Shown here: in pieces, positions 1 to 64,000 of the stretch
Layout of the letters: every line of letters starts with the position of its first letter
Position numbering within the stretch: position 1 is the stretch's first letter
DNA from: an uncultured Treponema sp.
Lineage (GTDB): Bacteria; Spirochaetota; Spirochaetia; Treponematales; Treponemataceae
Direction: 5' to 3'
Length of the DNA stretch: 64,000 bases
Assembly (NCBI GenBank): GCA_934691925.1
Contig: CAKUTI010000006.1
Location: 1 to 64,000 of the forward strand
Translations under genes and position numbers: made by a program
Notes under the pieces: model-generated
Databases searched by the model: none
What the model was told of the DNA's origin: nothing
What the model saw: only the letters and a program-made list of their open reading frames with translations

Positions 1-1178
1 AGAAGTTCGTTAGAACTAAACCTCACATGAACGTTGGTACTATTGGTCACGTAGACCATGGTAAGACAACACTTTCAGCAGCTATCACTCAGTACTGTGC
101 TAAAAAGTACGGTGACCACGCTCTTAAGTATGATGAAATCGACAATGCTCCAGAGGAAAAAGCACGTGGTATCACAATCAACACACGTCACCTTGAGTAT
201 CAGTCAGACAAGCGCCACTACGCTCACATCGACTGCCCAGGACACGCAGACTATATCAAAAACATGATTACTGGTGCTGCTCAGATGGACGGTGCTATTC
301 TTGTTGTATCTGCTCCAGACTCAGTTATGCCACAGACACGTGAGCACCTCTTGCTCGCTCGTCAGGTTGGTGTTCCGAAAATCATCGTGTTCTTGAACAA
401 AGTTGACCTTGTTGACGATCCAGATCTTCTCGAGCTCGTTGTTGAGGAAGTAAAAGATACAATTAAAGAGTACGGATTCTCTGAAGACACACCAATCATC
501 AAAGGATCTGCTTTCAAAGCTTTGAACGAGTCTGATGACCCTGCAAACACACAGTGCATCGAAGAGCTTCTTTCTGCTATGGATACTTGGTTCGATGATC
601 CAGTCCGCGATGATGAAAAACCATTCTTGATGCCAATTGAGGATATTTTCACAATCTCTGGACGTGGTACTGTAGTAACAGGACGTATCGAGCGCGGTGT
701 TGTTAACATGAACGACCCAGTTCAGATTGTTGGTATCCGCCCAACTCAGGATACAACAGTAACAGGTATCGAAATGTTCCAGAAGACTCTTGATCAGGGT
801 ATGGCTGGTGACAACGTTGGTATCTTGCTCCGTGGTGTTGAGAAGAAAGATGTTGTTCGCGGACAGGTTCTCTGCGCTCCAAAATCAATCCACCCTCACA
901 CAAAATTCGAGGCTCAAATTTACGTTCTTTCTAAGGAAGAAGGTGGACGCCACTCTCCATTCTTTACAGGATACCGCCCACAGTTCTACTTCAGAACTAC
1001 TGACATCACAGGTACAGTAGAGCTTGAGGCTGGAACAGACATGGTAAAACCAGGCGACAACGTAAAGATTATCGGTGAGCTTATTCACCCAATCGCTATG
1101 GATGAAGGTCTTAAACTTGCTATTCGCGAAGGTGGACACACAATCGCTTCTGGACAGGTTACAAAAATCATCGAGTAG
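1..1178 (+). CDS. tuf: Elongation factor Tu, 5' end outside window
   Basis: EF-Tu is the GTPase that delivers aminoacyl-tRNA to the ribosomal A site. The reading frame is open from base 3 and reads KFVRTKPH before the methionine at 27, the usual EF-Tu N-terminus, so that methionine is internal and only a handful of codons are missing. Visible motifs are GHVDHGKTT (P-loop), RGITI (switch I), DCPGHADY (G3), NKVD (G4) and GSA (G5), followed by beta-barrel domains 2 and 3 ending in GQVTKIIE. It precedes rpsJ by 73 nt, so it probably belongs to the str/S10 transcription block. The family assignment is certain. Confidence 0.98.
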
Positions 1179-1203
1179 TACAGGTCGTAAATTGTAATTA
1201 AGG

Positions 1204-1242
1204 TGGGGGAGTTTTTCTCCCTCATCTAAAGTTCTTTAGGAG
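1204..1242 (+). promoter_or_regulatory. Two hairpins in tuf-rpsJ spacer, second overlapping the rpsJ ribosome site
   Basis: TGGGGGAG (1204-1211) pairs with CTCCCTCA (1217-1224) across a TTTTT loop, with one G-T pair. CTAAA (1226-1230) pairs with TTTAG (1235-1239), and the rpsJ Shine-Dalgarno AGGAG (1238-1242) overlaps that stem. No T-tract follows, so this is not an intrinsic terminator. It could mark an RNA processing site or modulate rpsJ translation. The pairings are read from sequence; the function is inferred. Confidence 0.4.
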
Positions 1243-1251
1243 TAAAAACAA

Positions 1252-1560
1252 ATGGCTAACAGCAAAATTCGTGTCAGACTTCGTGCATTTGATGTGGAAC
1301 TGATCGATCAGAGTGCAAAAGCCATCGTGCAGACTGTTCAGAAGGCAGGGGCTAAAGTTTCAGGACCTATCCCTCTTCCAACAAAAATCAATAAGGTAAC
1401 AGTTCTTCGTTCTCCACACGTAAACAAAAAGTCACGTGAGCAGTTCGAGATGAGAACACACAAACGCCTTATCGACATCATTGACCCATCAGCAGATGTT
1501 ATGGATTCTTTGATGAAGCTTGAATTGCCAGCCGGTGTTGATGTTGAAATTAAACAGTAA
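1252..1560 (+). CDS. rpsJ: 30S ribosomal protein S10
   Basis: S10 is a 30S head protein that also serves NusB-dependent antitermination in bacteria. The 102-residue length is standard, and the conserved IRVRLRAFD start and [19 protein letters not shown] core are present. AGGAG lies ten bases before the ATG. This is the first gene of the classical S10 set. It is separated from rplC by an unusually long, hairpin-rich 117-nt gap. Confidence 0.98.
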
Positions 1561-1660
1561 CAGCAAAACTACGTTGTAGCAGAGTGTTACTGTAAAAAAC
1601 GGTACGGTCCCATGGATCTGGGATGGCGGCCGAGAAAGAAGAATTTTTCGGAATTCTTCT
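1555..1660 (+). promoter_or_regulatory. Structured rpsJ-rplC intercistronic RNA (three hairpins)
   Basis: CAGTAACA (1555-1562, overlapping the rpsJ stop) pairs perfectly with TGTTACTG (1585-1592), with an inner CTAC/GTAG stem. TCCCA (1608-1612) pairs with TGGGA (1619-1623). AGAAGAATT (1637-1645) pairs with AATTCTTCT (1652-1660) around a six-base loop. The rplC ribosome site (AGGAG, 1663-1667) follows immediately. The other S10-spc spacers here are mostly under 30 nt, so this structured gap is exceptional. In E. coli the S10 operon is autoregulated by L4 in a leader upstream of rpsJ; a relocated equivalent in front of rplC is plausible but only inferred. Confidence 0.5.
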
Positions 1661-1677
1661 ATAGGAGTTATATCAGA

Positions 1678-2298
1678 ATGAAAGGTCTGATTGCAAAAAA
1701 AGTAGGAATGACACAAGTATTTGATGAAAACGGTAATCTGACACCAGTAACCGTGATCCATGTTGAACCAAATACTGTTATTGCTACAAAAACAAAGGAA
1801 GCAAACGGATATGACGCTGTTGTGCTTGGTGTTGAGGATTTGAAAGAATCTAAAGTCACAAAGCCTTACAAAGGTCAGTTCCCGGAGAATGTTTCCCCAA
1901 AACGTCATCTGAAAGAATTCAGAGACTTTGAAAAAGAAGTTGCAGTTGGAGACCAGATTGGTCTTGAATTGTTTGAAAACACTGCATTCCTTGATGTTAC
2001 AGCAACTTCAAAAGGAAAGGGATTCCAGGGTGTTATGAAACGCTGGGGCTTCCATGGTGGACGTGCAACTCACGGTTCAAAATTCCATCGTGAAGCAGGT
2101 GGTACAGGAAATTGTACAACACCAGGACACAGCCTTAAGAACATCAAAATGCCAGGACGCATGGGATGTGAAAGAGTTACAGTACAGAATCTTAAGATCG
2201 TTAAGATTGACCCTGAACTCAAAGTTGTTATGGTTCGCGGTGCTGTGCCGGGAAATAAAAACACCACTCTTATTGTCAAGAATGCGGTTAAGAAATAA
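1678..2298 (+). CDS. rplC: 50S ribosomal protein L3
   Basis: L3 is an early-assembly 50S protein near the peptidyl transferase centre. The start chosen is the ATG preceded by AGGAG, giving MKGLIAKKVGMTQVF, the family's usual beginning. An in-frame ATG 66 nt upstream lies inside the hairpin region and would add an unrelated basic leader. The 206-residue product keeps the RWGFHGGRATHGSKFHR segment and the GRMG motif. It is followed closely by rplD. Confidence 0.97.
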   Translation: MKGLIAKKVGMTQVFDENGNLTPVTVIHVEPNTVIATKTKEANGYDAVVLGVEDLKESKVTKPYKGQFPENVSPKRHLKEFRDFEKEVAVGDQIGLELFENTAFLDVTATSKGKGFQGVMKRWGFHGGRATHGSKFHREAGGTGNCTTPGHSLKNIKMPGRMGCERVTVQNLKIVKIDPELKVVMVRGAVPGNKNTTLIVKNAVKK

Positions 2299-2312
2299 GG
2301 TCGAGGGATAAG

Positions 2313-2954
2313 ATGGAAAAGAAAGTCTATTCAATCGATGGTAAAGAACTCCGCACAATCAATCTTGATGATAAAGTGTTCGGACTTCCTGTAAACGACG
2401 ATGTTATTTACTATGCCATCACAAATGAATTAGCTAACAGACGTGTAGGAACTGCTTGCACAAAAACTCGTGCTGAAGTTCACGGTTCAAATGCTAAACC
2501 TTACAAACAGAAGGGAACTGGTCACGCTCGCCGTGGTGATAAAAAATCACCAATCAATGTTGGCGGCGGTACAATTTTTGGACCAAAACCACGCGACTAT
2601 AGCTACGCAATGCCAAAAAAAGCGAAGCGTCTTGCTATGAAATCTATTCTTAGCCTTCAGGCTCAGAGCGACAGATTGACTGTTGTTGAGGATTTCACAG
2701 TAGAAAGCGGAAAAACAAAGGACTTGCTTAAAATTCTTAACAATTTCGTTAAGGACGAGCGCACAGTCATTATTTTGAAAGACGATGATGCAATGCTCAA
2801 ACGCGCTGCACGCAACATCAAGAATGTTGAGTATTTGTCATACAACAGACTTTGCGCACACTCTCTCTTCTACGGAAGAAAGGTTATTGTTCTTGAGTCT
2901 GCGGCAAAGAATCTTTCAGAATTCTATAATAAACTTGAAGAGGAGGCTAAATAA
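2313..2954 (+). CDS. rplD: 50S ribosomal protein L4
   Basis: L4 binds 23S rRNA and reaches into the exit tunnel; in gammaproteobacteria it is also the S10 operon repressor. At 213 residues it has the normal length. The extended loop with GTGHARRGDKKSP and GGGTIFGPKPRDYSY is intact. The stop overlaps the rplW start as TAATG, which suggests translational coupling. It is the natural candidate ligand for the structured RNA before rplC, if that RNA is regulatory. Confidence 0.97.
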   Translation: MEKKVYSIDGKELRTINLDDKVFGLPVNDDVIYYAITNELANRRVGTACTKTRAEVHGSNAKPYKQKGTGHARRGDKKSPINVGGGTIFGPKPRDYSYAMPKKAKRLAMKSILSLQAQSDRLTVVEDFTVESGKTKDLLKILNNFVKDERTVIILKDDDAMLKRAARNIKNVEYLSYNRLCAHSLFYGRKVIVLESAAKNLSEFYNKLEEEAK

Positions 2955-3241
2955 TGATCGCTCTTACTGATGTAATTATTGAGCCTATACTTTCTGAGAA
3001 AGCTACTACTTTGCGCGAGCAGGGCAAGTACGTTTTCAAAGTAGCTCCAGATGCAACAAAGTTTCAGATTAAAGAAGCTGTAGCAAAAATCTTCAATGTA
3101 AAAGTTGTTTCTTGTACAACTCTCAATGTACTTGGCAAAGTTAAAAGGGTTCGTGGAAAACCTGGAAAAACTGCCAGCTGGAAAAAGGCTACTGTACGCC
3201 TTGCTCCTGGTGAGACAATTAAGGTATTTGAAGGCGTTTAA
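2954..3241 (+). CDS. rplW: 50S ribosomal protein L23
   Basis: L23 sits at the tunnel exit and docks trigger factor and SRP. The 95-residue protein starts MIALTDVIIEPILSEKATTL, typical of the family, and ends with the basic loop KVKRVRGKPGK and a beta strand. An AGAGG ribosome site lies within the rplD tail, and the first base of its ATG is the last base of the rplD stop codon. Confidence 0.97.
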   Translation: MIALTDVIIEPILSEKATTLREQGKYVFKVAPDATKFQIKEAVAKIFNVKVVSCTTLNVLGKVKRVRGKPGKTASWKKATVRLAPGETIKVFEGV

Positions 3242-3266
3242 GCCTTCTTAAATTAAGGGGAACCAG

Positions 3267-4091
3267 ATGGCTCTTAAAGTTTTTAAACCATATTCAGCCG
3301 GTACTCGAAACCGTATTGATTTGGTAAGAGATGAACTGACAACAGATAGACCCGAGAAGACACTGGTATCAGGTTTAAAATCTCATGCTGGTCGTGGCGC
3401 TGGTGGTCGTATTTCTGTAAGACACCAGGGTGGCGGTCACAAACGCAGATATCGTATTATTGATTTCAAACGCAATAAGCATGGTATTCCAGGAACAGTT
3501 AAGACTATTGAATATGATCCTAACCGCTCTGCTAATATTGCTTTGATTTTTTATGCTGATGGTGAAAAAAGATACATCATCGCACCAAAAGGTCTTGTAG
3601 TGGGACAGAAGATTATGGCTGGTGAGAATGCTGCTCCAACAGTTGGAAATGCACTTCCATTGGGAGTTATCCCAGTTGGTTTCACAATCCATAACATTGA
3701 GCTTACACTTGGCCGCGGTGGTCAGCTTGTTCGCTCTGCTGGTGCAGGCGCGCTTGTTGCTGCTAAAGATGGCGATTATGTAATCGTTCGTCTTCCATCA
3801 GGTGAAACACGCCGCATTAACGCTAAATGTTATGCAACTATTGGTATCGTAGGAAACGAAGACAGAATGAACACTCAGCTTGGAAAAGCTGGACGCAAAC
3901 GCTGGCTTGGTATCCGCCCAACAGTTCGTGGTATGGCTATGAACCCGGTAGATCATCCGCTTGGTGGTGGTGAAGGTGCTGGTAAAGGACACGTTCCTGT
4001 TACTCCTTGGGGTCAGCCATGTAGAGGCTACAAGACTCGCAATAGAAGAAAGACTTCTAGCCGCTTCATCGTTTCACGTCGCAAGAAGTAA
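3267..4091 (+). CDS. rplB: 50S ribosomal protein L2
   Basis: L2 is required for subunit association and peptidyl transfer. The 274-residue product has [22 protein letters not shown] near the N-terminus. The C-terminal motif [20 protein letters not shown] contains the highly conserved histidine associated with peptidyl transferase activity. A strong AAGGGGA ribosome site lies before the ATG. Nothing is unusual. Confidence 0.98.
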
Positions 4092-4108
4092 TCTTAGAGG
4101 AGTTAACG

Positions 4109-4387
4109 GTGTCAAGATCTGTTAAGAAGGGACCTTTTATTGAAAAGAGTCTCTATAAGAAAGTTATTGAAATGAACAAAGAGTCAGACAAGAAGATGAT
4201 TAAGACATATTCTCGCTGCTCTACAATCATTCCAGAAATGGTTGGAAACACAATCAGTGTTTACAACGGAAAGTCATGGATTCCTGTTTACGTAACAGAA
4301 AACCTCGTTGGCCATAAGCTCGGTGAATTTGCTGCAACACGTACATTCAAGGGACATGGTGGCGACAAAACAGCCGCAAAGGCATAA
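4109..4387 (+). CDS. rpsS: 30S ribosomal protein S19
   Basis: S19 is a 30S head protein contacting S13 and bridging to the 50S. It begins with GTG, preceded by GAGGAG. The protein starts [14 protein letters not shown] and has the canonical [14 protein letters not shown] and [17 protein letters not shown] segments. The length of 92 residues is normal. Confidence 0.97.
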
Positions 4388-4403
4388 TTGAAAGGTGGAT
4401 ATT

Positions 4404-4760
4404 ATGGCTGAAAAGAAAGGTTATGTAGCCACTTCTAAATTCCTGATTGCATCACCTACAAAGGTTCGCCCTGTAGCTCGTGTAATCAATCAGAAGTCAT
4501 GCTCAGAAGCTATGGCAATTCTTGATAATATGCCTCAGAAAGGTGCTCGGTTGATTCAGTCAACTCTGAAATCAGCTGTTGCTAACGCTCTGTATGGCAA
4601 CAAGAAGCTCGATGAAGATATGCTTTTCGTTAAGGAAATTCGCATCGACGAAGGTCCGAGACTTAAGAGAGTTTGGTTCCGTGCTCGCGGACGTGCTGAT
4701 CAGCTCTTGAAACGTATGTGTCATATCACCGTCATTGTAGACGAGAAGGCGGGGGAATAA
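4404..4760 (+). CDS. rplV: 50S ribosomal protein L22
   Basis: L22 lines the exit tunnel through a long beta hairpin. The start chosen is the ATG at 4404, because AAAGGTGG just upstream is a good ribosome site; the in-frame GTG at 4395 lies inside that site. The 118-residue product has the conserved [13 protein letters not shown] start and a C-terminal hairpin with [17 protein letters not shown]. One base separates its stop from the rpsC start. Confidence 0.96.
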
Positions 4761-4761
4761 A

Positions 4762-5520
4762 GTGGGTCAGAAAGTAAATCCTATCGGTTTGCGTCTTGGA
4801 GTAAACAAGACTTGGCAGTCTCGCTGGTATGCAAATCCTCGCGAATATGCTGATCTCGTGATTGAGGATCTCAAAATCCGCAACATGGTAAAAGCATTGC
4901 CGGAATGTCAGAATGCAGACATTGCAGAAATCGAAATTGTACGTCATCCACAGCGTGTAACAATCGTTATTCACACAGCACGCCCGGGTGTAATTATTGG
5001 TGTAAAAGGTGCAAACATTGAGAAAATCAGTGCTGAAATCCAGTCTAAGCTGACAAAGAAAGTTCAGATTAAGATTAAGGAAATCAAGCGTGCTGAAATC
5101 AATGCTAACTTGATTGCACAGAACGTTGGACGCCAGCTTAGCGGCCGCGGCTCATTCCGCAAGGCTCTCAAGCAGGCTTCTGCAAACGCTATGAAGAACG
5201 GAGCTCTCGGAATTAAAGTCCGCGTTTCTGGTCGTCTTGGCGGAGCAGAAATGAGACGCTCTGAAGAGCATAAGGAAGGACGTGTTCCTCTTCATACTCT
5301 TCGCGCAGACATTGACTATGGAACATTCGAAGCTCACACAACATACGGAAAAATCGGTGTGAAAGTATGGGTTTTCAATGGAATGAAATATGGTCATGAG
5401 CAGAATGAAGATGCTGGTCAGCTTGTTCGCAAGCCACGCCATGATCGTTCTCAGGCTTCAGGCGATGAAAAGCCAAGAGCTAGAAGAAATTCTCGCGCTG
5501 CAGACACTTCTAAGGAGTAA
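4762..5520 (+). CDS. rpsC: 30S ribosomal protein S3 with basic C-terminal tail
   Basis: S3 forms the mRNA entry channel with S4 and S5. It starts with GTG immediately after the rplV stop, reading [13 protein letters not shown]. The KH domain carries [16 protein letters not shown], and the C-terminal domain carries [13 protein letters not shown]. After the conserved core there is a hydrophilic tail of about 30 residues, rich in Arg, Ser and Asp, that many bacterial S3 proteins lack. Close translational coupling to L22 is likely. Confidence 0.97.
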
Positions 5521-5525
5521 TGTAA

Positions 5526-5942
5526 ATGCTTAGTCCTAAGAGAATTATTCACCGTAAAGTACAGCGCGGTAGAATCAAAGGTAATGCTACACGTGCTAAC
5601 AACATCGACTTCGGAGATATTGCTCTCGTAGCTTTGGAACCGGTTTGGCTCAACGCTAAACACATCGAAGCTGCTCGTGTTGCTATCAACCGTAAGCTCG
5701 AAAGAAAGGGGAACGTTTGGTTGCGCGTTTTCCCAGACAAGTCAATTACAAAGAAACCTGCTGATACTCGTATGGGTAAAGGAAAAGGTGCTCCAGAATG
5801 GTGGGCTGCAGTAATTAAACCAGGTGTAATTTTGTTTGAAGTCGGCGGAGTAGACTTGAAGCTTGCTGAAGCGGCTCTTTCTCTCGCAGCTGATAAACTT
5901 CCAATCAAAACAAAAATTGCATTCAAACCAACTAAAGACTAA
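5526..5942 (+). CDS. rplP: 50S ribosomal protein L16
   Basis: L16 organises the A-site tRNA region of the 50S. The 138-residue protein begins MLSPKRIIHRKVQRG and contains RVFPDKSITKKPADTRMGKG and KGAPEWWAAVIKPG, all diagnostic. AAGGAG lies before the ATG. The opposite strand has long open frames here, which are codon-bias shadows. Confidence 0.97.
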   Translation: MLSPKRIIHRKVQRGRIKGNATRANNIDFGDIALVALEPVWLNAKHIEAARVAINRKLERKGNVWLRVFPDKSITKKPADTRMGKGKGAPEWWAAVIKPGVILFEVGGVDLKLAEAALSLAADKLPIKTKIAFKPTKD

Positions 5943-5953
5943 GGAGTAAGAAA

Positions 5954-6166
5954 ATGGCTGATACAAAGAAAAAGAATGTAAAAGAATTGTCTTACGCTGA
6001 ATTGGTTTCAGAACGCAATGAACTTAAACAGAAATACATGGATTTCCGCTTCCAGATGGTTGTTGGACATGTAGATAACCCTATGCAGAAGCGTACTATG
6101 CGTCGTCAGATTGCAAGATTGAATACGCTCATCCGTGCAAAAGAAATTGCAGGATTAAATAAATAG
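5954..6166 (+). CDS. rpmC: 50S ribosomal protein L29
   Basis: L29 is a small two-helix protein at the tunnel exit beside L23. The 70 residues contain ELSYAELVSERNELKQKYMDFRFQ and the conserved RRQIARLNTLIRAKE. The AAGGAG ribosome site overlaps the rplP stop. It has a short lysine-rich N-terminal extension but is otherwise ordinary. Confidence 0.95.
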   Translation: MADTKKKNVKELSYAELVSERNELKQKYMDFRFQMVVGHVDNPMQKRTMRRQIARLNTLIRAKEIAGLNK

Positions 6167-6176
6167 GAGTTGACCC

Positions 6177-6446
6177 GTGGCAGAACAGGTTAAAACAAAG
6201 GGTGGTAAACGAGCTTTTGTTGGTATCGTAACAAGCGACAAAATGGATAAAACAATTGTTGTTTCTATCGATACAAAAAGGATGGATACCCTTTACAAGA
6301 AATACGTCACACGCACTAAGAAGTGCAAGGCGCACGATGAAAAGAACGAAGCTCACATTGGTGACACAGTTCGTATCGTAGAATGCAGCCCAATCAGCAA
6401 AGAGAAGTGCTGGAGATTGGCTGAGATTATTGAAAGAGCTAAATAA
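6177..6446 (+). CDS. rpsQ: 30S ribosomal protein S17
   Basis: S17 is a primary 16S rRNA binder of OB-fold type. It starts with GTG after AGGAG. The body has the family pattern [14 protein letters not shown] and [20 protein letters not shown]. The length of 89 residues is normal. Confidence 0.96.
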
Positions 6447-6460
6447 GTAAGGAGTTAATC

Positions 6461-6829
6461 ATGCTGCAGATGCAATCAAAAATGACTGTTGCCGATAACT
6501 CTGGCGCAAAGCTCGTTCAGGTAATCAAGGTTCTCGGCGGTTCACATCGCCGTTATGCCGGAATCGGTGACGTTGTAGTAGTAGCTGTAAAGGAAGCAAT
6601 TCCGACATCTACAATCAAAGAAGGTACGGTACAGAAGGCTGTAATCGTTCGTGTTGCGAAAGAATACCGCCGTCCTGATGGAACTTACATCCGTTTCGAT
6701 GATAACGCTTGCGTAATCGTTGATGATGACAAGAACCCAAAAGGAAAACGTATTTTCGGACCAGTAGCACGTGAGCTTCGTGATATGGATTACATGAAGA
6801 TCGTTTCACTTGCACCGGAAGTTCTGTAA
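6461..6829 (+). CDS. rplN: 50S ribosomal protein L14
   Basis: L14 forms part of the intersubunit bridge and contacts elongation factors and RsfS. Its 122 residues begin [17 protein letters not shown] and carry [16 protein letters not shown] and the C-terminal [19 protein letters not shown], all canonical. AAGGAG precedes the ATG. Confidence 0.97.
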
Positions 6830-6842
6830 GGAGAATTGAATA

Positions 6843-7157
6843 ATGAACAAGAAATTCAAAATCCATAAGGACGATACAGTACAGGTAATTGCTGGAAAAG
6901 ATAAAGGCAAAACAGGAACTGTTGCTCGCGTTCTTACAAAAAAAGATGCAGTAATTGTTACTGGTGTTAATATCGCCAAGAAAGCAATGAAAAAACGCAG
7001 CCAGCAGGACCAGGGCGGAATCGTTGAGGTCGAGGCTCCGTTGCACATTTCTAACGTTGCACTCGTTTGCAAAAAATGCGGTGTAACTAGAGCTGGTTAT
7101 AAAATTGACGGCGACAAGAAAATTCGCGTTTGCCGTAAATGTGGAGAAGCACTGTAA
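6843..7157 (+). CDS. rplX: 50S ribosomal protein L24 with zinc-ribbon C-terminus
   Basis: L24 is an assembly-initiating 50S protein with a KOW motif ([17 protein letters not shown]). The C-terminal half carries C76-x2-C79 and C97-x2-C100, so this is a cysteine-containing form likely to bind zinc. Its stop overlaps the rplE ATG as TAATG. Together with S14, L36 and the unnamed gene after rplQ, it makes four apparent zinc proteins in this operon. Confidence 0.96.
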
Positions 7158-7708
7158 TGGAAAATTACGTACCACGGCTTAAGAAAGTCTATAAGGAAAA
7201 AATCGCTCCTGAGCTTTTCAAAGAGCTCGGTTACACATCTGTAATGCAGATTCCTGCAATCAAAAAGGTTGTAGTAAGCATGGGTGTTGGCGAAGCTCTC
7301 ACTAACAAGAAACTCCTTGACGCCGCAGTTGCTGATATTACTCAGATAACTGGACAGCATGCTGTAAAAACAAGAGCGAAAAAGAGTATTGCTAACTTCA
7401 AGCTTCGTGAGGGCAATGAAGTAGGTGTAATGGTAACATTGCGCGGTAACATCATGTATGAATTCTTGGACCGCCTTATCAATGTTGCATTACCTCGTGT
7501 AAAGGATTTCCGCGGTGTTAAGGCTACTGGCTTTGACGGACACGGAAACTTCTCGCTTGGTATTACAGAGCAGATTATCTTCCCGGAAATCGACTTTGAC
7601 AAAATCACTAAGATTGCCGGAATGAACATCGCGATTGTAACAAGTGCAAGAACTGATGCTGAGGCAAAAGCTCTTCTTACCAAGTTCAATATGCCTTTCA
7701 GAAAGTAG
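7157..7708 (+). CDS. rplE: 50S ribosomal protein L5
   Basis: L5 binds 5S rRNA and contacts the P-site tRNA. The start is the ATG at 7157 that overlaps the rplX stop, giving [20 protein letters not shown]; an earlier in-frame ATG lies inside rplX. The 183-residue product has [25 protein letters not shown] and the FPEIDFDKI segment expected of the family. Confidence 0.97.
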
Positions 7709-7715
7709 GTGAAGT

Positions 7716-7901
7716 ATGGCAAAGAAATCATTGATTATTAAGGCTAACCGCACACCTAAATACAAGACACGCGAGTACAATCGCTGTCAGATTTGCGGTC
7801 GCCCTCGCGGATATTTGCGTAAGTATAAGATGTGTCGTATCTGCTTCCGCAAAATGGCTAGTGAAGGCCTGTTGCCAGGCGTAACAAAATCATCTTGGTA
7901 G
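7716..7901 (+). CDS. rpsN: 30S ribosomal protein S14, zinc-binding short form
   Basis: S14 belongs to the 30S head. This 61-residue version has C24-x2-C27 and C40-x2-C43 and ends LPGVTKSSW, which defines the short zinc (type Z) form rather than the zinc-free longer form. It lies between L5 and S8 as usual. No zinc-independent paralogue occurs in this window. Confidence 0.97.
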
Positions 7902-7917
7902 TGGAGGAGAAGTAAAA

Positions 7918-8316
7918 ATGAGTGTATCAGACCCAATCGCAGATATGCTGACTAAGGTTCGTAACGCTGTTCAGGCTCGCCATGAAAAGGTTGATGTTCC
8001 TGCTTCAAAATTGAAGCTCGAGATTGTTAAGATCTTGAAGACAGAAGGTTACATTAAGAATTTCAAGAAAGTTCAGGAAGATGGAAAAAACATCTTGAGA
8101 ATCTTCTTGAAATATGATGATGCTAACAATTCAGTTATTCACGGTGTTGAGAAAATCTCTACACCTGGCCGTCGTGTTTATTCTGGCTACAAAGAGTTGC
8201 CACGTGTTTTCAATGGACTTGGAACATTGATTGTTTCAACTTCTGTCGGTGTAACAACTGGAAAGAAAGCAAGTGAGAAAATGGTTGGCGGCGAGTTAAT
8301 CTGCAAAGTTTGGTAA
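7918..8316 (+). CDS. rpsH: 30S ribosomal protein S8
   Basis: S8 binds the central domain of 16S rRNA and is the spc operon repressor in E. coli. The 132 residues start [17 protein letters not shown] and end in the [14 protein letters not shown] and GGELICKVW motifs. GGAGGAG stands before the ATG. I saw no obvious S8-site mimic before rplE, although I could not fold the RNA. Confidence 0.97.
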
Positions 8317-8330
8317 CGAGGAGGAAGAAA

Positions 8331-8870
8331 ATGTCAAAAATTGGTAAGCTTCCTGTTGCTATTCCAGCAGGTGTTACAGTCAAAGTTGAGCCAGGATTTG
8401 TAACCGTAAAAGGTCCAAAAGGCGAATTGAAGCAGCACGTAAACGACAGAGTAAATGTTGAAGTAAAAGACACTGAAGTTGTTGTTACTCCTGTTGACAA
8501 TTCAAAGAATGCCAGCGCAGCGCATGGTTTGTATCGCAACTTGATTCATAACATGGTTGTAGGCGTTACAACTGGTTATTCAAAAACATTGGTAATCACT
8601 GGTGTTGGTTATCGTGCTGAAGTTAAGGGTAAAGAGCTTGTAATGAACCTCGGATATTCATCTGACTTCATCGCAATTATTCCTGAAGGACTTACAGTTG
8701 TTGCAGATGCTAACGGTAAAGTTACTATTAGCGGAATGAGCAAGAAAGATGTAGGTGAATTCAGCGCTCAGATTCGAAAATTGCGCAAACCTGAGCCTTA
8801 CAAAGGCAAGGGAATCCGCTATGAAACTGAAGTCATCAGACGCAAAGTCGGTAAGACCGGCGTTAAATAA
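8331..8870 (+). CDS. rplF: 50S ribosomal protein L6
   Basis: L6 sits at the GTPase-associated region. The start is the ATG at 8331, which follows GAGGAGGAAG and gives [15 protein letters not shown]. The in-frame alternative at 8310 overlaps the end of rpsH and would add seven unrelated residues. The 179-residue protein ends with the family signature [21 protein letters not shown]. Confidence 0.97.
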
Positions 8871-8880
8871 GGTGTAACAG

Positions 8881-9243
8881 ATGTTTAAGAAACTGAATGA
8901 CAAAGCAAGAAAACGCCTGCATCGTAAGATTCACATCCGTAAGTCAATCTACGGAACTGCAGCACGCCCAAGAATGAGTGTTTACCGCAGCAACAAGAAT
9001 CTTTATATTCAGGTTATTAATGATGATGAGGGTAGAACCCTTGCTTCAATTTCCACTTTGGAAAAAGAGTTTGCTGACATTAAACCAACTGTTGAAGGTG
9101 CAGCAAAACTTGGTGAAGCATTTGGAAAACGCCTGCAGGATAAAAACATTACAACTGTAGTGTTCGACCGCAATGGTTATCTTTATCATGGTGTTGTTAA
9201 GGCCCTTGCTGATGGTGCTCGCAAAGCAGGCATCATTTTCTAG
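8881..9243 (+). CDS. rplR: 50S ribosomal protein L18
   Basis: L18 binds 5S rRNA with L5 and L25. The 120-residue protein has [21 protein letters not shown] and the C-terminal [24 protein letters not shown], typical of the family. Spacing to rpsE is only a few bases. Confidence 0.97.
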
Positions 9244-9251
9244 GAGATTTT

Positions 9252-9767
9252 ATGGAACGCCAGAATAAGTTTGATAAAGAAAGAGACCAGAAAGAGTACA
9301 TCGAAAAGCTCGTAAGATTGAACCGTACTGCTAAGACTGTAAAAGGCGGACGCAGAATGTCTTTCTCAGCTCTTACAGTTGTTGGAGATGGAAAAGGTCG
9401 CGTAGGATTCGGATTCGGAAAAGCAAATGACGTATCTGAAGCTATCAGAAAGAGCGTTGATCACGCAAAGAGAAACATGGTGAATGTTCCTGTTAGAAAC
9501 GGAACTATTCCACATGAGATGATTGGAAAATACAAAAGCTCATCAATTCTTCTTAAGCCAGCTTGTCCAGGAACTGGAATTATCGCTGGAAACACAGTAC
9601 GTGCAATTATGGACGCAATTGGTGCAACTGATGTTATTTCAAAGTCTTTGGGATCATCTAGCCCATTGAATGTTGTAAGAGCTACATTCTCAGCTCTTGA
9701 GAACATCATGGATGCTAAAGCTATCGCAGCAAACAGAGGTAAATCTCTGCAGGATATGTGGGGTTGA
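9252..9767 (+). CDS. rpsE: 30S ribosomal protein S5
   Basis: S5 acts in decoding accuracy and mRNA entry. The 171-residue protein contains [25 protein letters not shown] and the second-domain motif [25 protein letters not shown] lies before the ATG. Its TGA stop is followed within two bases by the rpmD start. Confidence 0.97.
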
Positions 9768-9769
9768 TT

Positions 9770-9955
9770 ATGGCTAAGAAGATTAAAATCACACTCGTAA
9801 GAAGTGTTATCGGACAGAAGCCAGAAAAAAGAGCTACTGTTCGCAGTCTTGGTCTTAAAAAGATCAATTCTTCAGTTGTAAAAGAAGATTCACCTGCATT
9901 GCGTGGAATGGCAGCGGCTGTATCGCACCTTGTAAGAGTTGAGGAGGCTGACTAA
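9770..9955 (+). CDS. rpmD: 50S ribosomal protein L30
   Basis: L30 is a small 50S protein. The ATG at 9770 gives [19 protein letters not shown], the usual start; an in-frame ATG at 9758 lies inside rpsE. The length is 61 residues. The stop and the rplO start share the sequence TAATG. No distinct ribosome site is visible, so initiation may depend on coupling to rpsE. Confidence 0.95.
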
Positions 9956-10419
9956 TGGCTGATTTTATGTTGACTGCACCAGCGGGTGCTAACAAGAAAC
10001 CGAAGCGTGTTGGTCGTGGTTCATCGTCTGGACTTGGTACAACAGCAGGAAAAGGAAACAAAGGACAGCAGTCACGTTCTGGAAAAGCAAATCCTTACGT
10101 TGGATTTGAAGGCGGACAGATGCCGCTTTACAGACGTATCGCTCAGCGTGGTTTCTCTAACTATCCGTTCAAAAAAGTGTATTCAGTTGTCAATGTTGAA
10201 AGTCTTGAAGCAAAATTCGAGGCTGGCGAGACTGTCAACAAAGAGACACTTGCTGCAAAGGGCTTGATTGGTTCTGCAAAAGAACTCGTAAAAGTTCTTG
10301 GCAATGGTGATTTGAACAAGAATCTTACTGTTGATGTAGATAAAGTTTCTGCTTCTGCAAAAGCTAAAATCGAAAAAGCAGGTGGTTCTGTAAAAACACT
10401 AGAAAGCGCTGAAAAATAG
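9955..10419 (+). CDS. rplO: 50S ribosomal protein L15
   Basis: L15 is a late-assembly 50S protein. The N-terminal glycine-rich region (KRVGRGSSSGLGTTAGKGNKGQ) and FEGGQMPLYRRIAQRGF are diagnostic. At 154 residues it has a normal length and ends in a Lys/Ala-rich helix. A 28-nt gap precedes secY. Confidence 0.97.
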   Translation: MADFMLTAPAGANKKPKRVGRGSSSGLGTTAGKGNKGQQSRSGKANPYVGFEGGQMPLYRRIAQRGFSNYPFKKVYSVVNVESLEAKFEAGETVNKETLAAKGLIGSAKELVKVLGNGDLNKNLTVDVDKVSASAKAKIEKAGGSVKTLESAEK

Positions 10420-10447
10420 TTAAAAAAAGTAATATTTGGAGAAACCA

Positions 10448-11788
10448 ATGGCAAATAGTCCAATTGTAAATATGTTCAAAATTAAAGAGCTTCGTCAAAA
10501 GTTGTTCTTTACATTTTTGATTCTTGTTGTATTCCGACTTGGATGTGTTTTGACAATTCCTGGAATTAATGCTCAGGTTCTTGTTGATTATTTCGACAAC
10601 CTTGCGCAGAATTCCGCTGAAAACTCATTTGCCAGTTATATGAACTTTTTTGCCGGTGGCGCTTTCGAAAGATTTTCTGTGTTTATGCTTGGTGTTATGC
10701 CGTATGTGTCAACACAGATTATCTTGCAGTTGGCGCTCATCATCTTCCCTTCTCTTAAACGTGCAGTTCAAGAGGATGGAGGTCAGCGCAAATTTGCGGC
10801 CTGGACTAGAATCGGCACAGTATTCGTGTGCTTGATTCAGTCTTTGGCTGTAACAGTTTATGCTTCTAGTATTCCAGGAGCAATTGCTATCGAAAATCAG
10901 CTTGCATTTAAATTGCTTGCAATGCTTACAGTTACTACAGGTGCTATGATTACTATCTGGTTAGGCGACCAGATTACTGCGCACGGAATCGGAAACGGTA
11001 TCTCTATGTTAATCTTCGCAGGTATCGTTGCCCGTCTTCCAAGCGCGGTTATTGATCTCGTTCAGCGAGTTCGTGACCCTAACAGTGGAATCAATGCGGT
11101 ATTTGTAATCATTGTATTGCTTATGTTCGTTGGAATTATCGCTTTTGTTGTTTATGAACAGTCTGGCGAGAGAAAAATTCCAGTGCATTATGCAAAGCGC
11201 GTAGTTGGAAGAAAAATGTACGGCGGACAGAGTACATACATTCCGTTTAAGATTAATCCGTCTGGAGTTATCCCTGTAATTTTCGCATCATCGTTCCTTA
11301 CTTTCCCCCTGCAGATTATTTCCAGCGTCGGTAAGTACAAAAACGGCGGATGGGTGAACAAGCTCGCTACAATTTTGAATCCAACTGGTTGGGTATATAA
11401 TATTTTGCTGGTTCTTCTTATTATATTCTTTGCTTATTTCTATACTCAGGTAACACTGAATCCTACAGAAATTGCTAAGAACATCAGAGAGAACGGCGGT
11501 TCTATTCCTGGAATCCGCACAGACAAAACTGAAGAATACTTGCAGAAGGTTTTGAATCGCCTTGTTTTGCCAGGTTCTTTGTACCTCGCTTTGATAGCTG
11601 TTTTGCCGACATTGATTCAGATTTTGTTCCAGTTCCCTCAGTCAATTGCAATGTTGATGGGCGGCACTTCACTTTTAATCTTGGTTGGTGTTGACTTGGA
11701 TACAATGAGTCAAGTTGAAGCACTTCTTAAAATGCATCATTCTGAAGGGCTTGTAAAGAAGGGCAAACTTCGATCAAGAAATTTGTAG
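10448..11788 (+). CDS. secY: Preprotein translocase channel subunit SecY
   Basis: SecY forms the protein-conducting channel of the inner membrane with SecE and SecG. The start chosen is the ATG at 10448, preceded by GGAG at 10438-10441. About ten hydrophobic segments are visible across 446 residues. The signature GGAFERFSVFMLGVMPYVSTQIILQL lies in the first third and the cytoplasmic loop motif FYTQVTLNPTEIAKNIRENGG in the last third. It is not followed by adk, map or infA, unlike many bacteria. Confidence 0.97.
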   Translation: MANSPIVNMFKIKELRQKLFFTFLILVVFRLGCVLTIPGINAQVLVDYFDNLAQNSAENSFASYMNFFAGGAFERFSVFMLGVMPYVSTQIILQLALIIFPSLKRAVQEDGGQRKFAAWTRIGTVFVCLIQSLAVTVYASSIPGAIAIENQLAFKLLAMLTVTTGAMITIWLGDQITAHGIGNGISMLIFAGIVARLPSAVIDLVQRVRDPNSGINAVFVIIVLLMFVGIIAFVVYEQSGERKIPVHYAKRVVGRKMYGGQSTYIPFKINPSGVIPVIFASSFLTFPLQIISSVGKYKNGGWVNKLATILNPTGWVYNILLVLLIIFFAYFYTQVTLNPTEIAKNIRENGGSIPGIRTDKTEEYLQKVLNRLVLPGSLYLALIAVLPTLIQILFQFPQSIAMLMGGTSLLILVGVDLDTMSQVEALLKMHHSEGLVKKGKLRSRNL

Positions 11789-11836
11789 AATTTACTAAAT
11801 TTCTGATTTTTTCTGTAGAATAATTTTGGGGATTTG

Positions 11837-11845
11837 TGGTATACT
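11837..11845 (+). promoter_or_regulatory. Possible internal promoter upstream of rpmJ (extended -10)
   Basis: TGG-TATACT is an extended -10 element in the 134-nt secY-rpmJ gap, which is otherwise non-coding. A second TATACT occurs at 11895-11900, about 20 bases before the rpmJ ribosome site (AGGGGGA). Neither has a clear -35 at standard spacing. Either could give extra transcription of the alpha-type gene set. Confidence 0.4.
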
Positions 11846-11922
11846 CGCTAAACCTAGATTGTAGCTCATTGCGAGTTGCCATGATTTAGGCAGGTATACT
11901 ATATATCCCTAGGGGGACTTTT

Positions 11923-12036
11923 ATGAAAGTACGAACCAGCGTAAAGCCCATCTGTGATAAGTGTAAGGTAATCAAAAGACACGGAGTAATCCGCATTATT
12001 TGTTCAAACCCAAAACACAAGCAGAGACAGGGTTAA
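11923..12036 (+). CDS. rpmJ: 50S ribosomal protein L36 (zinc form)
   Basis: L36 is a 37-residue zinc protein of the 50S. It starts [20 protein letters not shown] and has the ligand set C11, C14, C27 and H32 (C-SNPKH). AGGGGG lies before the ATG. The gene is shorter than most automatic ORF cutoffs and is easy to miss. Its place before rpsM is conserved in bacteria. Confidence 0.97.
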
Positions 12037-12046
12037 GGAGTAACAG

Positions 12047-12418
12047 ATGGCTCGAATTGCGGGAGTAGACCTCCCAAATAAGCAAATCGTTATTGCGTTG
12101 ACTTACGTTTATGGTATTGGTCGTTCGTCAGCAAAGGCAATTTGTGAGAAAACAAAGATTGAACCACACAAAATGGTAAGCGATCTTTCTCAGGATGAGC
12201 AGGCAAAGCTTCGTGCCGTTATTGACGCCGAGTATAAGGTTGAAGGTCATCTTCGTTCAGAGATTGGTCTTAACATCAAGCGTCTGATGGACATTGGTTG
12301 CTATCGTGGTCTTCGTCATCGCAAAGGTTTGCCTTGCCGTGGACAGCGTACTCGTACAAATGCGCGTACACGCAAAGGTAAAAAGAAGACTGTTGCTAAC
12401 AAGAAGAAAGCAGTCTGA
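12047..12418 (+). CDS. rpsM: 30S ribosomal protein S13
   Basis: S13 contacts the P-site tRNA and L5. The 123-residue protein starts [20 protein letters not shown] and has the helix-two-turn-helix region and the [25 protein letters not shown] tail. AAGGAG lies before the ATG. Confidence 0.98.
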
Positions 12419-12436
12419 TAGGCGGAGGATAGGTTA

Positions 12437-12817
12437 ATGGCTACCGTAAAAAAGCGAAAGGAAAAGAAGAGCGTTTATGAAGGCAATGTTTACATTCAGG
12501 CAACGTTCAACAATACTATCGTAACTATTACAGATTTGAATGGAAATGCTCTTTCTTGGGCATCTTCAGGTGGACTTGGATTCCGTGGAGCAAAGAAATC
12601 AACTCCATTCGCTGCTCAGTCAGTGGCAGAAAGTGCAGTTCAGAAGGCTGTAAGCTATGGTCTTCGCGAAGTACACGTTTACGTAAAGGGTCCAGGTATG
12701 GGTCGTGAGAATGCTGTTCGTGCTCTTGGCGCACTCGGATTGAAAGTAAAATCAATTTCTGATGTTACACCAATTCCACATAACGGCTGTAGACCTCGCA
12801 AAACACGCAGTATGTAA
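12437..12817 (+). CDS. rpsK: 30S ribosomal protein S11
   Basis: S11 forms the 30S platform. The 126 residues contain [16 protein letters not shown], the KKSTPFAAQ segment, [13 protein letters not shown] and the C-terminal [16 protein letters not shown]. rpsD (S4), which often follows rpsK, is absent here and must lie elsewhere in the genome. Confidence 0.98.
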
Positions 12818-12832
12818 CTTAGATTCAGATGG

Positions 12833-12886
12833 GCAGGAATTCATTTCCTGCTCGTGTGAATTTTTGTTGTTTCTGAATAAGAAACA
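12833..12886 (+). promoter_or_regulatory. Two hairpins in the rpsK-rpoA gap
   Basis: GCAGGAA (12833-12839) pairs with TTCCTGC (12845-12851), followed after nine bases by a U-rich stretch. TGTTTC (12868-12873) pairs with GAAACA (12881-12886). The first resembles a weak intrinsic terminator with a displaced T-run, so partial termination before rpoA is possible. The remainder of the 159-nt gap is AT-rich, with TATAAG (12905-12910) and TTGACT (12924-12929) but no properly spaced promoter pair. Confidence 0.4.
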
Positions 12887-12976
12887 TTGGTTACTTTTAG
12901 ATAGTATAAGTTAAGCTAATAGTTTGACTTCATAGAGTAGCTCCTGTTGAGCTTCCATTTTATAAAAGGAGTTCAG

Positions 12977-14038
12977 ATGGCTCGCAAGAATTTGCTGAAA
13001 GGTTTTAAGAAACCTAAGACCGTTCAGTTTGAAAATCTTGAAACAAACCCAAATTACGGGAAATTCACTGCCTCTCCGTTTGAACCTGGATTTGGAACAA
13101 CTATCGGAAACACTCTCCGTAGAGTTCTTCTTTCCTCGATTCAAGGATATGCGATTTCCTCAGTAAGAATCACTTCTTACGATCCTGATGGTGTGCCACA
13201 TGTTATCTCTAGTGAATTCGAAACAATTCCAAATGTTTCTGAAGATACATTGGAGATTTTGAACAGTCTTAAGCTAATGCGTGTTAGACTGCCAAATGAC
13301 ATCGAACAGGATACGCTTTCTTTTGAATTCAAAGGTCCTGCAACAATCAAGACTGATGACTTTGCAAAGGAAGGACAACTTGAAGTTTTGACAAAGGACG
13401 TTCCAGTTTTCACAATGATGGAAGGTGCTCATGTTGAATTTGAAATTCAGGTTGATTTGGGTAGAGGCTATGTTCCAGCTGAAGTAAACGAACATTACAT
13501 TGAGGTTGTTGGAACAATTCCAATGGATGCAATCTTTACTCCTGTAACTAAAGTCAAGTATGCAATCGAACCTTGTCGTGTAGGACAGAGAAACGATTAT
13601 GACAAACTTGTTCTTGAAGTTTGGACAGATGGAACAATAGCTCCAGAAGATGCGCTTGCTGAAGCTGCAAAAATTGCGAAAGACCATTTCTCAGTTTTTG
13701 TAAACTTTAACGACAGCGATATGTCTGGAAATGATGAACTTGATGAGGGAGATGAGAAAATCAGACAGCTTCTCAATACTCCGGTTGAAGAACTCGAGCT
13801 TTCAGTTCGTTCATCAAATTGTTTAAAAAATGCAAATATTCGTACGATTGGCGAGTTGACTAGAAAAACTGAAGATGATATTGCAAAGACAAGAAACTTT
13901 GGCAAGAAAAGTCTGACAGAAATCAAGGAAAAGCTTCAGGAATGGAACTTGAGCTTGGGAATGACAGATTATAGCCATCTTAAAAACTCAGAAAACTTAA
14001 CAACGCCAATTCAGAAGGAAGAATCCAATGAAAAATAA
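12977..14038 (+). CDS. rpoA: RNA polymerase alpha subunit
   Basis: Alpha dimerises to nucleate RNA polymerase and contacts upstream DNA and activators. The start is the ATG after AAAGGAG, giving [14 protein letters not shown]. The N-terminal domain ([25 protein letters not shown]) and the C-terminal helix-hairpin-helix domain ([22 protein letters not shown]) are joined by an acidic linker near residues 240-270. A tail of about 25 residues after the C-terminal domain is polar and not conserved. Its last 11 nt overlap rplQ. Confidence 0.97.
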
Positions 14039-14585
14039 GACAGGATTTAATCCACTTTCACGCACATCTGCACATCGTCGTGCAATGTCACGCAACATGG
14101 TAACTTCTCTTTTCAGATATGAGCGCATTACTACAACTTGCGCAAAAGCTAAAGAAGTAAGAAGAGCTGCTGAAAAGTTGATTACTCGCGGCAAGGTTGA
14201 CTCGGTTCATAACCGCCGTATCGCAGCGAAATTTATTCAGGATGAGAGAATCTTGAACAAATTGTTCACTGAGCTTGGTCCAAGAATGAAGGACAGAAAT
14301 GGCGGCTACACAAGAATCCTTAAATTGGGATTCCGTCAGGGAGACGCTGCTGATGTTGTAATTCTTGAATTGGTTGACTACAAGTTGCCAAGCGAAGAAG
14401 ACAAGGCTGCAAAAAAATCATCAGCTAAGAAAGAAGCTCCTGCAAAGAAGACAGCTTCTAAAAAATCTTCTGAGTCTGCTGAAGAAAAGAAACCTGCTGC
14501 AAAGAAAGCTCCTGCAAAAAAGACAGCTTCTAAAGCTAAGTCTGCAGAAAACGCAGCTCCAGCTTCTGAAGAAGCTTCAAAATAA
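14028..14585 (+). CDS. rplQ: 50S ribosomal protein L17 with histone-H1-like tail
   Basis: L17 lies at the tunnel-exit side of the 50S. Residues 1-120 are canonical ([46 protein letters not shown]). The following 60 residues are a low-complexity Lys/Ala/Ser tail in which APAKKTASK occurs twice, making the protein 185 residues against about 120-130 usual. The tail resembles histone H1-like tails and might add rRNA contacts. Its start overlaps rpoA by 11 nt, which implies coupling. Confidence 0.95.
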
Positions 14586-14596
14586 GGAGTTAGAAT

Positions 14597-14833
14597 ATGT
14601 CTAAAGCACACCGCGGAACTGGAATCCGTAATGAAGCAAATCACGGACGTGGAGTTTGCCCACGTTGTGGAAACAAAAATGTCAAAGTTCTTTATGAAAA
14701 GGAAATTGACGGACAGACTGTAAAAATCTGTAAAATTTGCAATGCTGCATTGAAAAATATTGCAAGAAAAGAAGCTCGCGCTGGAAAAGCCGCTGCAGCT
14801 GCTGCCGCAGAGAACGCTTCTGCTGAAGCATAA
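14597..14833 (+). CDS. Small zinc-ribbon protein, unnamed, last gene of ribosomal operon
   Basis: This 78-residue protein matches no ribosomal protein I can name. It has a basic N-terminus (MSKAHRGTGIRNEANHGRG), then C21-PR-C24 and C45-KI-C48 framing a short beta-type segment, a typical zinc ribbon. The C-terminus is Ala/Lys-rich, ending in a run of alanines, and resembles the L17 tail just upstream. AAGGAG precedes its ATG 11 nt after rplQ, and the operon terminator follows 22 nt later, so it is co-expressed with ribosomal proteins. A ribosome-associated or rRNA-binding role is inferred from context only. Confidence 0.85.
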   Translation: MSKAHRGTGIRNEANHGRGVCPRCGNKNVKVLYEKEIDGQTVKICKICNAALKNIARKEARAGKAAAAAAAENASAEA

Positions 14834-14855
14834 GTTGTTTAGTTGACTATGCGAT

Positions 14856-14890
14856 GCCGCTCTTTAATACAAGAGCGGCTTTATTTTTTT
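14856..14890 (+). terminator. Rho-independent terminator of the ribosomal operon
   Basis: GCCGCTCTT (14856-14864) pairs perfectly with AAGAGCGGC (14871-14879) around the loop TAATAC, followed by TTTATTTTTTTT. It is oriented for + strand transcripts and closes the 14.8-kb cluster. The opposite strand lacks a T-run, so it does not obviously serve pepF. Confidence 0.93.
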
Positions 14891-16719
14891 TAAATCTTTT
14901 TCAATAGAGAAACGAATTCATCGATTTCTTTTGTGTAGATTGAAATCGCCTTTGTCCAAGTTTTTTCATCTTGAATGTCGAGCTCTGCAATCTTGCACAA
15001 ATCTTCACAAGACATATTTCCTGTTTTGCTTAAAATTTCAGGATAAATCTTTGTGAACGAATCTCCTTTTTCTTTGTACTGCTCGTAAAGCGACATTGCG
15101 AAAAGCTGCCCGAAAGCGTAAGGATAATTGTAGAAATCGAATCCTGTTGAATAATAATGCGACTTGACCGCCCACATATATTCGTGCTTTTCCGCGCCGA
15201 GTCCGCTTCCATAAGAGTCTTCCTGCGCTTTTTTCATAAGCCGGCAGAAATCTTCTGAATTAAGCTCTCTTTTGCTCCGCTCGCTGAAAACCGCACGCTC
15301 AAAATAAAACCTGCTCAGAATATCGACTAGAACTTGGCTTGCGTCTTGAAGGTCAAGCTCTAGAGCCTGAACCTTGCTGAAGCCTGACGCCTTATTGATA
15401 ATGTCCTGCTTTACGATTGTTTCAGCGAAGGTCGAGGCAGTTTCCGCGAGAGTCATCGGATAATCGAAAAACATTGCCGGCTGGTTTTTCATGCATGAAA
15501 AATGGTAAGCGTGTCCAATCTCGTGGGCGAGCGTGATTACATCGGAAAAAGAGCCTGTGAAATTGCTTAGAATCCGGCTTTGATGTCCGAGCGGAATGTC
15601 CTCGTCGTATGCGCCGCCGACTTTTCCCGGCCGGATTTCAGCGTCAATCCAGTTTTTCTTATAGGATTTTTCCGCGAAATCTCCCATCTCCTTGCTGAAC
15701 GAGTAATATTTTTCAATCACGTACTGAATCGCCGCCTCAAATGTCCATTTTTTTGAGAGAAGCGAATCTTCAGACTTTTGATTGGGATTTTCAATCGGCG
15801 CGAAAAGGTCATAAAAAGCGATTCCGTCAGAAGTGTCGCTTGAAACTGTCATTCCGTGTTTTTTCAGATAGCTTGCCTTCGCCTGAAAATATTTTCGCCA
15901 TTCCGGGAGAGATTTTTCGATTGCCGAAATAAGCGCGTCGAGCGATTTTTTGCTTAGCCTGCTTGTCAAAAGTGAGCGTTCAATCGCCTCCGAGAAATTT
16001 CGCCGCTTGTTCAGCGTGATTGTCTCGCCTTTCAGGTTGTTGAGGCTGGCCGCAAGCGCGATTTCGTTCTGCTTTAGAAGCGCGATTTCTTTTTTGTAGG
16101 ACTCAAAGCGAAGTTTCGGGTCTGGAGAGAAAGCGTCGTTTCTAAGCTCGTTGAAAGTTTTTCCAGTTTCGCTGTCTTTCAGGTTTGAGATTATCTGCTC
16201 GTGGAGTTTTTCCCAGGCGTTTCCGCCGGTCTGCTGAATCTCCGATGCAAGTTTTTCAAGCTCGCCCGGCATCTGATGCTCAATTGCTTCAACTGCTTCC
16301 TTTAAAATAAATTCATAATTCTTGAATTCGGGATTTTTTGTAAAGAAAGATTCTAGATTTTGACGGTTTTCTTTCAGAATCGTCTGAAATTTTATCTCAA
16401 TCTGCTGTTTTTGAATCAGAAGATTGTCAACCGAGGAAATATTGTTCAGATAATCCGTGTTCGTCGTGTCAACAGAATAAATCAGATACGCGTAGGAATT
16501 GAGCGTGCGCGAAAATGAAGCCAGTTCGTCGAAAAGTCCGATTGCGGTTTTTAGCCAGCCGCCGAAATTTTCTTTTGCGTTTTTGGAATCGGCAAGATGA
16601 TTTTCAGTTTTTGCAAGAAGATTCTTGAAATCAGCAAGATAATTTTCGTATTTTTCAGATTTTATCGAGCTGAAAACCGAGTCTAGATTCCATCGTGGAG
16701 CATTTAAATTTGTTTTCAT
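14890..16719 (-). CDS. pepF: Oligoendopeptidase F family (M3) metallopeptidase
   Basis: Cytoplasmic zinc endopeptidase degrading short peptides. The 609-residue product has the M3 zinc site HEIGHAYH at about residues 399-406, with the upstream segment FTGSFSDVITLA and the downstream family context (ETASTFAE). The start chosen is the ATG at 16719 (MKTNLNAPRWNLDSVF); a 21-residue in-frame extension to 16782 is unlike the family. On the - strand TGC-TAAAAT (extended -10, 16727-16735) stops only seven bases before this ATG and there is no Shine-Dalgarno, so a leaderless transcript is likely. Confidence 0.93.
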   Translation of the reverse strand: MKTNLNAPRWNLDSVFSSIKSEKYENYLADFKNLLAKTENHLADSKNAKENFGGWLKTAIGLFDELASFSRTLNSYAYLIYSVDTTNTDYLNNISSVDNLLIQKQQIEIKFQTILKENRQNLESFFTKNPEFKNYEFILKEAVEAIEHQMPGELEKLASEIQQTGGNAWEKLHEQIISNLKDSETGKTFNELRNDAFSPDPKLRFESYKKEIALLKQNEIALAASLNNLKGETITLNKRRNFSEAIERSLLTSRLSKKSLDALISAIEKSLPEWRKYFQAKASYLKKHGMTVSSDTSDGIAFYDLFAPIENPNQKSEDSLLSKKWTFEAAIQYVIEKYYSFSKEMGDFAEKSYKKNWIDAEIRPGKVGGAYDEDIPLGHQSRILSNFTGSFSDVITLAHEIGHAYHFSCMKNQPAMFFDYPMTLAETASTFAETIVKQDIINKASGFSKVQALELDLQDASQVLVDILSRFYFERAVFSERSKRELNSEDFCRLMKKAQEDSYGSGLGAEKHEYMWAVKSHYYSTGFDFYNYPYAFGQLFAMSLYEQYKEKGDSFTKIYPEILSKTGNMSCEDLCKIAELDIQDEKTWTKAISIYTKEIDEFVSLLKKI

Positions 16720-16726
16720 AGGTCCG

Positions 16727-16735
16727 ATTTTAGCA
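16727..16735 (-). promoter_or_regulatory. pepF promoter, start-proximal extended -10
   Basis: On the - strand TGC-TAAAAT forms an extended -10. The spacing of seven bases from hexamer to ATG would place transcription start at or next to the A of ATG. No good -35 is visible. This is one member of a set of such promoters in this window. Confidence 0.5.
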
Positions 16736-16911
16736 CAGTTGGGAAAAAAGATGTATAAACGAAGACTGATGGACCGAGTCACGAAAATTAAAAGTCTTAG
16801 TTTTCGTGATGTTTTCGGAAGATTTGTGGTTTTGCAGTTTTGCCGTTTTTTGAATTCAAAGTCAGAAAAAAATGTTCGATTTTGGAAGTTGTCTTAAAAT
16901 TTATTTTGCAG

Positions 16912-16932
16912 ATGCTGAAATAAATTCAGCAT
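16912..16932. repeat. REP-like hairpin in the pepF upstream gap
   Basis: ATGCTGAA (16912-16919) pairs perfectly with TTCAGCAT (16925-16932) around ATAAA and is followed by GATA. The stem ends in the style CTGAA...TTCAG-ATGA, which resembles small intergenic hairpins scattered in many bacterial genomes. The surrounding 16735-17093 stretch contains no ORF; a G/C-rich piece at 16970-17005 looks like a degraded repeat. Confidence 0.5.
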
Positions 16933-17093
16933 GATACGGAAGAAAAGTCAGCATGACGAGGTGTCTTAACGGCGTGCCTCGCGGTGCGGCTATCAGCGTA
17001 ACTGTTTAAAGGTAAATTCCTTGTGACAATGAAATTTGCAAGACATTTTCAAAATCAAAAAATTAGTACGATTGGAAAAATCAAAATCGGTTT

Positions 17094-17303
17094 TCGTACT
17101 GAGTACGATTTTTGCATTTTGTGAAAACGCGGTTCGTACTGAATACGATGCGTGGCTTTTGCAAAAAGAATGAATCGTACTGAATACGAATGTCGGTTTC
17201 TAAGAGAAATCATAATCGTAATGATGATGATTGAGAAAATGCTTATAAAGCGGCTTTCGTACTGAATACGAATCCTGACTTTTTAAAATTTTGAATTCGT
17301 ACT
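17094..17303. repeat. Periodic array of 15-bp palindromes, period 40-41 bp
   Basis: The unit TCGTACTGAATACGA (inverted arms TCGTA/TACGA) occurs at 17094 (central G instead of A, making a perfect six-base inverted repeat), 17134, 17175 and 17257. Half-sites lie exactly in register at 17216 (TCGTA) and 17297 (TCGTACT), and an off-register GTACGA half-site lies at 17066. Starts are 40, 41, 41, 41 and 40 bp apart. The 25-26 bp between units is unrelated from gap to gap. No ORF covers it. It lies between the 3' end of the esterase gene and the 5' side of pepF. It is CRISPR-like in geometry, but the repeats are too short and no cas gene is present. Confidence 0.9.
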
Positions 17304-17343
17304 CGCTGTTTTTCGTTGACCGCCGGTTCTTTAGAAATTTTTT

Positions 17344-18198
17344 CTAATCTAAAAGCGGAGTTATCCAGTTCTTGAAAAGCTCCGGCCAGATTTCACATTC
17401 CTTTTCGATGTTTGAGCCGTCAGCGTTTGAAGTTTGCGTCGAGGAAAGCGCAAGCCCGTGTTTTCCTCTGTTGAAAAGGTGGTATTCAAAGTCGATTTTT
17501 TCCCGTCGGAGAGATTGAATCAGAAAAAGCGTGTTTTCGGCTGGAACGGCCTCGTCCTGAAGCGTGTGCCAGACAAAGCTCGGCGGAAAATCCTTTGAAA
17601 TATGCTTTTCAACTGAAAAAACGTCACTGATTTCATTGCAGTCTGCAAGTTTCTTTAAATTTTGCTTTTCATTTTCAGTGAGATTTTCGAGAAGAGCATT
17701 CACAGAACCTTCGTGGCAGAAATCCTTTTCGGCGGTTATCACAGGATAGCAGAGCGCGAGAAAATTCGGCTTTATCTGTTCTGCTTTCAGGTCTGTGAAT
17801 TGGGAAATCAGCTTTGAATTCCAGTACGCTCCGAGAGTCGCCGCCAAGTGTCCGCCCGCGCTGAATCCAAGCACGATGATTTTGTTCTCGTCAATGTTCC
17901 ATTCTGTGGCGTTTTTTCTAACGAAAGCGACTGTCTCGGCAGCGTCTAAAAGCGGCTCGGGAAATTTTGTCGGCTTTAGGCTGTAGTGAAGAACAGCGCA
18001 GCTGAACCCGAGGGAAAGCATTTTCAGCGCGATTTCTTCCTGCTCATGCCGCCCGTAATGGTCGTAGCCGCCGCCCGGAATTATCAGGATAAAAGGCCTT
18101 TTTTCAGACTTTGGATTGTCGTTTTTTTGAAGAATATATGTTTTTATTGAGGGAATCTGTTTTCCGTGGTTTTTAATTTTAAATGTTTCGTGAATCAT
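17344..18198 (-). CDS. Alpha/beta hydrolase, esterase (BD-FAE/acetylesterase type)
   Basis: The 284-residue cytoplasmic protein has no signal peptide. It has an oxyanion-hole motif PGGGY (about 41-45), the nucleophile elbow GFSAGGH with Ser113, an acid in the segment QDEAVPAEN, and a histidine in GKHGL, giving a complete Ser-Asp-His triad. This pattern fits the acetyl-xylan/feruloyl-type and HSL-like carbohydrate esterases; the substrate cannot be read. No Shine-Dalgarno is visible before MIHETF. It stands alone, downstream of no other - strand gene. Confidence 0.85.
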   Translation of the reverse strand: MIHETFKIKNHGKQIPSIKTYILQKNDNPKSEKRPFILIIPGGGYDHYGRHEQEEIALKMLSLGFSCAVLHYSLKPTKFPEPLLDAAETVAFVRKNATEWNIDENKIIVLGFSAGGHLAATLGAYWNSKLISQFTDLKAEQIKPNFLALCYPVITAEKDFCHEGSVNALLENLTENEKQNLKKLADCNEISDVFSVEKHISKDFPPSFVWHTLQDEAVPAENTLFLIQSLRREKIDFEYHLFNRGKHGLALSSTQTSNADGSNIEKECEIWPELFKNWITPLLD

Positions 18199-18221
18199 TG
18201 AAGCAGTTTAAAAAAGAAAAA

Positions 18222-18257
18222 GGCGCGTGTAAAGGAGGAAAAACACGGCCTTTTTTT
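18222..18257. terminator. Bidirectional terminator-like hairpin upstream of the esterase gene
   Basis: GGC-(G)-CGTGT (18222-18230) pairs with ACACGGCC (18243-18250), with one bulged base. A T-run follows on the + strand (18251-18257) and an A-run precedes it (18210-18221), so it would work on both strands. It lies 5' of the esterase and 5' of mtnN, with no gene running into it from either side. It may be an attenuator for the esterase or an insulator. The rest of the 243-nt gap is AT-rich with no clear promoter pair. Confidence 0.45.
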
Positions 18258-18441
18258 GATTGAATCTTTTCTTTTGAAAGACTTAATCTATCTTGCTGCT
18301 GAAAGTATATTAGACGGTTTAGAGATTTTAATCAATACTTTTTACTGAAAAATATTGAAAAATTCTGTTATTTTTTGGAAAATAATGTAAAACATTGCAA
18401 ATCAACGAATATTTTGCATTTTAGGAAGTCTGGAGGAAAAA

Positions 18442-19152
18442 ATGGCGAAAATTGGCATTATCGGCGCTATGGAAATCGAGATTGAGTATCTCCGCTCGCT
18501 TATGGGCGAAAATATCACAAAAACTGAGGCTGGCTCTCTTTTGTTTATGGAAGGAAAAATTCATGGAAACGACGTTGTGCTTGTGCGCTCAGGAATCGGA
18601 AAAGTGAACGCGGCTCTTTGCGCCCAGCGGCTGATTTTGCAGTTTGGATGCACAAATATTATCAACACGGGAATTGCCGGCGCGATGGCTCACGGCCTTG
18701 GAGTAATGGATTTTGTTGTTTCGAGCGACTGCGTTTATCATGATATGGACGCGACAGGCTTCGGATATAAAGTCGGGCAGATTCCTCAGATGAGCGTCTA
18801 TTCTTTTGAGGCGGACAAAAAAATGATTGAAGTCTGCAAGAAAGCTTTTGCCGAAAGCGAGGAGTCTAAAGGACACAAGATGATTGAGGGAAGAATCGCG
18901 ACCGGCGACCAGTTCATCTCGGAAAAATCGTTGAAGTCGAAAATCACGGAGAATGTGAATCCTGCCTGCGTTGAAATGGAAGGAACTGCGATTGCCCATG
19001 CCTGCTATCTGAACAAAATTCCGTTTGTGATTCTTCGCTGCATGAGCGATATGGCGGACGACTTGAGCAGCAACGGCTATGAATTCAACGAGAAAATCGC
19101 GGCGGAATTGAGCGCGAAAATCTGCGAGAAAGTTGTAAAAATGCTTTACTAA
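18442..19152 (+). CDS. mtnN: 5'-methylthioadenosine/S-adenosylhomocysteine nucleosidase
   Basis: MtnN (Pfs) removes adenine from SAH and MTA, the first step of SAH detoxification. The 236 residues begin with MAKIGIIGAMEIEIEYL, carry GIGKVNAAL and NTGIAGA, and have the catalytic-site region ATGDQFI and the CVEMEGTAIAH substrate-binding motif near the C-terminus. The ribosome site GGAGGAAAAA is strong. luxS follows 42 nt downstream, so the two steps SAH to S-ribosylhomocysteine to homocysteine plus DPD are encoded together. Confidence 0.95.
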   Translation: MAKIGIIGAMEIEIEYLRSLMGENITKTEAGSLLFMEGKIHGNDVVLVRSGIGKVNAALCAQRLILQFGCTNIINTGIAGAMAHGLGVMDFVVSSDCVYHDMDATGFGYKVGQIPQMSVYSFEADKKMIEVCKKAFAESEESKGHKMIEGRIATGDQFISEKSLKSKITENVNPACVEMEGTAIAHACYLNKIPFVILRCMSDMADDLSSNGYEFNEKIAAELSAKICEKVVKMLY

Positions 19153-19194
19153 AGATTTTATTTTTTATAGACTTCGCTAAAAAAGAGGTGCGAA

Positions 19195-19680
19195 ATGGAC
19201 GGTCTGAAAAAATACAAGGTCGATTCTTTTAATCTTGACCATACGAAGGTTGTTGCGCCTTATGTCCGCATGGCGGCGAGAAAAGTCGGCGAAAAAGGCG
19301 ATGTTGTGACGAAATTCGATGTGAGAATTTGCCAGCCGAACAAGGAATTTATGAACACGGGCGCGCTTCACACGATGGAGCATATAATCGCTGAATGTTT
19401 GCGCGACGAGATTGACGGCGTTATTGATTTTAGCCCGATGGGATGCCGCACAGGCTTTTATCTGACTGTTTGGGGAGACCGCGACGAGAAATTTGTTGCG
19501 GAACATTTGATTCCAGTTTTTAGGAAAGTTGTTGAATGGCAAGGCGAGATTCCTGCCGCGAACGAGATTCAGTGCGGAAACTACCGCGATATGGACTTGG
19601 ACGGAGCAAAGAAGTTCGCTGAAAAATGGCTTTCTGGAATTGAGAAAAAAGGCTGGAATCCGTTTCCAGACGGAAAATAA
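19195..19680 (+). CDS. luxS: S-ribosylhomocysteine lyase (AI-2 synthesis)
   Basis: LuxS splits S-ribosylhomocysteine to homocysteine and DPD, the precursor of autoinducer-2. The 161-residue protein has the metal site H59-TME-H63 and C127 (QCGNYRD), plus the catalytic C84 in MGCRTGFY, so all key residues are present. GAGGTG stands before the ATG. Being paired with mtnN, it may serve methyl-cycle recycling as much as signalling. No AI-2 receptor or importer is visible in the window. Confidence 0.97.
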   Translation: MDGLKKYKVDSFNLDHTKVVAPYVRMAARKVGEKGDVVTKFDVRICQPNKEFMNTGALHTMEHIIAECLRDEIDGVIDFSPMGCRTGFYLTVWGDRDEKFVAEHLIPVFRKVVEWQGEIPAANEIQCGNYRDMDLDGAKKFAEKWLSGIEKKGWNPFPDGK

Positions 19681-19698
19681 TTTAAGAAATGGGGATTT

Positions 19699-19862
19699 GC
19701 GTTAGGGATAGTAGCACCTGCGAAGCAGTTCTGTAGCGAAGCTTGGCTTTGCCAGCGGAGCGAAAGAATGAGCCGCGGTTAGACGGCGAAGTGGCGGTTA
19801 CAACAAAACTGTTTGACTTTCGTTGTAACTGCTATAGCCCGGCAGCGACAGCTGGAACGCCC
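19699..19862. repeat. Dispersed GC-rich intergenic repeat element, copy 1
   Basis: This stretch is compositionally unlike its surroundings. It begins GCGTTAGGGATAGTAGC (19699), contains AGCGGAGCGAAAG, then a hairpin GTTACAAC (19797-19804)/GTTGTAAC (19822-19829), and ends in CTATAGCCCGGCAG...GGAACGCCC. No credible ORF covers it. A related block lies inside the ABC fusion gene at 57214-57321, starting GCTAGGGACTGTAGC and sharing AGCGGAGCGA and a GGCGAA box. The order of shared motifs suggests one repeat family with diverged interiors. Confidence 0.65.
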
Positions 19863-19883
19863 ATAAAAAAGTAGTTAGGCTTT

Positions 19884-21503
19884 ATGAACTTGAAACAAAA
19901 ACTAAAAGAGACGGTTTCTTCTGTTGCCCCGATTATGGCGATTGTCGTGGTTTTGGGGCTTACGATTGCTCCGATGGAGAGCGAGCTTATGGCGCGTTTT
20001 CTTTCCGGCGGCGTTATGGTGATTCTGGGTCTGACGCTTTTTTTGTCCGGCGTTGACATGGGAATTTCCCCGATTGGAGAGCGGAGCGGAGCTGCTTTGA
20101 CTTCCAAGCGGAATTTGCCTCTTTTGCTTGCGGCGAGCTTTTTTATCGGATTTATGATTACGATAGCCGAGCCTGATGTTCAGGTGCTTGCCGACCAAGT
20201 GCGCGGAATTGACCCGACCGTTTCAAAATGGGGGCTGATTATAATGATTGCGGCGGGAGTCGGGCTTTTTGTTATGCTTGGAATCTTGCGCACAATTTTG
20301 TCCGTTCCGCTGAAATTTATTTTGGTTGCAAGCTACATTGTTGTTTTTGCGCTTGCGTTTTTTACGCCTTCGGAATTTCAGGGAGTCGCTTTTGATTCCG
20401 GCGGAGCTACAACCGGACCGATGACTGTTCCGTTCATTATGGCTTTGGGAATCGGCGTGGCGGCTGTCCGGGCGAGCCATTCAGAGAAATCTTCAAGTGA
20501 TGACAGTTTCGGCTTGACGGGAATCGCTTCTGTCGGACCTGTTTTTGCGGTCTGCCTTTATGGAATAATTCTTTCTCGTTTTGGAGGAACTTCGGGCGGC
20601 GAGGTTGCTTCTCATGCGGCTGAAGCTGCAACGGGACTTGGTGTTTATCTTCATATTTTGCCTGCTGTCTTTTCTGAGGTTGCGCGCGCTTTGGCTCCGC
20701 TCGTTTTGATGGCTGCTGTTTTCCAGATTTTTTTGATTAAGATGCCGCCTTTTCAGGTTATCAGAATGGTTCGCGGACTTTTGTTCAGCTTTGTCGGACT
20801 TGTGATTTTTCTTGCTGGAGCGCAGGGCGGATTTATGCCGGCTGGAGAAAAGCTCGGCGAGAATCTTGGAAAACTCGCGATTTCAGGCGACAAGGTTATC
20901 GCTGTGATAAATTCCGTCGGAACGATTGAACATTCGCTGAATATTCCTGGAGTTGTCGAGATTCTGATTTTGATTCTTGTTGGCTGCGCATTCGGCGCGG
21001 TTGTTGTTTCAGCAGAGCCTGCTGTTTGGGTTTTGACCGAGCAGGTTGAAAATATCACCGGCGGAACGATTAAGCGCAAGGTTATGCTTTTCGCGCTCAG
21101 CGCGGGCGTTGCCCTTTCAATCGGAATTTCAATGGCGCGGGTTCTTTTTGGCTTTAGTCTCTGGTACATTCTTGTGCCGGGCTATGCTATTGCCTTGACT
21201 CTTGCGTTTTTCTGCCCGAAGCTTTTTGTCGGAATCGCTTTTGACTCTGGCGGAGTCGCTTCCGGCCCGATGACAAGCACGTTTATTCTTTCGTTCACGA
21301 TTGGCGCAAGCGCGGCGACTGGCGGAAATCCTGCTGTTGACGGCTTTGGCGTTATCGCTCTCGTTGCGATGACTCCGCTGATAGCGATTCAGGTTCTTGG
21401 AATTATCTTCAAGCTGAAATCTAAAAAAAATGAAGATTCAAAAAAATTGCAGAAATCGCAGGAAAAAATAGAAGATTTTGAAATTTCAGGAGGAACGAAA
21501 TGA
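19884..21503 (+). CDS. DUF1538-family polytopic membrane protein
   Basis: The 539-residue inner-membrane protein has around a dozen hydrophobic segments and an internal duplication. FDSGG plus GPMT motifs occur at about 170-180 and again at 453-463. AEPDVQVLADQV in the first half matches AEPAVWVLTEQV in the second. This is the DUF1538 pattern; it looks like a two-repeat transporter or channel, but no substrate is established as far as I know. Its stop overlaps the start of a tandem PII-like gene (ATGA), which implies an Amt-GlnK-like regulator pair. Confidence 0.85.
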   Translation: MNLKQKLKETVSSVAPIMAIVVVLGLTIAPMESELMARFLSGGVMVILGLTLFLSGVDMGISPIGERSGAALTSKRNLPLLLAASFFIGFMITIAEPDVQVLADQVRGIDPTVSKWGLIIMIAAGVGLFVMLGILRTILSVPLKFILVASYIVVFALAFFTPSEFQGVAFDSGGATTGPMTVPFIMALGIGVAAVRASHSEKSSSDDSFGLTGIASVGPVFAVCLYGIILSRFGGTSGGEVASHAAEAATGLGVYLHILPAVFSEVARALAPLVLMAAVFQIFLIKMPPFQVIRMVRGLLFSFVGLVIFLAGAQGGFMPAGEKLGENLGKLAISGDKVIAVINSVGTIEHSLNIPGVVEILILILVGCAFGAVVVSAEPAVWVLTEQVENITGGTIKRKVMLFALSAGVALSIGISMARVLFGFSLWYILVPGYAIALTLAFFCPKLFVGIAFDSGGVASGPMTSTFILSFTIGASAATGGNPAVDGFGVIALVAMTPLIAIQVLGIIFKLKSKKNEDSKKLQKSQEKIEDFEISGGTK

Positions 21504-22153
21504 GCGGATTTAAATTGCTGATTAGCATTGTTCCTCATGACAAAGGCGAAAAACTTACGCGCGCCGCAATGGAAAGCGGATGCCAGGGCGGAACTGTTTT
21601 GATTGGCCGCGGTCTTGCAAAGTCAAATTTGGCTGCCGTGCTGGGGCTTGGAGAATCAACAAAAGATGTTGTCCTGATGGTTGTCGGAAAAGAAGTGAAG
21701 AATTCTGTCCGCGACGCGATTGTTCAGTCTGCTTCAAGTGAAAAAAGAAATTTCGGCGAGGTCTTTTGTGTTGATGTTGATTCCCTTTTGAAGACTGGAA
21801 TCATTGCTAAAAAAGATGAAAAGGAAAATGATATGAACAAAAATCCAGAAAACGAGATGATAACTGTAATCGTGAACAAAGGCTACGCTGATGACGTTAT
21901 GGCGGCTGCACGGAAAGCCGGGGCTGGCGGCGGAACTGTCCTGAATGCGAGAGGAACTGCCCGCGAGACAGACAAGCGTTTTTTTGGAATGCACATTGTT
22001 CCTGAAAAAGAAATGCTGATTATCGTTGTCGCTTCCGGCAAAAAAGAAAGTGTTATGTCCGCGATAAAAGAGCTTAAATGCCTTAAAGAGCCTGGAATGG
22101 GAATTGCCTACAGCTCTGGCGTTGAGGATTTCTCGCTTTTGGGAAAAAGATAA
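21500..22153 (+). CDS. Tandem PII-like regulatory protein
   Basis: The 217-residue cytoplasmic protein holds two PII-like (GlnB-fold) domains, roughly residues 1-110 and 119-217. Each has a GGTVL-x-GRG or GGTVLNARG turn and a beta strand with MVVGK or IVVASGK. The N-terminal copy starts FKLLISIVPHDKGEKLTRAAMESG. The uridylylated Tyr of classical GlnB is not evident. It is translationally coupled to the DUF1538 membrane protein, so it probably gates or senses for it, by analogy with GlnK-AmtB. Confidence 0.82.
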   Translation: MSGFKLLISIVPHDKGEKLTRAAMESGCQGGTVLIGRGLAKSNLAAVLGLGESTKDVVLMVVGKEVKNSVRDAIVQSASSEKRNFGEVFCVDVDSLLKTGIIAKKDEKENDMNKNPENEMITVIVNKGYADDVMAAARKAGAGGGTVLNARGTARETDKRFFGMHIVPEKEMLIIVVASGKKESVMSAIKELKCLKEPGMGIAYSSGVEDFSLLGKR

Positions 22154-22179
22154 ATTTTTCTGAAAAAGTCTATGTTCTA

Positions 22180-22188
22180 TGGTATAAT
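22180..22188 (+). promoter_or_regulatory. Extended -10 promoter for the 551-residue gene
   Basis: TGG-TATAAT lies 31 bases before the ATG at 22220, and AGAGG is the ribosome site. The -35 region (TTCTGA or similar) is weak. This promoter probably drives the gene and the diguanylate cyclase that overlaps its end. Confidence 0.65.
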
Positions 22189-22219
22189 CTAAACCTACAT
22201 TAAAAGAGGATTTTATAGC

Positions 22220-23875
22220 ATGAACAATCAAGATTTAGACCCAACAATTGCCGCCCTTCTTGCTGAAACCGACAGCAGTTTGAGGCCGGCAAATTTACCT
22301 TCTTTTAAGGATATTTCAGAAGCCACTCAAGAAAAAAAAGAATCTGAGCCGAAAGATTCAGTTCACAAAGTTGATTTGGCTGCGCGCGGCTTTAAGCCGA
22401 TTGAAAAATTTTACGAAGACGAGCCGAATCCTGTTTTTGATGACAAAAGTTACTATAGAACAGCGTTGAACGGCGAAGGCGCGCCAGCTCAGCGTGTTCA
22501 TCAAATCCTTTCAAAATATCTTACTTGTCAAGACCCGAAAGACAGAACAGTTTACCGACAGCAGCTTATAACGGCGTGGTGGGAGCTTATCAAGGAGATG
22601 AGCCCTAAAGCCGCTGACTACAATCTTGAAATGCCAAAAAGAATGTTGATGCGCTACGGAGTTGTTCTTCCATCCCTTTTTACGCCTGAGCAAAAGCAGC
22701 TTTTTTCCCGCGTTATTCTAAGCAACACGACCGGCGAGCCTGTCTATTATATGGACGAATGGTTCAAGGAAATCGCTTCGGGCAGGCTTTCTCTTTCTGC
22801 CACGGACGAGGCGCGGCAGCCTCGCAAAAACGAGCCGGGAGCGGAGCAGGCGAGAATTCATCAGCTGAAAAGCAAGAATGACGGAAAATTGCAGAATGCG
22901 GAAAGCCTTGTGAATCAAAAGGAAACTGAACGTCAGATGCTTGAGAACGAGCTTCAAAACAGGGTGAATTCGCTTTGCGAACATTCCCCGATGATTGGGC
23001 TTGAGCCTCACAAGCAGCCTTACACAGAAGGTCAGAAGCGTCTCTTTGGAGAAATTCAGGAGAAACTCCGCGCGCTTTTAAAAGTTGACAAGGAGCTTGC
23101 CGCAAATCTTAAAGAATTTGAGGAAGCAAGGGCAATCAACACCTCGCTTCTCGACAAGTTGGAATCTGAGCCGGAATCTGTGGAAGTGAACAAGCAGGAC
23201 TTGATGACAGAATGGGGAACGGTGCGTCAAATGGCAAAAATGACTTGCGGACGGCAGGGAAACCAGTTCCCGATTTTCACACGCGAATTTTATCATTGTG
23301 TTCCGAGAGGCACAGGCTTCCGAGAGAATGTTCTCGACATCTTGAAATGGGTTGAGGACAACGACCCGGACTGCTTTGTGCGCATTCACAAAAACGTGAA
23401 GAACCGGATTGTCCCTTACGTGCTTCTTCTTCCGACTTACGGCGACTTCGGATTTTGCTGGGAGCCGTTTGACCGCTATAACCGCGTAACGAGCCGAGGA
23501 CGAATTGTAATTCCGATGTATCCGCGCGACCTGAAAATTTCTATCCTTATGGCGGTCGCGGATTTGAGATGGCAGGTCGCAAAGGAAAAGGCTTCTTACT
23601 ATTGGATGGAAGAGGGCTTGACTGGCCAGTATTACCAGTGGATTGAAAGCCAGAAGCTCAAAGGCGACTTGAAGTCATATTTTATTTCAGACTATGTTCT
23701 CTGGATGACAAAGGAAGTTGACGGCGTTCAGCGAATGGACAAGGAAGTTCGCGCGATTTTCTGGCGTTTTATTCCGTTCAGCCAGGAGAAGAAAGAGGAG
23801 CTTAAAAAGCGTTCTCTTGTGTATCAGGAACTTTACCAGCGCGACTTGAACCGCGCAATGTCTGACGGATATTGA
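22220..23875 (+). CDS. Conserved-looking protein of unknown function, coiled-coil centre
   Basis: I do not recognise this 551-residue protein. It is hydrophilic, with no signal peptide or membrane span. Residues 1-60 are acidic and probably disordered. Residues 200-320 are rich in Glu, Lys, Gln and Leu with heptad character (NQKETERQMLENELQNRVN), likely a coiled coil. The C-terminal 230 residues are better ordered and rich in aromatics (FGFCWEPFDRYNRVTSRGRIVIPMYPRDLKISILMAVADLRWQ). It is followed within two bases by a diguanylate cyclase, so a link to c-di-GMP signalling is possible but unproven. Confidence 0.85.
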   Translation: MNNQDLDPTIAALLAETDSSLRPANLPSFKDISEATQEKKESEPKDSVHKVDLAARGFKPIEKFYEDEPNPVFDDKSYYRTALNGEGAPAQRVHQILSKYLTCQDPKDRTVYRQQLITAWWELIKEMSPKAADYNLEMPKRMLMRYGVVLPSLFTPEQKQLFSRVILSNTTGEPVYYMDEWFKEIASGRLSLSATDEARQPRKNEPGAEQARIHQLKSKNDGKLQNAESLVNQKETERQMLENELQNRVNSLCEHSPMIGLEPHKQPYTEGQKRLFGEIQEKLRALLKVDKELAANLKEFEEARAINTSLLDKLESEPESVEVNKQDLMTEWGTVRQMAKMTCGRQGNQFPIFTREFYHCVPRGTGFRENVLDILKWVEDNDPDCFVRIHKNVKNRIVPYVLLLPTYGDFGFCWEPFDRYNRVTSRGRIVIPMYPRDLKISILMAVADLRWQVAKEKASYYWMEEGLTGQYYQWIESQKLKGDLKSYFISDYVLWMTKEVDGVQRMDKEVRAIFWRFIPFSQEKKEELKKRSLVYQELYQRDLNRAMSDGY

Positions 23876-23877
23876 TA

Positions 23878-24975
23878 ATGAATTTGTATAAGCAAGCGAA
23901 AGCGTTTTTTCTTCGGAACAAAGTTTCCTCATTTGAGTACGACTGCGTGAAGGCTGAAATTTACAAGACAAACAGAAATCTTCTTTCAGTCTGCGCTTTT
24001 GTCGCGTCTGTGCTTTTTTTTGTTCTTGCCGCTCTTTCAAAGATTTTCGATGGCTCTGCGGCTTTTGGAAGCCATTATGTTTACGTCGTTACTTTTCTTT
24101 TGATGGTGGCTGTTCTCGTTGCCTGTCGGCTTCTTCCTGAAAAGCAGAACCGCTGGGCCGCGTTCCTGTTTTATTGCTTTTACGTTTCACTCTGTCTTTT
24201 TGCAATTTATTCTGGAGTTTTTATCCGGCCGAACGACACCGCTGTAATCTATTTTGTGATTGAATTCGGATTTCCGTTGATTTTTCTGGACAAGATAAGA
24301 CGGTTCTTCTTGATTTCGCTTTCGATGACCGTGATTTTCTGCGTTCTCTCGGCGGTTTTCAAGGAGCCGCAAGTTTCCGAGCTTGATATTCTCCACGCTG
24401 TTGTCTTCTATTTTATAAGTTTTCTTCCGAGCTTTTATCTGACGAAAATCCGAGTTCGTGAATTCAGCCTGCGCCAGCTTATTGAAAGCGAGCGCGACAC
24501 CGACGAGCTTACAGGGCTTTTAAACAAGGCGGCTTTTGTGCGCGAGGCAAAGAAGAATCTTGCGGCGACCAAAAACGGAATCCTGATTATTCTCGACTTG
24601 GATTCATTCAAGAAGATAAATGACACTTACGGCCATTTTACAGGCGACAACGTCTTGAAGATTGTCGGAACTTGCATCAGAAATGTCTTTAGAAATTCCG
24701 ATGTGATGGGAAGATTCGGCGGAGACGAGTTTGTTGTCTTTATGGCGAACACAAATTTGACCGATATTGCGATGCTGCGTTGCCGTCAGCTTCTGCAGCT
24801 TTTGAATTCAACGAAAATTTTCCCGAACGATGACTCGAACAAGACTGCAATCCGCGCGAGCATAGGCTTTTCACGGTTTGAGCAGGGAGACGATTTTGAG
24901 TCTCTCTTTAAAAAAGCCGACGGAGCTTTGTACCGGGCGAAAAACGGCGGCAAGAACGTTGTCTGTATGTCGTAG
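23878..24975 (+). CDS. Membrane diguanylate cyclase (GGDEF domain)
   Basis: Synthesises c-di-GMP from two GTP. The ATG at 23878 follows the upstream stop by two bases. Residues 35-190 hold about six hydrophobic segments with no recognisable sensor fold. Residues 205-365 are a GGDEF domain, with the active loop GGDEF at 281-285. RNSD at 272-275 is the RxxD inhibitory site at the correct distance, so product inhibition is expected. DELTGLLNKAAF and DLDSFKKINDTYGH are the other signature motifs. The protein is catalytically complete by sequence. Confidence 0.92.
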   Translation: MNLYKQAKAFFLRNKVSSFEYDCVKAEIYKTNRNLLSVCAFVASVLFFVLAALSKIFDGSAAFGSHYVYVVTFLLMVAVLVACRLLPEKQNRWAAFLFYCFYVSLCLFAIYSGVFIRPNDTAVIYFVIEFGFPLIFLDKIRRFFLISLSMTVIFCVLSAVFKEPQVSELDILHAVVFYFISFLPSFYLTKIRVREFSLRQLIESERDTDELTGLLNKAAFVREAKKNLAATKNGILIILDLDSFKKINDTYGHFTGDNVLKIVGTCIRNVFRNSDVMGRFGGDEFVVFMANTNLTDIAMLRCRQLLQLLNSTKIFPNDDSNKTAIRASIGFSRFEQGDDFESLFKKADGALYRAKNGGKNVVCMS

Positions 24976-25056
24976 GTGTTTCACATTTTTCTTGAAAAGT
25001 GGTATCTTTTTATCGCTCATTTTTGGGCGAAATAAATTATATATCGAGGAAAAATC

Positions 25057-26124
25057 ATGGACTTTGTAAAAGATTTGCGCGCAAAAGCAAAAGCCGCTGG
25101 CAAGACAATCGTTCTTTGCGAAGGCGAGGACAAACGCGTTGTTGAAGCCGCTTCAGTTGTAGTAAAAGAAGGAATTGCAAAAATCATTCTTCTTGGAAAT
25201 GAAGCAAAAATCAAGGAATTCGGATTTGACATGACTGGCGTTCAGATTGTAGATCCTGCAACTGACCCGAAAATTGATACTTACGCTGAACTTCTTTTCA
25301 AAGCTCGTGAGGGAAAAGTCAACAAGAAAACAGGTCTTCCAGAATATGCCGATGTTGCCGCTGCAAAGGCTTATCTCCTTAAATTTGCGAACAACACAGG
25401 AAAAATCGAGGGGAAAGACAAGCTCGACAACACAATGTACGGCGCGCTTATGCTCAAAGCTGGCGTTGCAGACGGTTTCGTTTCTGGCGCGTGCCACTCG
25501 ACAGCGAACACACTTCGCCCGGGACTCCAGGTTATCAAGACTGCGCCTGGCGTTACAACAGTTTCTTCATGCTTTGTTATGGTTGCTCCAGAGGGCGGAA
25601 ACAAATATCTTAAAGAGGGCGTTTCAATTTTCGGCGACTGCGCAATCAACATCGACCCTACAGAAGAGCAGCTTGCTGACATTGCAATCGCTTCTGCCGG
25701 AACAGCAAAGAAAATCGCAGGACTCGAGCCGAAAGTCGCAATGCTTTCATTCTCAACAAAAGGCTCTGGCGCAGACCCTAAAAATGGCGACACAGTCGGA
25801 AAAGTTCAGAGAGCGACAGCGCTTGCAAAAGAAAAGGCTCCTGAGCTTGCTTTGGACGGCGAATTCCAGTTTGACGCTGCAATCGCTCCGGAAGTCGGCG
25901 AGTTGAAAGCTCCGGGAAGCTCAGTCGCAGGACACGCAAACACATTCATCTTCCCTAACATCAACGCGGGAAACATCGGATATAAAATCGCCGCAAGAAT
26001 GGGCGGATGGAAAGCAATCGGACCTGTATGTCAGGGATTTGCAAAGCCTCTCAACGACTTGAGCCGCGGATGCAATGTTGACGAGATTGTTGACACAGTT
26101 GCAGTAACAGCTTTGCAGGCATAA
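25057..26124 (+). CDS. pta: Phosphate acetyltransferase
   Basis: Pta interconverts acetyl-CoA and acetyl phosphate; with acetate kinase it yields ATP during fermentation to acetate. The 355-residue protein is of the short (single-domain) class, with CEGEDKRVVEAA at the N-terminus and DGFVSGACHSTANTLRPGLQ and FPNINAGNIGYKIAARMGG as family signatures. CGAGGAAAAAT precedes the ATG. ackA is not adjacent. A strong terminator follows. Confidence 0.96.
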   Translation: MDFVKDLRAKAKAAGKTIVLCEGEDKRVVEAASVVVKEGIAKIILLGNEAKIKEFGFDMTGVQIVDPATDPKIDTYAELLFKAREGKVNKKTGLPEYADVAAAKAYLLKFANNTGKIEGKDKLDNTMYGALMLKAGVADGFVSGACHSTANTLRPGLQVIKTAPGVTTVSSCFVMVAPEGGNKYLKEGVSIFGDCAINIDPTEEQLADIAIASAGTAKKIAGLEPKVAMLSFSTKGSGADPKNGDTVGKVQRATALAKEKAPELALDGEFQFDAAIAPEVGELKAPGSSVAGHANTFIFPNINAGNIGYKIAARMGGWKAIGPVCQGFAKPLNDLSRGCNVDEIVDTVAVTALQA

Positions 26125-26164
26125 CTAAAAAACAAGTTAGGAAATTTCTTCTAATCTTTTTGAA

Positions 26165-26197
26165 CGGGAGCTTGAGAAATCAGCTCCCGCTTTTTTT
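26165..26197 (+). terminator. Rho-independent terminator of pta
   Basis: CGGGAGCT (26165-26172) pairs perfectly with AGCTCCCG (26182-26189) with a nine-base loop, then C and seven T. The T-run runs directly into codons of the truncated lipoprotein gene that follows. Confidence 0.93.
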
Positions 26198-27370
26198 GTC
26201 TCGTGCAGCAATGGCGGCGGCTCGTCTGGGGCAGGCGATGGAGAGGCTGAGGCTTCTGGATTTGCAGTTGGAAAAGAAATCTCGTATGACGGAGGCAAAT
26301 ATTTAGTTCTTAAGAACGATTTTGCGGAAAATACAGGAAGCTCCTCGCGCGCGGCTGAGGAGTCATACAGCGGACTTTTTTATCAGAACAAGAATGCGGA
26401 AAATGTTAGACGTGAAAAGATTAAGAATAAATTTAATATTTCAAAATACATAGAGCTTTTCTTGGTAACAACAAAATGTGAAAAAAGCACTGCGGGCCAG
26501 TCCTCGCTAAACGATTGCTATTTGATTTTGAATGAAAAAGGCAAGAAAATGTACAGGCTTCGTCAGGTTTGGCAGTCAACAAGCATGTTTCCTGAAATAA
26601 AAGGAACCGATGAAAAAACTGCCGCCTTTAACAAGCTCGACGAGAACCAGCTTAGAGAATACGACCCTGACTATTTTAAGATTGAAAGCTATTCTGCTGT
26701 CTATGGCGATGACTTGTCTAAAAAAATAAATGATGAGTATAGATATAAAAGAAACAGCGATGGAAAAACTGTTGACTATGAGACTCTTAAACAGCATATA
26801 TCGTCAAAAGATTTTATTGAAATGTCTGATAAAAAATTAAAAGCCTGTTATAGAACATTGGAAGATTTTGAAACAGGCCTTTTTTGTTATTCTCTTCTTG
26901 ATGCGAAAAGCACATCTAATTTTTGCCAATTGGAAGTTAATAGCGATGATAGATATGGATTTTACGTGCGTGGAGACGGAAAAATCGGTGGCTCAACAAG
27001 TGATTCTCTTTACAAATGCTGGTTGTCAGTCAGAAACATAGATTCCACCAAGCTGCAATATCGTGCAAAGACTAGCAATTATGTTACTTTTGACTATGTG
27101 TCAGGAAACTCAGATTATATTTCCGTTTCTTCTGAAAAATCAACATTCGCCGTAGACGGCGTAGACGGAGCGAATGTTGAAGTTCCGTCGTCTGTGACTA
27201 TGAAAGCCTTTTATTCTGACAAGAGCGCGCCGCTTCAAAAATACGCGGCGGTATCGTTCAAGCCGAAGCTGAGCGATGAAGGCGAAATTGTCTACGTGCC
27301 TGATGTTGACGCTTTCATTGAAAACTACAAGAATGATTTCAAGGCTCTTTATGACGAGGCGAAAAAATAG
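26195..27370 (+). pseudogene. Lipoprotein gene lacking its start and signal peptide
   Basis: The frame ending at 27370 is open back to 26141. Before residue LVTTKCEK (TTG, 26462) it reads FFVSCSNGGGSSGAGDGEAE from about 26195, which is a lipobox cysteine and a glycine/serine spacer of the spirochaetal type. Upstream of FFVSC the frame runs into the pta terminator stem and has no ATG, GTG or TTG before a stop at 26138. So the first 15-20 signal-peptide codons and the start appear to be deleted. The remaining roughly 390 residues are intact and hydrophilic, with no domain I recognise. Translation from TTG 26462 would give a cytoplasmic 302-residue product and is less likely. Confidence 0.6.
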
Positions 27371-27414
27371 ACGGCTGTTTTGAGAATAGTCCAGGCTGAG
27401 CAGTTTCAGACTAA

Positions 27415-27562
27415 AGGAAGCATACCTTCGCCCTGAAGTAAGCCTTCCTAAGAGCTGAAGTAAGCCTTCCTAAGGCCTGAAGGAAGTATACCTTTAGTCC
27501 TTAGGAAGTATACCTTTAGTCCTTAGGAAGTATACCTTTGGCTCTTAGGAAGCCTGCCTTTT
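27415..27562. repeat. 22-bp tandem repeat array, six full units plus a partial
   Basis: Units begin at 27415, 27437, 27459, 27481, 27503, 27525 and 27547 with an exact 22-bp period. Units 4 and 5 are identical, starting AGGAAGTATACCTTTAGTCC. Units 2 and 3 share AGTAAGCCTTCCTAAG. Units 1 and 6 are intermediates. The unit carries AAGG...CCTT inverted arms around GTATAC. The array is non-coding, between the lipoprotein remnant and a convergent - strand operon. The remaining bases up to 27728 hold one hairpin element and nothing else I can see. Confidence 0.93.
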
Positions 27563-27590
27563 GATATTTTCATTTTCTATTTGCGGATTT

Positions 27591-27640
27591 CCGAAACTAA
27601 GTGAGTGCAACAACGAAAGCACTCTAGTTCGGAATGATGT
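27591..27640. repeat. Dispersed hairpin element TTCCGAAACTAAG, copy 1
   Basis: CCGAAACTA (27591-27599) and GAGTGC (27603-27608) pair with GCACTC (27619-27624) and TAGTTCGG (27625-27632). The element ends in AATGATG. A second copy with the same outer ends and a different inner stem is at 60771-60826. Both lie in intergenic gaps. Confidence 0.75.
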
Positions 27641-27728
27641 GTGTTTGTTTCGGAATTTATATCTAGCGCAGATGCTGAATTTCTTAGGAGGCCGTTTGCG
27701 TTTGAATGGCTTGCGTTTTTTCCAGAAT

Positions 27729-28022
27729 CTAAAATCTTTTAACGTATCTGCTTACGACTTTCGGGTCGAGCTTGTCTTGAAGATTGAATTTTACGATTGC
27801 CCAGCTGATGACTTTCACCGAGATTGACATTGCGATAATTAAGCCGACGAGAAGAACAAGAGGAAGCGCGACTTGCGAGAATGTGCTTTCTCCGAGATTT
27901 GGATTCGACTTCAACACAAAAATAAGAAGCCCGATTACAATTCCCTCGACCAGAAGCCCGATCGCAACGTTGAAAATAATCACCGCCAGATTGAAAATCC
28001 GTGTCCGTTCTTTTACTGTCAT
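27729..28022 (-). CDS. Small membrane protein of unknown function, coupled to lspA
   Basis: The 97-residue product starts MTVKERTRIFNLAVIIFNV, its ATG overlapping the lspA stop (TAATG). Two strongly hydrophobic helices lie at about 12-32 and 48-70, followed by a basic cytoplasmic tail (KLDPKVVSRYVKRF). I do not recognise a family. Tight coupling to lspA suggests constitutive low expression with it. A longer in-frame reading upstream lies inside lspA. Confidence 0.75.
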   Translation of the reverse strand: MTVKERTRIFNLAVIIFNVAIGLLVEGIVIGLLIFVLKSNPNLGESTFSQVALPLVLLVGLIIAMSISVKVISWAIVKFNLQDKLDPKVVSRYVKRF

Positions 28023-28603
28023 TATTCGTCTTCTCCCTCTTTTTTTGTCTTGACTGTGAAAGCAAACGAGACAATCAGCATGATTCCGCAGACGACAACC
28101 GCCATGTCTGCCACGTTGAATGTAGGCCAGCGGTCCCAGCGCAAAAATTTCAGCGGAGACGACTCGATTCCAAACCATTTCACGTCAACAAAATCCACAA
28201 CGCCTTCCGCGCGGAAAAACCTGTCTATCAAGTTTCCGAATCCGCCGCCAACAACGCCTGTGATTGCCCATCTCTGGAACTGGCTGAAATCGTCATTTCT
28301 AAGATAGACGCAAACAACGAGAATAAGCACGACAAGCGGAACTGCGCGGAACAAAACCGCCTTTGCCGCAAGCGACCAGCCATGCCCGATGCTGAACGCG
28401 ATTCCCGGATTTGAAACGTGGATAATCCTGATGAAATCCCCGAAAAACTGCGCGCCGATTGTGTTTATTGGAATATTTTTTACGATGAGAAATTTAGTGA
28501 GCTGGTCCAAAATAATCACAAGCAAAGTCAGGATAAGAGGAACCATTTTCTTTGCTTTCGGATATTTCGGCTTGAATTGAACTTCGATAGTGTTGCTTGG
28601 CAT
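28022..28603 (-). CDS. lspA: Lipoprotein signal peptidase (signal peptidase II)
   Basis: LspA cleaves the signal peptide of prolipoproteins before the lipidated cysteine; spirochaetes are rich in lipoproteins. The 193-residue protein has four membrane segments. The catalytic aspartates lie in GNLIDR and FNVADM, both conserved. The N-terminus has a cytoplasmic extension of about 20 residues, and the tail is charged (KTKKEGEDE). A consensus promoter stops eight bases before its ATG and no ribosome site is present, so it is a strong leaderless candidate. Confidence 0.96.
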   Translation of the reverse strand: MPSNTIEVQFKPKYPKAKKMVPLILTLLVIILDQLTKFLIVKNIPINTIGAQFFGDFIRIIHVSNPGIAFSIGHGWSLAAKAVLFRAVPLVVLILVVCVYLRNDDFSQFQRWAITGVVGGGFGNLIDRFFRAEGVVDFVDVKWFGIESSPLKFLRWDRWPTFNVADMAVVVCGIMLIVSFAFTVKTKKEGEDE

Positions 28604-28611
28604 AGTCTAAA

Positions 28612-28640
28612 ATTATATCTGAGAAATATTTTTCTTACAA
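28612..28640 (-). promoter_or_regulatory. lspA promoter, consensus spacing, leaderless geometry
   Basis: On the - strand: -35 TTGTAA (28640-28635), 17-bp spacer, -10 TATAAT (28617-28612), then eight bases to the ATG at 28603. The interval contains no purine-rich ribosome site. Confidence 0.8.
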
Positions 28641-28683
28641 CAAAGATTTTGCTTAAAGAAAATTAAAGCTATATTTTTAAATA

Positions 28684-29451
28684 TCACATTCCAGTTGGAA
28701 TATCGATAAAGACGGTTTCAATTTTCTTTTCGTCTTGAAGCCTTTTTGCTACTAGCTGAACACCGACAGTTTCAGTGTTGTAATGCCCGCCTGCAATCAC
28801 GTTGATTTTCGCTTCCTCGATTCCGTGATAATCCTCATGTCCAACCTCGCCTGTGATGTAAGCGTCCGCCCCGATTGCAGCTGCCTGCGTGTAATCATCG
28901 CCGGCTCCGCCTGAAATCACCGCGACTTTTTTAATTTCCTTTTTCCCGAACGCGAGAATGTGCAGCGGCTTTTCACCGTCTGGAAAAAGCTTTTTTGCAA
29001 GCTCTTCAATCGTCACAGGATTTTCAAATTCTCCTGAGCAGCCGAGCGTCATTCCTCGCCATTTTCCGAACGGACGCGTCTTTTTTAATCCGAGCCGCAT
29101 CGCGATTCCAAAATTGTTCCCGACAAATTCGTTTGCGTCGAGCGGAATGTGGTAAGCGCACAAAGCCAAGTCATTTTTGATGAACGCTGAAATTCTCTTG
29201 TAATGGCTTCCGGTGATTGTCTGGCAATGTCCCCAGAAAAGCCCGTGATGAACAAAGAGAACTTGCGCGCCAATCTCAGCCGCTTTTTTTGCAGTCGCCT
29301 CGCAAGCGTCAACGGCAAAAGCGACTTTTGTGATTTGCTTTTCGTCTGGCGCGGAATTTGAAATCTGGATTCCGTTGAGCGAAATGTCCGCGTCGTAGTC
29401 TTCCTTGTGAAGAAACGAGTTGAAATATCTGTCTAGCTCAGTCAATGTCAT
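28684..29451 (-). CDS. Nif3-like dinuclear metal centre protein (GTP cyclohydrolase I type 2 homologue)
   Basis: The 255-residue cytoplasmic protein has the family markers GIQISNS near the N-terminus, FVHHGLFWG (metal-binding His pair), CAYHIPLDA and the C-terminal GHYNTETVGVQ. Proteins of this family form toroidal hexamers with a two-metal site; the biological role is unsettled. AGAGGA is the ribosome site. It lies just downstream of a membrane protein gene on the same strand. Confidence 0.9.
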   Translation of the reverse strand: MTLTELDRYFNSFLHKEDYDADISLNGIQISNSAPDEKQITKVAFAVDACEATAKKAAEIGAQVLFVHHGLFWGHCQTITGSHYKRISAFIKNDLALCAYHIPLDANEFVGNNFGIAMRLGLKKTRPFGKWRGMTLGCSGEFENPVTIEELAKKLFPDGEKPLHILAFGKKEIKKVAVISGGAGDDYTQAAAIGADAYITGEVGHEDYHGIEEAKINVIAGGHYNTETVGVQLVAKRLQDEKKIETVFIDIPTGM

Positions 29452-29475
29452 TTTTATTGTATTCCTCTTTTGGTT

Positions 29476-30558
29476 TTATTTTATTACATTTTCAATCGTC
29501 TTGTTTGCGGCGTACCGCGCGATAAAAAGCGACTTGTCGCGTTTAAGGCCGAATTTTGCAGCAAAAATCGGGTCTGTCTGCTCGATAAAGCCGAATCCGC
29601 TTGTCTTGTACTCGTCGATTCTGTTGAGCGAATAAAATCCTGTCGCGTTCTGTGAATTTTCTTCGATAACGCTGTTGATTGTCTCAAAGTCGATTCCGTC
29701 TGTCAGATAGAAAACTTTTGTTTCACTTCCGAAAAGCCCGAGCGCGAGTTTTGTGAGCGTGCTGTATTTTAACTTAGAATTTTCCTTGTCTTTTTGCTGA
29801 AGTTCGCTGAATTTCTTCTCGTCTGAAAACCGCAGAATCTTCGAGAAGAAATATCTCAAAAATTTCGAGTCAGCGTGCCTTTGAAAGAATCCGTGCGCAT
29901 TTTCCTTGAAAACTGCCGTGTCTCTCGTGTAAAAATCCGCCGCCGCCACTGTGTAGCCTTTTTTTGCGAGAATCAGAAAGTAAGGCTCGTAGTTTTGAAC
30001 CGGCGCGCTGAAATTTCCTGCGAAAACTAAAACCGGATTTTGTGAATAGACTTCCGCTGCGATTTCATCGTCTGTGTTTGGCGCGTAAACAAAGAGATTT
30101 CCTGTCGTCTTTTTTCCTTTGAAAAATTCATTTTTTATTCTGATTTCACCGAGCGTGTTTCCTGTCAGCAGAAATTGAGTTTTTTGCACGCTGAATTTTT
30201 TCGGAACGAGATTTGCCGGGCGGTGGACAAAAAGAAACGCAAGCGTGAGCAAAGTCAAAATCAGCTCGACAATCGTCGAAATCAAAAATGCGTTCCCGTA
30301 GTGGTCAACAATCAGCTTTGAGCGAAGCCGTAGAACCGAGCGGAAATTCGTGAGAAAGCTCAAGAAAGAAAGAGTTAAAACCAGAAAATTAAAAAGAGAC
30401 GCGCCGAAGCAGAGCAGCGTAATCACTGAAAAAATCAAAGCCAACGGCGAAAATGCCGCGAAACAGTCGATTCTTGGATTCTTCAAAAGAAAAATTCTGA
30501 TTCCGGACGCGAGCAAAAGAACCAAGACCAAAAGCTCTGAAAAATAACAATTATGCAT
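29476..30558 (-). CDS. Membrane protein with alpha/beta-hydrolase-like periplasmic domain
   Basis: I do not recognise this 360-residue protein by name. Residues 1-115 contain four or five hydrophobic helices. The remaining 245 residues form a soluble domain whose start, PVLVFAGNFSAPVQNYEPY followed by LAKKGYTVAAADFY, resembles the first strands of an alpha/beta hydrolase, but a nucleophile elbow is not evident. On the - strand TAAAAT (30570-30565) stops six bases before the ATG, and there is no ribosome site. It is probably co-transcribed with the Nif3-like gene 24 nt downstream. Confidence 0.75.
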   Translation of the reverse strand: MHNCYFSELLVLVLLLASGIRIFLLKNPRIDCFAAFSPLALIFSVITLLCFGASLFNFLVLTLSFLSFLTNFRSVLRLRSKLIVDHYGNAFLISTIVELILTLLTLAFLFVHRPANLVPKKFSVQKTQFLLTGNTLGEIRIKNEFFKGKKTTGNLFVYAPNTDDEIAAEVYSQNPVLVFAGNFSAPVQNYEPYFLILAKKGYTVAAADFYTRDTAVFKENAHGFFQRHADSKFLRYFFSKILRFSDEKKFSELQQKDKENSKLKYSTLTKLALGLFGSETKVFYLTDGIDFETINSVIEENSQNATGFYSLNRIDEYKTSGFGFIEQTDPIFAAKFGLKRDKSLFIARYAANKTIENVIK

Positions 30559-30645
30559 GACGCCATTTTATTGAAAAAAAACTTCTGTTCCTAGTTCCTT
30601 GAAAAAATTGCGATTACAATTGCTGGTTCCGCCATGAATTCTTAA

Positions 30646-30675
30646 TTGTATTTCCCTTTTTGAATGTGTTATAAT
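30646..30675 (+). promoter_or_regulatory. Promoter of the HATPase-HDOD gene, leaderless geometry
   Basis: -35 TTGTAT (30646-30651), 18-bp spacer, -10 TATAAT (30670-30675), then seven bases to the ATG at 30683. The interval CAAAGTC offers no Shine-Dalgarno. Confidence 0.78.
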
Positions 30676-30682
30676 CAAAGTC

Positions 30683-32182
30683 ATGCAGTCTGATAAAGAA
30701 GTAAGTTTGGACGTTTCAAAAATAAGAATGGCGATAAGGGCTGGAATTCCGCTGTCGATTACAACTTATACCTTGCCGCGCGAAATGGGCGTCTATATGG
30801 AAGAAGTTCTGACTGCATTTTTGACGGAGCTTAACCAGACTCAGATGATTGAGTATCTGAAATATTGTCTTGGCGAGCTTGTCTCAAACGCGAAAAAGGC
30901 GAACACAAAGCGGCTTTACTTCAAGGAAAAAGGGCTTGATATTTTCAACAACGACGACTATGAAGCTGGAATGAAAAATTTCAAGGAAGAGACGCTAAAC
31001 AACATAAAATATTATCTTGGGCTGCAGAAAAAGGCTGGACTTTACATAAAGCTGATTCTTCAGGCTAGAAACAACAAAATCAAGATTGAAGTCAGAAACA
31101 AGGCGGAAATCACATTCAGGGAATACAAGAGAATCCACGACAAAATCAGCAGGGCGCAGCAGTACACTTCGGTTGACCAGGCGATGAATGACATTATCGA
31201 CCAGTCGGAAGGGGCGGGGCTTGGAATCATCATAATGATTCTTATGCTCGAGAAAATCGGGCTTACGGAAGAGAATTTTCAGGTTCTCTGCGAGAACGGC
31301 GAGACAATCACAAGGATAATTCTTCCGTTCAATGAGAAAACGCAGCGCGAGCTTTCGGTTGTCTCGCATGAATTCATCAGCATAATCGACAATCTTCCGC
31401 AGTTTCCTGACAATATCATAAAAATCAATAAGCTTTTGAACGACCCGAATTCAAAGATGAGCGATATTGCGCTTCTTATTTCAAGCGATGTCTCGCTCAC
31501 AACGGATTTGCTGAAGCTCGTTAATTCTGCGGTTTTCGCGCTTTCTTCTTCGTGCCATAGCATTGCCGACGCGGTGAAGCTCGTTGGAATCCGCGGAATA
31601 AAAAATATGCTGATTTCGGTCGGCTCGCTGAACAGTCTCGGCATAATTTCAACAAATGCCGACAAGGAGCTTTGGGTTCACGCTTACAGAACTGCGTTCT
31701 ATTCCTATAATCTTGCGAGAAATTTCTGTGCGGACGACAGAAGCATTGTTGACGATTCTTATGTTTGCGGGCTTCTTCACGATATGGGAAAGCTTGTCTT
31801 TGAGGCGGCTCATCCTGAAATGATTGCCTCGATAAAGAAAATCTGCGAGCAGAAAGGAATTTCCCCTGCGGTTTTTGAAAAGCTGATTGCAGGCGTGAAT
31901 CACGGCGAAGTGGGCGCGCTTATCGCGGAAAAATGGAATTTCCCTGAGATGATTGTTTCCGTAATCCGCCACCACCACGAGCCGGATTTTGCGACTCCAG
32001 CGACAAGAAAGCTTACAAGCATTGTCTATCTTTCTGATATGCTCGTCCATTACCAGACCGGCGAGGTCGATTTTTGCCAGTTTGACACGGAGGTTCTGGC
32101 GATGTTCAATATTTCAAGCGAGGAGATGCTGAAGAAGGTTTCAGACAGGCTTGAAAAAGCGTTCGCAAGGGAGAGATGCTAG
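30683..32182 (+). CDS. HATPase-like plus HDOD signalling protein
   Basis: The 499-residue cytoplasmic protein carries, at about 55-215, a GHKL/histidine-kinase-type ATP-binding fold. Its N-box is GELVSNAKKAN (64-74) and its G-box EGAGLG (176-181). No phosphoacceptor (dimerisation) domain is visible. Residues 235-445 form an HDOD domain (MSDIALLISSDVSLTTDLLKLVNSA, GIRGIKNMLISVG), with LLHDMGKL present inside it. HDOD proteins often act in signalling and motility control. The combination of a GHKL ATPase directly fused to HDOD is unusual in my knowledge. Confidence 0.8.
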   Translation: MQSDKEVSLDVSKIRMAIRAGIPLSITTYTLPREMGVYMEEVLTAFLTELNQTQMIEYLKYCLGELVSNAKKANTKRLYFKEKGLDIFNNDDYEAGMKNFKEETLNNIKYYLGLQKKAGLYIKLILQARNNKIKIEVRNKAEITFREYKRIHDKISRAQQYTSVDQAMNDIIDQSEGAGLGIIIMILMLEKIGLTEENFQVLCENGETITRIILPFNEKTQRELSVVSHEFISIIDNLPQFPDNIIKINKLLNDPNSKMSDIALLISSDVSLTTDLLKLVNSAVFALSSSCHSIADAVKLVGIRGIKNMLISVGSLNSLGIISTNADKELWVHAYRTAFYSYNLARNFCADDRSIVDDSYVCGLLHDMGKLVFEAAHPEMIASIKKICEQKGISPAVFEKLIAGVNHGEVGALIAEKWNFPEMIVSVIRHHHEPDFATPATRKLTSIVYLSDMLVHYQTGEVDFCQFDTEVLAMFNISSEEMLKKVSDRLEKAFARERC

Positions 32183-32209
32183 AGTTCAAAGCGCGAAAAT
32201 TGTCAGTTT

Positions 32210-33070
32210 TCAGACTTCTTTCTTGCCTTGCTGCTTTTCTTCGAGTTTTTCAACCCATTTCTGCATTAGAATTCCGTACGCAACGCCCACGTTCAGGCTT
32301 GCTTTTAGGCCTTTCATCGGAATTGTGACTCTGCCGTAAGCTGCGGCTTTTAACGCCTGCGGGCTTACTCCAAGCTCTTCCGAGCCGATTATGCAGATTC
32401 CTTTTTCTGGAAAGTCGAATTCTTCGATTGGAGTTCCGCCGGTTTCAAGCACGAAAATAGGCAGTTTTTTTTCCTTTGCGAATTCTTCAAGCTCCTCGAC
32501 GCTTTTTCTTTCAAACCCGAGCGTTTCAATGCAGCCCATTCCGCTTCTCTGTGCTTTTGGGTGCTCAGGATTTATGCAGAGCGGCGAGATTATTACTTTT
32601 TCAGCTCCCATAGCTTCCGCCGTGCGGAAAATCGAGCCGCAGTTGAAAGGCGAGCGGATGTCCTCTGCGTAAACATAGACTTCAGGATAGAAATCGCGTT
32701 TTTTCACAGTTCCATCGTCATTTTTCTGCTCCGGGTGAGGCGCGATGATTAAGTCCCATTCTGCCGGAAAAGTTCCGATTATCGCAAGAAGGTTGTTACG
32801 AGCGAGATTGCAGGCTCGTTTCTCGTCAAATTCCTTTGAATTCAAGACTTCCTCAAGCTGGAGTTTCGCTTCTGTTTTAAGCTCCGGGTCTTTGAGGACG
32901 ATTCCAATCATCTTCTTGATGTAGTCCGCGCGCGAGATTGTCTTGAAATTGTATTCGTTTCCTTTTTCCGGAATTCCGTCAACATCTCGTTCTAGCGCGC
33001 CGAAAGTCAATGCCAGCTTTCGCCGTTTTTGTCCCGGTTCAAGCTGGTCGAGTTTGTGTGGTTCAATCAT
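32210..33070 (-). CDS. TrmH/SpoU-family RNA 2'-O-methyltransferase
   Basis: SPOUT methyltransferase acting on tRNA or rRNA ribose. The C-terminal 160 residues hold the three family motifs: EDIRSPFNCGSIFRTAEAMG (motif 1), CIIGSEELGVS (motif 2) and VTIPMKGLKASLNVGVAYGI (motif 3). The N-terminal 130 residues are helical and not of the usual L30e-like type. It lies eight bases after the iron-ADH-like gene and converges on the HDOD gene. Its target RNA cannot be determined. Confidence 0.88.
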   Translation of the reverse strand: MIEPHKLDQLEPGQKRRKLALTFGALERDVDGIPEKGNEYNFKTISRADYIKKMIGIVLKDPELKTEAKLQLEEVLNSKEFDEKRACNLARNNLLAIIGTFPAEWDLIIAPHPEQKNDDGTVKKRDFYPEVYVYAEDIRSPFNCGSIFRTAEAMGAEKVIISPLCINPEHPKAQRSGMGCIETLGFERKSVEELEEFAKEKKLPIFVLETGGTPIEEFDFPEKGICIIGSEELGVSPQALKAAAYGRVTIPMKGLKASLNVGVAYGILMQKWVEKLEEKQQGKKEV

Positions 33071-33078
33071 TTTATCTT

Positions 33079-34227
33079 TTAGTAAGCTGTTTTTATCAGT
33101 GCGAAAAGGTCGTCGCTTGTCATGCTTTTTGGAAGCGAGTTTACGATGTCAAGCTGCCCCGCGTCTTCAGCCGCAAGCGCAAGCTGCTCAATCGAGACTG
33201 AAAGGTCTTTTAATCGCGCAGGAAGATTCGCCTTTGCGATGTTCTGCCTGATGTTTTCCGCAAACGCGTGGATTGCTTCCTCGTCGCTTGCCTCGTTTTG
33301 TCCCGGAGTTAAGAGCCGCGCGATTTTTGCGAGCTTTGCCGCTTTGTAGTTTGCGCACTCCTCAATCATATATGGAAAGAGAATTGTTGTTACAAGCGAG
33401 CGTGAAATTTTGTAGCGTGCGTTTATGCACATTGAAATAAGGCTCGCGGTTCCCACTGAAGATGTGGCCGCCGCAAGAGAAGCCAGGCATCCGCCCTGAG
33501 AAAGAAGCTCTTCCTTTGGCGTTGTGATTGTGAGAGATTCCGCGCCGTTTATCGCGTATCCTAAAAGCGTCGCTGATTTTTCCGCAATCATATCGCTGAA
33601 AAAATTCGCCTTTTGTGAAAGATAAGTTTCCGTTGCAAGGCAGATTGTCTCGAGTGTCATTGACTCAATCTGATTCTCGGAAAGCGTGCTTGAAAGCGTA
33701 GGGTCAAAGACAACCAGCCTGCAAAGTCCGCTCTGCGCTTTTACCAGCTTTAGGATTGAGCTTCTCGCGTCAACAAGCGGAATTGTGTCTGTAAAAACGA
33801 ACGCGTCGCGGATTGTTGTGGGAACGCAAATCATCGGGAGGGGAGACGCGACAGGAGAAGCGCCGTCCAGAAAATCGTAGATGTCGTGAGCCTCGTTGTA
33901 GAAAGCGCAAAGCGCGCGCGCGATTGAAATCGGCTTGCCTCCGCCGAGCGCGATTACTCCGTGGACGTGCGACTGTTTTGCGAGCGTGAGCGCGCGTTCA
34001 AGAACTTTCGAGTCGCTTCCTGCCGAAAGCTCGTCAAAAACAAAATAGTCGATTTTTTTGTCATCAAGAGCCTTCGTGATTTTTTCAAGAACGCCGTTTT
34101 CCCTTAGAATCGGATCTGAAATCAGCATGAATCTTGTTCCGATTTTTATCACAGACTGCCCGATTCTGCTTGCCGCATAAGAGCCGAGAATAATATTCGG
34201 TGAAACCTTAAAAGATAAATCTGCCAT
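33079..34227 (-). CDS. Iron-type alcohol dehydrogenase homologue lacking metal ligands
   Basis: The 382-residue protein has the overall plan of group III (Fe-type) ADHs: PNIILGSYAASRIG, the dinucleotide loop GGGKPIS (95-101) and a VPTTIRD segment. But the expected metal ligands are missing. The D-x3-H site reads ETICLA (about 193-198). The His-rich stretch normally like HAMAHPLG...PHGLAN reads SLISMCINARYKISRSL (about 262-278). This implies a non-catalytic or altered activity. The start is the ATG after AAGGAAAC; an in-frame upstream extension (34314) is unlikely. It is co-transcribed with the RNA methyltransferase. Confidence 0.78.
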   Translation of the reverse strand: MADLSFKVSPNIILGSYAASRIGQSVIKIGTRFMLISDPILRENGVLEKITKALDDKKIDYFVFDELSAGSDSKVLERALTLAKQSHVHGVIALGGGKPISIARALCAFYNEAHDIYDFLDGASPVASPLPMICVPTTIRDAFVFTDTIPLVDARSSILKLVKAQSGLCRLVVFDPTLSSTLSENQIESMTLETICLATETYLSQKANFFSDMIAEKSATLLGYAINGAESLTITTPKEELLSQGGCLASLAAATSSVGTASLISMCINARYKISRSLVTTILFPYMIEECANYKAAKLAKIARLLTPGQNEASDEEAIHAFAENIRQNIAKANLPARLKDLSVSIEQLALAAEDAGQLDIVNSLPKSMTSDDLFALIKTAY

Positions 34228-34294
34228 TTTATGTTTCCTTAAATCGCTTCCTTTGCCAGCTGTTTGCAGCCTTGCAGCCGCAAATCTTTTATCG

Positions 34295-34322
34295 AAAAAA
34301 AAAGACGGAGCCACCCTCCGCC
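34295..34322 (-). terminator. Terminator downstream of rsmI-flgM
   Basis: On the - strand GGCGGAG (34322-34316) pairs with CTCCGTC (34310-34304), one G-T pair, five-base loop, then nine T. Between it and the flgM stop lies a second perfect stem, TTTAGGAAA (34353-34361)/TTTCCTAAA (34383-34391), with a 21-base loop, possibly a 3' stabiliser. Confidence 0.88.
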
Positions 34323-34405
34323 TTCTTTCATTTTAATGATTAAACCGCCTCGTTTAGGAAAGCATTTCTTTTAAATTAAACGTTTCCTAAAATTTTCTTA
34401 AAGAA

Positions 34406-34693
34406 CTAGAATCCAAAGCTTGCCAAGATTTTATCAGCCGCAGAGCCGATAACCGCCTGATTCAAATAGTTTGGATCTTTGATTTTCTCTTTGATTGAGG
34501 CAACAAGGTCAGAACGGACATCCGGCGTTTCCTCGGCAACCTGATTCAAGTAATAAGCCTCAGAAGCCGCTTTCGCCTCGTCAGATACATCAATTGAGTC
34601 TCTTGTTGAATAAATGCTGTCTTTTGCTGATGTGCGATGAGTATTCTGAACGTTGTTAAGAGGATTTACGTTGTCTATTTTTCCAATCATCAT
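34406..34693 (-). CDS. flgM: FlgM-like anti-sigma-28 factor
   Basis: FlgM holds the flagellar sigma factor FliA inactive until the hook is finished. The 95-residue protein has the typical disordered N-terminal half with DSIDVSDEAKAASE, then the C-terminal sigma-binding helices VRSDLVASIKEKIKDPNYLN and ADKILASF. No other flagellar gene adjoins it, since rsmI is upstream. Either of the two first methionine codons could be used; the GGCGGG ribosome site precedes the first. Confidence 0.82.
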   Translation of the reverse strand: MMIGKIDNVNPLNNVQNTHRTSAKDSIYSTRDSIDVSDEAKAASEAYYLNQVAEETPDVRSDLVASIKEKIKDPNYLNQAVIGSAADKILASFGF

Positions 34694-34714
34694 AGCTAAC
34701 CCGCCTTTTACAAT

Positions 34715-35434
34715 TTAATTATCGGCATCTTCGTCATTATCTTTAGAATTTTTTGACGAAAATTTGTTTCCCGAGATAAAAACCGCAAATTCTCCCAAGA
34801 TTTTGCTTCTTGAAGCGAATTCATCGCGCATTTCTGCCGCAGTCCCCTCTAATATCTCTTCGTGCAGTTTTGTCAGCTCCCTGCCGACAACAACGCGCCG
34901 TTCGCTTTCAATATCGGCAATATCCGTCAAAAGCTTAAGAATCCTGAACGGAGATTCGTACAAAACAACAGCGTCGCCAGTTGCCAGAAGCTCTCTTAGC
35001 CGTGAGCGTCTTCTCCCCGGCTTTGGCGAAAGGAATCCTTCAAAAACAAGCGTTTTTCCGCCGGCTCCAGCCACGCTCACTAAAGTTGCAAACGCGCTCG
35101 GTCCTGGAATCGGAACAACATTGTGTCCAGCTTTTCGCGCCAGTCCTGCAAGAACTGCGCCCGGGTCGCTTATTCCCGGCGTTCCTGCATCGCTTGCGTA
35201 CGCGACTGTCTGGCCTTCATCAAGCAGCTTTATGATTTTTTCAGACGCGAATTCCTCGTTCTGCGAGCGGCAAGAAATCAGCGGCTTTTTTATTTCAAGA
35301 TGGTTCAAAAGCTGCAAAGTATGCCTTGTATCTTCCGCAGCGACAACATCAACACTCTTGAAAGTTTCAACTGCTCTGAATGTTATGTCGCCGAGATTTC
35401 CAATCGGCGTTCCAATGATATATAAAGTAGACAC
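34715..35434 (-). CDS. rsmI: 16S rRNA (cytidine-1402 2'-O)-methyltransferase
   Basis: RsmI methylates C1402 in the decoding centre. The 239-residue tetrapyrrole-methylase-fold protein shows YIIGTPIGNLGDITFRA, AEDTRHT, YASDAGTPGISDPGA and the PIPGPSAF loop, all diagnostic. It starts with GTG; TATATT lies six bases before, so leaderless initiation is possible here too. Its pairing with a FlgM gene is unusual. Confidence 0.94.
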   Translation of the reverse strand: MSTLYIIGTPIGNLGDITFRAVETFKSVDVVAAEDTRHTLQLLNHLEIKKPLISCRSQNEEFASEKIIKLLDEGQTVAYASDAGTPGISDPGAVLAGLARKAGHNVVPIPGPSAFATLVSVAGAGGKTLVFEGFLSPKPGRRRSRLRELLATGDAVVLYESPFRILKLLTDIADIESERRVVVGRELTKLHEEILEGTAAEMRDEFASRSKILGEFAVFISGNKFSSKNSKDNDEDADN

Positions 35435-35473
35435 ATCAATAATATACAGCCAAAATCAGGATTTGTCTATTTT

Positions 35474-36139
35474 TTACGGCTTCAGCAAGGCGCAGAATCT
35501 TTCAGTGATTGAGTCGATGTCGTCAAGATTTCCTTTTTCCTGCGGCGGAGCAAAAAGCGAGCCTTCGCCTGTCTCTGGATTTGTGCGGATTTGGATTTTT
35601 TTGTCTGTGAGATACGAGTCAAGAAAAGACATCACGATTCCTGCGTACATTTTTGAAATCTGAACTGCCTTTTCCTCTGTAATCTGCGCGATTTTTCCTG
35701 CCGCGGAAAGGCTTAGAAACGCAGTCGCTGTCTGCGAGATAAGTTTTTCCCTGTTTTCCTCGGAGATTTCAGCCGCAGCGTTTGAAATATATTTTTCGCT
35801 TTCAACGAACGAGTAAATCTGGAAAAGCGGCTCTTTCTCGTTGAGCTTGAACCAGCGGTTCACGATTCCTTTCATCACGGTTTCTGCGGAATATTTTCTT
35901 GAAATTGCGTCGATGTCAGACGGAATAAAGTAAGTTCGCTTCATATATTCGCCGCTCCAGCGAAGCGTGTCCTCAACCATCGCGTCTCTGCTTTCATAGT
36001 GATTGTAAAGAGAAGCTTTTTTGATTCCGAGCCTGCCTGCAACGTCCGAAAGTGAAGTGCCGCCCGCATTTTTTTCAAAACAAGATTCAAGAAAGGCAAG
36101 AATGATTTTTTCCCGCGTAATCTTTTCTGTTTTAGCCAT
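35474..36139 (-). CDS. TetR-family transcriptional regulator
   Basis: Repressor-type regulator of 221 residues. The N-terminal HTH spans about 10-55 (GGTSLSDVAGRLGIKKASLYNHYESRDAM); the helical ligand domain follows and ends in a polar tail. It diverges from an acyl-CoA synthetase gene with a 290-nt gap. A perfect six-base inverted repeat 50 nt upstream is a likely operator, so it probably autoregulates and may control the synthetase in response to a fatty acid or acyl-CoA. The ligand is inferred from context. Confidence 0.88.
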   Translation of the reverse strand: MAKTEKITREKIILAFLESCFEKNAGGTSLSDVAGRLGIKKASLYNHYESRDAMVEDTLRWSGEYMKRTYFIPSDIDAISRKYSAETVMKGIVNRWFKLNEKEPLFQIYSFVESEKYISNAAAEISEENREKLISQTATAFLSLSAAGKIAQITEEKAVQISKMYAGIVMSFLDSYLTDKKIQIRTNPETGEGSLFAPPQEKGNLDDIDSITERFCALLKP

Positions 36140-36191
36140 TTTTTATAATCCCGCCCAAACTGACAAAATAGAAAATACGAAAGAATCGATA

Positions 36192-36209
36192 ACTAACATT
36201 CATTAGTTT
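36192..36209. promoter_or_regulatory. Candidate TetR operator
   Basis: AACTAA-CATTCA-TTAGTT is a perfect inverted repeat of two six-base arms with a six-base centre, located in the shared tetR/acyl-CoA synthetase gap near the tetR side. Its size fits a TetR dimer site. AT-rich TATATTAAAAT just to the right could hold a -10 for the + strand gene. Confidence 0.6.
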
Positions 36210-36219
36210 ATATTAAAAT

Positions 36220-36306
36220 TCCGATGTCCGCAAGGATAAAATCGCTTCGGAACCTGCCTGCGCGCATTTTGCTTTGTATCGGTGATTTTTATTCAGGCAG
36301 TTTTTT
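36220..36306 (+). promoter_or_regulatory. Structured leader with terminator-like hairpin before the acyl-CoA synthetase
   Basis: TTCCGA (36220-36225) pairs with TCGGAA (36247-36252). CTGCCTG (36254-36260) pairs perfectly with CAGGCAG (36294-36300) over a 33-base loop and is followed by TTTTTT. If transcription starts near the operator, this forms a leader with a potential attenuator. Alternatively it is the remains of an unrelated transcript end. I did not recognise a riboswitch class. Confidence 0.4.
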
Positions 36307-36429
36307 GAATCATAGAATCCAAAATCAATTGTATGTAGATTTTTCTTTCCTTTAGCCTTATAATTGATGAATCTGACAAAAATTGAAATTCTGTCGAAAT
36401 AAAACCAGTTCACTTTTTATGGAGAATTT

Positions 36430-38340
36430 ATGGAAACAACACTTCCGCGTTTTTTTAGAAAAATGGTGCAGCGTTATCCTGACATCGCTTTTCAGATGAG
36501 CCGCTTTTCTGACGGACATTTTGAGCCGACGACTTATAAAGAAGCCTATGACAATGTTTTGGCTTTTGCTGGCGGACTTCTTGAAATCGGAGTTGAGCGC
36601 GAAGAGCATATCGGAATGATTTCTGACAACCGCAAGGAATGGCAGCAGGCGGATTTGGCTTTGCTTTCTTTAGGCGCGGTTGATGTTCCGCGTGGCTGCG
36701 ATGCGACAATCGGCGACTTGGAATATATTTTGTCGTTTGCCGAGTGCAAAATGGTGATTGTGGAGAATTCTTCGCAGATTAAGAAGATTGCCGGAATCAA
36801 AGACAAAATTCCTCTTGTAAAGACTTTGATTGTCTTTGAAGAGCCGGGCGAGAAAGATTTTGACGAGGCGAAAAACGCCGGAATGACGCTTTATTCGTTC
36901 AGCGAAATTTTAGAGAAAGGAAAGTCTTACAACGAGAAAAATCCTGAGAGAGTTCTTGAGGAGATGGAGAAAGGAAAATGGGACGATTTGGCTTCTATTA
37001 TCTTTACTTCCGGAACAACAGGAATGCCGAAGGGCGTAATGCTTTCGCATGGAAACTTTATTTCCCAGCTTGATGACATTGACGAGCGCATTTATCTTTA
37101 TCCGGGCGACCGCGGATTGCTCGTTCTTCCAGTCTGGCACGCGTTTGAGCGTTCGGTTGAGTACGTTGTAATGAGCCAGGGCGCGACACTTTGCTACTCA
37201 AAGCCGGTCGGACCAGTTCTTCTCGCTGACTTGCAGACTTTGAATCCACAGGTTTTGCCTGCGGTTCCGCGCGTTTTCGAGTCTGTCTACGACGGAATTT
37301 ACCGCAAGATGCGAAAGACCGGCGGAATTGTGAACAGGCTTTTTAACTTTTTTACTGCGATTGCGCTTTTCCATTCAAAGCTCGACCGCGTTCTTTTTGC
37401 GAAGACCTCAAGATTCAAGATGGACTTGCGGCTTTTGCAGTGGCCGGCGTTCGTTCTTCCGTGGCTTGTCTGCTATCCGATAAAGCTTTTGGGCGGCGTT
37501 CTTGTATTCAGAAAAATCAGAAAGATGCTTGGAAAGAATTTCCGCTCGGGCGTTTCTGGCGGCGGCGCTTTGCCTCCAATCGTCTCGAAATTTTTCTGGG
37601 CGATTGGCGTTAAGCTCGTTGAAGGCTATGGTCTTACAGAGCTTTCTCCGATTGTTTCTGTGCAGCCGATTAAGAATCCGATTTTTGGAAATGTCGGCGC
37701 GCCAATCAGAGAACTTGCGGCGCGTGTTGTTGACCCGGAAACTGGAAAAGACTTGGGAAAATGCAAAAAAGGCGTTCTGGAGCTTAAAGGCCCGACGGTA
37801 ATGAAAGGCTATTACAAGCAGCCGTCGCTCACAGCGAAAGTTATCGATGAGAAAGGCTGGTTCAACACTGGCGACATCGCGGTTTTGACAGTGAACAATG
37901 AAATTTGCCTGCGCGGAAGAATCAAGGACACAATCGTCCAGACAGGCGGAGAAAATGTTGAGCCGGCTCCAATCGAGATGAAGATTCAGGAGTCAAGATT
38001 CATCAAGACTGCGGTTGTTGTTGGCCAGGACCAGCGTTATCTTGCAGCTCTCATTGTTCCTGAAAAGACAGAAATCGAGGATTTTTGCAAGGAGACAAAT
38101 CTTCCGTACAAAAATTATTCGGAAATGGTGAAAAGCCCTGAAGTCCAGCGTATGATTGAGACCGAAGTTGCGACGAGAATCAACGCGAAAAACGGGTTCA
38201 AGTCTTACGAGAGAATCAGCAAGATTGCGCTTCTTGAAAAGGAATTTGAAGTGGGCGTGGAGATGTCTCCGAAACTCGAAGTGAAACGCTTCAAAGTGAA
38301 CGAGATTTACGCGGCTGAAATCAAGAAACTGTTCAAGTAA
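36430..38340 (+). CDS. Long-chain acyl-CoA synthetase (AMP-forming)
   Basis: Activates fatty acids to acyl-CoA with ATP. The 636-residue protein has the P-loop FTSGTTGMPKG (192-202), the VEGYGLTELSPI motif near 400, GWFNTGDI and the FACS-type GRIKDTIVQTGGENVEP. Members of this FadD15-like group are frequent in spirochaetes and may recycle host or membrane fatty acids, since beta-oxidation is usually absent there (from memory). ATGGAG precedes the start. Control by the divergent TetR is likely. Confidence 0.93.
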   Translation: METTLPRFFRKMVQRYPDIAFQMSRFSDGHFEPTTYKEAYDNVLAFAGGLLEIGVEREEHIGMISDNRKEWQQADLALLSLGAVDVPRGCDATIGDLEYILSFAECKMVIVENSSQIKKIAGIKDKIPLVKTLIVFEEPGEKDFDEAKNAGMTLYSFSEILEKGKSYNEKNPERVLEEMEKGKWDDLASIIFTSGTTGMPKGVMLSHGNFISQLDDIDERIYLYPGDRGLLVLPVWHAFERSVEYVVMSQGATLCYSKPVGPVLLADLQTLNPQVLPAVPRVFESVYDGIYRKMRKTGGIVNRLFNFFTAIALFHSKLDRVLFAKTSRFKMDLRLLQWPAFVLPWLVCYPIKLLGGVLVFRKIRKMLGKNFRSGVSGGGALPPIVSKFFWAIGVKLVEGYGLTELSPIVSVQPIKNPIFGNVGAPIRELAARVVDPETGKDLGKCKKGVLELKGPTVMKGYYKQPSLTAKVIDEKGWFNTGDIAVLTVNNEICLRGRIKDTIVQTGGENVEPAPIEMKIQESRFIKTAVVVGQDQRYLAALIVPEKTEIEDFCKETNLPYKNYSEMVKSPEVQRMIETEVATRINAKNGFKSYERISKIALLEKEFEVGVEMSPKLEVKRFKVNEIYAAEIKKLFK

Positions 38341-38374
38341 AATAAATGAAATCGCTGGCGTTGAGTTTTCTTAA

Positions 38375-38433
38375 TGCCAGTATGAACTGGCAAAGCTGGT
38401 GGAACGGTAAAGTTGGCAAATGCTAGCTAGCAT
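38375..38433. repeat. Two inverted repeats at the edge of the restriction-modification island
   Basis: TGCCAG (38375-38380)/CTGGCA (38387-38392) forms a hairpin. ATGCTAGCTAGCAT (38420-38433) is a perfect 14-bp palindrome. They lie in the 106-nt gap between the acyl-CoA synthetase stop and the hsdR stop (convergent genes), i.e. exactly at the 3' edge of the island. They may act in termination or mark an insertion junction. Confidence 0.5.
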
Positions 38434-38446
38434 GAACAAAACTGTT

Positions 38447-41400
38447 CTACGCAGCATCTCCAAGCCAGCCGTAATGCTGTACAGCCATATCAACAAAATG
38501 GTTAAGCAGCAGATTGATTTTTGAATCAAATGCATCTTTGTCAAAGCTTTGCGGCAAGTCCGCATCTAGTGAGGAAATAATCGCATCCTTTACTGTTGTA
38601 GAAGCCTGATTGTCCTTGTACCAGTCTACAACAAAGAGGTTTTGCTTTTCTTCTGTAAGTTTTTTGTACAGATTTTTAGCAGCGAGCTTTACACTCATTT
38701 CTTCATCTTTCGTGAGTTTCCGGCCTTTTATAAGCAGGTCAAACATTTCAAGTTCTTCTTCGGCAAGACCTTCTGTTTCAGCACGCTTATCTTCTTTTTT
38801 CATGTCTTCAATAAGCTGCAGGAGCTGCTCATAATACTCTTCATTTTCACTGCCGCCGGCATTGTACTGGTCTATGATGTTTTTGAACCGTTCACTGAAT
38901 TTTATCCGCCCGCAGTTTTTGTTAATCATAATCTTGAGCATCTTCTGAATGAACTCTTTCATGTTGTCAATTTCGATTGCTTTGTATTGAGCCTTGTGAA
39001 TCTCTTTTCTAAGCTCTTCCACATCAACTTTGGAAAGGTCAATGACTTTGAATTCGTGAATGAGATAATCAGAAGATTTCTTGCCGCTCGGGTCGCTTGT
39101 GTCTTCCGGTTTTTCTGAACTGACTGATGTGTCAAGCAGAGCCTGCATTCTTGCCTTTGCACGGTCAAGTTTTTCATCATTAACATTGTTGTTCATTAAA
39201 TCATTTAGGTATTTTAACGGCTTAAATTTTTCGTTCTGCCAGCCCATTTCAAAAATCTCAGGCTTGCTGGCTTCGTAAAGATTAAGCATTGTATTTGTAA
39301 TAACGCGGAACTTTTCTTTGCCTTCGTCTTTCTGGTAGATGATTTCCAGCGCGTTTCGCAAGGCTTCGAGTTTTTCCAAATCGCCAGAAAGTTTATTGAT
39401 TTTTTCAAGGCTTATATCAAGTTCCGATAAAAACTCGTCTGCCTCATCAATGCTTTGGTCAATCAGTTCAAGAAGATACTCAATATTTTTTGCCGGAAAC
39501 TCATTGCCGTCATCGCCAGTTGCATAATCGGTAAGCGCCTGCTGCATGTACTTAAATACATTTACATAATCAACAATAATGCCGCTTGTTTTTCCCGGAT
39601 AGACACGGTTTGCACGGGCAATTGCCTGCATAAGAGTGTGTCCTTTCATCGGCTTATCAAGATAGAGCGTAGAAAGATTCGGCACGTCAAAGCCTGTAAG
39701 CCACATTGCACAAACAAAAACAAGCTGCAGCGGATCTTTTTTATCTTTGAAGCGGTCTTCTATATCTGCGCCGTCAACAACAGCATTCATCTTGTCGCGG
39801 TGAGGCTTTATGTTTAATCCCTGTTCAGCAAACTTCTTTTCTTCGTCTGTGTCTTCAGAAATTATCACAGCCATTTCAACATTGTTCATGTAATCAAGAC
39901 GAGCTTTTATTTCGTCGCGCTCTTCTTTTGTCTCAGCATTGCTGCGTTCTATTATCAGCTGTTTCTTTTCCAAATCCCAGTAGTGCTGAACCTTGTCGTA
40001 CATTTTTACAGCGGTAAACTTATCAACCGAAACAACCATTCCCTTTCCAAGAAATCCGCGGCGTGGAAAATGATGCGCAATATCTTGAGCAATTTTATCA
40101 AGGCGTTCATCACGTTTGAGAACTTCAATTATCTTGCTTCCGGAATCTTCAAGCTTTTTGATTTCTTCTTCGTTCAAGTTTTCATCTTCAATGATGTCTA
40201 AAATATCATCATCAAGGAAGTTGTTTGTAAGTCCCACTTCCGGCACACGGCGGCTGTAGAAAAGAGGCACTGTAGATCCGTCTTCTACCGACTGGGCAAA
40301 ATTATATTCAGAAACATAATCTCCAAACCACTGGTTTGTCAGACGTTTTGAGCCAAGCAGCGGTGTTCCAGTAAATGCAATAAAATTTGCATTTGGCAAA
40401 GCTGTATGCATATTCTCTGCAAGGTCCTTATACTGGGTGCGGTGAGCTTCATCTATCAAAACAAAAATGTCGTTGCGCTCACTGAGGACAGGATATTTCT
40501 TTCCTTTGTCATAACGGAATTTATGAATCATTGAAAAAATGAATTTCTTGTTGCTTTTAAGATATTCGCGGAGCTGCTGCGAATTTTTAGGCTGACATTC
40601 TTCTTTGTTGCCAATCACTTCTGTGCGCACAAAGTTTTTGTAAATCTGAGTGTCAAGATCTGTTCGGTCGGTAACAATAAAGAAAGTGAAATTGCCCTTT
40701 AACTTGCGGGCGCATTTCCGTGCAAAGAAGACCATTGAATATGATTTTCCAGAGCCTTGCGTATGCCAAAAAACGCCAAGTTTTCCTTTAAGTTCTTCTC
40801 GGCGTTCAGCATTTTTCATAAGATTATTAACGCCAAGAAACTGATGGTTCTTTGCAATAATTTTGATTTTCTGGTTCTGGAACAAAATAAAGTTTTCGAT
40901 GTAGTCAATAAGATGTTCTTTCTTGCAAAGACCGCGTGCAAAGTATTCAATGGAAACTCCATGCTCTTTTATGTCCTTGCGGTTTGGCTTTTCAGATTCG
41001 CTTTCCGCTTTTAGCCATTCAAAGAAAAATTCATAATCTGCGTTCCATGCGCCAAGCCGGGTTTCAAGCCCATTGCTCAAAACACAAATCTGATTAAAGG
41101 CAAAAAGATTCGGGATGTCTTTTTTATAATCAGTCAGATTCTTGTTAAAGGCCTCTTCCATTTTGATAATGGCATTTTTTAGTTCAACAAAAACAAGAGG
41201 AAGCCCGTTTACAAAAATAATCACATCTGGCCTACGCCAGCAATACTGTCCCTGAATCCACATCTGCGAAACAGCAGTAAAAATGTTGTTTTCTGGATTC
41301 TCAAAATCAATCAGCTTTACAAAATCAAAAGTTTGCTTGCCGTCTTTTTTGAAATCAACCTTTTTGCCGTTGCGAATCAGATTGTAATTATCATAATTGG

Positions 41401-41680
41401 TTTTCACCATGTCAGTGCCGGTAAAGTCGCGGCACAATTCCCGGACTACGGAATCTATAATTTCCGTAGGGATATTTGGATTGATTTTATAAAGGGCTGT
41501 TTTTATCTGTTCTGGCAAAACGCATTGTTTTTTAGAAGTGCGGCAAGTTCCGTCATTCAAATCTTCCTTAAAATTTGGATTTGAATCGCACTGAATGAAG
41601 TTATCATAGTCAAGCTCTTTGCTTCTAAGAATGTTTATAAAGGAAGCTTCAATATCGTCTTCTGTAATGTAGTTTGCCAT
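38447..41680 (-). CDS. hsdR: Type I restriction enzyme, R subunit
   Basis: HsdR supplies the nuclease and DNA translocase of the EcoKI-like complex. The 1077-residue protein has the PD-(D/E)xK site RPDVI ... VFVELK (E166, K168), Walker A QGSGKS (309-313) and DEAH at 410-413, with LTGFDVPNLSTLYLDKPMKGH and QAIARANR as later helicase motifs. The C-terminal region (about 800-1060) is helical for HsdM binding. It appears complete. It is separated from the methylase genes by the ATPase and fic genes, an expanded arrangement. Confidence 0.95.
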   Translation of the reverse strand: MANYITEDDIEASFINILRSKELDYDNFIQCDSNPNFKEDLNDGTCRTSKKQCVLPEQIKTALYKINPNIPTEIIDSVVRELCRDFTGTDMVKTNYDNYNLIRNGKKVDFKKDGKQTFDFVKLIDFENPENNIFTAVSQMWIQGQYCWRRPDVIIFVNGLPLVFVELKNAIIKMEEAFNKNLTDYKKDIPNLFAFNQICVLSNGLETRLGAWNADYEFFFEWLKAESESEKPNRKDIKEHGVSIEYFARGLCKKEHLIDYIENFILFQNQKIKIIAKNHQFLGVNNLMKNAERREELKGKLGVFWHTQGSGKSYSMVFFARKCARKLKGNFTFFIVTDRTDLDTQIYKNFVRTEVIGNKEECQPKNSQQLREYLKSNKKFIFSMIHKFRYDKGKKYPVLSERNDIFVLIDEAHRTQYKDLAENMHTALPNANFIAFTGTPLLGSKRLTNQWFGDYVSEYNFAQSVEDGSTVPLFYSRRVPEVGLTNNFLDDDILDIIEDENLNEEEIKKLEDSGSKIIEVLKRDERLDKIAQDIAHHFPRRGFLGKGMVVSVDKFTAVKMYDKVQHYWDLEKKQLIIERSNAETKEERDEIKARLDYMNNVEMAVIISEDTDEEKKFAEQGLNIKPHRDKMNAVVDGADIEDRFKDKKDPLQLVFVCAMWLTGFDVPNLSTLYLDKPMKGHTLMQAIARANRVYPGKTSGIIVDYVNVFKYMQQALTDYATGDDGNEFPAKNIEYLLELIDQSIDEADEFLSELDISLEKINKLSGDLEKLEALRNALEIIYQKDEGKEKFRVITNTMLNLYEASKPEIFEMGWQNEKFKPLKYLNDLMNNNVNDEKLDRAKARMQALLDTSVSSEKPEDTSDPSGKKSSDYLIHEFKVIDLSKVDVEELRKEIHKAQYKAIEIDNMKEFIQKMLKIMINKNCGRIKFSERFKNIIDQYNAGGSENEEYYEQLLQLIEDMKKEDKRAETEGLAEEELEMFDLLIKGRKLTKDEEMSVKLAAKNLYKKLTEEKQNLFVVDWYKDNQASTTVKDAIISSLDADLPQSFDKDAFDSKINLLLNHFVDMAVQHYGWLGDAA

Positions 41681-41686
41681 AAACTG

Positions 41687-42883
41687 CTACTCCTTATTCA
41701 AAAGAAAATCCGCAAGATTTATTATGCTGATACCTTCATATAAGTATTTTTCATGTCTTGTTCTTGCAATTAAAAACTTAGGATAGGCATCTTTTATGCT
41801 CAGCAATGGAGACACTTCCCGTTCAAACGTTTCTGGAGAAGAAATATCGTCGCTAACCTGAATATAGATTTTTTCACTCTGTTTTATTGCCACAAAATCA
41901 ATTTCCTTTTTGTATAATACTCCAGTATAAACTTCATAGCTCCTTCGCAGCAATTCAATGCAAACCATGTTTTCATAAACTCTGCCATAGTCCATATTTT
42001 TTGTTCCGAGAATAGCATAGCGGAAAGAATGGTCAGCAAGATAATATTTGTCCTGGCTTGCAAGATATTTTTTTCCGTGGATGTCATAGCGGCGCACTTT
42101 ATAAAAGGCAAAAGCATTGCAAAGATAATTCAGATATGAGCCTATAGTTTTATCATTTGTTTTTTCATGATTGCTTGTAAGAGTAGCAGCAATCTTACGG
42201 ACTGAAACTTCTGAAGAAATATTGTCCAGCATAAAGTCATTTAATTTATTCAGCAAAAGCTCATTTTTGATTTTATATTTCTGAACAATATCCCGAGTTA
42301 TCAAAGTGTTAAAAACATCTTTTATGTAGGAATACTTTTCTTCAGGAGACTTATAAACGAATGAACCCGCCATTCCTCCTTCCTTTACAAATGAATCAAA
42401 AGCATCCTCGGTGTTGCTGCATGAAAAATATTTCTGGTATTCATAAAAAGAAAAAGGAAAAACTTGAACTTGAAAAACGCGTCCTGTAAAAAGCGTTGCT
42501 AAATCGCTCGAAAGCAAAAAGGCATTGGAACCGGTTATATAAATGTCATATTTTTCGCTTGCATGAAAAGAATTGATTACTTTTTCAAAGTCTGAACAAA
42601 ACTGGACTTCATCTATCAACAGAAAATTGTTTTTATTGCTTTGATAATGTTCTTCAACATAGGAATTCAAGGCAGGCGCAGTTTTAATTGAATCGAACTC
42701 AAAAAGATTGTAATTGATGTGAATGATATTTGCAGCCTTATCTGTTTCTTTTATCCAGTCAATAAATGCATCCATCAGTTTAGATTTACCGGAACGGCGA
42801 ACGCCTGTTATTACTTTTATATCTGGTGTTCCAATTACACTTTTGAGCTTGTCTAAATAAAATTCCCGTTCAATCAGTTTCAT
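41687..42883 (-). CDS. AAA ATPase with DUF4143 (PD-(D/E)xK-like) domain
   Basis: The 398-residue protein has Walker A GVRRSGKS (27-34), Walker B FLLIDEV (about 90-96) and a sensor TGSNAFLLSS. A winged-helix segment near 220-270 is followed by the DUF4143 nuclease-like fold (RVYENMVCIELLRR ... KEIDFVAI). The family is very common in anaerobe genomes, with unclear function. TATACT six bases before the ATG and a perfect 14-bp inverted repeat over the -35 indicate its own repressible, leaderless promoter. The stop lies six bases before the hsdR ATG. Confidence 0.88.
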   Translation of the reverse strand: MKLIEREFYLDKLKSVIGTPDIKVITGVRRSGKSKLMDAFIDWIKETDKAANIIHINYNLFEFDSIKTAPALNSYVEEHYQSNKNNFLLIDEVQFCSDFEKVINSFHASEKYDIYITGSNAFLLSSDLATLFTGRVFQVQVFPFSFYEYQKYFSCSNTEDAFDSFVKEGGMAGSFVYKSPEEKYSYIKDVFNTLITRDIVQKYKIKNELLLNKLNDFMLDNISSEVSVRKIAATLTSNHEKTNDKTIGSYLNYLCNAFAFYKVRRYDIHGKKYLASQDKYYLADHSFRYAILGTKNMDYGRVYENMVCIELLRRSYEVYTGVLYKKEIDFVAIKQSEKIYIQVSDDISSPETFEREVSPLLSIKDAYPKFLIARTRHEKYLYEGISIINLADFLLNKE

Positions 42884-42889
42884 AAGAAA

Positions 42890-43022
42890 AGTATATATTG
42901 CCTATTTCGCAAAATCAATAAAATTTCAATTTTGCGAAATAGAAATCAATATTATTACTTAAAATTGATAAATTTTCATTTTTTGAGTAATAAGTGTTCA
43001 GTTTGTTACTCAAAAACAATGA
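42890..43022 (-). promoter_or_regulatory. Promoter and inverted-repeat operators of the DUF4143 ATPase gene
   Basis: On the - strand: -35 TTGATT (42918-42913), 17-bp spacer, -10 TATACT (42895-42890), then six bases to ATG. A perfect 14-bp inverted repeat, CTATTTCGCAAAAT (42902-42915)/ATTTTGCGAAATAG (42929-42942), overlaps the -35. Upstream, TTTTTGAGTAA (42980-42990) pairs with TTACTCAAAAA (43006-43016). The half-sites are related (ATTTTG-G-AATA), with another like them at 43038-43053. The rest of the fic-ATPase gap is AT-rich with no ORF. Confidence 0.72.
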
Positions 43023-43099
43023 ATTGTCAATTTTGAGAAATATGTTCATGCGCAAATTTTCTGAAATCTTGTGGATGAATTGGATATTTGCGGAAAAAC

Positions 43100-43148
43100 A
43101 GGGGAAATTTTCCCTTAATTTCCTCTAATTTCCCTTATTTTATCTTCA
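43100..43148. repeat. 49-bp direct repeat, fic-proximal copy
   Basis: These 49 bases are identical to 44456-44504. This copy contains the last codons and stop of fic (read on the - strand). The sequence is AT-rich and contains CCCTTAATTTCCTCTAATTT. The two copies are 1,356 bp apart and bound exactly the fic gene. Confidence 0.97.
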
Positions 43149-44413
43149 AAATCTTCCGCCCTTAAATATCCAACAAGACGTTGGTTTAGCGGATATGTTT
43201 TTAATAATCCTATTTTTACAAGCCCTTCTAAATCAGATCTAATTGTTTTAACAGATACACCTAATTCCGTCTGCAAATCTTTGCTTGTAAATATTGTGCT
43301 TGGTTTTTCAGTTGCAATTTTAATGATTTGCGCTTGTCGTTCGTTAATGCCTATTATCGACTTGAATTCAAACAAGGCACTCCGCTCTTTTGATTTTCGT
43401 TCAAGATATTTAGTCAACTCAATAAACGATTTATTCAGCACTACAAGATTGTAATTTATAAAATATCCTAAATCATAATCATCATGCTCAGTATACAAAA
43501 AAACTTTCTCATATTTATCTTTTGAAGCATATATGATTCTTGAAATAGATAGAAATTCTGTAAGCCAATAACCCTTTTTAAGCATATACCAGTAAAAAAG
43601 CGAACGGGCTGTCCGGCCATTTCCATCAGTAAAAGGATGCAGAAATGAAACTACAAAGTGAATAATTATTGCCTTTATAATTGGATGAACGAAAGTTTCA
43701 TCTTTGTTTGCAAAATCGCATAAATCATTTAAGACAGTTTCAATTTCGTTATAATCTGGAGGTTTATGTGCTATTTCTCCAGTTATATTATTTGAAACAA
43801 CTATATCATTGCTGTTTCTGAATTGGCCTTCTTCAGCTGAGTTTTCCAGAGTTTTTTCTGTTATTCGTCTATGTATTTCCAACAATAACTCTTTGGTTAA
43901 GGTGTCGTTCTTCTTTTCAGAAAGGAATCGAATTGTTTTATAATTATTCAATATCATTTGTTGGCTTGAATCTTTAGGCTTTTTTTGTTTTTGAAGCATT
44001 TCTTTTGCAACTTTTCGCGTTGTAGATGCACCTTCCATCTGGCTAGAGGCAATTGCTTCTTCCATAATTGAACTAAGCAAATAATACTGTTTTGTTTTTT
44101 CAGTTATCATGTTGTCAGAAGATAAAGTACCTCCAAAATTCATATCAAAATCATGAAGGTATTTTTGCATATAATCATTTATCTTGTATTTGAAAATATA
44201 TTTACCAAACGAAACCTCATTAGACATACGAGTTAATTTTATTGCTGCCCAAAAATCTTTTGGATTTATTCCTTCTGGTGAATTATATTTTACCTTGTCC
44301 CAGTAGTAATAATTTTCATCTACTTTTCTAAAATAGTTTTGATATTCTGGATTGATTATTAGCGAAACAGATGTTTCGGGATTAAAATCAGACTTTGGCG
44401 GATCTTCAATCAT
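43115..44413 (-). CDS. Fic-domain protein with inhibitory motif and winged helix
   Basis: Fic proteins transfer AMP (or related groups) to target hydroxyls. The 432-residue protein has SSQMEG near residue 125, matching the inhibitory [S/T]xxxE[G/N] motif in the N-terminal position. The active loop HPFTDGNGRTAR starts at H259. A C-terminal winged helix (TSKDLQTELGVSVKTIRSDLEGL) follows at about 375-405. All catalytic residues are present. It is inserted between hsdS and the ATPase and flanked by 49-bp direct repeats, so it looks like a recently acquired cassette in the restriction locus. It is more AT-rich than its neighbours. Confidence 0.92.
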   Translation of the reverse strand: MIEDPPKSDFNPETSVSLIINPEYQNYFRKVDENYYYWDKVKYNSPEGINPKDFWAAIKLTRMSNEVSFGKYIFKYKINDYMQKYLHDFDMNFGGTLSSDNMITEKTKQYYLLSSIMEEAIASSQMEGASTTRKVAKEMLQKQKKPKDSSQQMILNNYKTIRFLSEKKNDTLTKELLLEIHRRITEKTLENSAEEGQFRNSNDIVVSNNITGEIAHKPPDYNEIETVLNDLCDFANKDETFVHPIIKAIIIHFVVSFLHPFTDGNGRTARSLFYWYMLKKGYWLTEFLSISRIIYASKDKYEKVFLYTEHDDYDLGYFINYNLVVLNKSFIELTKYLERKSKERSALFEFKSIIGINERQAQIIKIATEKPSTIFTSKDLQTELGVSVKTIRSDLEGLVKIGLLKTYPLNQRLVGYLRAEDFEDKIREIRGN

Positions 44414-44455
44414 AATTTGAATTTAACATAGATGTGTTGTATTAGCAAGGAAATT

Positions 44456-44504
44456 AGGGGAAATTTTCCCTTAATTTCCTCTAATTTCCCTTATTTTATC
44501 TTCA
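44456..44504. repeat. 49-bp direct repeat, hsdS-proximal copy
   Basis: Identical to 43100-43148. It includes the last codons and stop of hsdS (SGKLKIK). The hsdS reading frame differs from the fic frame in the same repeat, so the two proteins do not share their C-terminal residues. Confidence 0.97.
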
Positions 44505-45651
44505 GTTTGCCGCTCATAAGGCGTGGCAGTAGCAGGCCGCGCTGCTGGGTTAGGTTGGAGATTTGTTGCTGAAGATTATCAATTTTTTCAAAAACGCAAT
44601 CTGCTAGTTTATTAAATCTGTTACACAAAGATATTTCAGGCAAAACAAATTTCATTGAAGCAAAATTATTATATCGCAATGAGGGAACTGTTGCTCCTGT
44701 TGCAACAGACAGAAAATATTTTCTGTTAAGCATAAGCACATAAAAAAGAAATTTTCCAAAATTAGAACATTTAGGTTCAACACAATAACATCGTTGATGA
44801 AGATTAAACTTTCCTTTGTAATAACGAGGAATAAAAGATGTGCCCTCGCCTGGAACTATAATTGCTTCACAATCTTTTATCCATTCATTGCTTTTCTTTA
44901 TTTCTTGTGAACGGTCAAATAATGGATAAATGCCATCTTCTTCTGCATCTTCTCTATTACATTTTCCAGTAGAAATATTAGCAACATTTTCTAATTTCTC
45001 TACTTTCCACCCCGCAGGTAGTCCGTTTTCAAACTTGGCGGTTTGATAGCCGGGAAAGCGGAAGCGGACGAACCATTCTTTGTAGAGCTCGCTTGCGGCG
45101 GTCTGCAGGGCTTTTATCTGCTTTTTGTAGTTTTGTATAAGGTCGTCGTAGGCTGAAAGTATTGAGGCAATTTTTTTCTGTGTGGGGAGAGGGGGAAGTT
45201 GAACTTTTAATTTTTTTATTTTATCCACATTTAAATTTGGTTGAGCGCCTCCAGTTTTGTATAAAACCAATTGTTGATACTGTGTCCATAAATAATAATA
45301 TACAAATGCATAATGAGCTATTTTTTCATTTATTTGTAAATTACAGCAAGCTTGATTTGTTGACAGCGGTATTTTATTAACAGCAACTCTTCCCGCAGTA
45401 TATCCTTGTCCATACATTGCAACAATTATGGAATTAACAGGTATTAATTTAGCACTTGAATTTTTTAGCCCCTTCTCGGAAATAAAATTTTCTGTTTTAT
45501 AAATATAAGAATAATTGACTTCCCCAGTTTTTAACCAAGGTATAGTTGCTGGATAATAATAGTCCTTATTTGATGTAAGAGGTGTACCACCTGATATAAC
45601 TTTATCACAAATATCTTGTATTTTACATTCTTTCCATTCTTTCATTTTCAT
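44491..45651 (-). CDS. hsdS: Type I restriction enzyme, specificity subunit
   Basis: HsdS dictates the DNA target of the methylase and nuclease. The 386 residues form two target-recognition domains (about 5-150 and 210-340). A conserved helical spacer joins them (PLPTQKKIASILSAYDDLIQNYKKQI, then ELYKEWFVRFRFPGY), and a second conserved helix (CVFEKIDNLQQQISNLTQQRGLLLPRLMSGKL) lies at the C-terminus. A start at the second ATG is also possible. A single hsdS is present, with no inverted-repeat shuffling partner in the window. Confidence 0.94.
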   Translation of the reverse strand: MKMKEWKECKIQDICDKVISGGTPLTSNKDYYYPATIPWLKTGEVNYSYIYKTENFISEKGLKNSSAKLIPVNSIIVAMYGQGYTAGRVAVNKIPLSTNQACCNLQINEKIAHYAFVYYYLWTQYQQLVLYKTGGAQPNLNVDKIKKLKVQLPPLPTQKKIASILSAYDDLIQNYKKQIKALQTAASELYKEWFVRFRFPGYQTAKFENGLPAGWKVEKLENVANISTGKCNREDAEEDGIYPLFDRSQEIKKSNEWIKDCEAIIVPGEGTSFIPRYYKGKFNLHQRCYCVEPKCSNFGKFLFYVLMLNRKYFLSVATGATVPSLRYNNFASMKFVLPEISLCNRFNKLADCVFEKIDNLQQQISNLTQQRGLLLPRLMSGKLKIK

Positions 45652-45665
45652 ATTTCCATATTCTT

Positions 45666-45684
45666 GGAATTACGTTATAATTCC
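45666..45684. promoter_or_regulatory. Hairpin between the Bro-N gene and hsdS
   Basis: GGAATTA (45666-45672) and TAATTCC (45678-45684) form a perfect seven-base stem with loop CGTTA. Directly beside it, GTGTG...TACAC spans the stop codon of the Bro-N gene. A similar GTGTG...CACAC pair spans the ORF6N stop at 47004-47018, so the two accessory genes share a 3'-end structure. Confidence 0.5.
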
Positions 45685-45702
45685 CAACCCGTGTGAAATA
45701 TC

Positions 45703-46941
45703 TTACACCATTTTCAAATCTGCAAAACTTTTCTGCAAATAGCTCTCGAACAATTTTGGTGCAGGAAGCCCCAATTCTTCTGTATTTTTTTGCATCTCAT
45801 CAGGAACAACATATTCAATTTTTATCTGCCGTGATGTAATTATGAAAAGCATTCCTACAGCGTTGTTTTCATCTTTGCGTTTATGCTTTGTGTCATAGAA
45901 TTGTATCTGTTCTTTGAAAATCTGCAGTTCTGAAGCTGACAGATGATTTCGGCAAATTTTAAGCAGAATATTTCTCCTTGAGGGAATATGATAATAAAGC
46001 TGGTCGATTACAAAATATGAATCTTTATACGGCACACGCAGTTTTTCATTGCTAAAGCCAAAAGAAAAATCTGTTCCCAAAATAAAATTTCGAACTGGCA
46101 GATATAACTGTTCTTTTTTTGACTCTATCTGCGACTCAAAATAATCTTTTGCATTCAGCGGCGTAACAACACTTCTGCCAGTCTTGCTTTCTAATTCACG
46201 GCGAGCAACTGCTGCAACGGTTCCGCCTTCATGTGCACAGTGAGCGTTCTCTTCAAGAGTTTGCGGATTCTTTGCTTTTGTTATGCTTGTTGTTGAAAGT
46301 TCCGCAAGCATGTTCAAAATGAGTTCTTCATTCGTCATGTTATCGCGAAGATTTTCTTTTTTGAGTCCTTTAAACTGCTTGTATTCCTTTGCCGTTTTTT
46401 CAGCCCATGCCTGATAAATTATATCCGTAAGAGCCGCATAATGAACACCTTCTTCAACATTATGAGCTTTCCATTGGTCGGTTAAATCTTTTCTTATTTC
46501 TATTGATTTTAACCGCTGATTAATCCAATCATCTGAATATCCGAGCCTGCGGTAATCTTCCAGACCTTGTTTTATAGAAAGTTCCGGATCTTGATACTGC
46601 TCCAAACGTTCTGCGCCCACTTTTGCAAGCCATTGCTTGAACGGTTCTGCTTTTTTTGATGGAATTGATTGAATTATGCGGAAAAGCCCCTGTGTATTTG
46701 CAAAATTCGTTTTTTGCATTCCCCCAGCAGTCGAAACAGAAAGGAGGGTGACAATTTGTCCCCACCCTTTGCCAAGCTCTTCATCGCGTTTACGCATCTT
46801 TTTAATATAGTCACTTACATTTGCAGAATCAGTCAAAATCTGTACAACATCATTAACCGAGAAAAACCATTCCTCTTTTTCATCATCCCAAACGGAGCGA
46901 ACTAATTTATCTTCAAAAAGTTTTATCGAATTCCTTTTCAT
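45703..46941 (-). CDS. Bro-N antirepressor-like (DinD type) protein with degenerate DUF1016 nuclease end
   Basis: Residues 1-120 form a Bro-N/antirepressor domain (LVRSVWDDEKEEWFFSVNDVVQIL, YIKKMRKRDEEL). The middle (about 120-270) resembles DinD proteins (RRLGYSDDWINQRLKSIEIRKDLTDQW). The C-terminal 120 residues match the plan of DUF1016/YhcG nuclease domains (DFSFGFSNEKLRVPYKDSYFVIDQLYYHIPSRR), but the expected ExK after the Asp strand reads KIC, so catalysis is doubtful. The ATG overlaps a remnant of the hsdM 3' end in the same ATGA configuration as real hsdM uses. Such genes are frequent passengers in type I loci (from memory). Confidence 0.78.
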   Translation of the reverse strand: MKRNSIKLFEDKLVRSVWDDEKEEWFFSVNDVVQILTDSANVSDYIKKMRKRDEELGKGWGQIVTLLSVSTAGGMQKTNFANTQGLFRIIQSIPSKKAEPFKQWLAKVGAERLEQYQDPELSIKQGLEDYRRLGYSDDWINQRLKSIEIRKDLTDQWKAHNVEEGVHYAALTDIIYQAWAEKTAKEYKQFKGLKKENLRDNMTNEELILNMLAELSTTSITKAKNPQTLEENAHCAHEGGTVAAVARRELESKTGRSVVTPLNAKDYFESQIESKKEQLYLPVRNFILGTDFSFGFSNEKLRVPYKDSYFVIDQLYYHIPSRRNILLKICRNHLSASELQIFKEQIQFYDTKHKRKDENNAVGMLFIITSRQIKIEYVVPDEMQKNTEELGLPAPKLFESYLQKSFADLKMV

Positions 46942-46997
46942 TTCCCAAACAGCTCCTTCAAATTATCTGTAATTTGTTTTTCCAGAGTGGCGGTTTC
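46935..46997. repeat. Remnant copy of the hsdM 3' end
   Basis: These 63 bases match 47903-47965 at about 56 positions. Read on the - strand they encode LEKQITDNLKELFGK and a TGA overlapping the Bro-N ATG, while true hsdM ends LEKQIADNLKELFGE with a TGA overlapping the ORF6N ATG. No hsdM sequence continues beyond it, since the ORF6N gene ends just upstream. Confidence 0.88.
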
Positions 46998-47012
46998 CAG
47001 TCCGTGTGGCTA

Positions 47013-47909
47013 TCACACATTCTGCAAAATCGCCGTAATAAGCGATGAAGCCAATAATTCAAACGCAAAGCACTTTTTGCCCAAGTCTTTTAGAGAAGCT
47101 CCTATGTGATACAAAGTCTTTCCGTCAATAATCAAAAATCTGTCGTGCATTTTTGTAGTATGTTTTAGTGCAAGAGCCGGATATTGCGCATTGAATTTTT
47201 GAATATCCTGTGCGGTAAGCGGCGTCTTTGGGGCTGTGTAAATTGTTACCTGAACGTCCTTTTTCTTTTTTGCAAGCCGTTCCAAAATTGAAAGATCAAC
47301 ATAGCCGTCTATCAAAACAATTTCTTTTTTTGCCTGCGCAATAAAACTTTCAAACTTTGCATAAGCGTCAAAAATCTGTCCCTGAAAGAAAATGCCCTGT
47401 TTCTCTTCCACTTTGTATTTGTCCATAAGCGTAAAAAGCTCGTCAATCCGCTTGTCCGCTTCTTTTTGATGAATGTTTGTATCAAGAAGATTTTGCTTTA
47501 TTGTGTTGATTTCAGCAAAAATATTTGCATTATTCTGAAGAAAATGTTTCATTTCCTTGAACATTCTGATTAGCATTTTGCTTTGAGCGACGGCAAGTTC
47601 TCCTTTCAGGACTGTCATCAGCATATAAATGCCTTGTTCTGTAAATGCGTAAGGCTTATATCTTGTTCCGCCCCAACTTGAGGTGGAATTTTTGCACCTC
47701 AAGATTTCGTTGAATTCATCGTTTGTCAGTTGAAATCTGAAATCTTCGTCGAATCGCTCAATATTGTTTTTTACTTGCCTGTTAAAATCCTTTGTTTCAT
47801 AGCCATAGATTTCCGCCAGTTCAAAATCCAGCATCACTTGTTCGCCGCGGATTATGTAGATTTTATCTTTTATCCATTCGCTATTGTGTATTGCTATTTC
47901 GTTTTTCAT
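47013..47909 (-). CDS. ORF6N-domain protein with phospholipase-D-like C-terminus
   Basis: The 298-residue protein starts with an ORF6N domain (VMLDFELAEIYGYETKDFNRQVKNN, then FRFQLTNDEF and YAFTEQGIYMLMTVLKG), known from phage antirepressors. A helical linker follows, then a C-terminal part like one PLD/HKD half-domain (EIVLIDGYVDLS ... TKMHDRFLIIDGKTLYHIGASLKDLGKK), with H-x-D-R in place of the HxK motif. Nuclease or lipase activity is therefore uncertain. Its ATG overlaps the hsdM stop (ATGA). It is probably a regulator or toxin-like accessory of the restriction system. Confidence 0.85.
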   Translation of the reverse strand: MKNEIAIHNSEWIKDKIYIIRGEQVMLDFELAEIYGYETKDFNRQVKNNIERFDEDFRFQLTNDEFNEILRCKNSTSSWGGTRYKPYAFTEQGIYMLMTVLKGELAVAQSKMLIRMFKEMKHFLQNNANIFAEINTIKQNLLDTNIHQKEADKRIDELFTLMDKYKVEEKQGIFFQGQIFDAYAKFESFIAQAKKEIVLIDGYVDLSILERLAKKKKDVQVTIYTAPKTPLTAQDIQKFNAQYPALALKHTTKMHDRFLIIDGKTLYHIGASLKDLGKKCFAFELLASSLITAILQNV

Positions 47910-47965
47910 TCCCCGAACAGCTCCTTCAAATTATCTGCAATCTGTTTTTCCAGAGTTCCGGCTTC
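47903..47965. repeat. Genuine hsdM 3' end, parent of the remnant at 46935-46997
   Basis: This segment holds the last hsdM codons and the ATGA overlap with the ORF6N gene. With its diverged partner it brackets the ORF6N gene, as the 49-bp repeats bracket fic. Confidence 0.88.
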
Positions 47966-49648
47966 TTTGCTCAAGGTTTCAAGCTCGGTGTTGAGGTCCA
48001 GCATTTTCTTTTTGAACTCTTTTTCTGTCATGCCGTCATCTTCTATTACAACTCCTACGTAGCGGCCGGCGTTGAGGGAATAATTCTGGTCTGCAATTCC
48101 GTCTTCACCCTGAATGCTTGCGGCTTTGCAAAGGCCTATTACATCGCGGTAAGTGCCGTCTGGAAAGCGTTCTGTAAGCCAATCTATCTGGCTCTTCCAG
48201 TAGGCTTTTGTTTTTACTTCTTTGTCATCGCTAGCTTGAGGAGCAGTGTTTAGGGCTTCGGTGTATTCTGCAACAAGGTCTTTGAAGGCCTGCGTGTCGC
48301 CATCGTAAAGCCGGGTGATGATTCCTAAATTTTTTATCTGTTCACCGCTGAATTTTCTGTGCGCGCGGTCTACCTGTATAAAGATTGAGCGGGCATCTAT
48401 AAAAAGGATTTTGTCTTTCTTTTTGGCATTTTGAGTTTTCTGCTTGTCGAAAAACCAAAGGGTTGCAGGAAGCGTAACGGAAGAAAACATATTGCTTGGA
48501 AGCGTTACCATCTGGCTGATGATTCCCTCTTCTATCATCTTTTTGCGGATTTCGAGTTCTGAACCGCCTGCATCGCTTGCGGAGTTTGCCATAACAAGGG
48601 CGGCTTTTCCTGTCTGATTGAGGGAGCTTGCAAAATAACTTATCCAAAGATAGTTTGCGTTTGGAACTGTTTCTTTTTTGTCGCTGCCTTTTTTTGCGGT
48701 TTTTGACTTATTCTTTGGAACTCCGTAGATGTTAAAGCGCGGGTCGTCTTTTACTTTGTCATAAACAACTTCGTCTACGTTGAACGGCGGATTTGCCATT
48801 ACATAGTCAAATTTGCCTACTGCGTTGTACGGGTCTGAATAAAAGGAGTTTGCTTCTACAATTTCGCCGCGGACGTTGTTCAAAAGAAGATTCATTTTTG
48901 CAAGCTTTACTGTGTCTGGCTCTTTTTCAACTCCGTAGCAGCGGAACTTCATCACTTCGTCAGACGTTTTGTTGTGGCGGTGCATAAAGCGGGCAGCCTG
49001 CACGAACATACCGCCGGAACCGCAGGCCGGGTCTAAAATTTTCTTTTCGCCATTCTGCGGCTGAAGAACTTCCACCATATAGCGGACTACGGTTGCAGGC
49101 GTATAGAAAGTTCCGCCGTCTTTTCCTTCCTGAAGGGCAAACTCTCCAAGGAAGAATTCGTAGATTTCACCAAAAAGGTCTACGCTGATATTTTCGGGAA
49201 TATCCATAAAGATTCGCATGATGTTGGAAAGAAGTTCTGGTTCTTCCTCGGGCACGAGCTGGCCGTACACTTCTTTTGGAAGAACTCCGTCCATCTTTTC
49301 GTTTTCGCGTTCTATAGCTTCCATCGCCTTTTTTACAAGCGTTGCTTTGTTCGCGTCATCCGGCGCGTCATTTATTGTTGTGTAATAGGCTTCTGGCGGA
49401 AGGTAAAATCCGCAGTGTTTGATTGAAATGTCTTTTATGGATTTTTCGGCGCGTGTGCCTTTTGATTTATTGTATTCTGCCTCTATTTCTGCCTTGTGCT
49501 GTTTATAAAGAATGTCTGCATAGCGTAAAAAGATTAGCCCTAAAATTGGCTGCCCGTATTTATTTGCCGCAAGGTGCGCTCCGGCACGAAGAACGTCTGC
49601 TGCGTGCCAAAGATTGTCTTTTAAGTTTTTGAGTTCTGAGTCAGTCAT
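47906..49648 (-). CDS. hsdM: Type I restriction enzyme, DNA methyltransferase subunit
   Basis: N6-adenine methyltransferase of the complex. The 580-residue protein has the SAM motif DPACGSGGMF (D206) and the catalytic NPPF (286-289). An N-terminal helical domain starts MTDSELKNLKDNLWHAADVLR, and a C-terminal coiled segment (FKKKMLDLNTELETLSKEAGTLEKQ) docks HsdS. The start is the second in-frame ATG, preceded by GGAAG; the first adds four residues. It is the first gene of the island transcript. Confidence 0.95.
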   Translation of the reverse strand: MTDSELKNLKDNLWHAADVLRAGAHLAANKYGQPILGLIFLRYADILYKQHKAEIEAEYNKSKGTRAEKSIKDISIKHCGFYLPPEAYYTTINDAPDDANKATLVKKAMEAIERENEKMDGVLPKEVYGQLVPEEEPELLSNIMRIFMDIPENISVDLFGEIYEFFLGEFALQEGKDGGTFYTPATVVRYMVEVLQPQNGEKKILDPACGSGGMFVQAARFMHRHNKTSDEVMKFRCYGVEKEPDTVKLAKMNLLLNNVRGEIVEANSFYSDPYNAVGKFDYVMANPPFNVDEVVYDKVKDDPRFNIYGVPKNKSKTAKKGSDKKETVPNANYLWISYFASSLNQTGKAALVMANSASDAGGSELEIRKKMIEEGIISQMVTLPSNMFSSVTLPATLWFFDKQKTQNAKKKDKILFIDARSIFIQVDRAHRKFSGEQIKNLGIITRLYDGDTQAFKDLVAEYTEALNTAPQASDDKEVKTKAYWKSQIDWLTERFPDGTYRDVIGLCKAASIQGEDGIADQNYSLNAGRYVGVVIEDDGMTEKEFKKKMLDLNTELETLSKEAGTLEKQIADNLKELFGE

Positions 49649-49676
49649 GAAATCTTCCAAAAATATTTTTGTGTTG

Positions 49677-49685
49677 ATTATAGCA
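49677..49685 (-). promoter_or_regulatory. Promoter of the restriction-modification operon
   Basis: On the - strand TGC-TATAAT (extended -10; hexamer 49682-49677) lies 28 bases before the hsdM ATG at 49648, with GGAAG as ribosome site. No convincing -35 is visible, as expected for an extended -10. This is the only obvious promoter upstream of hsdM. Confidence 0.65.
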
Positions 49686-49800
49686 CGAAAAAAAGATTTC
49701 TATATATGGACAATCTTTATTGGCTCGTGCTTAGAAGCTGTTCAAATAGAACTTAAAATTATGAAGCGCTGCCGTCAAGATTTTGGCGTCTGCAAACAAA

Positions 49801-49835
49801 AAAAGGTGGTTTCGATAATCAAACCACCTTTTTTC
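49801..49835. terminator. Bidirectional terminator between hsdM and the Rsm22-like gene
   Basis: AAAAAGGTGGTTT (49800-49812) pairs perfectly with AAACCACC plus T-run (49821-49833) around CGATAATC. A-run on the left and T-run on the right make it functional on both strands. It directly follows the stop of the - strand Rsm22-like gene, so it isolates the island from it. Confidence 0.93.
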
Positions 49836-49837
49836 TT

Positions 49838-51370
49838 TTATATTTTCACAACTATCGCGCCTGATTTCTGGTCGCGCTCGTCAAGATTTTCCGGCGTTCT
49901 TATCTGCAAAAGCTCGCCGTTTTTCGGCTGGATATGGTTTTCGTCAACTGCGAGCAACATTCCGTATTTGCTGCACGCGTAATATCCGGAGCGGTGGATT
50001 TCAGGCAATTTGATAAAGTCCGACGCGATTCTTATGAAGATTTTTTCATTTTCAGGATTTTGAGTTTTTGGCGCTTCTTCCTTTTTCTGCTTTGAGTCAC
50101 GCGAGACAAAAATAAAGCTCAACGACGCCCGTTCTTTTGGAATTCCTGCCTTTTCTGAAAGCCTCAAAAGCGTTTTCGGGGCGGAGTCTGTCGAGAACGC
50201 GAAATTGCACCATTTTGTGTTTTTGCCGTTTGCGTTTGTCGCGCGTCCGCCGGTTCTTCCTGCCATCGGACATTCTTCCGTGTGCGGGCAAGGCGCGACT
50301 GGCTTAAAATTCTGCCTTATAAAAGCGTTCCGAATCAAAGAGATAAAGCGCGCCGAGTGCGGGTCTCCAGGCTCTATCAAAAGAATGTTCTGCTTTTTCT
50401 CCGCATCGTCTTTTTCGTCTTTGAGATATGAGATTAGCTGGCTGGAATATTTTTTTGCTAGAAAGTCTGTCGGCATCTCGTTGCGCTGGATAATCTCGTT
50501 GAAAGTGTTTCCGCAGGTTACAAAATCAGCTTTTTCCTTGATTGCAGTTCCGAGCGAGCCTTTTACCCTGATTATTTTCCACGGTTCGAATGTTTTTTCC
50601 GCTTTTTTCTCAGGACTTTTTTCGTCTTCTGATTTTGAGACCGCAGCCGCGATTGTCTTTGCCGCGACTGAAAGATAAATTTCCTCGCCTAGGGAAAGCG
50701 CTTGCGAGCTTAAGTCAAGGCAGTACCAGACAATTTTTTTTGAGCGCAGCTCAGGGCGTGAAAGCCAAAGCGCGATTGGAATTGTCAGCGGCCCACTTCC
50801 TATGTCCAAAGCAACTGTTTTGTCATCAAAATTGAACGCGGATTTTGGAAGATTCGCGAAAAGCCTGCACAGCCGCACGAGATTCCACCACATGAAGTAG
50901 TTCACGTAAGCGCTTAAAAAGCTCGCCTCGTTCATGTAGCCGAGCCTTCTGGTTCCGCGCTCGTCTGTGAGCTGATGCGAAAGATTTTTTACAGCGGCTG
51001 GCAAAGTGACTTTCTGCTTTCCGCTAAGATGCATAACGTCTTCGATTACCTTGTCGAAGTTCACGATGATTTTTGCCGCGTCTTCTGGAATCGATTTTTC
51101 ATCGAAAAGCTCTTTTCGGATAGAAACAGTTTTTTTCTGCCTGACCGAGTTTCTCCAGTTTGCGTGCGAGTCTCTTTTTGCGATTTTTTCTGGCTTTTGC
51201 GTTTGTTCTGTTTCCGTCCGCTCAAATCTTGTTCTTTCTGGTTCTGATTTTGATGAATATTTCGGATTTGACATTTTTCGTTCTGATTGTAATCTTGCAG
51301 CTTTTCCTTGAGATGATTTTTTTTCTCTTGAATCTTTATAAAATGAATCTTTATAAAACTGGTTTTTCAT
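49838..51370 (-). CDS. Rsm22-like SAM-dependent methyltransferase
   Basis: The 510-residue protein has a disordered basic N-terminus (about 1-90) that opens with a short repeat (FYKDS twice). A Rossmann methyltransferase core follows (VALDIGSGPLTIPIALWLS near 190). After residue 350 comes the Rsm22-type cysteine/histidine signature CPHTEECPM ... KWCNF, which may hold a metal or Fe-S cluster. Rsm22 homologues act in small-subunit ribosome assembly in mitochondria. A bacterial RNA target is plausible but unproven. AAGGGAC lies before the ATG. Confidence 0.82.
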   Translation of the reverse strand: MKNQFYKDSFYKDSREKKSSQGKAARLQSERKMSNPKYSSKSEPERTRFERTETEQTQKPEKIAKRDSHANWRNSVRQKKTVSIRKELFDEKSIPEDAAKIIVNFDKVIEDVMHLSGKQKVTLPAAVKNLSHQLTDERGTRRLGYMNEASFLSAYVNYFMWWNLVRLCRLFANLPKSAFNFDDKTVALDIGSGPLTIPIALWLSRPELRSKKIVWYCLDLSSQALSLGEEIYLSVAAKTIAAAVSKSEDEKSPEKKAEKTFEPWKIIRVKGSLGTAIKEKADFVTCGNTFNEIIQRNEMPTDFLAKKYSSQLISYLKDEKDDAEKKQNILLIEPGDPHSARFISLIRNAFIRQNFKPVAPCPHTEECPMAGRTGGRATNANGKNTKWCNFAFSTDSAPKTLLRLSEKAGIPKERASLSFIFVSRDSKQKKEEAPKTQNPENEKIFIRIASDFIKLPEIHRSGYYACSKYGMLLAVDENHIQPKNGELLQIRTPENLDERDQKSGAIVVKI

Positions 51371-51440
51371 ATTGTCCCTTAAAAATTTGTTCTTTGATTT
51401 ATAAATTCCTGAAATCCAAAACTTTCGCTTCTCTGACTTT

Positions 51441-51764
51441 TTATTTCGGGCGGTATTTTTTTACGGTGATGTAGAGATTTGTGAGCTCGGTTCTAAGCGC
51501 GCGGATTTCGTTCATGACATCGGCTTTTGTCTCGTAAATTTCAGCCTCGTGAAGAATCTCGTTCCTTGCGCCTTCAATCGTGAATTTTTTCACGTAGATT
51601 AAATGCTTGAGGCGCAAGACCATGTCAAGCTCGCGCTCCGTGTAGAAACGCCTTCCTCCGATGTCTTTGCGCGGCGCAAAGCCCGGAATCACGGTTTCCC
51701 AATAACGGAGAACGTTCGCCTTTAAGCCGGAAATTTCTTCAACTTCGCCGATTGTGTACGTCAA
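51441..51764 (-). CDS. MerR-family regulator, minimal
   Basis: The 107-residue protein is a MerR winged helix (TYTIGEVEEISGLKANVLRYWE ... GRRFYTERELDMVLRLKHLI) with a short coiled-coil tail and no effector domain. It resembles the small MerR-like proteins that pair with housekeeping genes. Its ATG overlaps the der stop by four bases, so it is co-translated with der. No operator of the 19-bp MerR type was noticed nearby. Confidence 0.85.
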   Translation of the reverse strand: MTYTIGEVEEISGLKANVLRYWETVIPGFAPRKDIGGRRFYTERELDMVLRLKHLIYVKKFTIEGARNEILHEAEIYETKADVMNEIRALRTELTNLYITVKKYRPK

Positions 51765-53398
51765 GAGTCAGACCTTTGGCTGTCAAACCTGTTTTCCCAT
51801 TTCTGGCGGCTCGGCTTTAAATTCAGCTCGATTGGAATCTGGTCAAAGCCCAAGTCTTTTCTGATGGAATTTTTCAAGTATGTAACGTAGCTTTCTGGAA
51901 CATTGTCTGGGCTTGTGCAGAAAATTCTGAATGAGACCGGATTTGTGCTTGTCTGCGTCATATATCTGATTTTAAAGTGAATCGCCTTGCTTGCCGGCGG
52001 CGGATAATGGAAAAGCCAGTCGGCGAGAGCCTTGTTAAGCGCGCTTGTCTCGACTTTTCTTGTGAGCTGCGTGTAAAGCTCGATTGCCTTGTTCATCAAG
52101 TCCTTGATTCCTTCGCCTTTCAGCGCGGAAAGCGGCATAATCGGCGCCCAGTTCATCTGTCCGAACATGATTTTGATGTATTCAGTCGCGTTTTTCAACG
52201 TTTTACGGCTTTGCTCCTGCGTGTCCCACTTGTTAAGAATCAAGATGATTCCGCGGCCGCGCTCATATGCGAGCGAGCAGATTTTTTTGTCCTGGTCTGA
52301 AAGGCCTTTCTGCGAGTCAATCATCAGGAAAACGACATCGCATTTGTCGAGCGTCTTGATTGCGCGGTTCACAGAGTAATATTCGACGTTTTCCTTGACT
52401 TTTTTCTTGCGCCGGATTCCTGCCGTGTCCATAATCTCGAAATTTCTTCCGCCGTAGGAGAACTCGCTTTCGACAACATCGCGCGTTGTTCCCGCGTAGT
52501 CGCTTACAATTGATTTTTCAGTGTGAGTGAGGCGGTTTGAAAGCGTTGATTTTCCTGTGTTCGGCTTTCCGAGAATCGCAATCTTTATCGGGCGGTCTTC
52601 CTCGCTTCCTTCCTCAACTTTGCTGAAATCCAAGCCGTCTGTGAGTTTTTTTGCAAGCTCGGTGATATGGTCGCCGTGGTCAGCGGAAATGAAAAGCAAA
52701 TCCTTGAATCCGTACTGAAGATAGTTCCAAGAGACATCCTCGCCTTTTCCGCCCTCGCATTTGTTCACTGCAACAATCAGCTTGCTCCAGTAAGGGCGCA
52801 GAAAGTGAATAAATTCCTCGTCCTCGCCGGTGATTACGCCCGCTTCAAGCAAAAGGAGAATTTTGTCAGCTTTTTTTATCATCTCAACGGATTTTTCAAC
52901 GACAAGCTCGTCCATTTCAGACTCGCGGCTGGTAGGGTCGCGGTCAAGCTTGTATCCGCCGGTGTCAACGAGACGGACTGGCTTTCCTGAGATAAAAGCG
53001 GTGGCTTCAACCGGGTCCCGTGTGACACCCGGTGTCGGGTCTACAATCGCAAGCCTTTTGTTCATGAAACGGTTGAAAAGTGTCGATTTCCCGACGTTCG
53101 GGCGGCCTGCAATAACGACGAGCGGAAGATTTATGTAATATTTGTTCTTGCTGAATCCAGAGGCTGCGGCTTCCTCGTTGTCTTCTGCGTCAATTGTGTC
53201 TGAAAGAGTCCAGTCGTCAGAATCGTCTTGCTCTTGAAGATTTGAATCCGCGATTTTTTCAGAATCTGAATCTTTAGATTTTAAATCTTGCAATTCGGAA
53301 TCTCTAGATTTAAAATCTTGCAATTCTAATTCAATATTTTCATTTTTGACAGGTTTCGGTTTTGAAAAGTCTGGTTTACGTTTTTTTGCTTTAGCCAT
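51761..53398 (-). CDS. der: Ribosome assembly GTPase Der (EngA) with acidic N-terminal extension
   Basis: Der has two tandem GTPase domains and a KH domain and acts in 50S assembly. P-loops are GRPNVGKST (98-106) and GKPNTGKST (about 280). NKCEGG and NKWDTQ are the two G4 motifs; DTGG and DTAG the two G3 motifs. The first about 90 residues are an acidic, low-complexity extension with a ten-residue direct repeat (ELQDFKSRDS/ELQDLKSKDS), absent from typical Der. TAGAAT lies seven bases before the ATG with no ribosome site, another leaderless candidate. Confidence 0.94.
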   Translation of the reverse strand: MAKAKKRKPDFSKPKPVKNENIELELQDFKSRDSELQDLKSKDSDSEKIADSNLQEQDDSDDWTLSDTIDAEDNEEAAASGFSKNKYYINLPLVVIAGRPNVGKSTLFNRFMNKRLAIVDPTPGVTRDPVEATAFISGKPVRLVDTGGYKLDRDPTSRESEMDELVVEKSVEMIKKADKILLLLEAGVITGEDEEFIHFLRPYWSKLIVAVNKCEGGKGEDVSWNYLQYGFKDLLFISADHGDHITELAKKLTDGLDFSKVEEGSEEDRPIKIAILGKPNTGKSTLSNRLTHTEKSIVSDYAGTTRDVVESEFSYGGRNFEIMDTAGIRRKKKVKENVEYYSVNRAIKTLDKCDVVFLMIDSQKGLSDQDKKICSLAYERGRGIILILNKWDTQEQSRKTLKNATEYIKIMFGQMNWAPIMPLSALKGEGIKDLMNKAIELYTQLTRKVETSALNKALADWLFHYPPPASKAIHFKIRYMTQTSTNPVSFRIFCTSPDNVPESYVTYLKNSIRKDLGFDQIPIELNLKPSRQKWENRFDSQRSDS

Positions 53399-53472
53399 AG
53401 CAGTTATTCTACCTAATTTTTTGAGAAAAAAGAAGAGATTTTATTTTGGGGAGCATATTACGGCGTTATATT

Positions 53473-55188
53473 TCAAAGCGAATTCAATGATTTTGATGAA
53501 ATCGCCTGCATTTCAGGCACGCTCATATTCGAGAGAAGCTCTTTCACCTGCGTGATGAGCTTCGGACTCATGCTAAGGTCTCGGATTCCCATTCCTGCAA
53601 GAACAACAACCGAGTCTTTGCGGCTCGCCATTTCTCCGCACACAGCGCACGGAATTTTCGCGCTTTTTGCCTCGTTGATTGTGTGATGAATCAGACGCAG
53701 AACCGCAAGGTGAAATTCGTTGTAAAGCGGCGCAACATCCGCGTTTTCACGGTCAACGCCGATTGTGTACTGCGTAAGGTCGTTTGTTCCAATCGAGAAA
53801 AACGAGGAGACTTTTGCAAGGCAGTCCGCAATCATCGCCGCAGCCGCTGTCTCAACCATAATTCCAATCGGAATGTTCTCCTTGAAATTAACATTCTCGC
53901 TCTTTAATTCTTCCCGTGCTTTCTTTGCGATTTCAAGCGCCTGCTTTACTTGGTCAACGCTCGTTATCAAAGGAAGCATTATGTTCAGATTTCCGTAAAT
54001 GCTCGCCCTGTAAAGCGCGCGGAACTGTGTTTTCAGCTGCTGCGGATTTGCAAGGCTCAGCCTTATTGCGCGGAGCCCCATCAGAGGATTTTTCTCCTGC
54101 TTCGCGTTTCTGATTTCGTCCGAGCTGATTAGCTTGTCGCCGCCTGCGTCCAGAGTTCTGATTGTGACGGGCTTTCCTTGCATTGTTTCAAGGACTTTCT
54201 TGTAAGCCTGAAACTGAGATTCCTCGCTGAAAGCCGCCGCAGCCGCGTGAGTCTGGCTCATATTCGCGTTCGACTCGCTCATAAAAAGAAATTCAGTCCT
54301 GAAAAGCCCGATTCCGTCCGCGCCTTCTTTCATCGCGATTTCCGCTTCCTCAACAGTTCCGATGTTTGCGTAAAGATGGAATCTCTCGCCGTCCGCCGAC
54401 ATTGCAGGAAGATTCCTGTATTTTTTGAGCTTTTCCGCGTGCTCTTTCGCGTTTTTGATTTTTATCTCGTATTCTTTGATTGCCGCGTCGTCAGGCTCGT
54501 TGATGACTTCGCCTGAGTCTCCGTCAACAATGATTTCCGTGCCATTTTTAACTTCGCTTGTGATATCCTCGAGCGCGAAAACCGCCGGAATTCCGTAGTT
54601 CCGCGCGAGAATTCCAACGTGCGACGAAACTCCGCCTTCTGTGAGCGCAAGCCCCGCGATTCTTCGCTTTGAAAGAATGATTGTGTCGCTCGGATTCATC
54701 GTTTTTGCGACAATCACGGCTCCGTCCGGAACGTTTTCAATATTGAAAGGATGAAAATCCAGCAAGTCGTCAAGAACACGTCCGAAAATATCGCAGATGT
54801 CCTGAGCGCGCTCGGCAAGATAGTCGTTTCCGCTTGAACGGAGCTTTTCCGCGTAATCCTCGGTTTTCTGGTTTAAGATGTATGCGATTGGAAAGTCGGA
54901 ATTCTCAAAAGTCCGCCTTACGTCTCCGAGAAATTCAGGGTCTTGAAGCATTAAATAGTAGGTTTCGAAAATTTCAGACTGGACTTTGTCGTTTTTTACA
55001 GAATCAAGCTGGACTGCAACCTGCGCCGTAACGTTTTCGAGCGATTTGGAAAATTTTTCAAGCTCGCTCTCGTGCTCTGATTTTTTAATCGGCTTGCTTG
55101 GAATCACTCTTTTTTCTGATTCTGGCACAACAAACGCTTTTCCAATGCCAATTCCATTGGATGCTGAAATCCCGAATAATAAATTCAT
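53473..55188 (-). CDS. ptsI: PTS enzyme I (phosphoenolpyruvate-protein phosphotransferase)
   Basis: Enzyme I takes phosphate from PEP and passes it to HPr. The 571 residues include the swivelling His domain (LTEGGVSSHVGILARNYGIPA) and the PEP-binding barrel (GLFRTEFLFM, IMLPLITSVDQV, SIGTNDLTQYTIGVDREN, CGEMAS). No HPr or enzyme II gene adjoins it. As in other treponemes it may serve regulation rather than sugar uptake (from memory). It diverges from rmuC across 87 nt. Confidence 0.94.
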   Translation of the reverse strand: MNLLFGISASNGIGIGKAFVVPESEKRVIPSKPIKKSEHESELEKFSKSLENVTAQVAVQLDSVKNDKVQSEIFETYYLMLQDPEFLGDVRRTFENSDFPIAYILNQKTEDYAEKLRSSGNDYLAERAQDICDIFGRVLDDLLDFHPFNIENVPDGAVIVAKTMNPSDTIILSKRRIAGLALTEGGVSSHVGILARNYGIPAVFALEDITSEVKNGTEIIVDGDSGEVINEPDDAAIKEYEIKIKNAKEHAEKLKKYRNLPAMSADGERFHLYANIGTVEEAEIAMKEGADGIGLFRTEFLFMSESNANMSQTHAAAAAFSEESQFQAYKKVLETMQGKPVTIRTLDAGGDKLISSDEIRNAKQEKNPLMGLRAIRLSLANPQQLKTQFRALYRASIYGNLNIMLPLITSVDQVKQALEIAKKAREELKSENVNFKENIPIGIMVETAAAAMIADCLAKVSSFFSIGTNDLTQYTIGVDRENADVAPLYNEFHLAVLRLIHHTINEAKSAKIPCAVCGEMASRKDSVVVLAGMGIRDLSMSPKLITQVKELLSNMSVPEMQAISSKSLNSL

Positions 55189-55238
55189 ACAACTAAAGTT
55201 TATTCTTATGTTAAGAAAATGTCAAATTCCGTTATGAT

Positions 55239-55267
55239 TTTACATTTTTCAGATATGGTTTTATAAT
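55239..55267 (+). promoter_or_regulatory. rmuC promoter, consensus, leaderless geometry
   Basis: -35 TTTACA (55239-55244), 17-bp spacer, -10 TATAAT (55262-55267), eight bases, then ATG. The interval TAAAAGAT contains no clear Shine-Dalgarno. It shares the short gap with the ptsI start. Confidence 0.8.
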
Positions 55268-55275
55268 TAAAAGAT

Positions 55276-56223
55276 ATGAAATTGAATTCCGTGATTTTGA
55301 TTTGTGCGATTGCGGCGGCTTTTATCATCTTGGTCGCGTTTTTGCTTTACAATTCCCAAAAAAATATGCGAGAGATGATGAAAATGATGAATTTTCAGAT
55401 GAACCAGAGCCAGGGAAACTTGAACAAGACTCTCGGACAGTCCGTCTCTGTAATCGGCGAGATTCAGCAGAAGCTCGGCTCGCTTGAAAACGCCACAAAA
55501 GAGATTCAGGAGATTGGAAAGGACATTTCCTCGCTTCAAAATATTTTGCTTTCTCCGAAACTGCGCGGAAACCTGGGCGAGTATTTTTTGTACGAGCTTT
55601 TGCGCGATGTTCTTCCAGCGGCGAACTACGAGGAGCAGCATTATTTCAAGGACGGAAGCGCAGTTGACGCGGTTGTGAGGCTCGGAAAATATTTTGTTCC
55701 GATTGACTCGAAATTTCCGATGGAAAGTTTTGCGCGCTTTATAAACGCTAAGGATTCTGAAATCAAGAAAAAATCCCGCTCCGAATTTTTAAAGTCAGTC
55801 AAGGCTAGAATCGACGAGATTTCAAAAAAATATATCCGGCCCGAGGAAGGAACTTTTGACTTTGCGCTTATGTACATTCCAGCCGAGAACGTTTACTACG
55901 AGATTCTTGTGCGCGACAGCGAGAACGGCTCCGCGCTATTTAGCTACGCAATGTCGAAAAAAGTCGTGCCGGTTTCGCCAAGCACTTTCTACGCTTATCT
56001 GATGTCGATTTCGTTTGGTCTTAGAGGATACAAGATTGAGCAGCAGGCGCAGAAAATTGTTAGCGAGCTTTCCGCGCTCCAGAACAGCTTTTCCGCGTTT
56101 TGCGGAGATTTTGAGATTTTAGGAAAGCATTTGTCTAACGCCGCGGGAAAATACGGCGAGCTTGAAAAGCAGAGCGAGAAAATCAACGGAAAGCTTTCAT
56201 TTTTCGTCGAGCATCATTCTTAA
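55276..56223 (+). CDS. rmuC: RmuC-family protein
   Basis: RmuC limits inversion-type recombination at short inverted repeats and resembles a nuclease. The 315-residue protein has an N-terminal membrane helix (about 5-25), a coiled coil (about 30-85) and the conserved domain GNLGEYFLYELL ... VRLGKYFVPIDSKFPMESF ... PAENVYYEI. It is shorter than E. coli RmuC (about 475), mainly in the coiled coil and tail. Its last 27 bases overlap the convergent FliG-like gene. Confidence 0.9.
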   Translation: MKLNSVILICAIAAAFIILVAFLLYNSQKNMREMMKMMNFQMNQSQGNLNKTLGQSVSVIGEIQQKLGSLENATKEIQEIGKDISSLQNILLSPKLRGNLGEYFLYELLRDVLPAANYEEQHYFKDGSAVDAVVRLGKYFVPIDSKFPMESFARFINAKDSEIKKKSRSEFLKSVKARIDEISKKYIRPEEGTFDFALMYIPAENVYYEILVRDSENGSALFSYAMSKKVVPVSPSTFYAYLMSISFGLRGYKIEQQAQKIVSELSALQNSFSAFCGDFEILGKHLSNAAGKYGELEKQSEKINGKLSFFVEHHS

Positions 56224-56574
56224 GATTTGCGCAAGCTGCTTCGGGTCTTCTGTTGAAATTTTGCTCGCTTTTTTTTCGCTTGGCGTAAGATGCGGAATTT
56301 CGCGGTAGATTCTGCGCATTTTTCCGTAGTTTGCGGCTTCCTCGAGAACTGAATTCTCGCGCATAACATGAAGCTGGTTGTGCGGATTGAATTCTCCAAG
56401 ATTCCGCATCGCCTTGCTGATTGCCGTAACTTGCGCGTCCGAAAGATTCAAGTGGGAAAGAACCGCGCGGCTCGCGTCAACTCCGATTTCGCCGAGAAAA
56501 ATTGCGGCTTTCTGAAATCCGCCGAGTTTTGGAAGCGAAGGCAATTCGCCGTCTGTCTTGATAAATCCTGCCAT
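56197..56574 (-). CDS. Stand-alone FliG N-terminal-domain protein
   Basis: The 125-residue protein resembles FliG N-domains: LGGFQKAAIFLGEIGVDASRAVLSHLNLSDAQVTAISKAMRNLGEF. The C-terminal part (DPKQLAQILRMMLDEK) ends where full FliG would continue to its middle domain. Full FliG is about 330-345 residues, so this is a single-domain paralogue rather than a motor switch protein. A role in the flagellar C-ring or its assembly is inferred only. It ends inside rmuC on the opposite strand. Confidence 0.78.
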   Translation of the reverse strand: MAGFIKTDGELPSLPKLGGFQKAAIFLGEIGVDASRAVLSHLNLSDAQVTAISKAMRNLGEFNPHNQLHVMRENSVLEEAANYGKMRRIYREIPHLTPSEKKASKISTEDPKQLAQILRMMLDEK

Positions 56575-56617
56575 AAAAATCCGCCGAAAAAATTTTTGAA
56601 AGATTATAGCATTTTTT

Positions 56618-58069
56618 CTATAAGATTGCAGAGATTTTTTTGGTTTGAAGCGGCTCGCCTTCCATTTCGATTATTTTGTCTGAAAGCGATTCTGCCTCGT
56701 CTTTCTGATGCGTCACAAAAATTACTGTGCGCGGATTTTCGCGCAAAAGCGATTTCAATGTTTCTTCAAGCGATTTTTTGATTTTTTCATCGAGAGACTG
56801 AAAAGCCTCGTCCAAAAGCAGAACCGGCTTTGGAAAAGCGAACGCGCGCGCCATTGCGACACGCTGCTTTTCTCCGCCGCTTAAATTTTGCGTCTTGTCG
56901 CCGAGCCTGGAAGAAAGCCCAGCCGCGCCGAGATATTTTAAAGCGAGATATTCCGCATCTCTTTCTGGAAGAATGTTATTTAATGGAAGAAAAACGTTTT
57001 CAAAAACCGTGAGAGTAGGCAAAAGACGCGGCTCTTGAAAAAGGAACGAGACTTCAAACCGGCTTGCAATCCAGTTTAGAAGCGTTGTTTTTCCGCTTCC
57101 GCTCGGGGCAAGAATCGCCGTGGTTTTTCCTGACTCAAATTTTATGCTGAAATCTTTGAAAAGCTGCTTTTCGCCTTTTTTTATGGAAAGATTTTTGATT
57201 TCAAGCGGGAACGGGCTAGGGACTGTAGCCGCGCCGGAGGCGGCCACTGGACTGAGCGGAGCGAGGGAAGCGGCTGGAGCGAGAGCGGAATGGCGAAAGC
57301 CCCGACCCGCAGGGTAGCCTCCAGAAGTTATTTTGCTGAAAAATTTTTGGAATGTGAATTTTAAGGCTTTTTCGGACAAAAACGAGAGCAGAACGAGAAC
57401 GATTGTTGCAGCCAAGACCGACGGGCTTTCAAGATGAACCTGCGCGCTTTGAAGAAATGCTCCAAGCGCGTTTTTTGGAACGCTAAGAACTTCCGCCGCC
57501 GCCACGACTTTCCAAGACATTCCAAGCGAGGAGAAAATTCCGCTTTCTAAAAACGGCTTTAGCTTTGGAAGAAAAATAAAACGGATTTTCTGTGTTTTTG
57601 TGAGTCCGAAGACTTTTGCCATGAAGAAAAGTTTTTTGTCGTCCTCGGAAAATTCGAATCCTGATGAAACTGCGCTTGTCATAACGGGAAATCCCATAAG
57701 AAACGCGCTGAAAACCGGCACAAAATTTGAGTTGAAAGCAAAAATCGCAAGAAGAATGAACGAGACGACCGGAACTGAGCGTATTACGGCGAGAGGAAAG
57801 CTCAAAAACGCTTTGAAAGACGGAAAAATTCCTGACAAAATGCCAGCCGTGCTTCCAAAAACGAGAATCAGAAAAAAGCCGGCTAAAACGCGCAGAAAAG
57901 AGAATCCCGCTCCGCTCCAGAACGAAAGTTTTGTGCAAAGCGAGAAAAGCCGCGCTAAAGTCGCCGTGAAAGTCGGAAAAATTATCGGATTTGCGACAAT
58001 CAGCGCGGCAATCTGCCAGAGAAGAACGAGGACTGCCGCGGAAAGCAAGTGGAGCAGGGGAGACTTCAT
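56618..58069 (-). CDS. ABC transporter permease-ATPase fusion (SsuC-SsuB type)
   Basis: The 483-residue protein joins a TauC/SsuC-type permease (residues 1-247, about six helices, with AEVLSVPKNALGAFLQ in the EAA-loop region) to an ATPase (about 287-483). The ATPase has Walker A APSGSGKTT, signature LSGGEKQRVA, Walker B VLLLDEAF and a THQ H-loop. These are normally separate proteins. The linker (about 249-286) is translated DNA of a dispersed repeat. The substrate is unknown; nitrate, sulfonate and thiamine-precursor systems share this type. The solute-binding protein gene lies 31 nt upstream. Confidence 0.88.
   Translation of the reverse strand: MKSPLLHLLSAAVLVLLWQIAALIVANPIIFPTFTATLARLFSLCTKLSFWSGAGFSFLRVLAGFFLILVFGSTAGILSGIFPSFKAFLSFPLAVIRSVPVVSFILLAIFAFNSNFVPVFSAFLMGFPVMTSAVSSGFEFSEDDKKLFFMAKVFGLTKTQKIRFIFLPKLKPFLESGIFSSLGMSWKVVAAAEVLSVPKNALGAFLQSAQVHLESPSVLAATIVLVLLSFLSEKALKFTFQKFFSKITSGGYPAGRGFRHSALAPAASLAPLSPVAASGAATVPSPFPLEIKNLSIKKGEKQLFKDFSIKFESGKTTAILAPSGSGKTTLLNWIASRFEVSFLFQEPRLLPTLTVFENVFLPLNNILPERDAEYLALKYLGAAGLSSRLGDKTQNLSGGEKQRVAMARAFAFPKPVLLLDEAFQSLDEKIKKSLEETLKSLLRENPRTVIFVTHQKDEAESLSDKIIEMEGEPLQTKKISAIL
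57214..57321. repeat. Dispersed GC-rich repeat element, copy 2, inside a coding region
   Basis: Starts GCTAGGGACTGTAGC and contains AGCGGAGCGAG, a GGCGAAAGC box and CCCGACCCGCAGGG. The opening and the AGCGGAGCGA/GGCGAA order match the intergenic copy at 19699-19862. Here it is in frame within the ABC fusion and is translated into a Gly/Ala/Pro/Ser-rich linker. Its G+C content stands out from the flanking domains. Confidence 0.68.
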
Positions 58070-58100
58070 TTTTTCATATTCTTGTCAAGTTGCAAGTTTG

Positions 58101-59156
58101 TCATTTTGCGCCAAAGTAGAATTCGTCTGACGGAAGCTTTCCGCCGACTGATTCCGGGGCGTTTTCAAGAAAAATCGAAAGAAGCGACTCGATTTCCGTT
58201 CTGCCGTCTGCCGCATTTTTCCAAGTAAAAGCCGCGTTCGGAATCGCTTTTTCAACGATTTTCGCGTTTAGGCCAAGATTGTTTTTTTCTGCAAGCGCGC
58301 CTGTGTGCGAAGGATTTTTTACCGTCCATTCAAAAGCCTGCTTGTAAGCCTGAATGAATTTTTCGACCGTGCTTTTGTTCGATTTTGCGAATTTCGCGTT
58401 TGCGACGAGAAGAGTCATCGGGTAAGAGCCGCCGTTTTGATGCGCGAAAAGCTGCTGGATGTCCAAAACACGCTTCACGTCTGGAGATTTTATTTCGGCA
58501 ACGGTTGCGAAAGGCTCAGGAACGAGCGCGTATTCAATCTTGTCTGAAATCAGAGCCGCCGCAATGTTCGCGTTTGGAATGGAAAAGTCGAGCGTTACGG
58601 CGTTTTCTTGCTTGTCCAGATTTTCTGAATCATTCGAAAGTTTCAAGTCCTGCGAATCGCTTGGGATTTGCGAATTAAGGTTCACTGGAATATTTTGTTT
58701 TGAAAGAAGATATTTGAGCATATATTCCGGAGTCGCTCCTTGTCCCGCACATTGAACCGTTTTTCCGCGGAGAGATTCCAGCGTGTGCGTGCCGGATTTT
58801 TTTGAAATCACAAAGAGATTTCCGTTTCCCGTGATTCCAAGACAGACGACAGCGCCGTTTCCAGCGTTGAAAACTTTTGCCGCGGCGTTCGGCGGAAGAA
58901 ATCCTATGTCGATTTCGCCTTTCAAAAGCTTTGGAAGCTCGGTCTGCGCGGAAGTGAAATTTTCAAAAGTCAAATTCTTGATTCCGAAACTGTCTTTGTT
59001 TTCTATTAAATATGCGCACGGAATTCCAGAAGGTCCGTTCAGAACGCCAGCGCGAACTTGCTTTGGAGCCGCGCCCGCCGTGAACGACGAAAAGCAGGCG
59101 AGCGCGAAAGCAAAAGCGAGCGGAAGTTTCCTAAATCCTGTTTTTTTAGATTTCAT
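58101..59156 (-). CDS. NMT1/SsuA-type substrate-binding protein of ABC transporter
   Basis: The 351-residue protein has a Sec signal peptide (KKTGFRKLPLAFAFALACFSSFTAGAA, cleavage near residue 29) and no lipobox cysteine. The mature part has two lobes: the first with VRAGVLNGPSGIPCAYLIENK and the second with YALVPEPFATVAE, the PEP segment typical of NMT1/SsuA-like proteins. About 20 residues at 170-190 form a charged loop. The gene starts three bases after the hydrogenase stop, so the two are co-expressed. Confidence 0.87.
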   Translation of the reverse strand: MKSKKTGFRKLPLAFAFALACFSSFTAGAAPKQVRAGVLNGPSGIPCAYLIENKDSFGIKNLTFENFTSAQTELPKLLKGEIDIGFLPPNAAAKVFNAGNGAVVCLGITGNGNLFVISKKSGTHTLESLRGKTVQCAGQGATPEYMLKYLLSKQNIPVNLNSQIPSDSQDLKLSNDSENLDKQENAVTLDFSIPNANIAAALISDKIEYALVPEPFATVAEIKSPDVKRVLDIQQLFAHQNGGSYPMTLLVANAKFAKSNKSTVEKFIQAYKQAFEWTVKNPSHTGALAEKNNLGLNAKIVEKAIPNAAFTWKNAADGRTEIESLLSIFLENAPESVGGKLPSDEFYFGAK

Positions 59157-59158
59157 TT

Positions 59159-60691
59159 TCAGTTTCCTTCCCGCGCGATTTCGTCCATGTCCGCTTTCTG
59201 CGGAATCCCGCTATCATCAGGCTTTGTTCCCGCATTCGCGTAGAGCATCAAAAGTCCGTTTCCGAGCTTCGGATTTGTGATTACGCTCGGTCCTCCAATG
59301 CAGCCGCCCTCGCAAGCCATGACTTCGATAAGGTTAGGGCAGTTTTCCGGGGCGGGAATTTTTCCTGCGTTGATTTGCCCGTAGCCAGCAAGAATTTTCA
59401 TTCCTGCTTTGTCGAGTCCGTTGATTACAGCCGGGCGCAAAATGCTTTTGTCTTTGAGCCTTAGCCGCACGCTTTCCGCGACTCCGCCAGTCTTCGCGAA
59501 ATTTCTTCCTGAAACTGTCGGAACGTATTTTTCCGCTCGGACCGGAGCGTTTTTGATTTCGATATTTTTTGCGGTGAAAAGCGCGTCAACTTCCTCAACC
59601 GAAAGAACGTAGTCGATAATTTCTGAGTCAAAGCCTTCCCGCCGTTTTGCAAGGCACGGCCCGATAAAGACTGTAATGCAGTCCGGGTCGGCTTTCTTTG
59701 CGACTTCGCCTGTGTAAATCATCGGGGATTTTGTTTCTGAGATGCAAGGCGCAAGCTCCGGCACGTGGATTTTTACCGCGCGAACGTAAGCCGGGCAGCA
59801 GCTAGTTGTCATCATCTTGTCGCCGCGCTCCATTCTTTCCTTGAATTCTGCAGCTTCCTTGTCCGCAGTGATGTCGGCTCCAAGCGCGACTTCCCAGACT
59901 TTCGCAAATCCTGCCTGAAGCAGCGCTCCTTCAAGCTGGCCTGGCTTTGTTCCTTTAAATTGCGCTCCGATTGCAGGCGCGTACATCGCCACGACTTTCT
60001 CGCCGTTCATAATATGCTTTATAACGTCAAAAAGCTGAGATTTTCCCATCATCGCGCTGAACGGACAGCTTGACATGCACTTTCCGCAGAAAATGCACTT
60101 GTCGTAGTCGATTGTCTCTTTTCCGTCTGTTCCTTTTGAGATTGCTCCAACCGGGCAGGCTTCCTCGCACGGAACAACGGTCTTTATAATAGCGTGGTAA
60201 GGGCAGTTCTGGGCGCAAAGTCCGCAGCTTATGCATTTTTGATAGTCGATTCTTGCCCTGTCTGTAACTTCAATCGCCTTTTTTGGGCAGTTCACCTTGC
60301 ATGGGCGGGCAAGGCAGGCTTGGCACGCGTCTGTCGGAAAATAATGCGGCTTTACGCAGGCGTGGCACGCGCTCTGAATCATCGTGAGCATCGGCCAAGT
60401 CGGCTTTTCGCGCTCGTATGCTTCCTTAACATATTCAGCAAGAGGCTTTTTCGGGTCGTAGTCCTCAACAGAGTGCCCAAGATTCGCGACAATTCTCGTG
60501 CGCACAATATCGCGGTCCTCTTCAAGATTTTTTCTGATTGGAACAGAGCCGTCAGGAATCAGCGCAAGCGGAATTTTCTCGATTTCGTCCGCCGTTTCTG
60601 GAGACAAAAGTTTTCCTTCAAGCTCCAGCCGCGCCATTTCAACCAAAATATCTTTTTTAAGCGCGGCAGCGTTGTTGTTAGTGTTTAGCAT
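59159..60691 (-). CDS. [FeFe] hydrogenase, group-B-like monomeric form
   Basis: The 510-residue protein has an N-terminal Cys-rich domain (CHAC, CQACLARPCKVNCP), two 4Fe-4S sets (CISCGLCAQNCP, CIFCGKCMSSCP) and the H-cluster domain. H-cluster motifs are TSCCPAYV (296-303), PCLAKRRE (345-352) and MACEGGCIGGP (458-468), giving the four cluster cysteines C298, C346, C460 and C464. TSCCPAYV rather than TSCCPGW suggests group B rather than bifurcating group A3. Maturases HydE, HydF and HydG are not in the window. GGAGGTG is the ribosome site. Confidence 0.9.
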   Translation of the reverse strand: MLNTNNNAAALKKDILVEMARLELEGKLLSPETADEIEKIPLALIPDGSVPIRKNLEEDRDIVRTRIVANLGHSVEDYDPKKPLAEYVKEAYEREKPTWPMLTMIQSACHACVKPHYFPTDACQACLARPCKVNCPKKAIEVTDRARIDYQKCISCGLCAQNCPYHAIIKTVVPCEEACPVGAISKGTDGKETIDYDKCIFCGKCMSSCPFSAMMGKSQLFDVIKHIMNGEKVVAMYAPAIGAQFKGTKPGQLEGALLQAGFAKVWEVALGADITADKEAAEFKERMERGDKMMTTSCCPAYVRAVKIHVPELAPCISETKSPMIYTGEVAKKADPDCITVFIGPCLAKRREGFDSEIIDYVLSVEEVDALFTAKNIEIKNAPVRAEKYVPTVSGRNFAKTGGVAESVRLRLKDKSILRPAVINGLDKAGMKILAGYGQINAGKIPAPENCPNLIEVMACEGGCIGGPSVITNPKLGNGLLMLYANAGTKPDDSGIPQKADMDEIAREGN

Positions 60692-60724
60692 AATCGCACC
60701 TCCGAGTTACTGTTTTCAGGCACG

Positions 60725-60733
60725 ATTATATCA
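60725..60733 (-). promoter_or_regulatory. Promoter of the hydrogenase-ABC operon
   Basis: On the - strand TGA-TATAAT is an extended -10, 33 bases before the hydrogenase ATG. No good -35 is visible. Unlike many promoters here it leaves a leader with a strong ribosome site. Confidence 0.65.
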
Positions 60734-60770
60734 CGTTTCGTTTTCGTTGTTTGCATTTTGTTTATAGATT

Positions 60771-60826
60771 CCGAAACTAAGCGAGCGGCAAAACTGCGTG
60801 GTCAAAGACCACAAGTTCGTAATGAC
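60771..60826. repeat. Dispersed hairpin element TTCCGAAACTAAG, copy 2
   Basis: Begins CCGAAACTAAGCGAG and contains GTGGTC (60798-60803)/GACCAC (60807-60812), then AAGTTCGTAATGA. The outer arms match the copy at 27591-27640. The rest of the gap to 60902 has two more small inverted repeats: GTTTCC (60850-60855)/GGAAAC (60861-60866), and AGGAC/GTCCT next to the FemAB stop. Confidence 0.75.
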
Positions 60827-60902
60827 TTGCTTTTACGAGAAAAGCCGAGTTTCCACGGCTGGAAACTTTAATGCAAAAAGAATTCGTCAGGACAGGATGT
60901 CC

Positions 60903-62045
60903 TTACTTTTTCATCATTATCGTCTCGTTCATGCGGAAATTCTGGTACCTTTCTTTGTCGTAAGGAAAATCCCATGCGCCGCCAAAATGCGTTTTTTGTC
61001 CGCCGAATCCTGTCTTGAAAATGTAAAGTCCTGCCATCGGGTCTTCCTTGCTCGAATTCTGCGGAATCCCCATCAAATCATACTGAATGCAGCCTTTTGT
61101 CCGCGCGAATCTGATTACTTCCCATTGAAGCCCGTAGTTCGGCATGCACTCGCGCCCCTTAAGCGAGCTTGCCGCATACATATAGTAAGCGCGCTTCGCC
61201 GAAATCGCCAGAACAAGCCCGCTCAATATTTTTCCGTTTTTTGAGGCCGTAAAAAGATAGAATTTCGGCGGCGGAACGCAAGCGTCAAGCGGAACGTTAG
61301 ACTTTTCCTCAAAACGAGGCTCGGAATTTTCGGCTTTTGCGGCGCATTCAAAAAGCGTCTTGAAATAATCGAGCTTCTCAAAGAAAAATCCTTTTCGCTT
61401 CGCGGTCTCCTCGTAAATTTCGTGCCATTCTTCAAGCCTTTCTTGCAAGTCCGGGCTTTTCGCGTCGTAAATCGAAAAATCGACTTCTTCCTTGTACGCT
61501 CTTCGGATTGAATTTCTCGTCTGCTGCCGCATTGAAGACAAAAGTTTTTCAGGAGACGGCCGCAGGTCAATAATCACAGTGTCGGGGCAAAGATGATTTG
61601 AGGCCGCTTTTCTAAGATTGTGGAATTTGCTTCCGAAATTCATCGCAAGCTCCAGCATCTCGGTGCGGAGACCGGTACGTTCTCCAGCTCCGCTTATTCC
61701 GGGAACGTTCCACGGCAAGTCAAAGCGCAAAAAAAGCGTTTCCTCTGGAAGATGATTTTTTATCTCGTCTGCAAGCTCTTCAAGAATTGCGGCGCGTTTT
61801 TCTTCCGGAATCAAAATTGCAGGCGCGCGCTGTGCATAAGCGTAAGTTTCTCCGCCGGATTTTCTGATTTGAACCAGAAACGGAAACACGATTCCCTTGT
61901 CGTTTTCGTCTGATTTATAAGAAATCCAAAAATAAAGCGATTTCTGGCTTGTGATTTTCTGTCTGAACTCGCCCCAAAATGAAGTCTGAAAAAGCACGTC
62001 CGTGCTTGAAAAATCCTGCGGGGCGGCGTTTGTTATTTTAACCAT
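60903..62045 (-). CDS. FemAB/FemX-like aminoacyltransferase (GNAT fold)
   Basis: The 380-residue protein has two GNAT-like lobes: FQTSFWGEFRQ near the N-terminus and, in the second half, GKILSGLVLAISAKRAYYMYAASS followed by QWEVIRFARTKGCIQYDLMGIP and FKTGFGGQ. This is the FemAB plan, in which tRNA-bound amino acids are added to the peptidoglycan precursor. A GFFFEKLDYFKTL helical pair is consistent. A perfect eight-base hairpin lies over the start codon region and no ribosome site is seen. A role in cell-wall cross-bridge or lipid-linked transfer is inferred. Confidence 0.85.
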   Translation of the reverse strand: MVKITNAAPQDFSSTDVLFQTSFWGEFRQKITSQKSLYFWISYKSDENDKGIVFPFLVQIRKSGGETYAYAQRAPAILIPEEKRAAILEELADEIKNHLPEETLFLRFDLPWNVPGISGAGERTGLRTEMLELAMNFGSKFHNLRKAASNHLCPDTVIIDLRPSPEKLLSSMRQQTRNSIRRAYKEEVDFSIYDAKSPDLQERLEEWHEIYEETAKRKGFFFEKLDYFKTLFECAAKAENSEPRFEEKSNVPLDACVPPPKFYLFTASKNGKILSGLVLAISAKRAYYMYAASSLKGRECMPNYGLQWEVIRFARTKGCIQYDLMGIPQNSSKEDPMAGLYIFKTGFGGQKTHFGGAWDFPYDKERYQNFRMNETIMMKK

Positions 62046-62090
62046 GATTTTAAGTTAGGATTAAAATCTGAAAGCCTCAAGATTTAAGAA

Positions 62091-62140
62091 TGTTTGCCGT
62101 GCTAGTGTCGTACTAGTCGCGTGTTTGCCATGCTAGTGTC
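62091..62140. repeat. Pair of 19-bp direct repeats upstream of vsr and femAB
   Basis: TGTTTGCCGTGCTAGTGTC (62091-62109) recurs with one change at 62122-62140; CGTACTAGTCGCG lies between. The segment is in the divergent femAB-vsr gap of 195 nt. GATTTTAA (62046-62053)/TTAAAATC (62061-62068) is a separate hairpin at the femAB start. Their function is unknown. Confidence 0.8.
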
Positions 62141-62204
62141 AGTGTGCGGCACATCTTGGATTTGCGGACGCTGGACTCAACGAAAATATCAAAAAATCTT
62201 TCTA

Positions 62205-62234
62205 TTGAATTTTGAACTTTGATTCGCCTAGAAT
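62205..62234 (+). promoter_or_regulatory. vsr promoter, leaderless geometry
   Basis: -35 TTGAAT (62205-62210), 18-bp spacer, -10 TAGAAT (62229-62234), then CTTTTT and ATG. No Shine-Dalgarno is present. Confidence 0.72.
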
Positions 62235-62240
62235 CTTTTT

Positions 62241-62699
62241 ATGGATAAATTGACCGCCGGGCAGCGCAGCTTGAATATGTCGAAAATTCACAGCAAGGAC
62301 ACAAAAATCGAGCTGACTTTGCGGAGCGCGCTTTTCAAGGCAGGATTCAGATTCAGAAAAAACGACAGCCGCTATCTTGGCACGCCTGACATTGTTCTTC
62401 CGCGGTACAACGCGGTGATTTTCCTTAACGGCTGCTTTTGGCACGGACACAAGAACTGCCGGCTTTTCCGCTTGCCAAAGTCAAACACCGAATACTGGGA
62501 AAAAAAGATTTCAAGAAACATCGAGCGCGACAAGAAAATCTCGGAGACTTATATCCAGCACCTTTGCCGCGTGGGAGTCGTCTGGGAATGTTCGCTTTCA
62601 GGCTCGGTCAAGGCGAGAAAGCAGAAAATCGCGGGGCTTGTCGAGAAAATCTCGTGCTGGCTTGAAGAAGAGCCGGAAGAGCTTTACAAGGAATTTTAA
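62241..62699 (+). CDS. vsr: Very-short-patch mismatch endonuclease Vsr
   Basis: Vsr nicks 5' of the T in T:G mismatches that arise from 5-methylcytosine deamination. The 152-residue protein has the start RSLNMSKIHSKDTKIE, the RYLGTPDIVLP active-site Asp segment and GCFWHGH, whose histidines and aromatics are conserved in the E. coli enzyme. Usually the gene accompanies a cytosine-5 methyltransferase. None lies in this window, and the restriction system here carries an adenine methylase. It appears intact. Confidence 0.93.
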   Translation: MDKLTAGQRSLNMSKIHSKDTKIELTLRSALFKAGFRFRKNDSRYLGTPDIVLPRYNAVIFLNGCFWHGHKNCRLFRLPKSNTEYWEKKISRNIERDKKISETYIQHLCRVGVVWECSLSGSVKARKQKIAGLVEKISCWLEEEPEELYKEF

Positions 62700-62834
62700 G
62701 AAATTTTCTGCGCGATAGATTTAATTTTGCCTTTATGAGAGAATCGGAAACATTATATTCTTCGCATTTTTGCGATTTTGTTTTTTTTCAGTTCGTTTTG
62801 ATATTAAAAATAATTTAGGGAGTTCAAAGAAGAG

Positions 62835-64000
62835 ATGAAAATTCAGCTTTCTGACCATTTTACTTTTTCACGGCTTTTCAGGTTTACGCTGCCTTCAATC
62901 GCGATGATGATTTTTACTTCGATTTACTCGATTGTTGACGGTCTTTTCACATCGAATTTCGCGGGAAAAATTCCTTTTGCTGCAATCAACTTGATTATGC
63001 CGCTTGTTATGCTTTTTTCGGGCTTCGGCTTTATGTTCGGAACTGGCGGAAGCGCGCTTGTGTCAAAGTATTTGGGCGAGGGCAAGGCTGAAAAGGCTAA
63101 GCGGACTTTCTCGTTCATCGTTTATTTTGCTTTCGCTTTCGGAATTCTTTCGAGCGTCGGATTTTACTTTGCTGTTCCTCCTGTGGCGCGGCTTTTGGGC
63201 GCGGAAGGCGAGATTCTTCATTACGCGGTCTTGTATGCGCGCACGCTTTCTGTCGGAGTTGCGGCTTTTATGCTCCAGAGCATTTTCCAGAGCTTTATGA
63301 TTGCGGCGGAAAAGCCTCATCTTGGGTTTGTCCTAACGTTGGCTGCCGGCTGCACGAATATCGTCCTGGACGCGCTTTTTATCGGCGTTTTCAAGTGGGG
63401 CGTTGTGGGAGCCGCCATTGCGACTGACACTTCCTACGTTGTGGGCGGAATCGTTCCTCTCGTTTATTTTCTCGTGAAGAGAAACGGAACTTTAAGGCTC
63501 GGAAAAACTCATTTTGATGTAAAGTCGCTTGCAAAAACTGTAACGAACGGCTCTTCAGAGCTTATGACGAATATTTCATCGAGCATTGTGGGAATGTTGT
63601 ACAATGTCCAGCTTCTAAAATACGCGGGAGTTGACGGTGTTGCGGCCTACGGCGTGATTATGTACGTCGGCTTTGTCTTTGTCGCGATTTTCATCGGCTA
63701 CTCGATGGGAACGGCTCCCGTCGTTAGCTTTAACTACGGCGCGGAAAACAAAAAGGAGCTTACAAACATTTTCAGGAAAAGCCTTCAGATTGTCGCTGTA
63801 GTCTCGCTTTGTATGTTTGTGGCATCGGAAGTTGCGGCAGGAATTCTCGCCTCGATTTTCACAGGCTACGACGGGCAGCTTTTCGCGCTTACAAAAAAGG
63901 CTTTCAGGCTTTATTCCTTTGGATTTTTAATCTGCGGCGTGAACATTTACGGCTCTTCGTTCTTTACCGCGCTGAACAACGGAATTGTGAGCGCGCTTCT
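62835..64000 (+). CDS. MATE-family multidrug efflux transporter, 3' end outside window
   Basis: The frame starts MKIQLSDHFTFSRLFRFTLP and remains open to the end of the window (388 codons visible of about 450 expected). Alternating long hydrophobic stretches give at least ten membrane helices. GFMFGTGGSALVSKYLGEGK and, after the midpoint, GYSMGTAPVVSFNYGAENKKEL are the two symmetry-related MATE loops. It is a sodium- or proton-coupled exporter; the substrate is unknown. AGGGAG is the ribosome site, 15 bases before the ATG. The 134-nt gap to vsr is AT-rich without other features. Confidence 0.93.
   Translation, partial: MKIQLSDHFTFSRLFRFTLPSIAMMIFTSIYSIVDGLFTSNFAGKIPFAAINLIMPLVMLFSGFGFMFGTGGSALVSKYLGEGKAEKAKRTFSFIVYFAFAFGILSSVGFYFAVPPVARLLGAEGEILHYAVLYARTLSVGVAAFMLQSIFQSFMIAAEKPHLGFVLTLAAGCTNIVLDALFIGVFKWGVVGAAIATDTSYVVGGIVPLVYFLVKRNGTLRLGKTHFDVKSLAKTVTNGSSELMTNISSSIVGMLYNVQLLKYAGVDGVAAYGVIMYVGFVFVAIFIGYSMGTAPVVSFNYGAENKKELTNIFRKSLQIVAVVSLCMFVASEVAAGILASIFTGYDGQLFALTKKAFRLYSFGFLICGVNIYGSSFFTALNNGIVSAL

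What the first reader, a model, noticed from the sequence alone, without database searches (positions are those of the whole stretch)
17066..17303. Helically phased array of 15-bp palindromes with unrelated 25-26 bp spacers
TCGTACTGAATACGA or its half-site recurs at 17094, 17134, 17175, 17216, 17257 and 17297, a 40-41 bp period equal to about four DNA turns. Constant spacing with non-conserved spacers means the palindromes, on one face of the helix, are what is selected. This looks like a multimeric operator, a nucleoid or partition-protein loading site, or a novel CRISPR-like minimal array. It sits in a 600-bp gene-free gap.
Basis: seen in the sequence. Interest (0 to 1): 0.85.

Follow-up and report, generated by a model that had tools for sequence, protein, structure and literature searches.

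The report
Solo palindrome array, DUF6261 repeat family
This stretch is a row of DNA palindromes, four helix turns apart, of a type that in some gut and marine bacteria sits just upstream of genes of an uncharacterised family (DUF6261); the palindromes look like docking sites for that protein, and their sequence varies widely between gene copies.

Summary
In detail: four exact TCGTA-N5-TACGA palindromes (the only four in 64 kb), one decayed copy and two half-sites, 40-41 bp apart, between pepF and a hydrolase gene of a Treponema-like chromosome. The spacers are not blank: 9 of 10 tested places carry a T- or A-tract (shuffles 1.5). The same palindrome and period occur in Treponema-family and Draconibacterium genomes beside genes of one unstudied family, DUF6261. 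In that family a 40-43 bp array lies upstream of 49 of 59 genes and downstream of 0 of 58; in a second set upstream of 92 of 108. Genomes hold up to 52 or more copies. In the first set the palindrome co-varies with residues 6-11 of the protein; a second set, poor in similar palindromes, did not reproduce this. Best reading: DNA-level docking arrays for a helical DUF6261 protein that reads the palindrome with its N-terminal arm. The window holds a solo array; no DUF6261 gene is in it and its whole genome is not held. Binding is inferred, not shown.

The parts
17065..17071 (+). half-site AGTACGA at the left edge of the array
17094..17108 (.). palindrome unit 1, TCGTACTGAGTACGA; the identical 15-mer makes up the DUF6261-linked array of Draconibacterium mangrovi (L020)
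17134..17148 (.). palindrome unit 2, TCGTACTGAATACGA
17175..17189 (.). palindrome unit 3, TCGTACTGAATACGA
17216..17239 (+). decayed unit 4, TCGTAATGATGATGATTGAGAAAA; its spacer is the one most like the spacer of two Treponema-family MAGs (58% against 35 +/- 6% for shuffles; the other four spacers 35-42%)
17257..17271 (.). palindrome unit 5, TCGTACTGAATACGA
17297..17303 (+). half-site TCGTACT at the right edge of the array
17109..17296 (.). stretch that holds the five 25-26 bp spacers; T-tracts 14-20 bp after and A-tracts 14-20 bp before a palindrome centre in 9 of 10 places

Best explanation
The feature is a solo member of a class of phased palindromic arrays, undescribed in the papers I could search, whose usual home is just upstream of DUF6261 (PF19775) genes. 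SHOWN: the shared palindrome and period, the DUF6261 link in two phyla, the 40-43 bp period kept across unrelated palindromes, dyad-placed A/T tracts, and (in one data set) co-variation of the palindrome with residues 6-11 of the protein. INFERRED: DUF6261 binds DNA as a dimer or larger oligomer; an N-terminal extended arm reads the palindrome half-sites while the helical body joins neighbours; sites four helical turns apart lie on one face of the helix, so that several units are bound cooperatively and the A/T-tract-bearing DNA between them is bent or wrapped. Upstream of its own promoter such a complex would regulate the DUF6261 gene; solo arrays such as this one would be bound in trans, or be remnants of lost gene-array cassettes.
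For: TCGTA palindromes at 41-bp period in Treponema-family MAGs G001/G002 and in Draconibacterium, 125-155 bp from DUF6261 genes that are 37% identical. Arrays upstream: 49 of 59 by self-lag, 0 of 58 downstream; 58 of 62 by a loosened TRF; 92 of 108 in a second set, or 89 of 105 distinct proteins; 36 of 38 in a third. Palindrome score of units 6.29 against 4.12 for shuffled units. Four-base A/T runs peak at -16 and +15/16 from the palindrome centre, 13.8 and 9.2 against about 2.0 expected, 138 units. N-terminus: class-linked difference ratio 2.41 in the first 20 alignment columns, 0.86-1.47 elsewhere (25 proteins); partial Mantel r=0.32 and 0.28 for the two N-terminal windows (0 of 2000 permutations for the first), all later windows -0.08 to 0.08 (66 proteins). 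Linkage control at DNA level: codons 6-11 give 3.71, the 90 bp before the start codon 1.16-1.24, codons 1-5 1.31, codons 12-47 0.96-1.16 (25 genes). A rule noted beforehand agreed in 7 of 7 new genes to which it applied (again with the original core list). Promoter-like sequences lie between array and gene in L109, L111, L020 and L021 (read by eye).
Against: No binding was measured. Of seven proteins checked six are acidic (net -15 to -4), one is +4. The co-variation was not reproduced in the second set (r=0.02, 216 of 1000 permutations reach it; the rest of the protein did better, 0.15); there only 6 of 2556 pairs have similar palindromes, against 97 of 2145 in the first set. Exceptions: L173 has an N-terminus like L111 but an AAATTTCAAATGAAATTT palindrome; L230 (STSRVTEVD) has a non-TCGTA array; L340 and L344 do not fit. 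No DUF6261 gene is in the window (four tblastn queries; family profile at E<=10) and no whole genome is held for it. TCGTA pairs at 41-42 bp also occur in six genomes or records without a DUF6261 match. Some arrays end 11-43 bp before the start codon (L123, L152, L139, L143) and may be transcribed; in L020 and L021 the one Bacteroidota motif that I counted (TAnnTTTG) lies above the array, not below it. G.U mismatches in the stems slightly exceed A.C (100 to 73, with 208 other mismatches).
Confidence: 0.68

Rival explanations
1. RNA device: the arrays are transcribed and each unit folds into a hairpin that DUF6261 binds or processes, in the manner of type III toxin-antitoxin repeats or a structured leader.
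For: Tandem repeats directly upstream of one gene; palindromes can be drawn as hairpins; the window array folds with z=-6.5 (expected of any palindromic array); G.U slightly above A.C (100 to 73); some arrays end 11-43 bp before the start codon; TAnnTTTG motifs above the array in L020 and L021.
Against: Promoter-like sequences sit between array and gene in four loci (by eye); the constant 41-42 bp period and two-sided A/T tracts near +/-16 have no clear need in RNA; the wobble excess is weak; the protein model is all helical, unlike known type III toxins (toxin fold recalled).
Confidence: 0.15
2. Simple minisatellite or repeat element with no bound protein: short palindromic units amplified by slippage and carried along with a duplicating DUF6261 cassette.
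For: Units within an array are often near-identical, spacers included; related cassettes match from the array to about the gene's end and often no further, for example L185/L186.
Against: In the window the intact palindromes stay 97% identical while spacers fell to 40%; arrays of unrelated sequence share period, palindromicity and upstream placement.
Confidence: 0.08
3. Operator array for an unrelated regulator (for example a TetR-type repressor) of pepF or the hydrolase, with no tie to DUF6261.
For: TCGTA pairs also occur at 35 bp (nine loci) and, at 41-42 bp, in six genomes or records without a DUF6261 match.
Against: The window shares a 15-mer, the 41-bp period and a spacer trace with DUF6261-linked arrays. 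No array at 40-43 bp stood out in 30 hydrolase loci of relatives, five of them with pepF in the same order, though that scan would barely see the window's own array (z 4.4).
Confidence: 0.09

Closest known systems
DUF6261 (Pfam PF19775) proteins
   Same: Genes carrying TCGTA palindromes at 41-bp period in Treponema-family MAGs and Draconibacterium
   Different: No described function found; the single paper found with the name (PMC10376253, search listing only) concerns daptomycin resistance in Streptococcus oralis; the window array has no such gene beside it
Ribbon-helix-helix repressors on tandem operators (Arc, MetJ, CopG, omega, ParG; recalled)
   Same: N-terminal extended segment that seems to read DNA, followed by two helices; arrays of short palindromes beside the gene
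   Different: No Pfam RHH match for 8 N-terminal pieces at E<=10; a long helical bundle follows; period of 41-42 bp; many paralogs with differing palindromes
Plasmid centromere arrays (parC/ParR, parS/ParG, omega; recalled)
   Same: Iterated sites beside the gene of the presumed binding protein
   Different: Neighbours differ from copy to copy by eye; many copies per chromosome
REP elements and RAYT transposases (PMC3733652, passages read)
   Same: Intergenic palindromes, many per genome; CGTC repeats are reported in Bacteroidetes and Spirochaetes
   Different: Fixed 41-42 bp period and placement at DUF6261; no Y1_Tnp match in G002, G106 or G472, which carry such arrays
TIGR-Tas arrays (PMC12045711, passages read)
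   Same: Regular array of short units; a version with palindromic stem-loops exists
   Different: TIGR has two 8-12-nt repeats with 9-nt spacers, 36-nt RNAs and a Nop-domain protein; DUF6261 has no Nop match in Pfam
Type III toxin-antitoxin repeats (ToxIN; recalled)
   Same: Tandem repeats of similar length just upstream of one gene
   Different: All-helical protein model; promoter-like sequence between array and gene in four loci (by eye)

Membership tests
DUF6261-associated phased arrays (class defined here) | 40-43 bp period over at least 3 units | tested here: met
   spacings 40, 41, 41, 41, 40
DUF6261-associated phased arrays (class defined here) | palindrome shared with a DUF6261-linked array | tested here: met
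   TCGTACTGAGTACGA identical to L020 array units; inner 13 bp identical to L361
DUF6261-associated phased arrays (class defined here) | A/T tracts about 16 bp either side of the palindrome centre | tested here: met
   9 of 10, shuffles 1.5; distance taken from the family profile, T/A polarity chosen after seeing the window and not seen in the family as a whole
DUF6261-associated phased arrays (class defined here) | DUF6261 gene just downstream | tested here: not met
   no match in the window; arrays without the gene in the held stretch also exist in G001, G002 and Draconibacterium
CRISPR array | spacers unique and of outside origin | tested here: not met
   in relatives the spacer is repeated with the unit
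CRISPR array | cas genes | tested here: inconclusive
   no PADLOC match for the two window neighbours and three DUF6261 proteins; other genes not scanned
TIGR-Tas | Nop-domain Tas protein | tested here: not met
   four DUF6261 proteins: only PF19775 above its cut-off, no Nop model at E<=1; other genes near the window array not scanned with Pfam
TIGR-Tas | two short repeats with 9-nt spacers per unit | tested here: not met
   one 15-bp palindrome and a 25-26 bp spacer per unit
REP/RAYT | Y1_Tnp (RAYT) gene in the genome | tested here: not met
   no match in 3 of 9 array-bearing genomes (G002, G106, G472), 5 of 9 over the cut-off; genomes may be incomplete
Type III toxin-antitoxin | tandem repeats directly upstream of the protein gene | tested here: met
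   (for the family, not for the window)
Type III toxin-antitoxin | ToxN-like ribonuclease fold | tested here: inconclusive
   AF2 model all helical, pLDDT 93.9; no PDB match at E<=0.001
Ribbon-helix-helix DNA-binding proteins | RHH sequence profile | tested here: inconclusive
   no match for 8 N-terminal pieces at E<=10, filters apply
Ribbon-helix-helix DNA-binding proteins | paired N-terminal strands in a dimer | not testable with these tools
   only single chains could be modelled
Plasmid-type partition centromere | NTPase partner gene beside the array | tested here: inconclusive
   neighbours differ from copy to copy by eye; not annotated by profile

The most novel reading that the evidence does not exclude
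A new kind of genetic element: a gene-plus-array cassette that multiplies in bacterial chromosomes (up to 52 or more copies found), in which the protein body and four-turn array geometry stay the same while the palindrome and a matching six-residue N-terminal reader drift together, so that one cell comes to hold many separate DNA-protein address systems, with solo arrays as further addresses in trans.
Probability: 0.3. Interest if true: 0.93.

Novelty: new variant of a known kind. Interest (0 to 1): 0.8.

Why it matters
It gives a candidate partner site to a domain of unknown function that is multicopy in many Bacteroidota and some Treponema-family genomes, and a natural series of over 100 protein-palindrome pairs from which a DNA-recognition code in six residues could be read and tested. 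If copies are insulated from each other, it offers many separate repressor-operator pairs and raises the question why some genomes keep about 50 of them.

Full report
The array. The window is a Treponema-like chromosome segment (ribosomal protein operon; pepF at 14890-16719, from its ATG, and an alpha/beta hydrolase at 17344-18198, both on the minus strand; names by eye). Between them, 17094-17303 holds four exact TCGTA-N5-TACGA palindromes, one decayed copy and an end half-site, 40-41 bp apart, with another half-site at 17065. No other exact site exists in 64 kb.

Spacers. By identity they look unrelated (40% against 37% shuffled, P=0.04), while the four intact palindromes are 97% identical. 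But T-tracts 14-20 bp after and A-tracts 14-20 bp before each palindrome centre occur in 9 of 10 places; 5000 spacer shuffles gave a mean of 1.5 and never 9. The distance was taken from the family profile; the T/A polarity was chosen after seeing the window and is not a family trait.

Relatives. A scan of the genome collection for two TCGTA-N5-TACGA sites 20-30 bp apart gave 40 stretches, and viral contigs gave two. They fall into kinds: 41-42 bp arrays in two Treponema-family MAGs (G001, G002), Draconibacterium, a Parabacteroides, a Tannerellaceae MAG, a Rhodothermaceae MAG and one viral contig; single 41-bp pairs in L002, L023, L028 and L040; nine pairs at 35 bp; 20-22 bp repeats; and others. 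In G001/G002 the unit is TCGTAATSATTACGA plus a conserved spacer; in Draconibacterium it is mostly TCGTACTSAGTACGA, which includes the window's first unit exactly. The window's decayed unit keeps a spacer trace of the Treponema form (58% against 35 +/- 6%). A scan of 274 genomes of G002's family found exact pairs only in G001 and G002.

The partner gene. In L035, L027, L020 and L021 the array lies 125-155 bp from a gene of one family, DUF6261/PF19775; the Treponema-family and Draconibacterium versions are 37% identical. DUF6261 occurs in 27 of 274 genomes of G002's family, 61 of 120 of G004's (Draconibacterium), 39 of 59 of G007's (Parabacteroides) and 3 of 118 drawn from G004's phylum; G445 and G472 reach 52 scored copies each, the number that was scored. 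Of 32 further genomes or records behind the pattern scan, 6 have the gene: 5 of the 11 with 41-42 bp spacing and 1 of the 21 others. The six at 41-42 bp without it are G006 (one of its arrays lies inside an open frame of 14-residue repeats), virus record G009 and the four single pairs.

General rule. Of 60 DUF6261 loci, 49 of the 59 with enough upstream DNA have their strongest self-lag at 40-43 bp upstream (z>4), and 0 of 58 downstream. Tandem Repeats Finder, loosened, finds a 40-43 bp array upstream of 58 of 62, 92 of 108 in a second set (89 of 105 distinct proteins) and 36 of 38 in a third; the sets share some genomes. In the second set the best repeat of 20 bp or more, where there is one, has a 40-43 bp period in 92 of 99. 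The palindrome differs widely, yet unit consensuses are far more palindromic than shuffles (6.29 against 4.12), and A/T runs gather near +/-16 bp (138 units). Related cassettes match from the array to about the end of the gene and often no further (L185/L186 in one genome).

A reading head. In one Treponema clade (about 82-85% identical proteins), five palindrome classes differ almost only in the first dozen residues (LPLT, IALV or ISLV, IFLG, VYVG). Over 66 proteins a partial Mantel test gives r=0.32 for the N-terminal window and about zero beyond it. At DNA level codons 6-11 differ 3.7 times more between classes than within; the 90 bp between array and start only 1.16-1.24 times and codons 12-47 0.96-1.16 times (25 genes), so a shared recombination block is a poor explanation. 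A rule noted beforehand held in 7 of 7 new genes to which it applied. Against this, the second, Tannerellaceae-rich set gave r=0.02 (216 of 1000 permutations reach it) and 0.15 for the rest of the protein; it has only 6 similar-palindrome pairs among 2556 (97 of 2145 in the first set), so it lacks power, but it is not a replication. Exceptions are L173, L230, L340 and L344. CGTA-type palindromes go with TT-x-RVTE-like N-termini in L109, L111, L020, L021 and L361.

Insulation. Similar palindromes are rare among copies of one genome in G445 (5 of 253 pairs; four of these are between copies whose first 26 residues are identical) and G472 (0 of 45), but common in G107 (5 of 28) and G106 (3 of 21). 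So separate addresses per copy hold for some genomes only.

Protein. The AlphaFold model of the L035 protein (68-sequence alignment) is confident (pLDDT 93.9) and all helical, with an ordered but coil-like N-terminus, helix 10-26 and a long helix 34-84. That order recalls ribbon-helix-helix proteins, but no profile match supports it and fold matches are generic bundles.

DNA or RNA. Promoter-like sequences (TTTACA-17-TATAAT in L109/L111; TTTG-20-TATCTTTT in L020/L021; consensus recalled, read by eye) lie between array and gene, the period is four turns, and the tracts lie on both sides of the dyad: I favour DNA. Stem mismatches (G.U 100, A.C 73), TAnnTTTG motifs above the array in L020 and L021, arrays close to the start codon in some loci and the strong fold of the window array (z=-6.5) leave an RNA role open.

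Solo arrays. G001 has TCGTA arrays on four contigs, one beside DUF6261; no DUF6261 gene was found in the stretches held around the other three (L007 and L031, L031 being a 3.9-kb contig; L171). In G002 one of two is solo in 7 kb (L177). Draconibacterium L009, L010 and L039 are solo in the 8 kb held; L010 and L039 share neighbours. The window fits this kind.

Literature. DUF6261 occurs in one open paper, about another subject (listing only). Searches on repeats and palindromes in these groups gave one REP paper (passages read), a chicken chromosome paper (listing) and nothing; a search on ribbon-helix-helix operators gave 15 papers, 10 listed, not read. Subscription papers and preprints are not covered.

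Noticed in passing
window 16911-16958: A second palindromic element (GATGCTGAAATAAATTCAGCAT and ...GTCAGCATGACG) lies in the same gap between the array and pepF; CAGCATGACG occurs once in the window.
   Followed up: partly
window 38447-49660: Looks by eye like a type I restriction-modification cluster (HsdR-, HsdS- and HsdM-like) with Fic-, ATPase- and other accessory-like genes between (no profile run).
   Followed up: no
window 27432-27552 and 42903-43042: Other tandem repeats: two adjoining 22-bp arrays and a 50-bp array of about 2.8 copies.
   Followed up: no
G445, G472, G470, G008, G007: 38 to 52 (capped) DUF6261 genes in single genomes of about 3-4 Mb; palindromes mostly differ between copies in G445 and G472.
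   Followed up: partly
L158-L195 (G106, G107, G254): Downstream neighbour of DUF6261 is often a signal-peptide or lipoprotein-like protein on the same strand, some with 69-bp LRR-like repeats nearby; by eye only.
   Followed up: no
L003, L004, L006, L013, L014, L016, L019, L024, L029: Pairs of TCGTA..TACGA palindromes exactly 35 bp apart in distant phyla, none with DUF6261 found in the genome; perhaps a TetR-type double operator.
   Followed up: no
L036 1-324: A 42-bp TCGTA repeat in a Rhodothermaceae MAG lies inside an open frame of 14-residue repeats.
   Followed up: no
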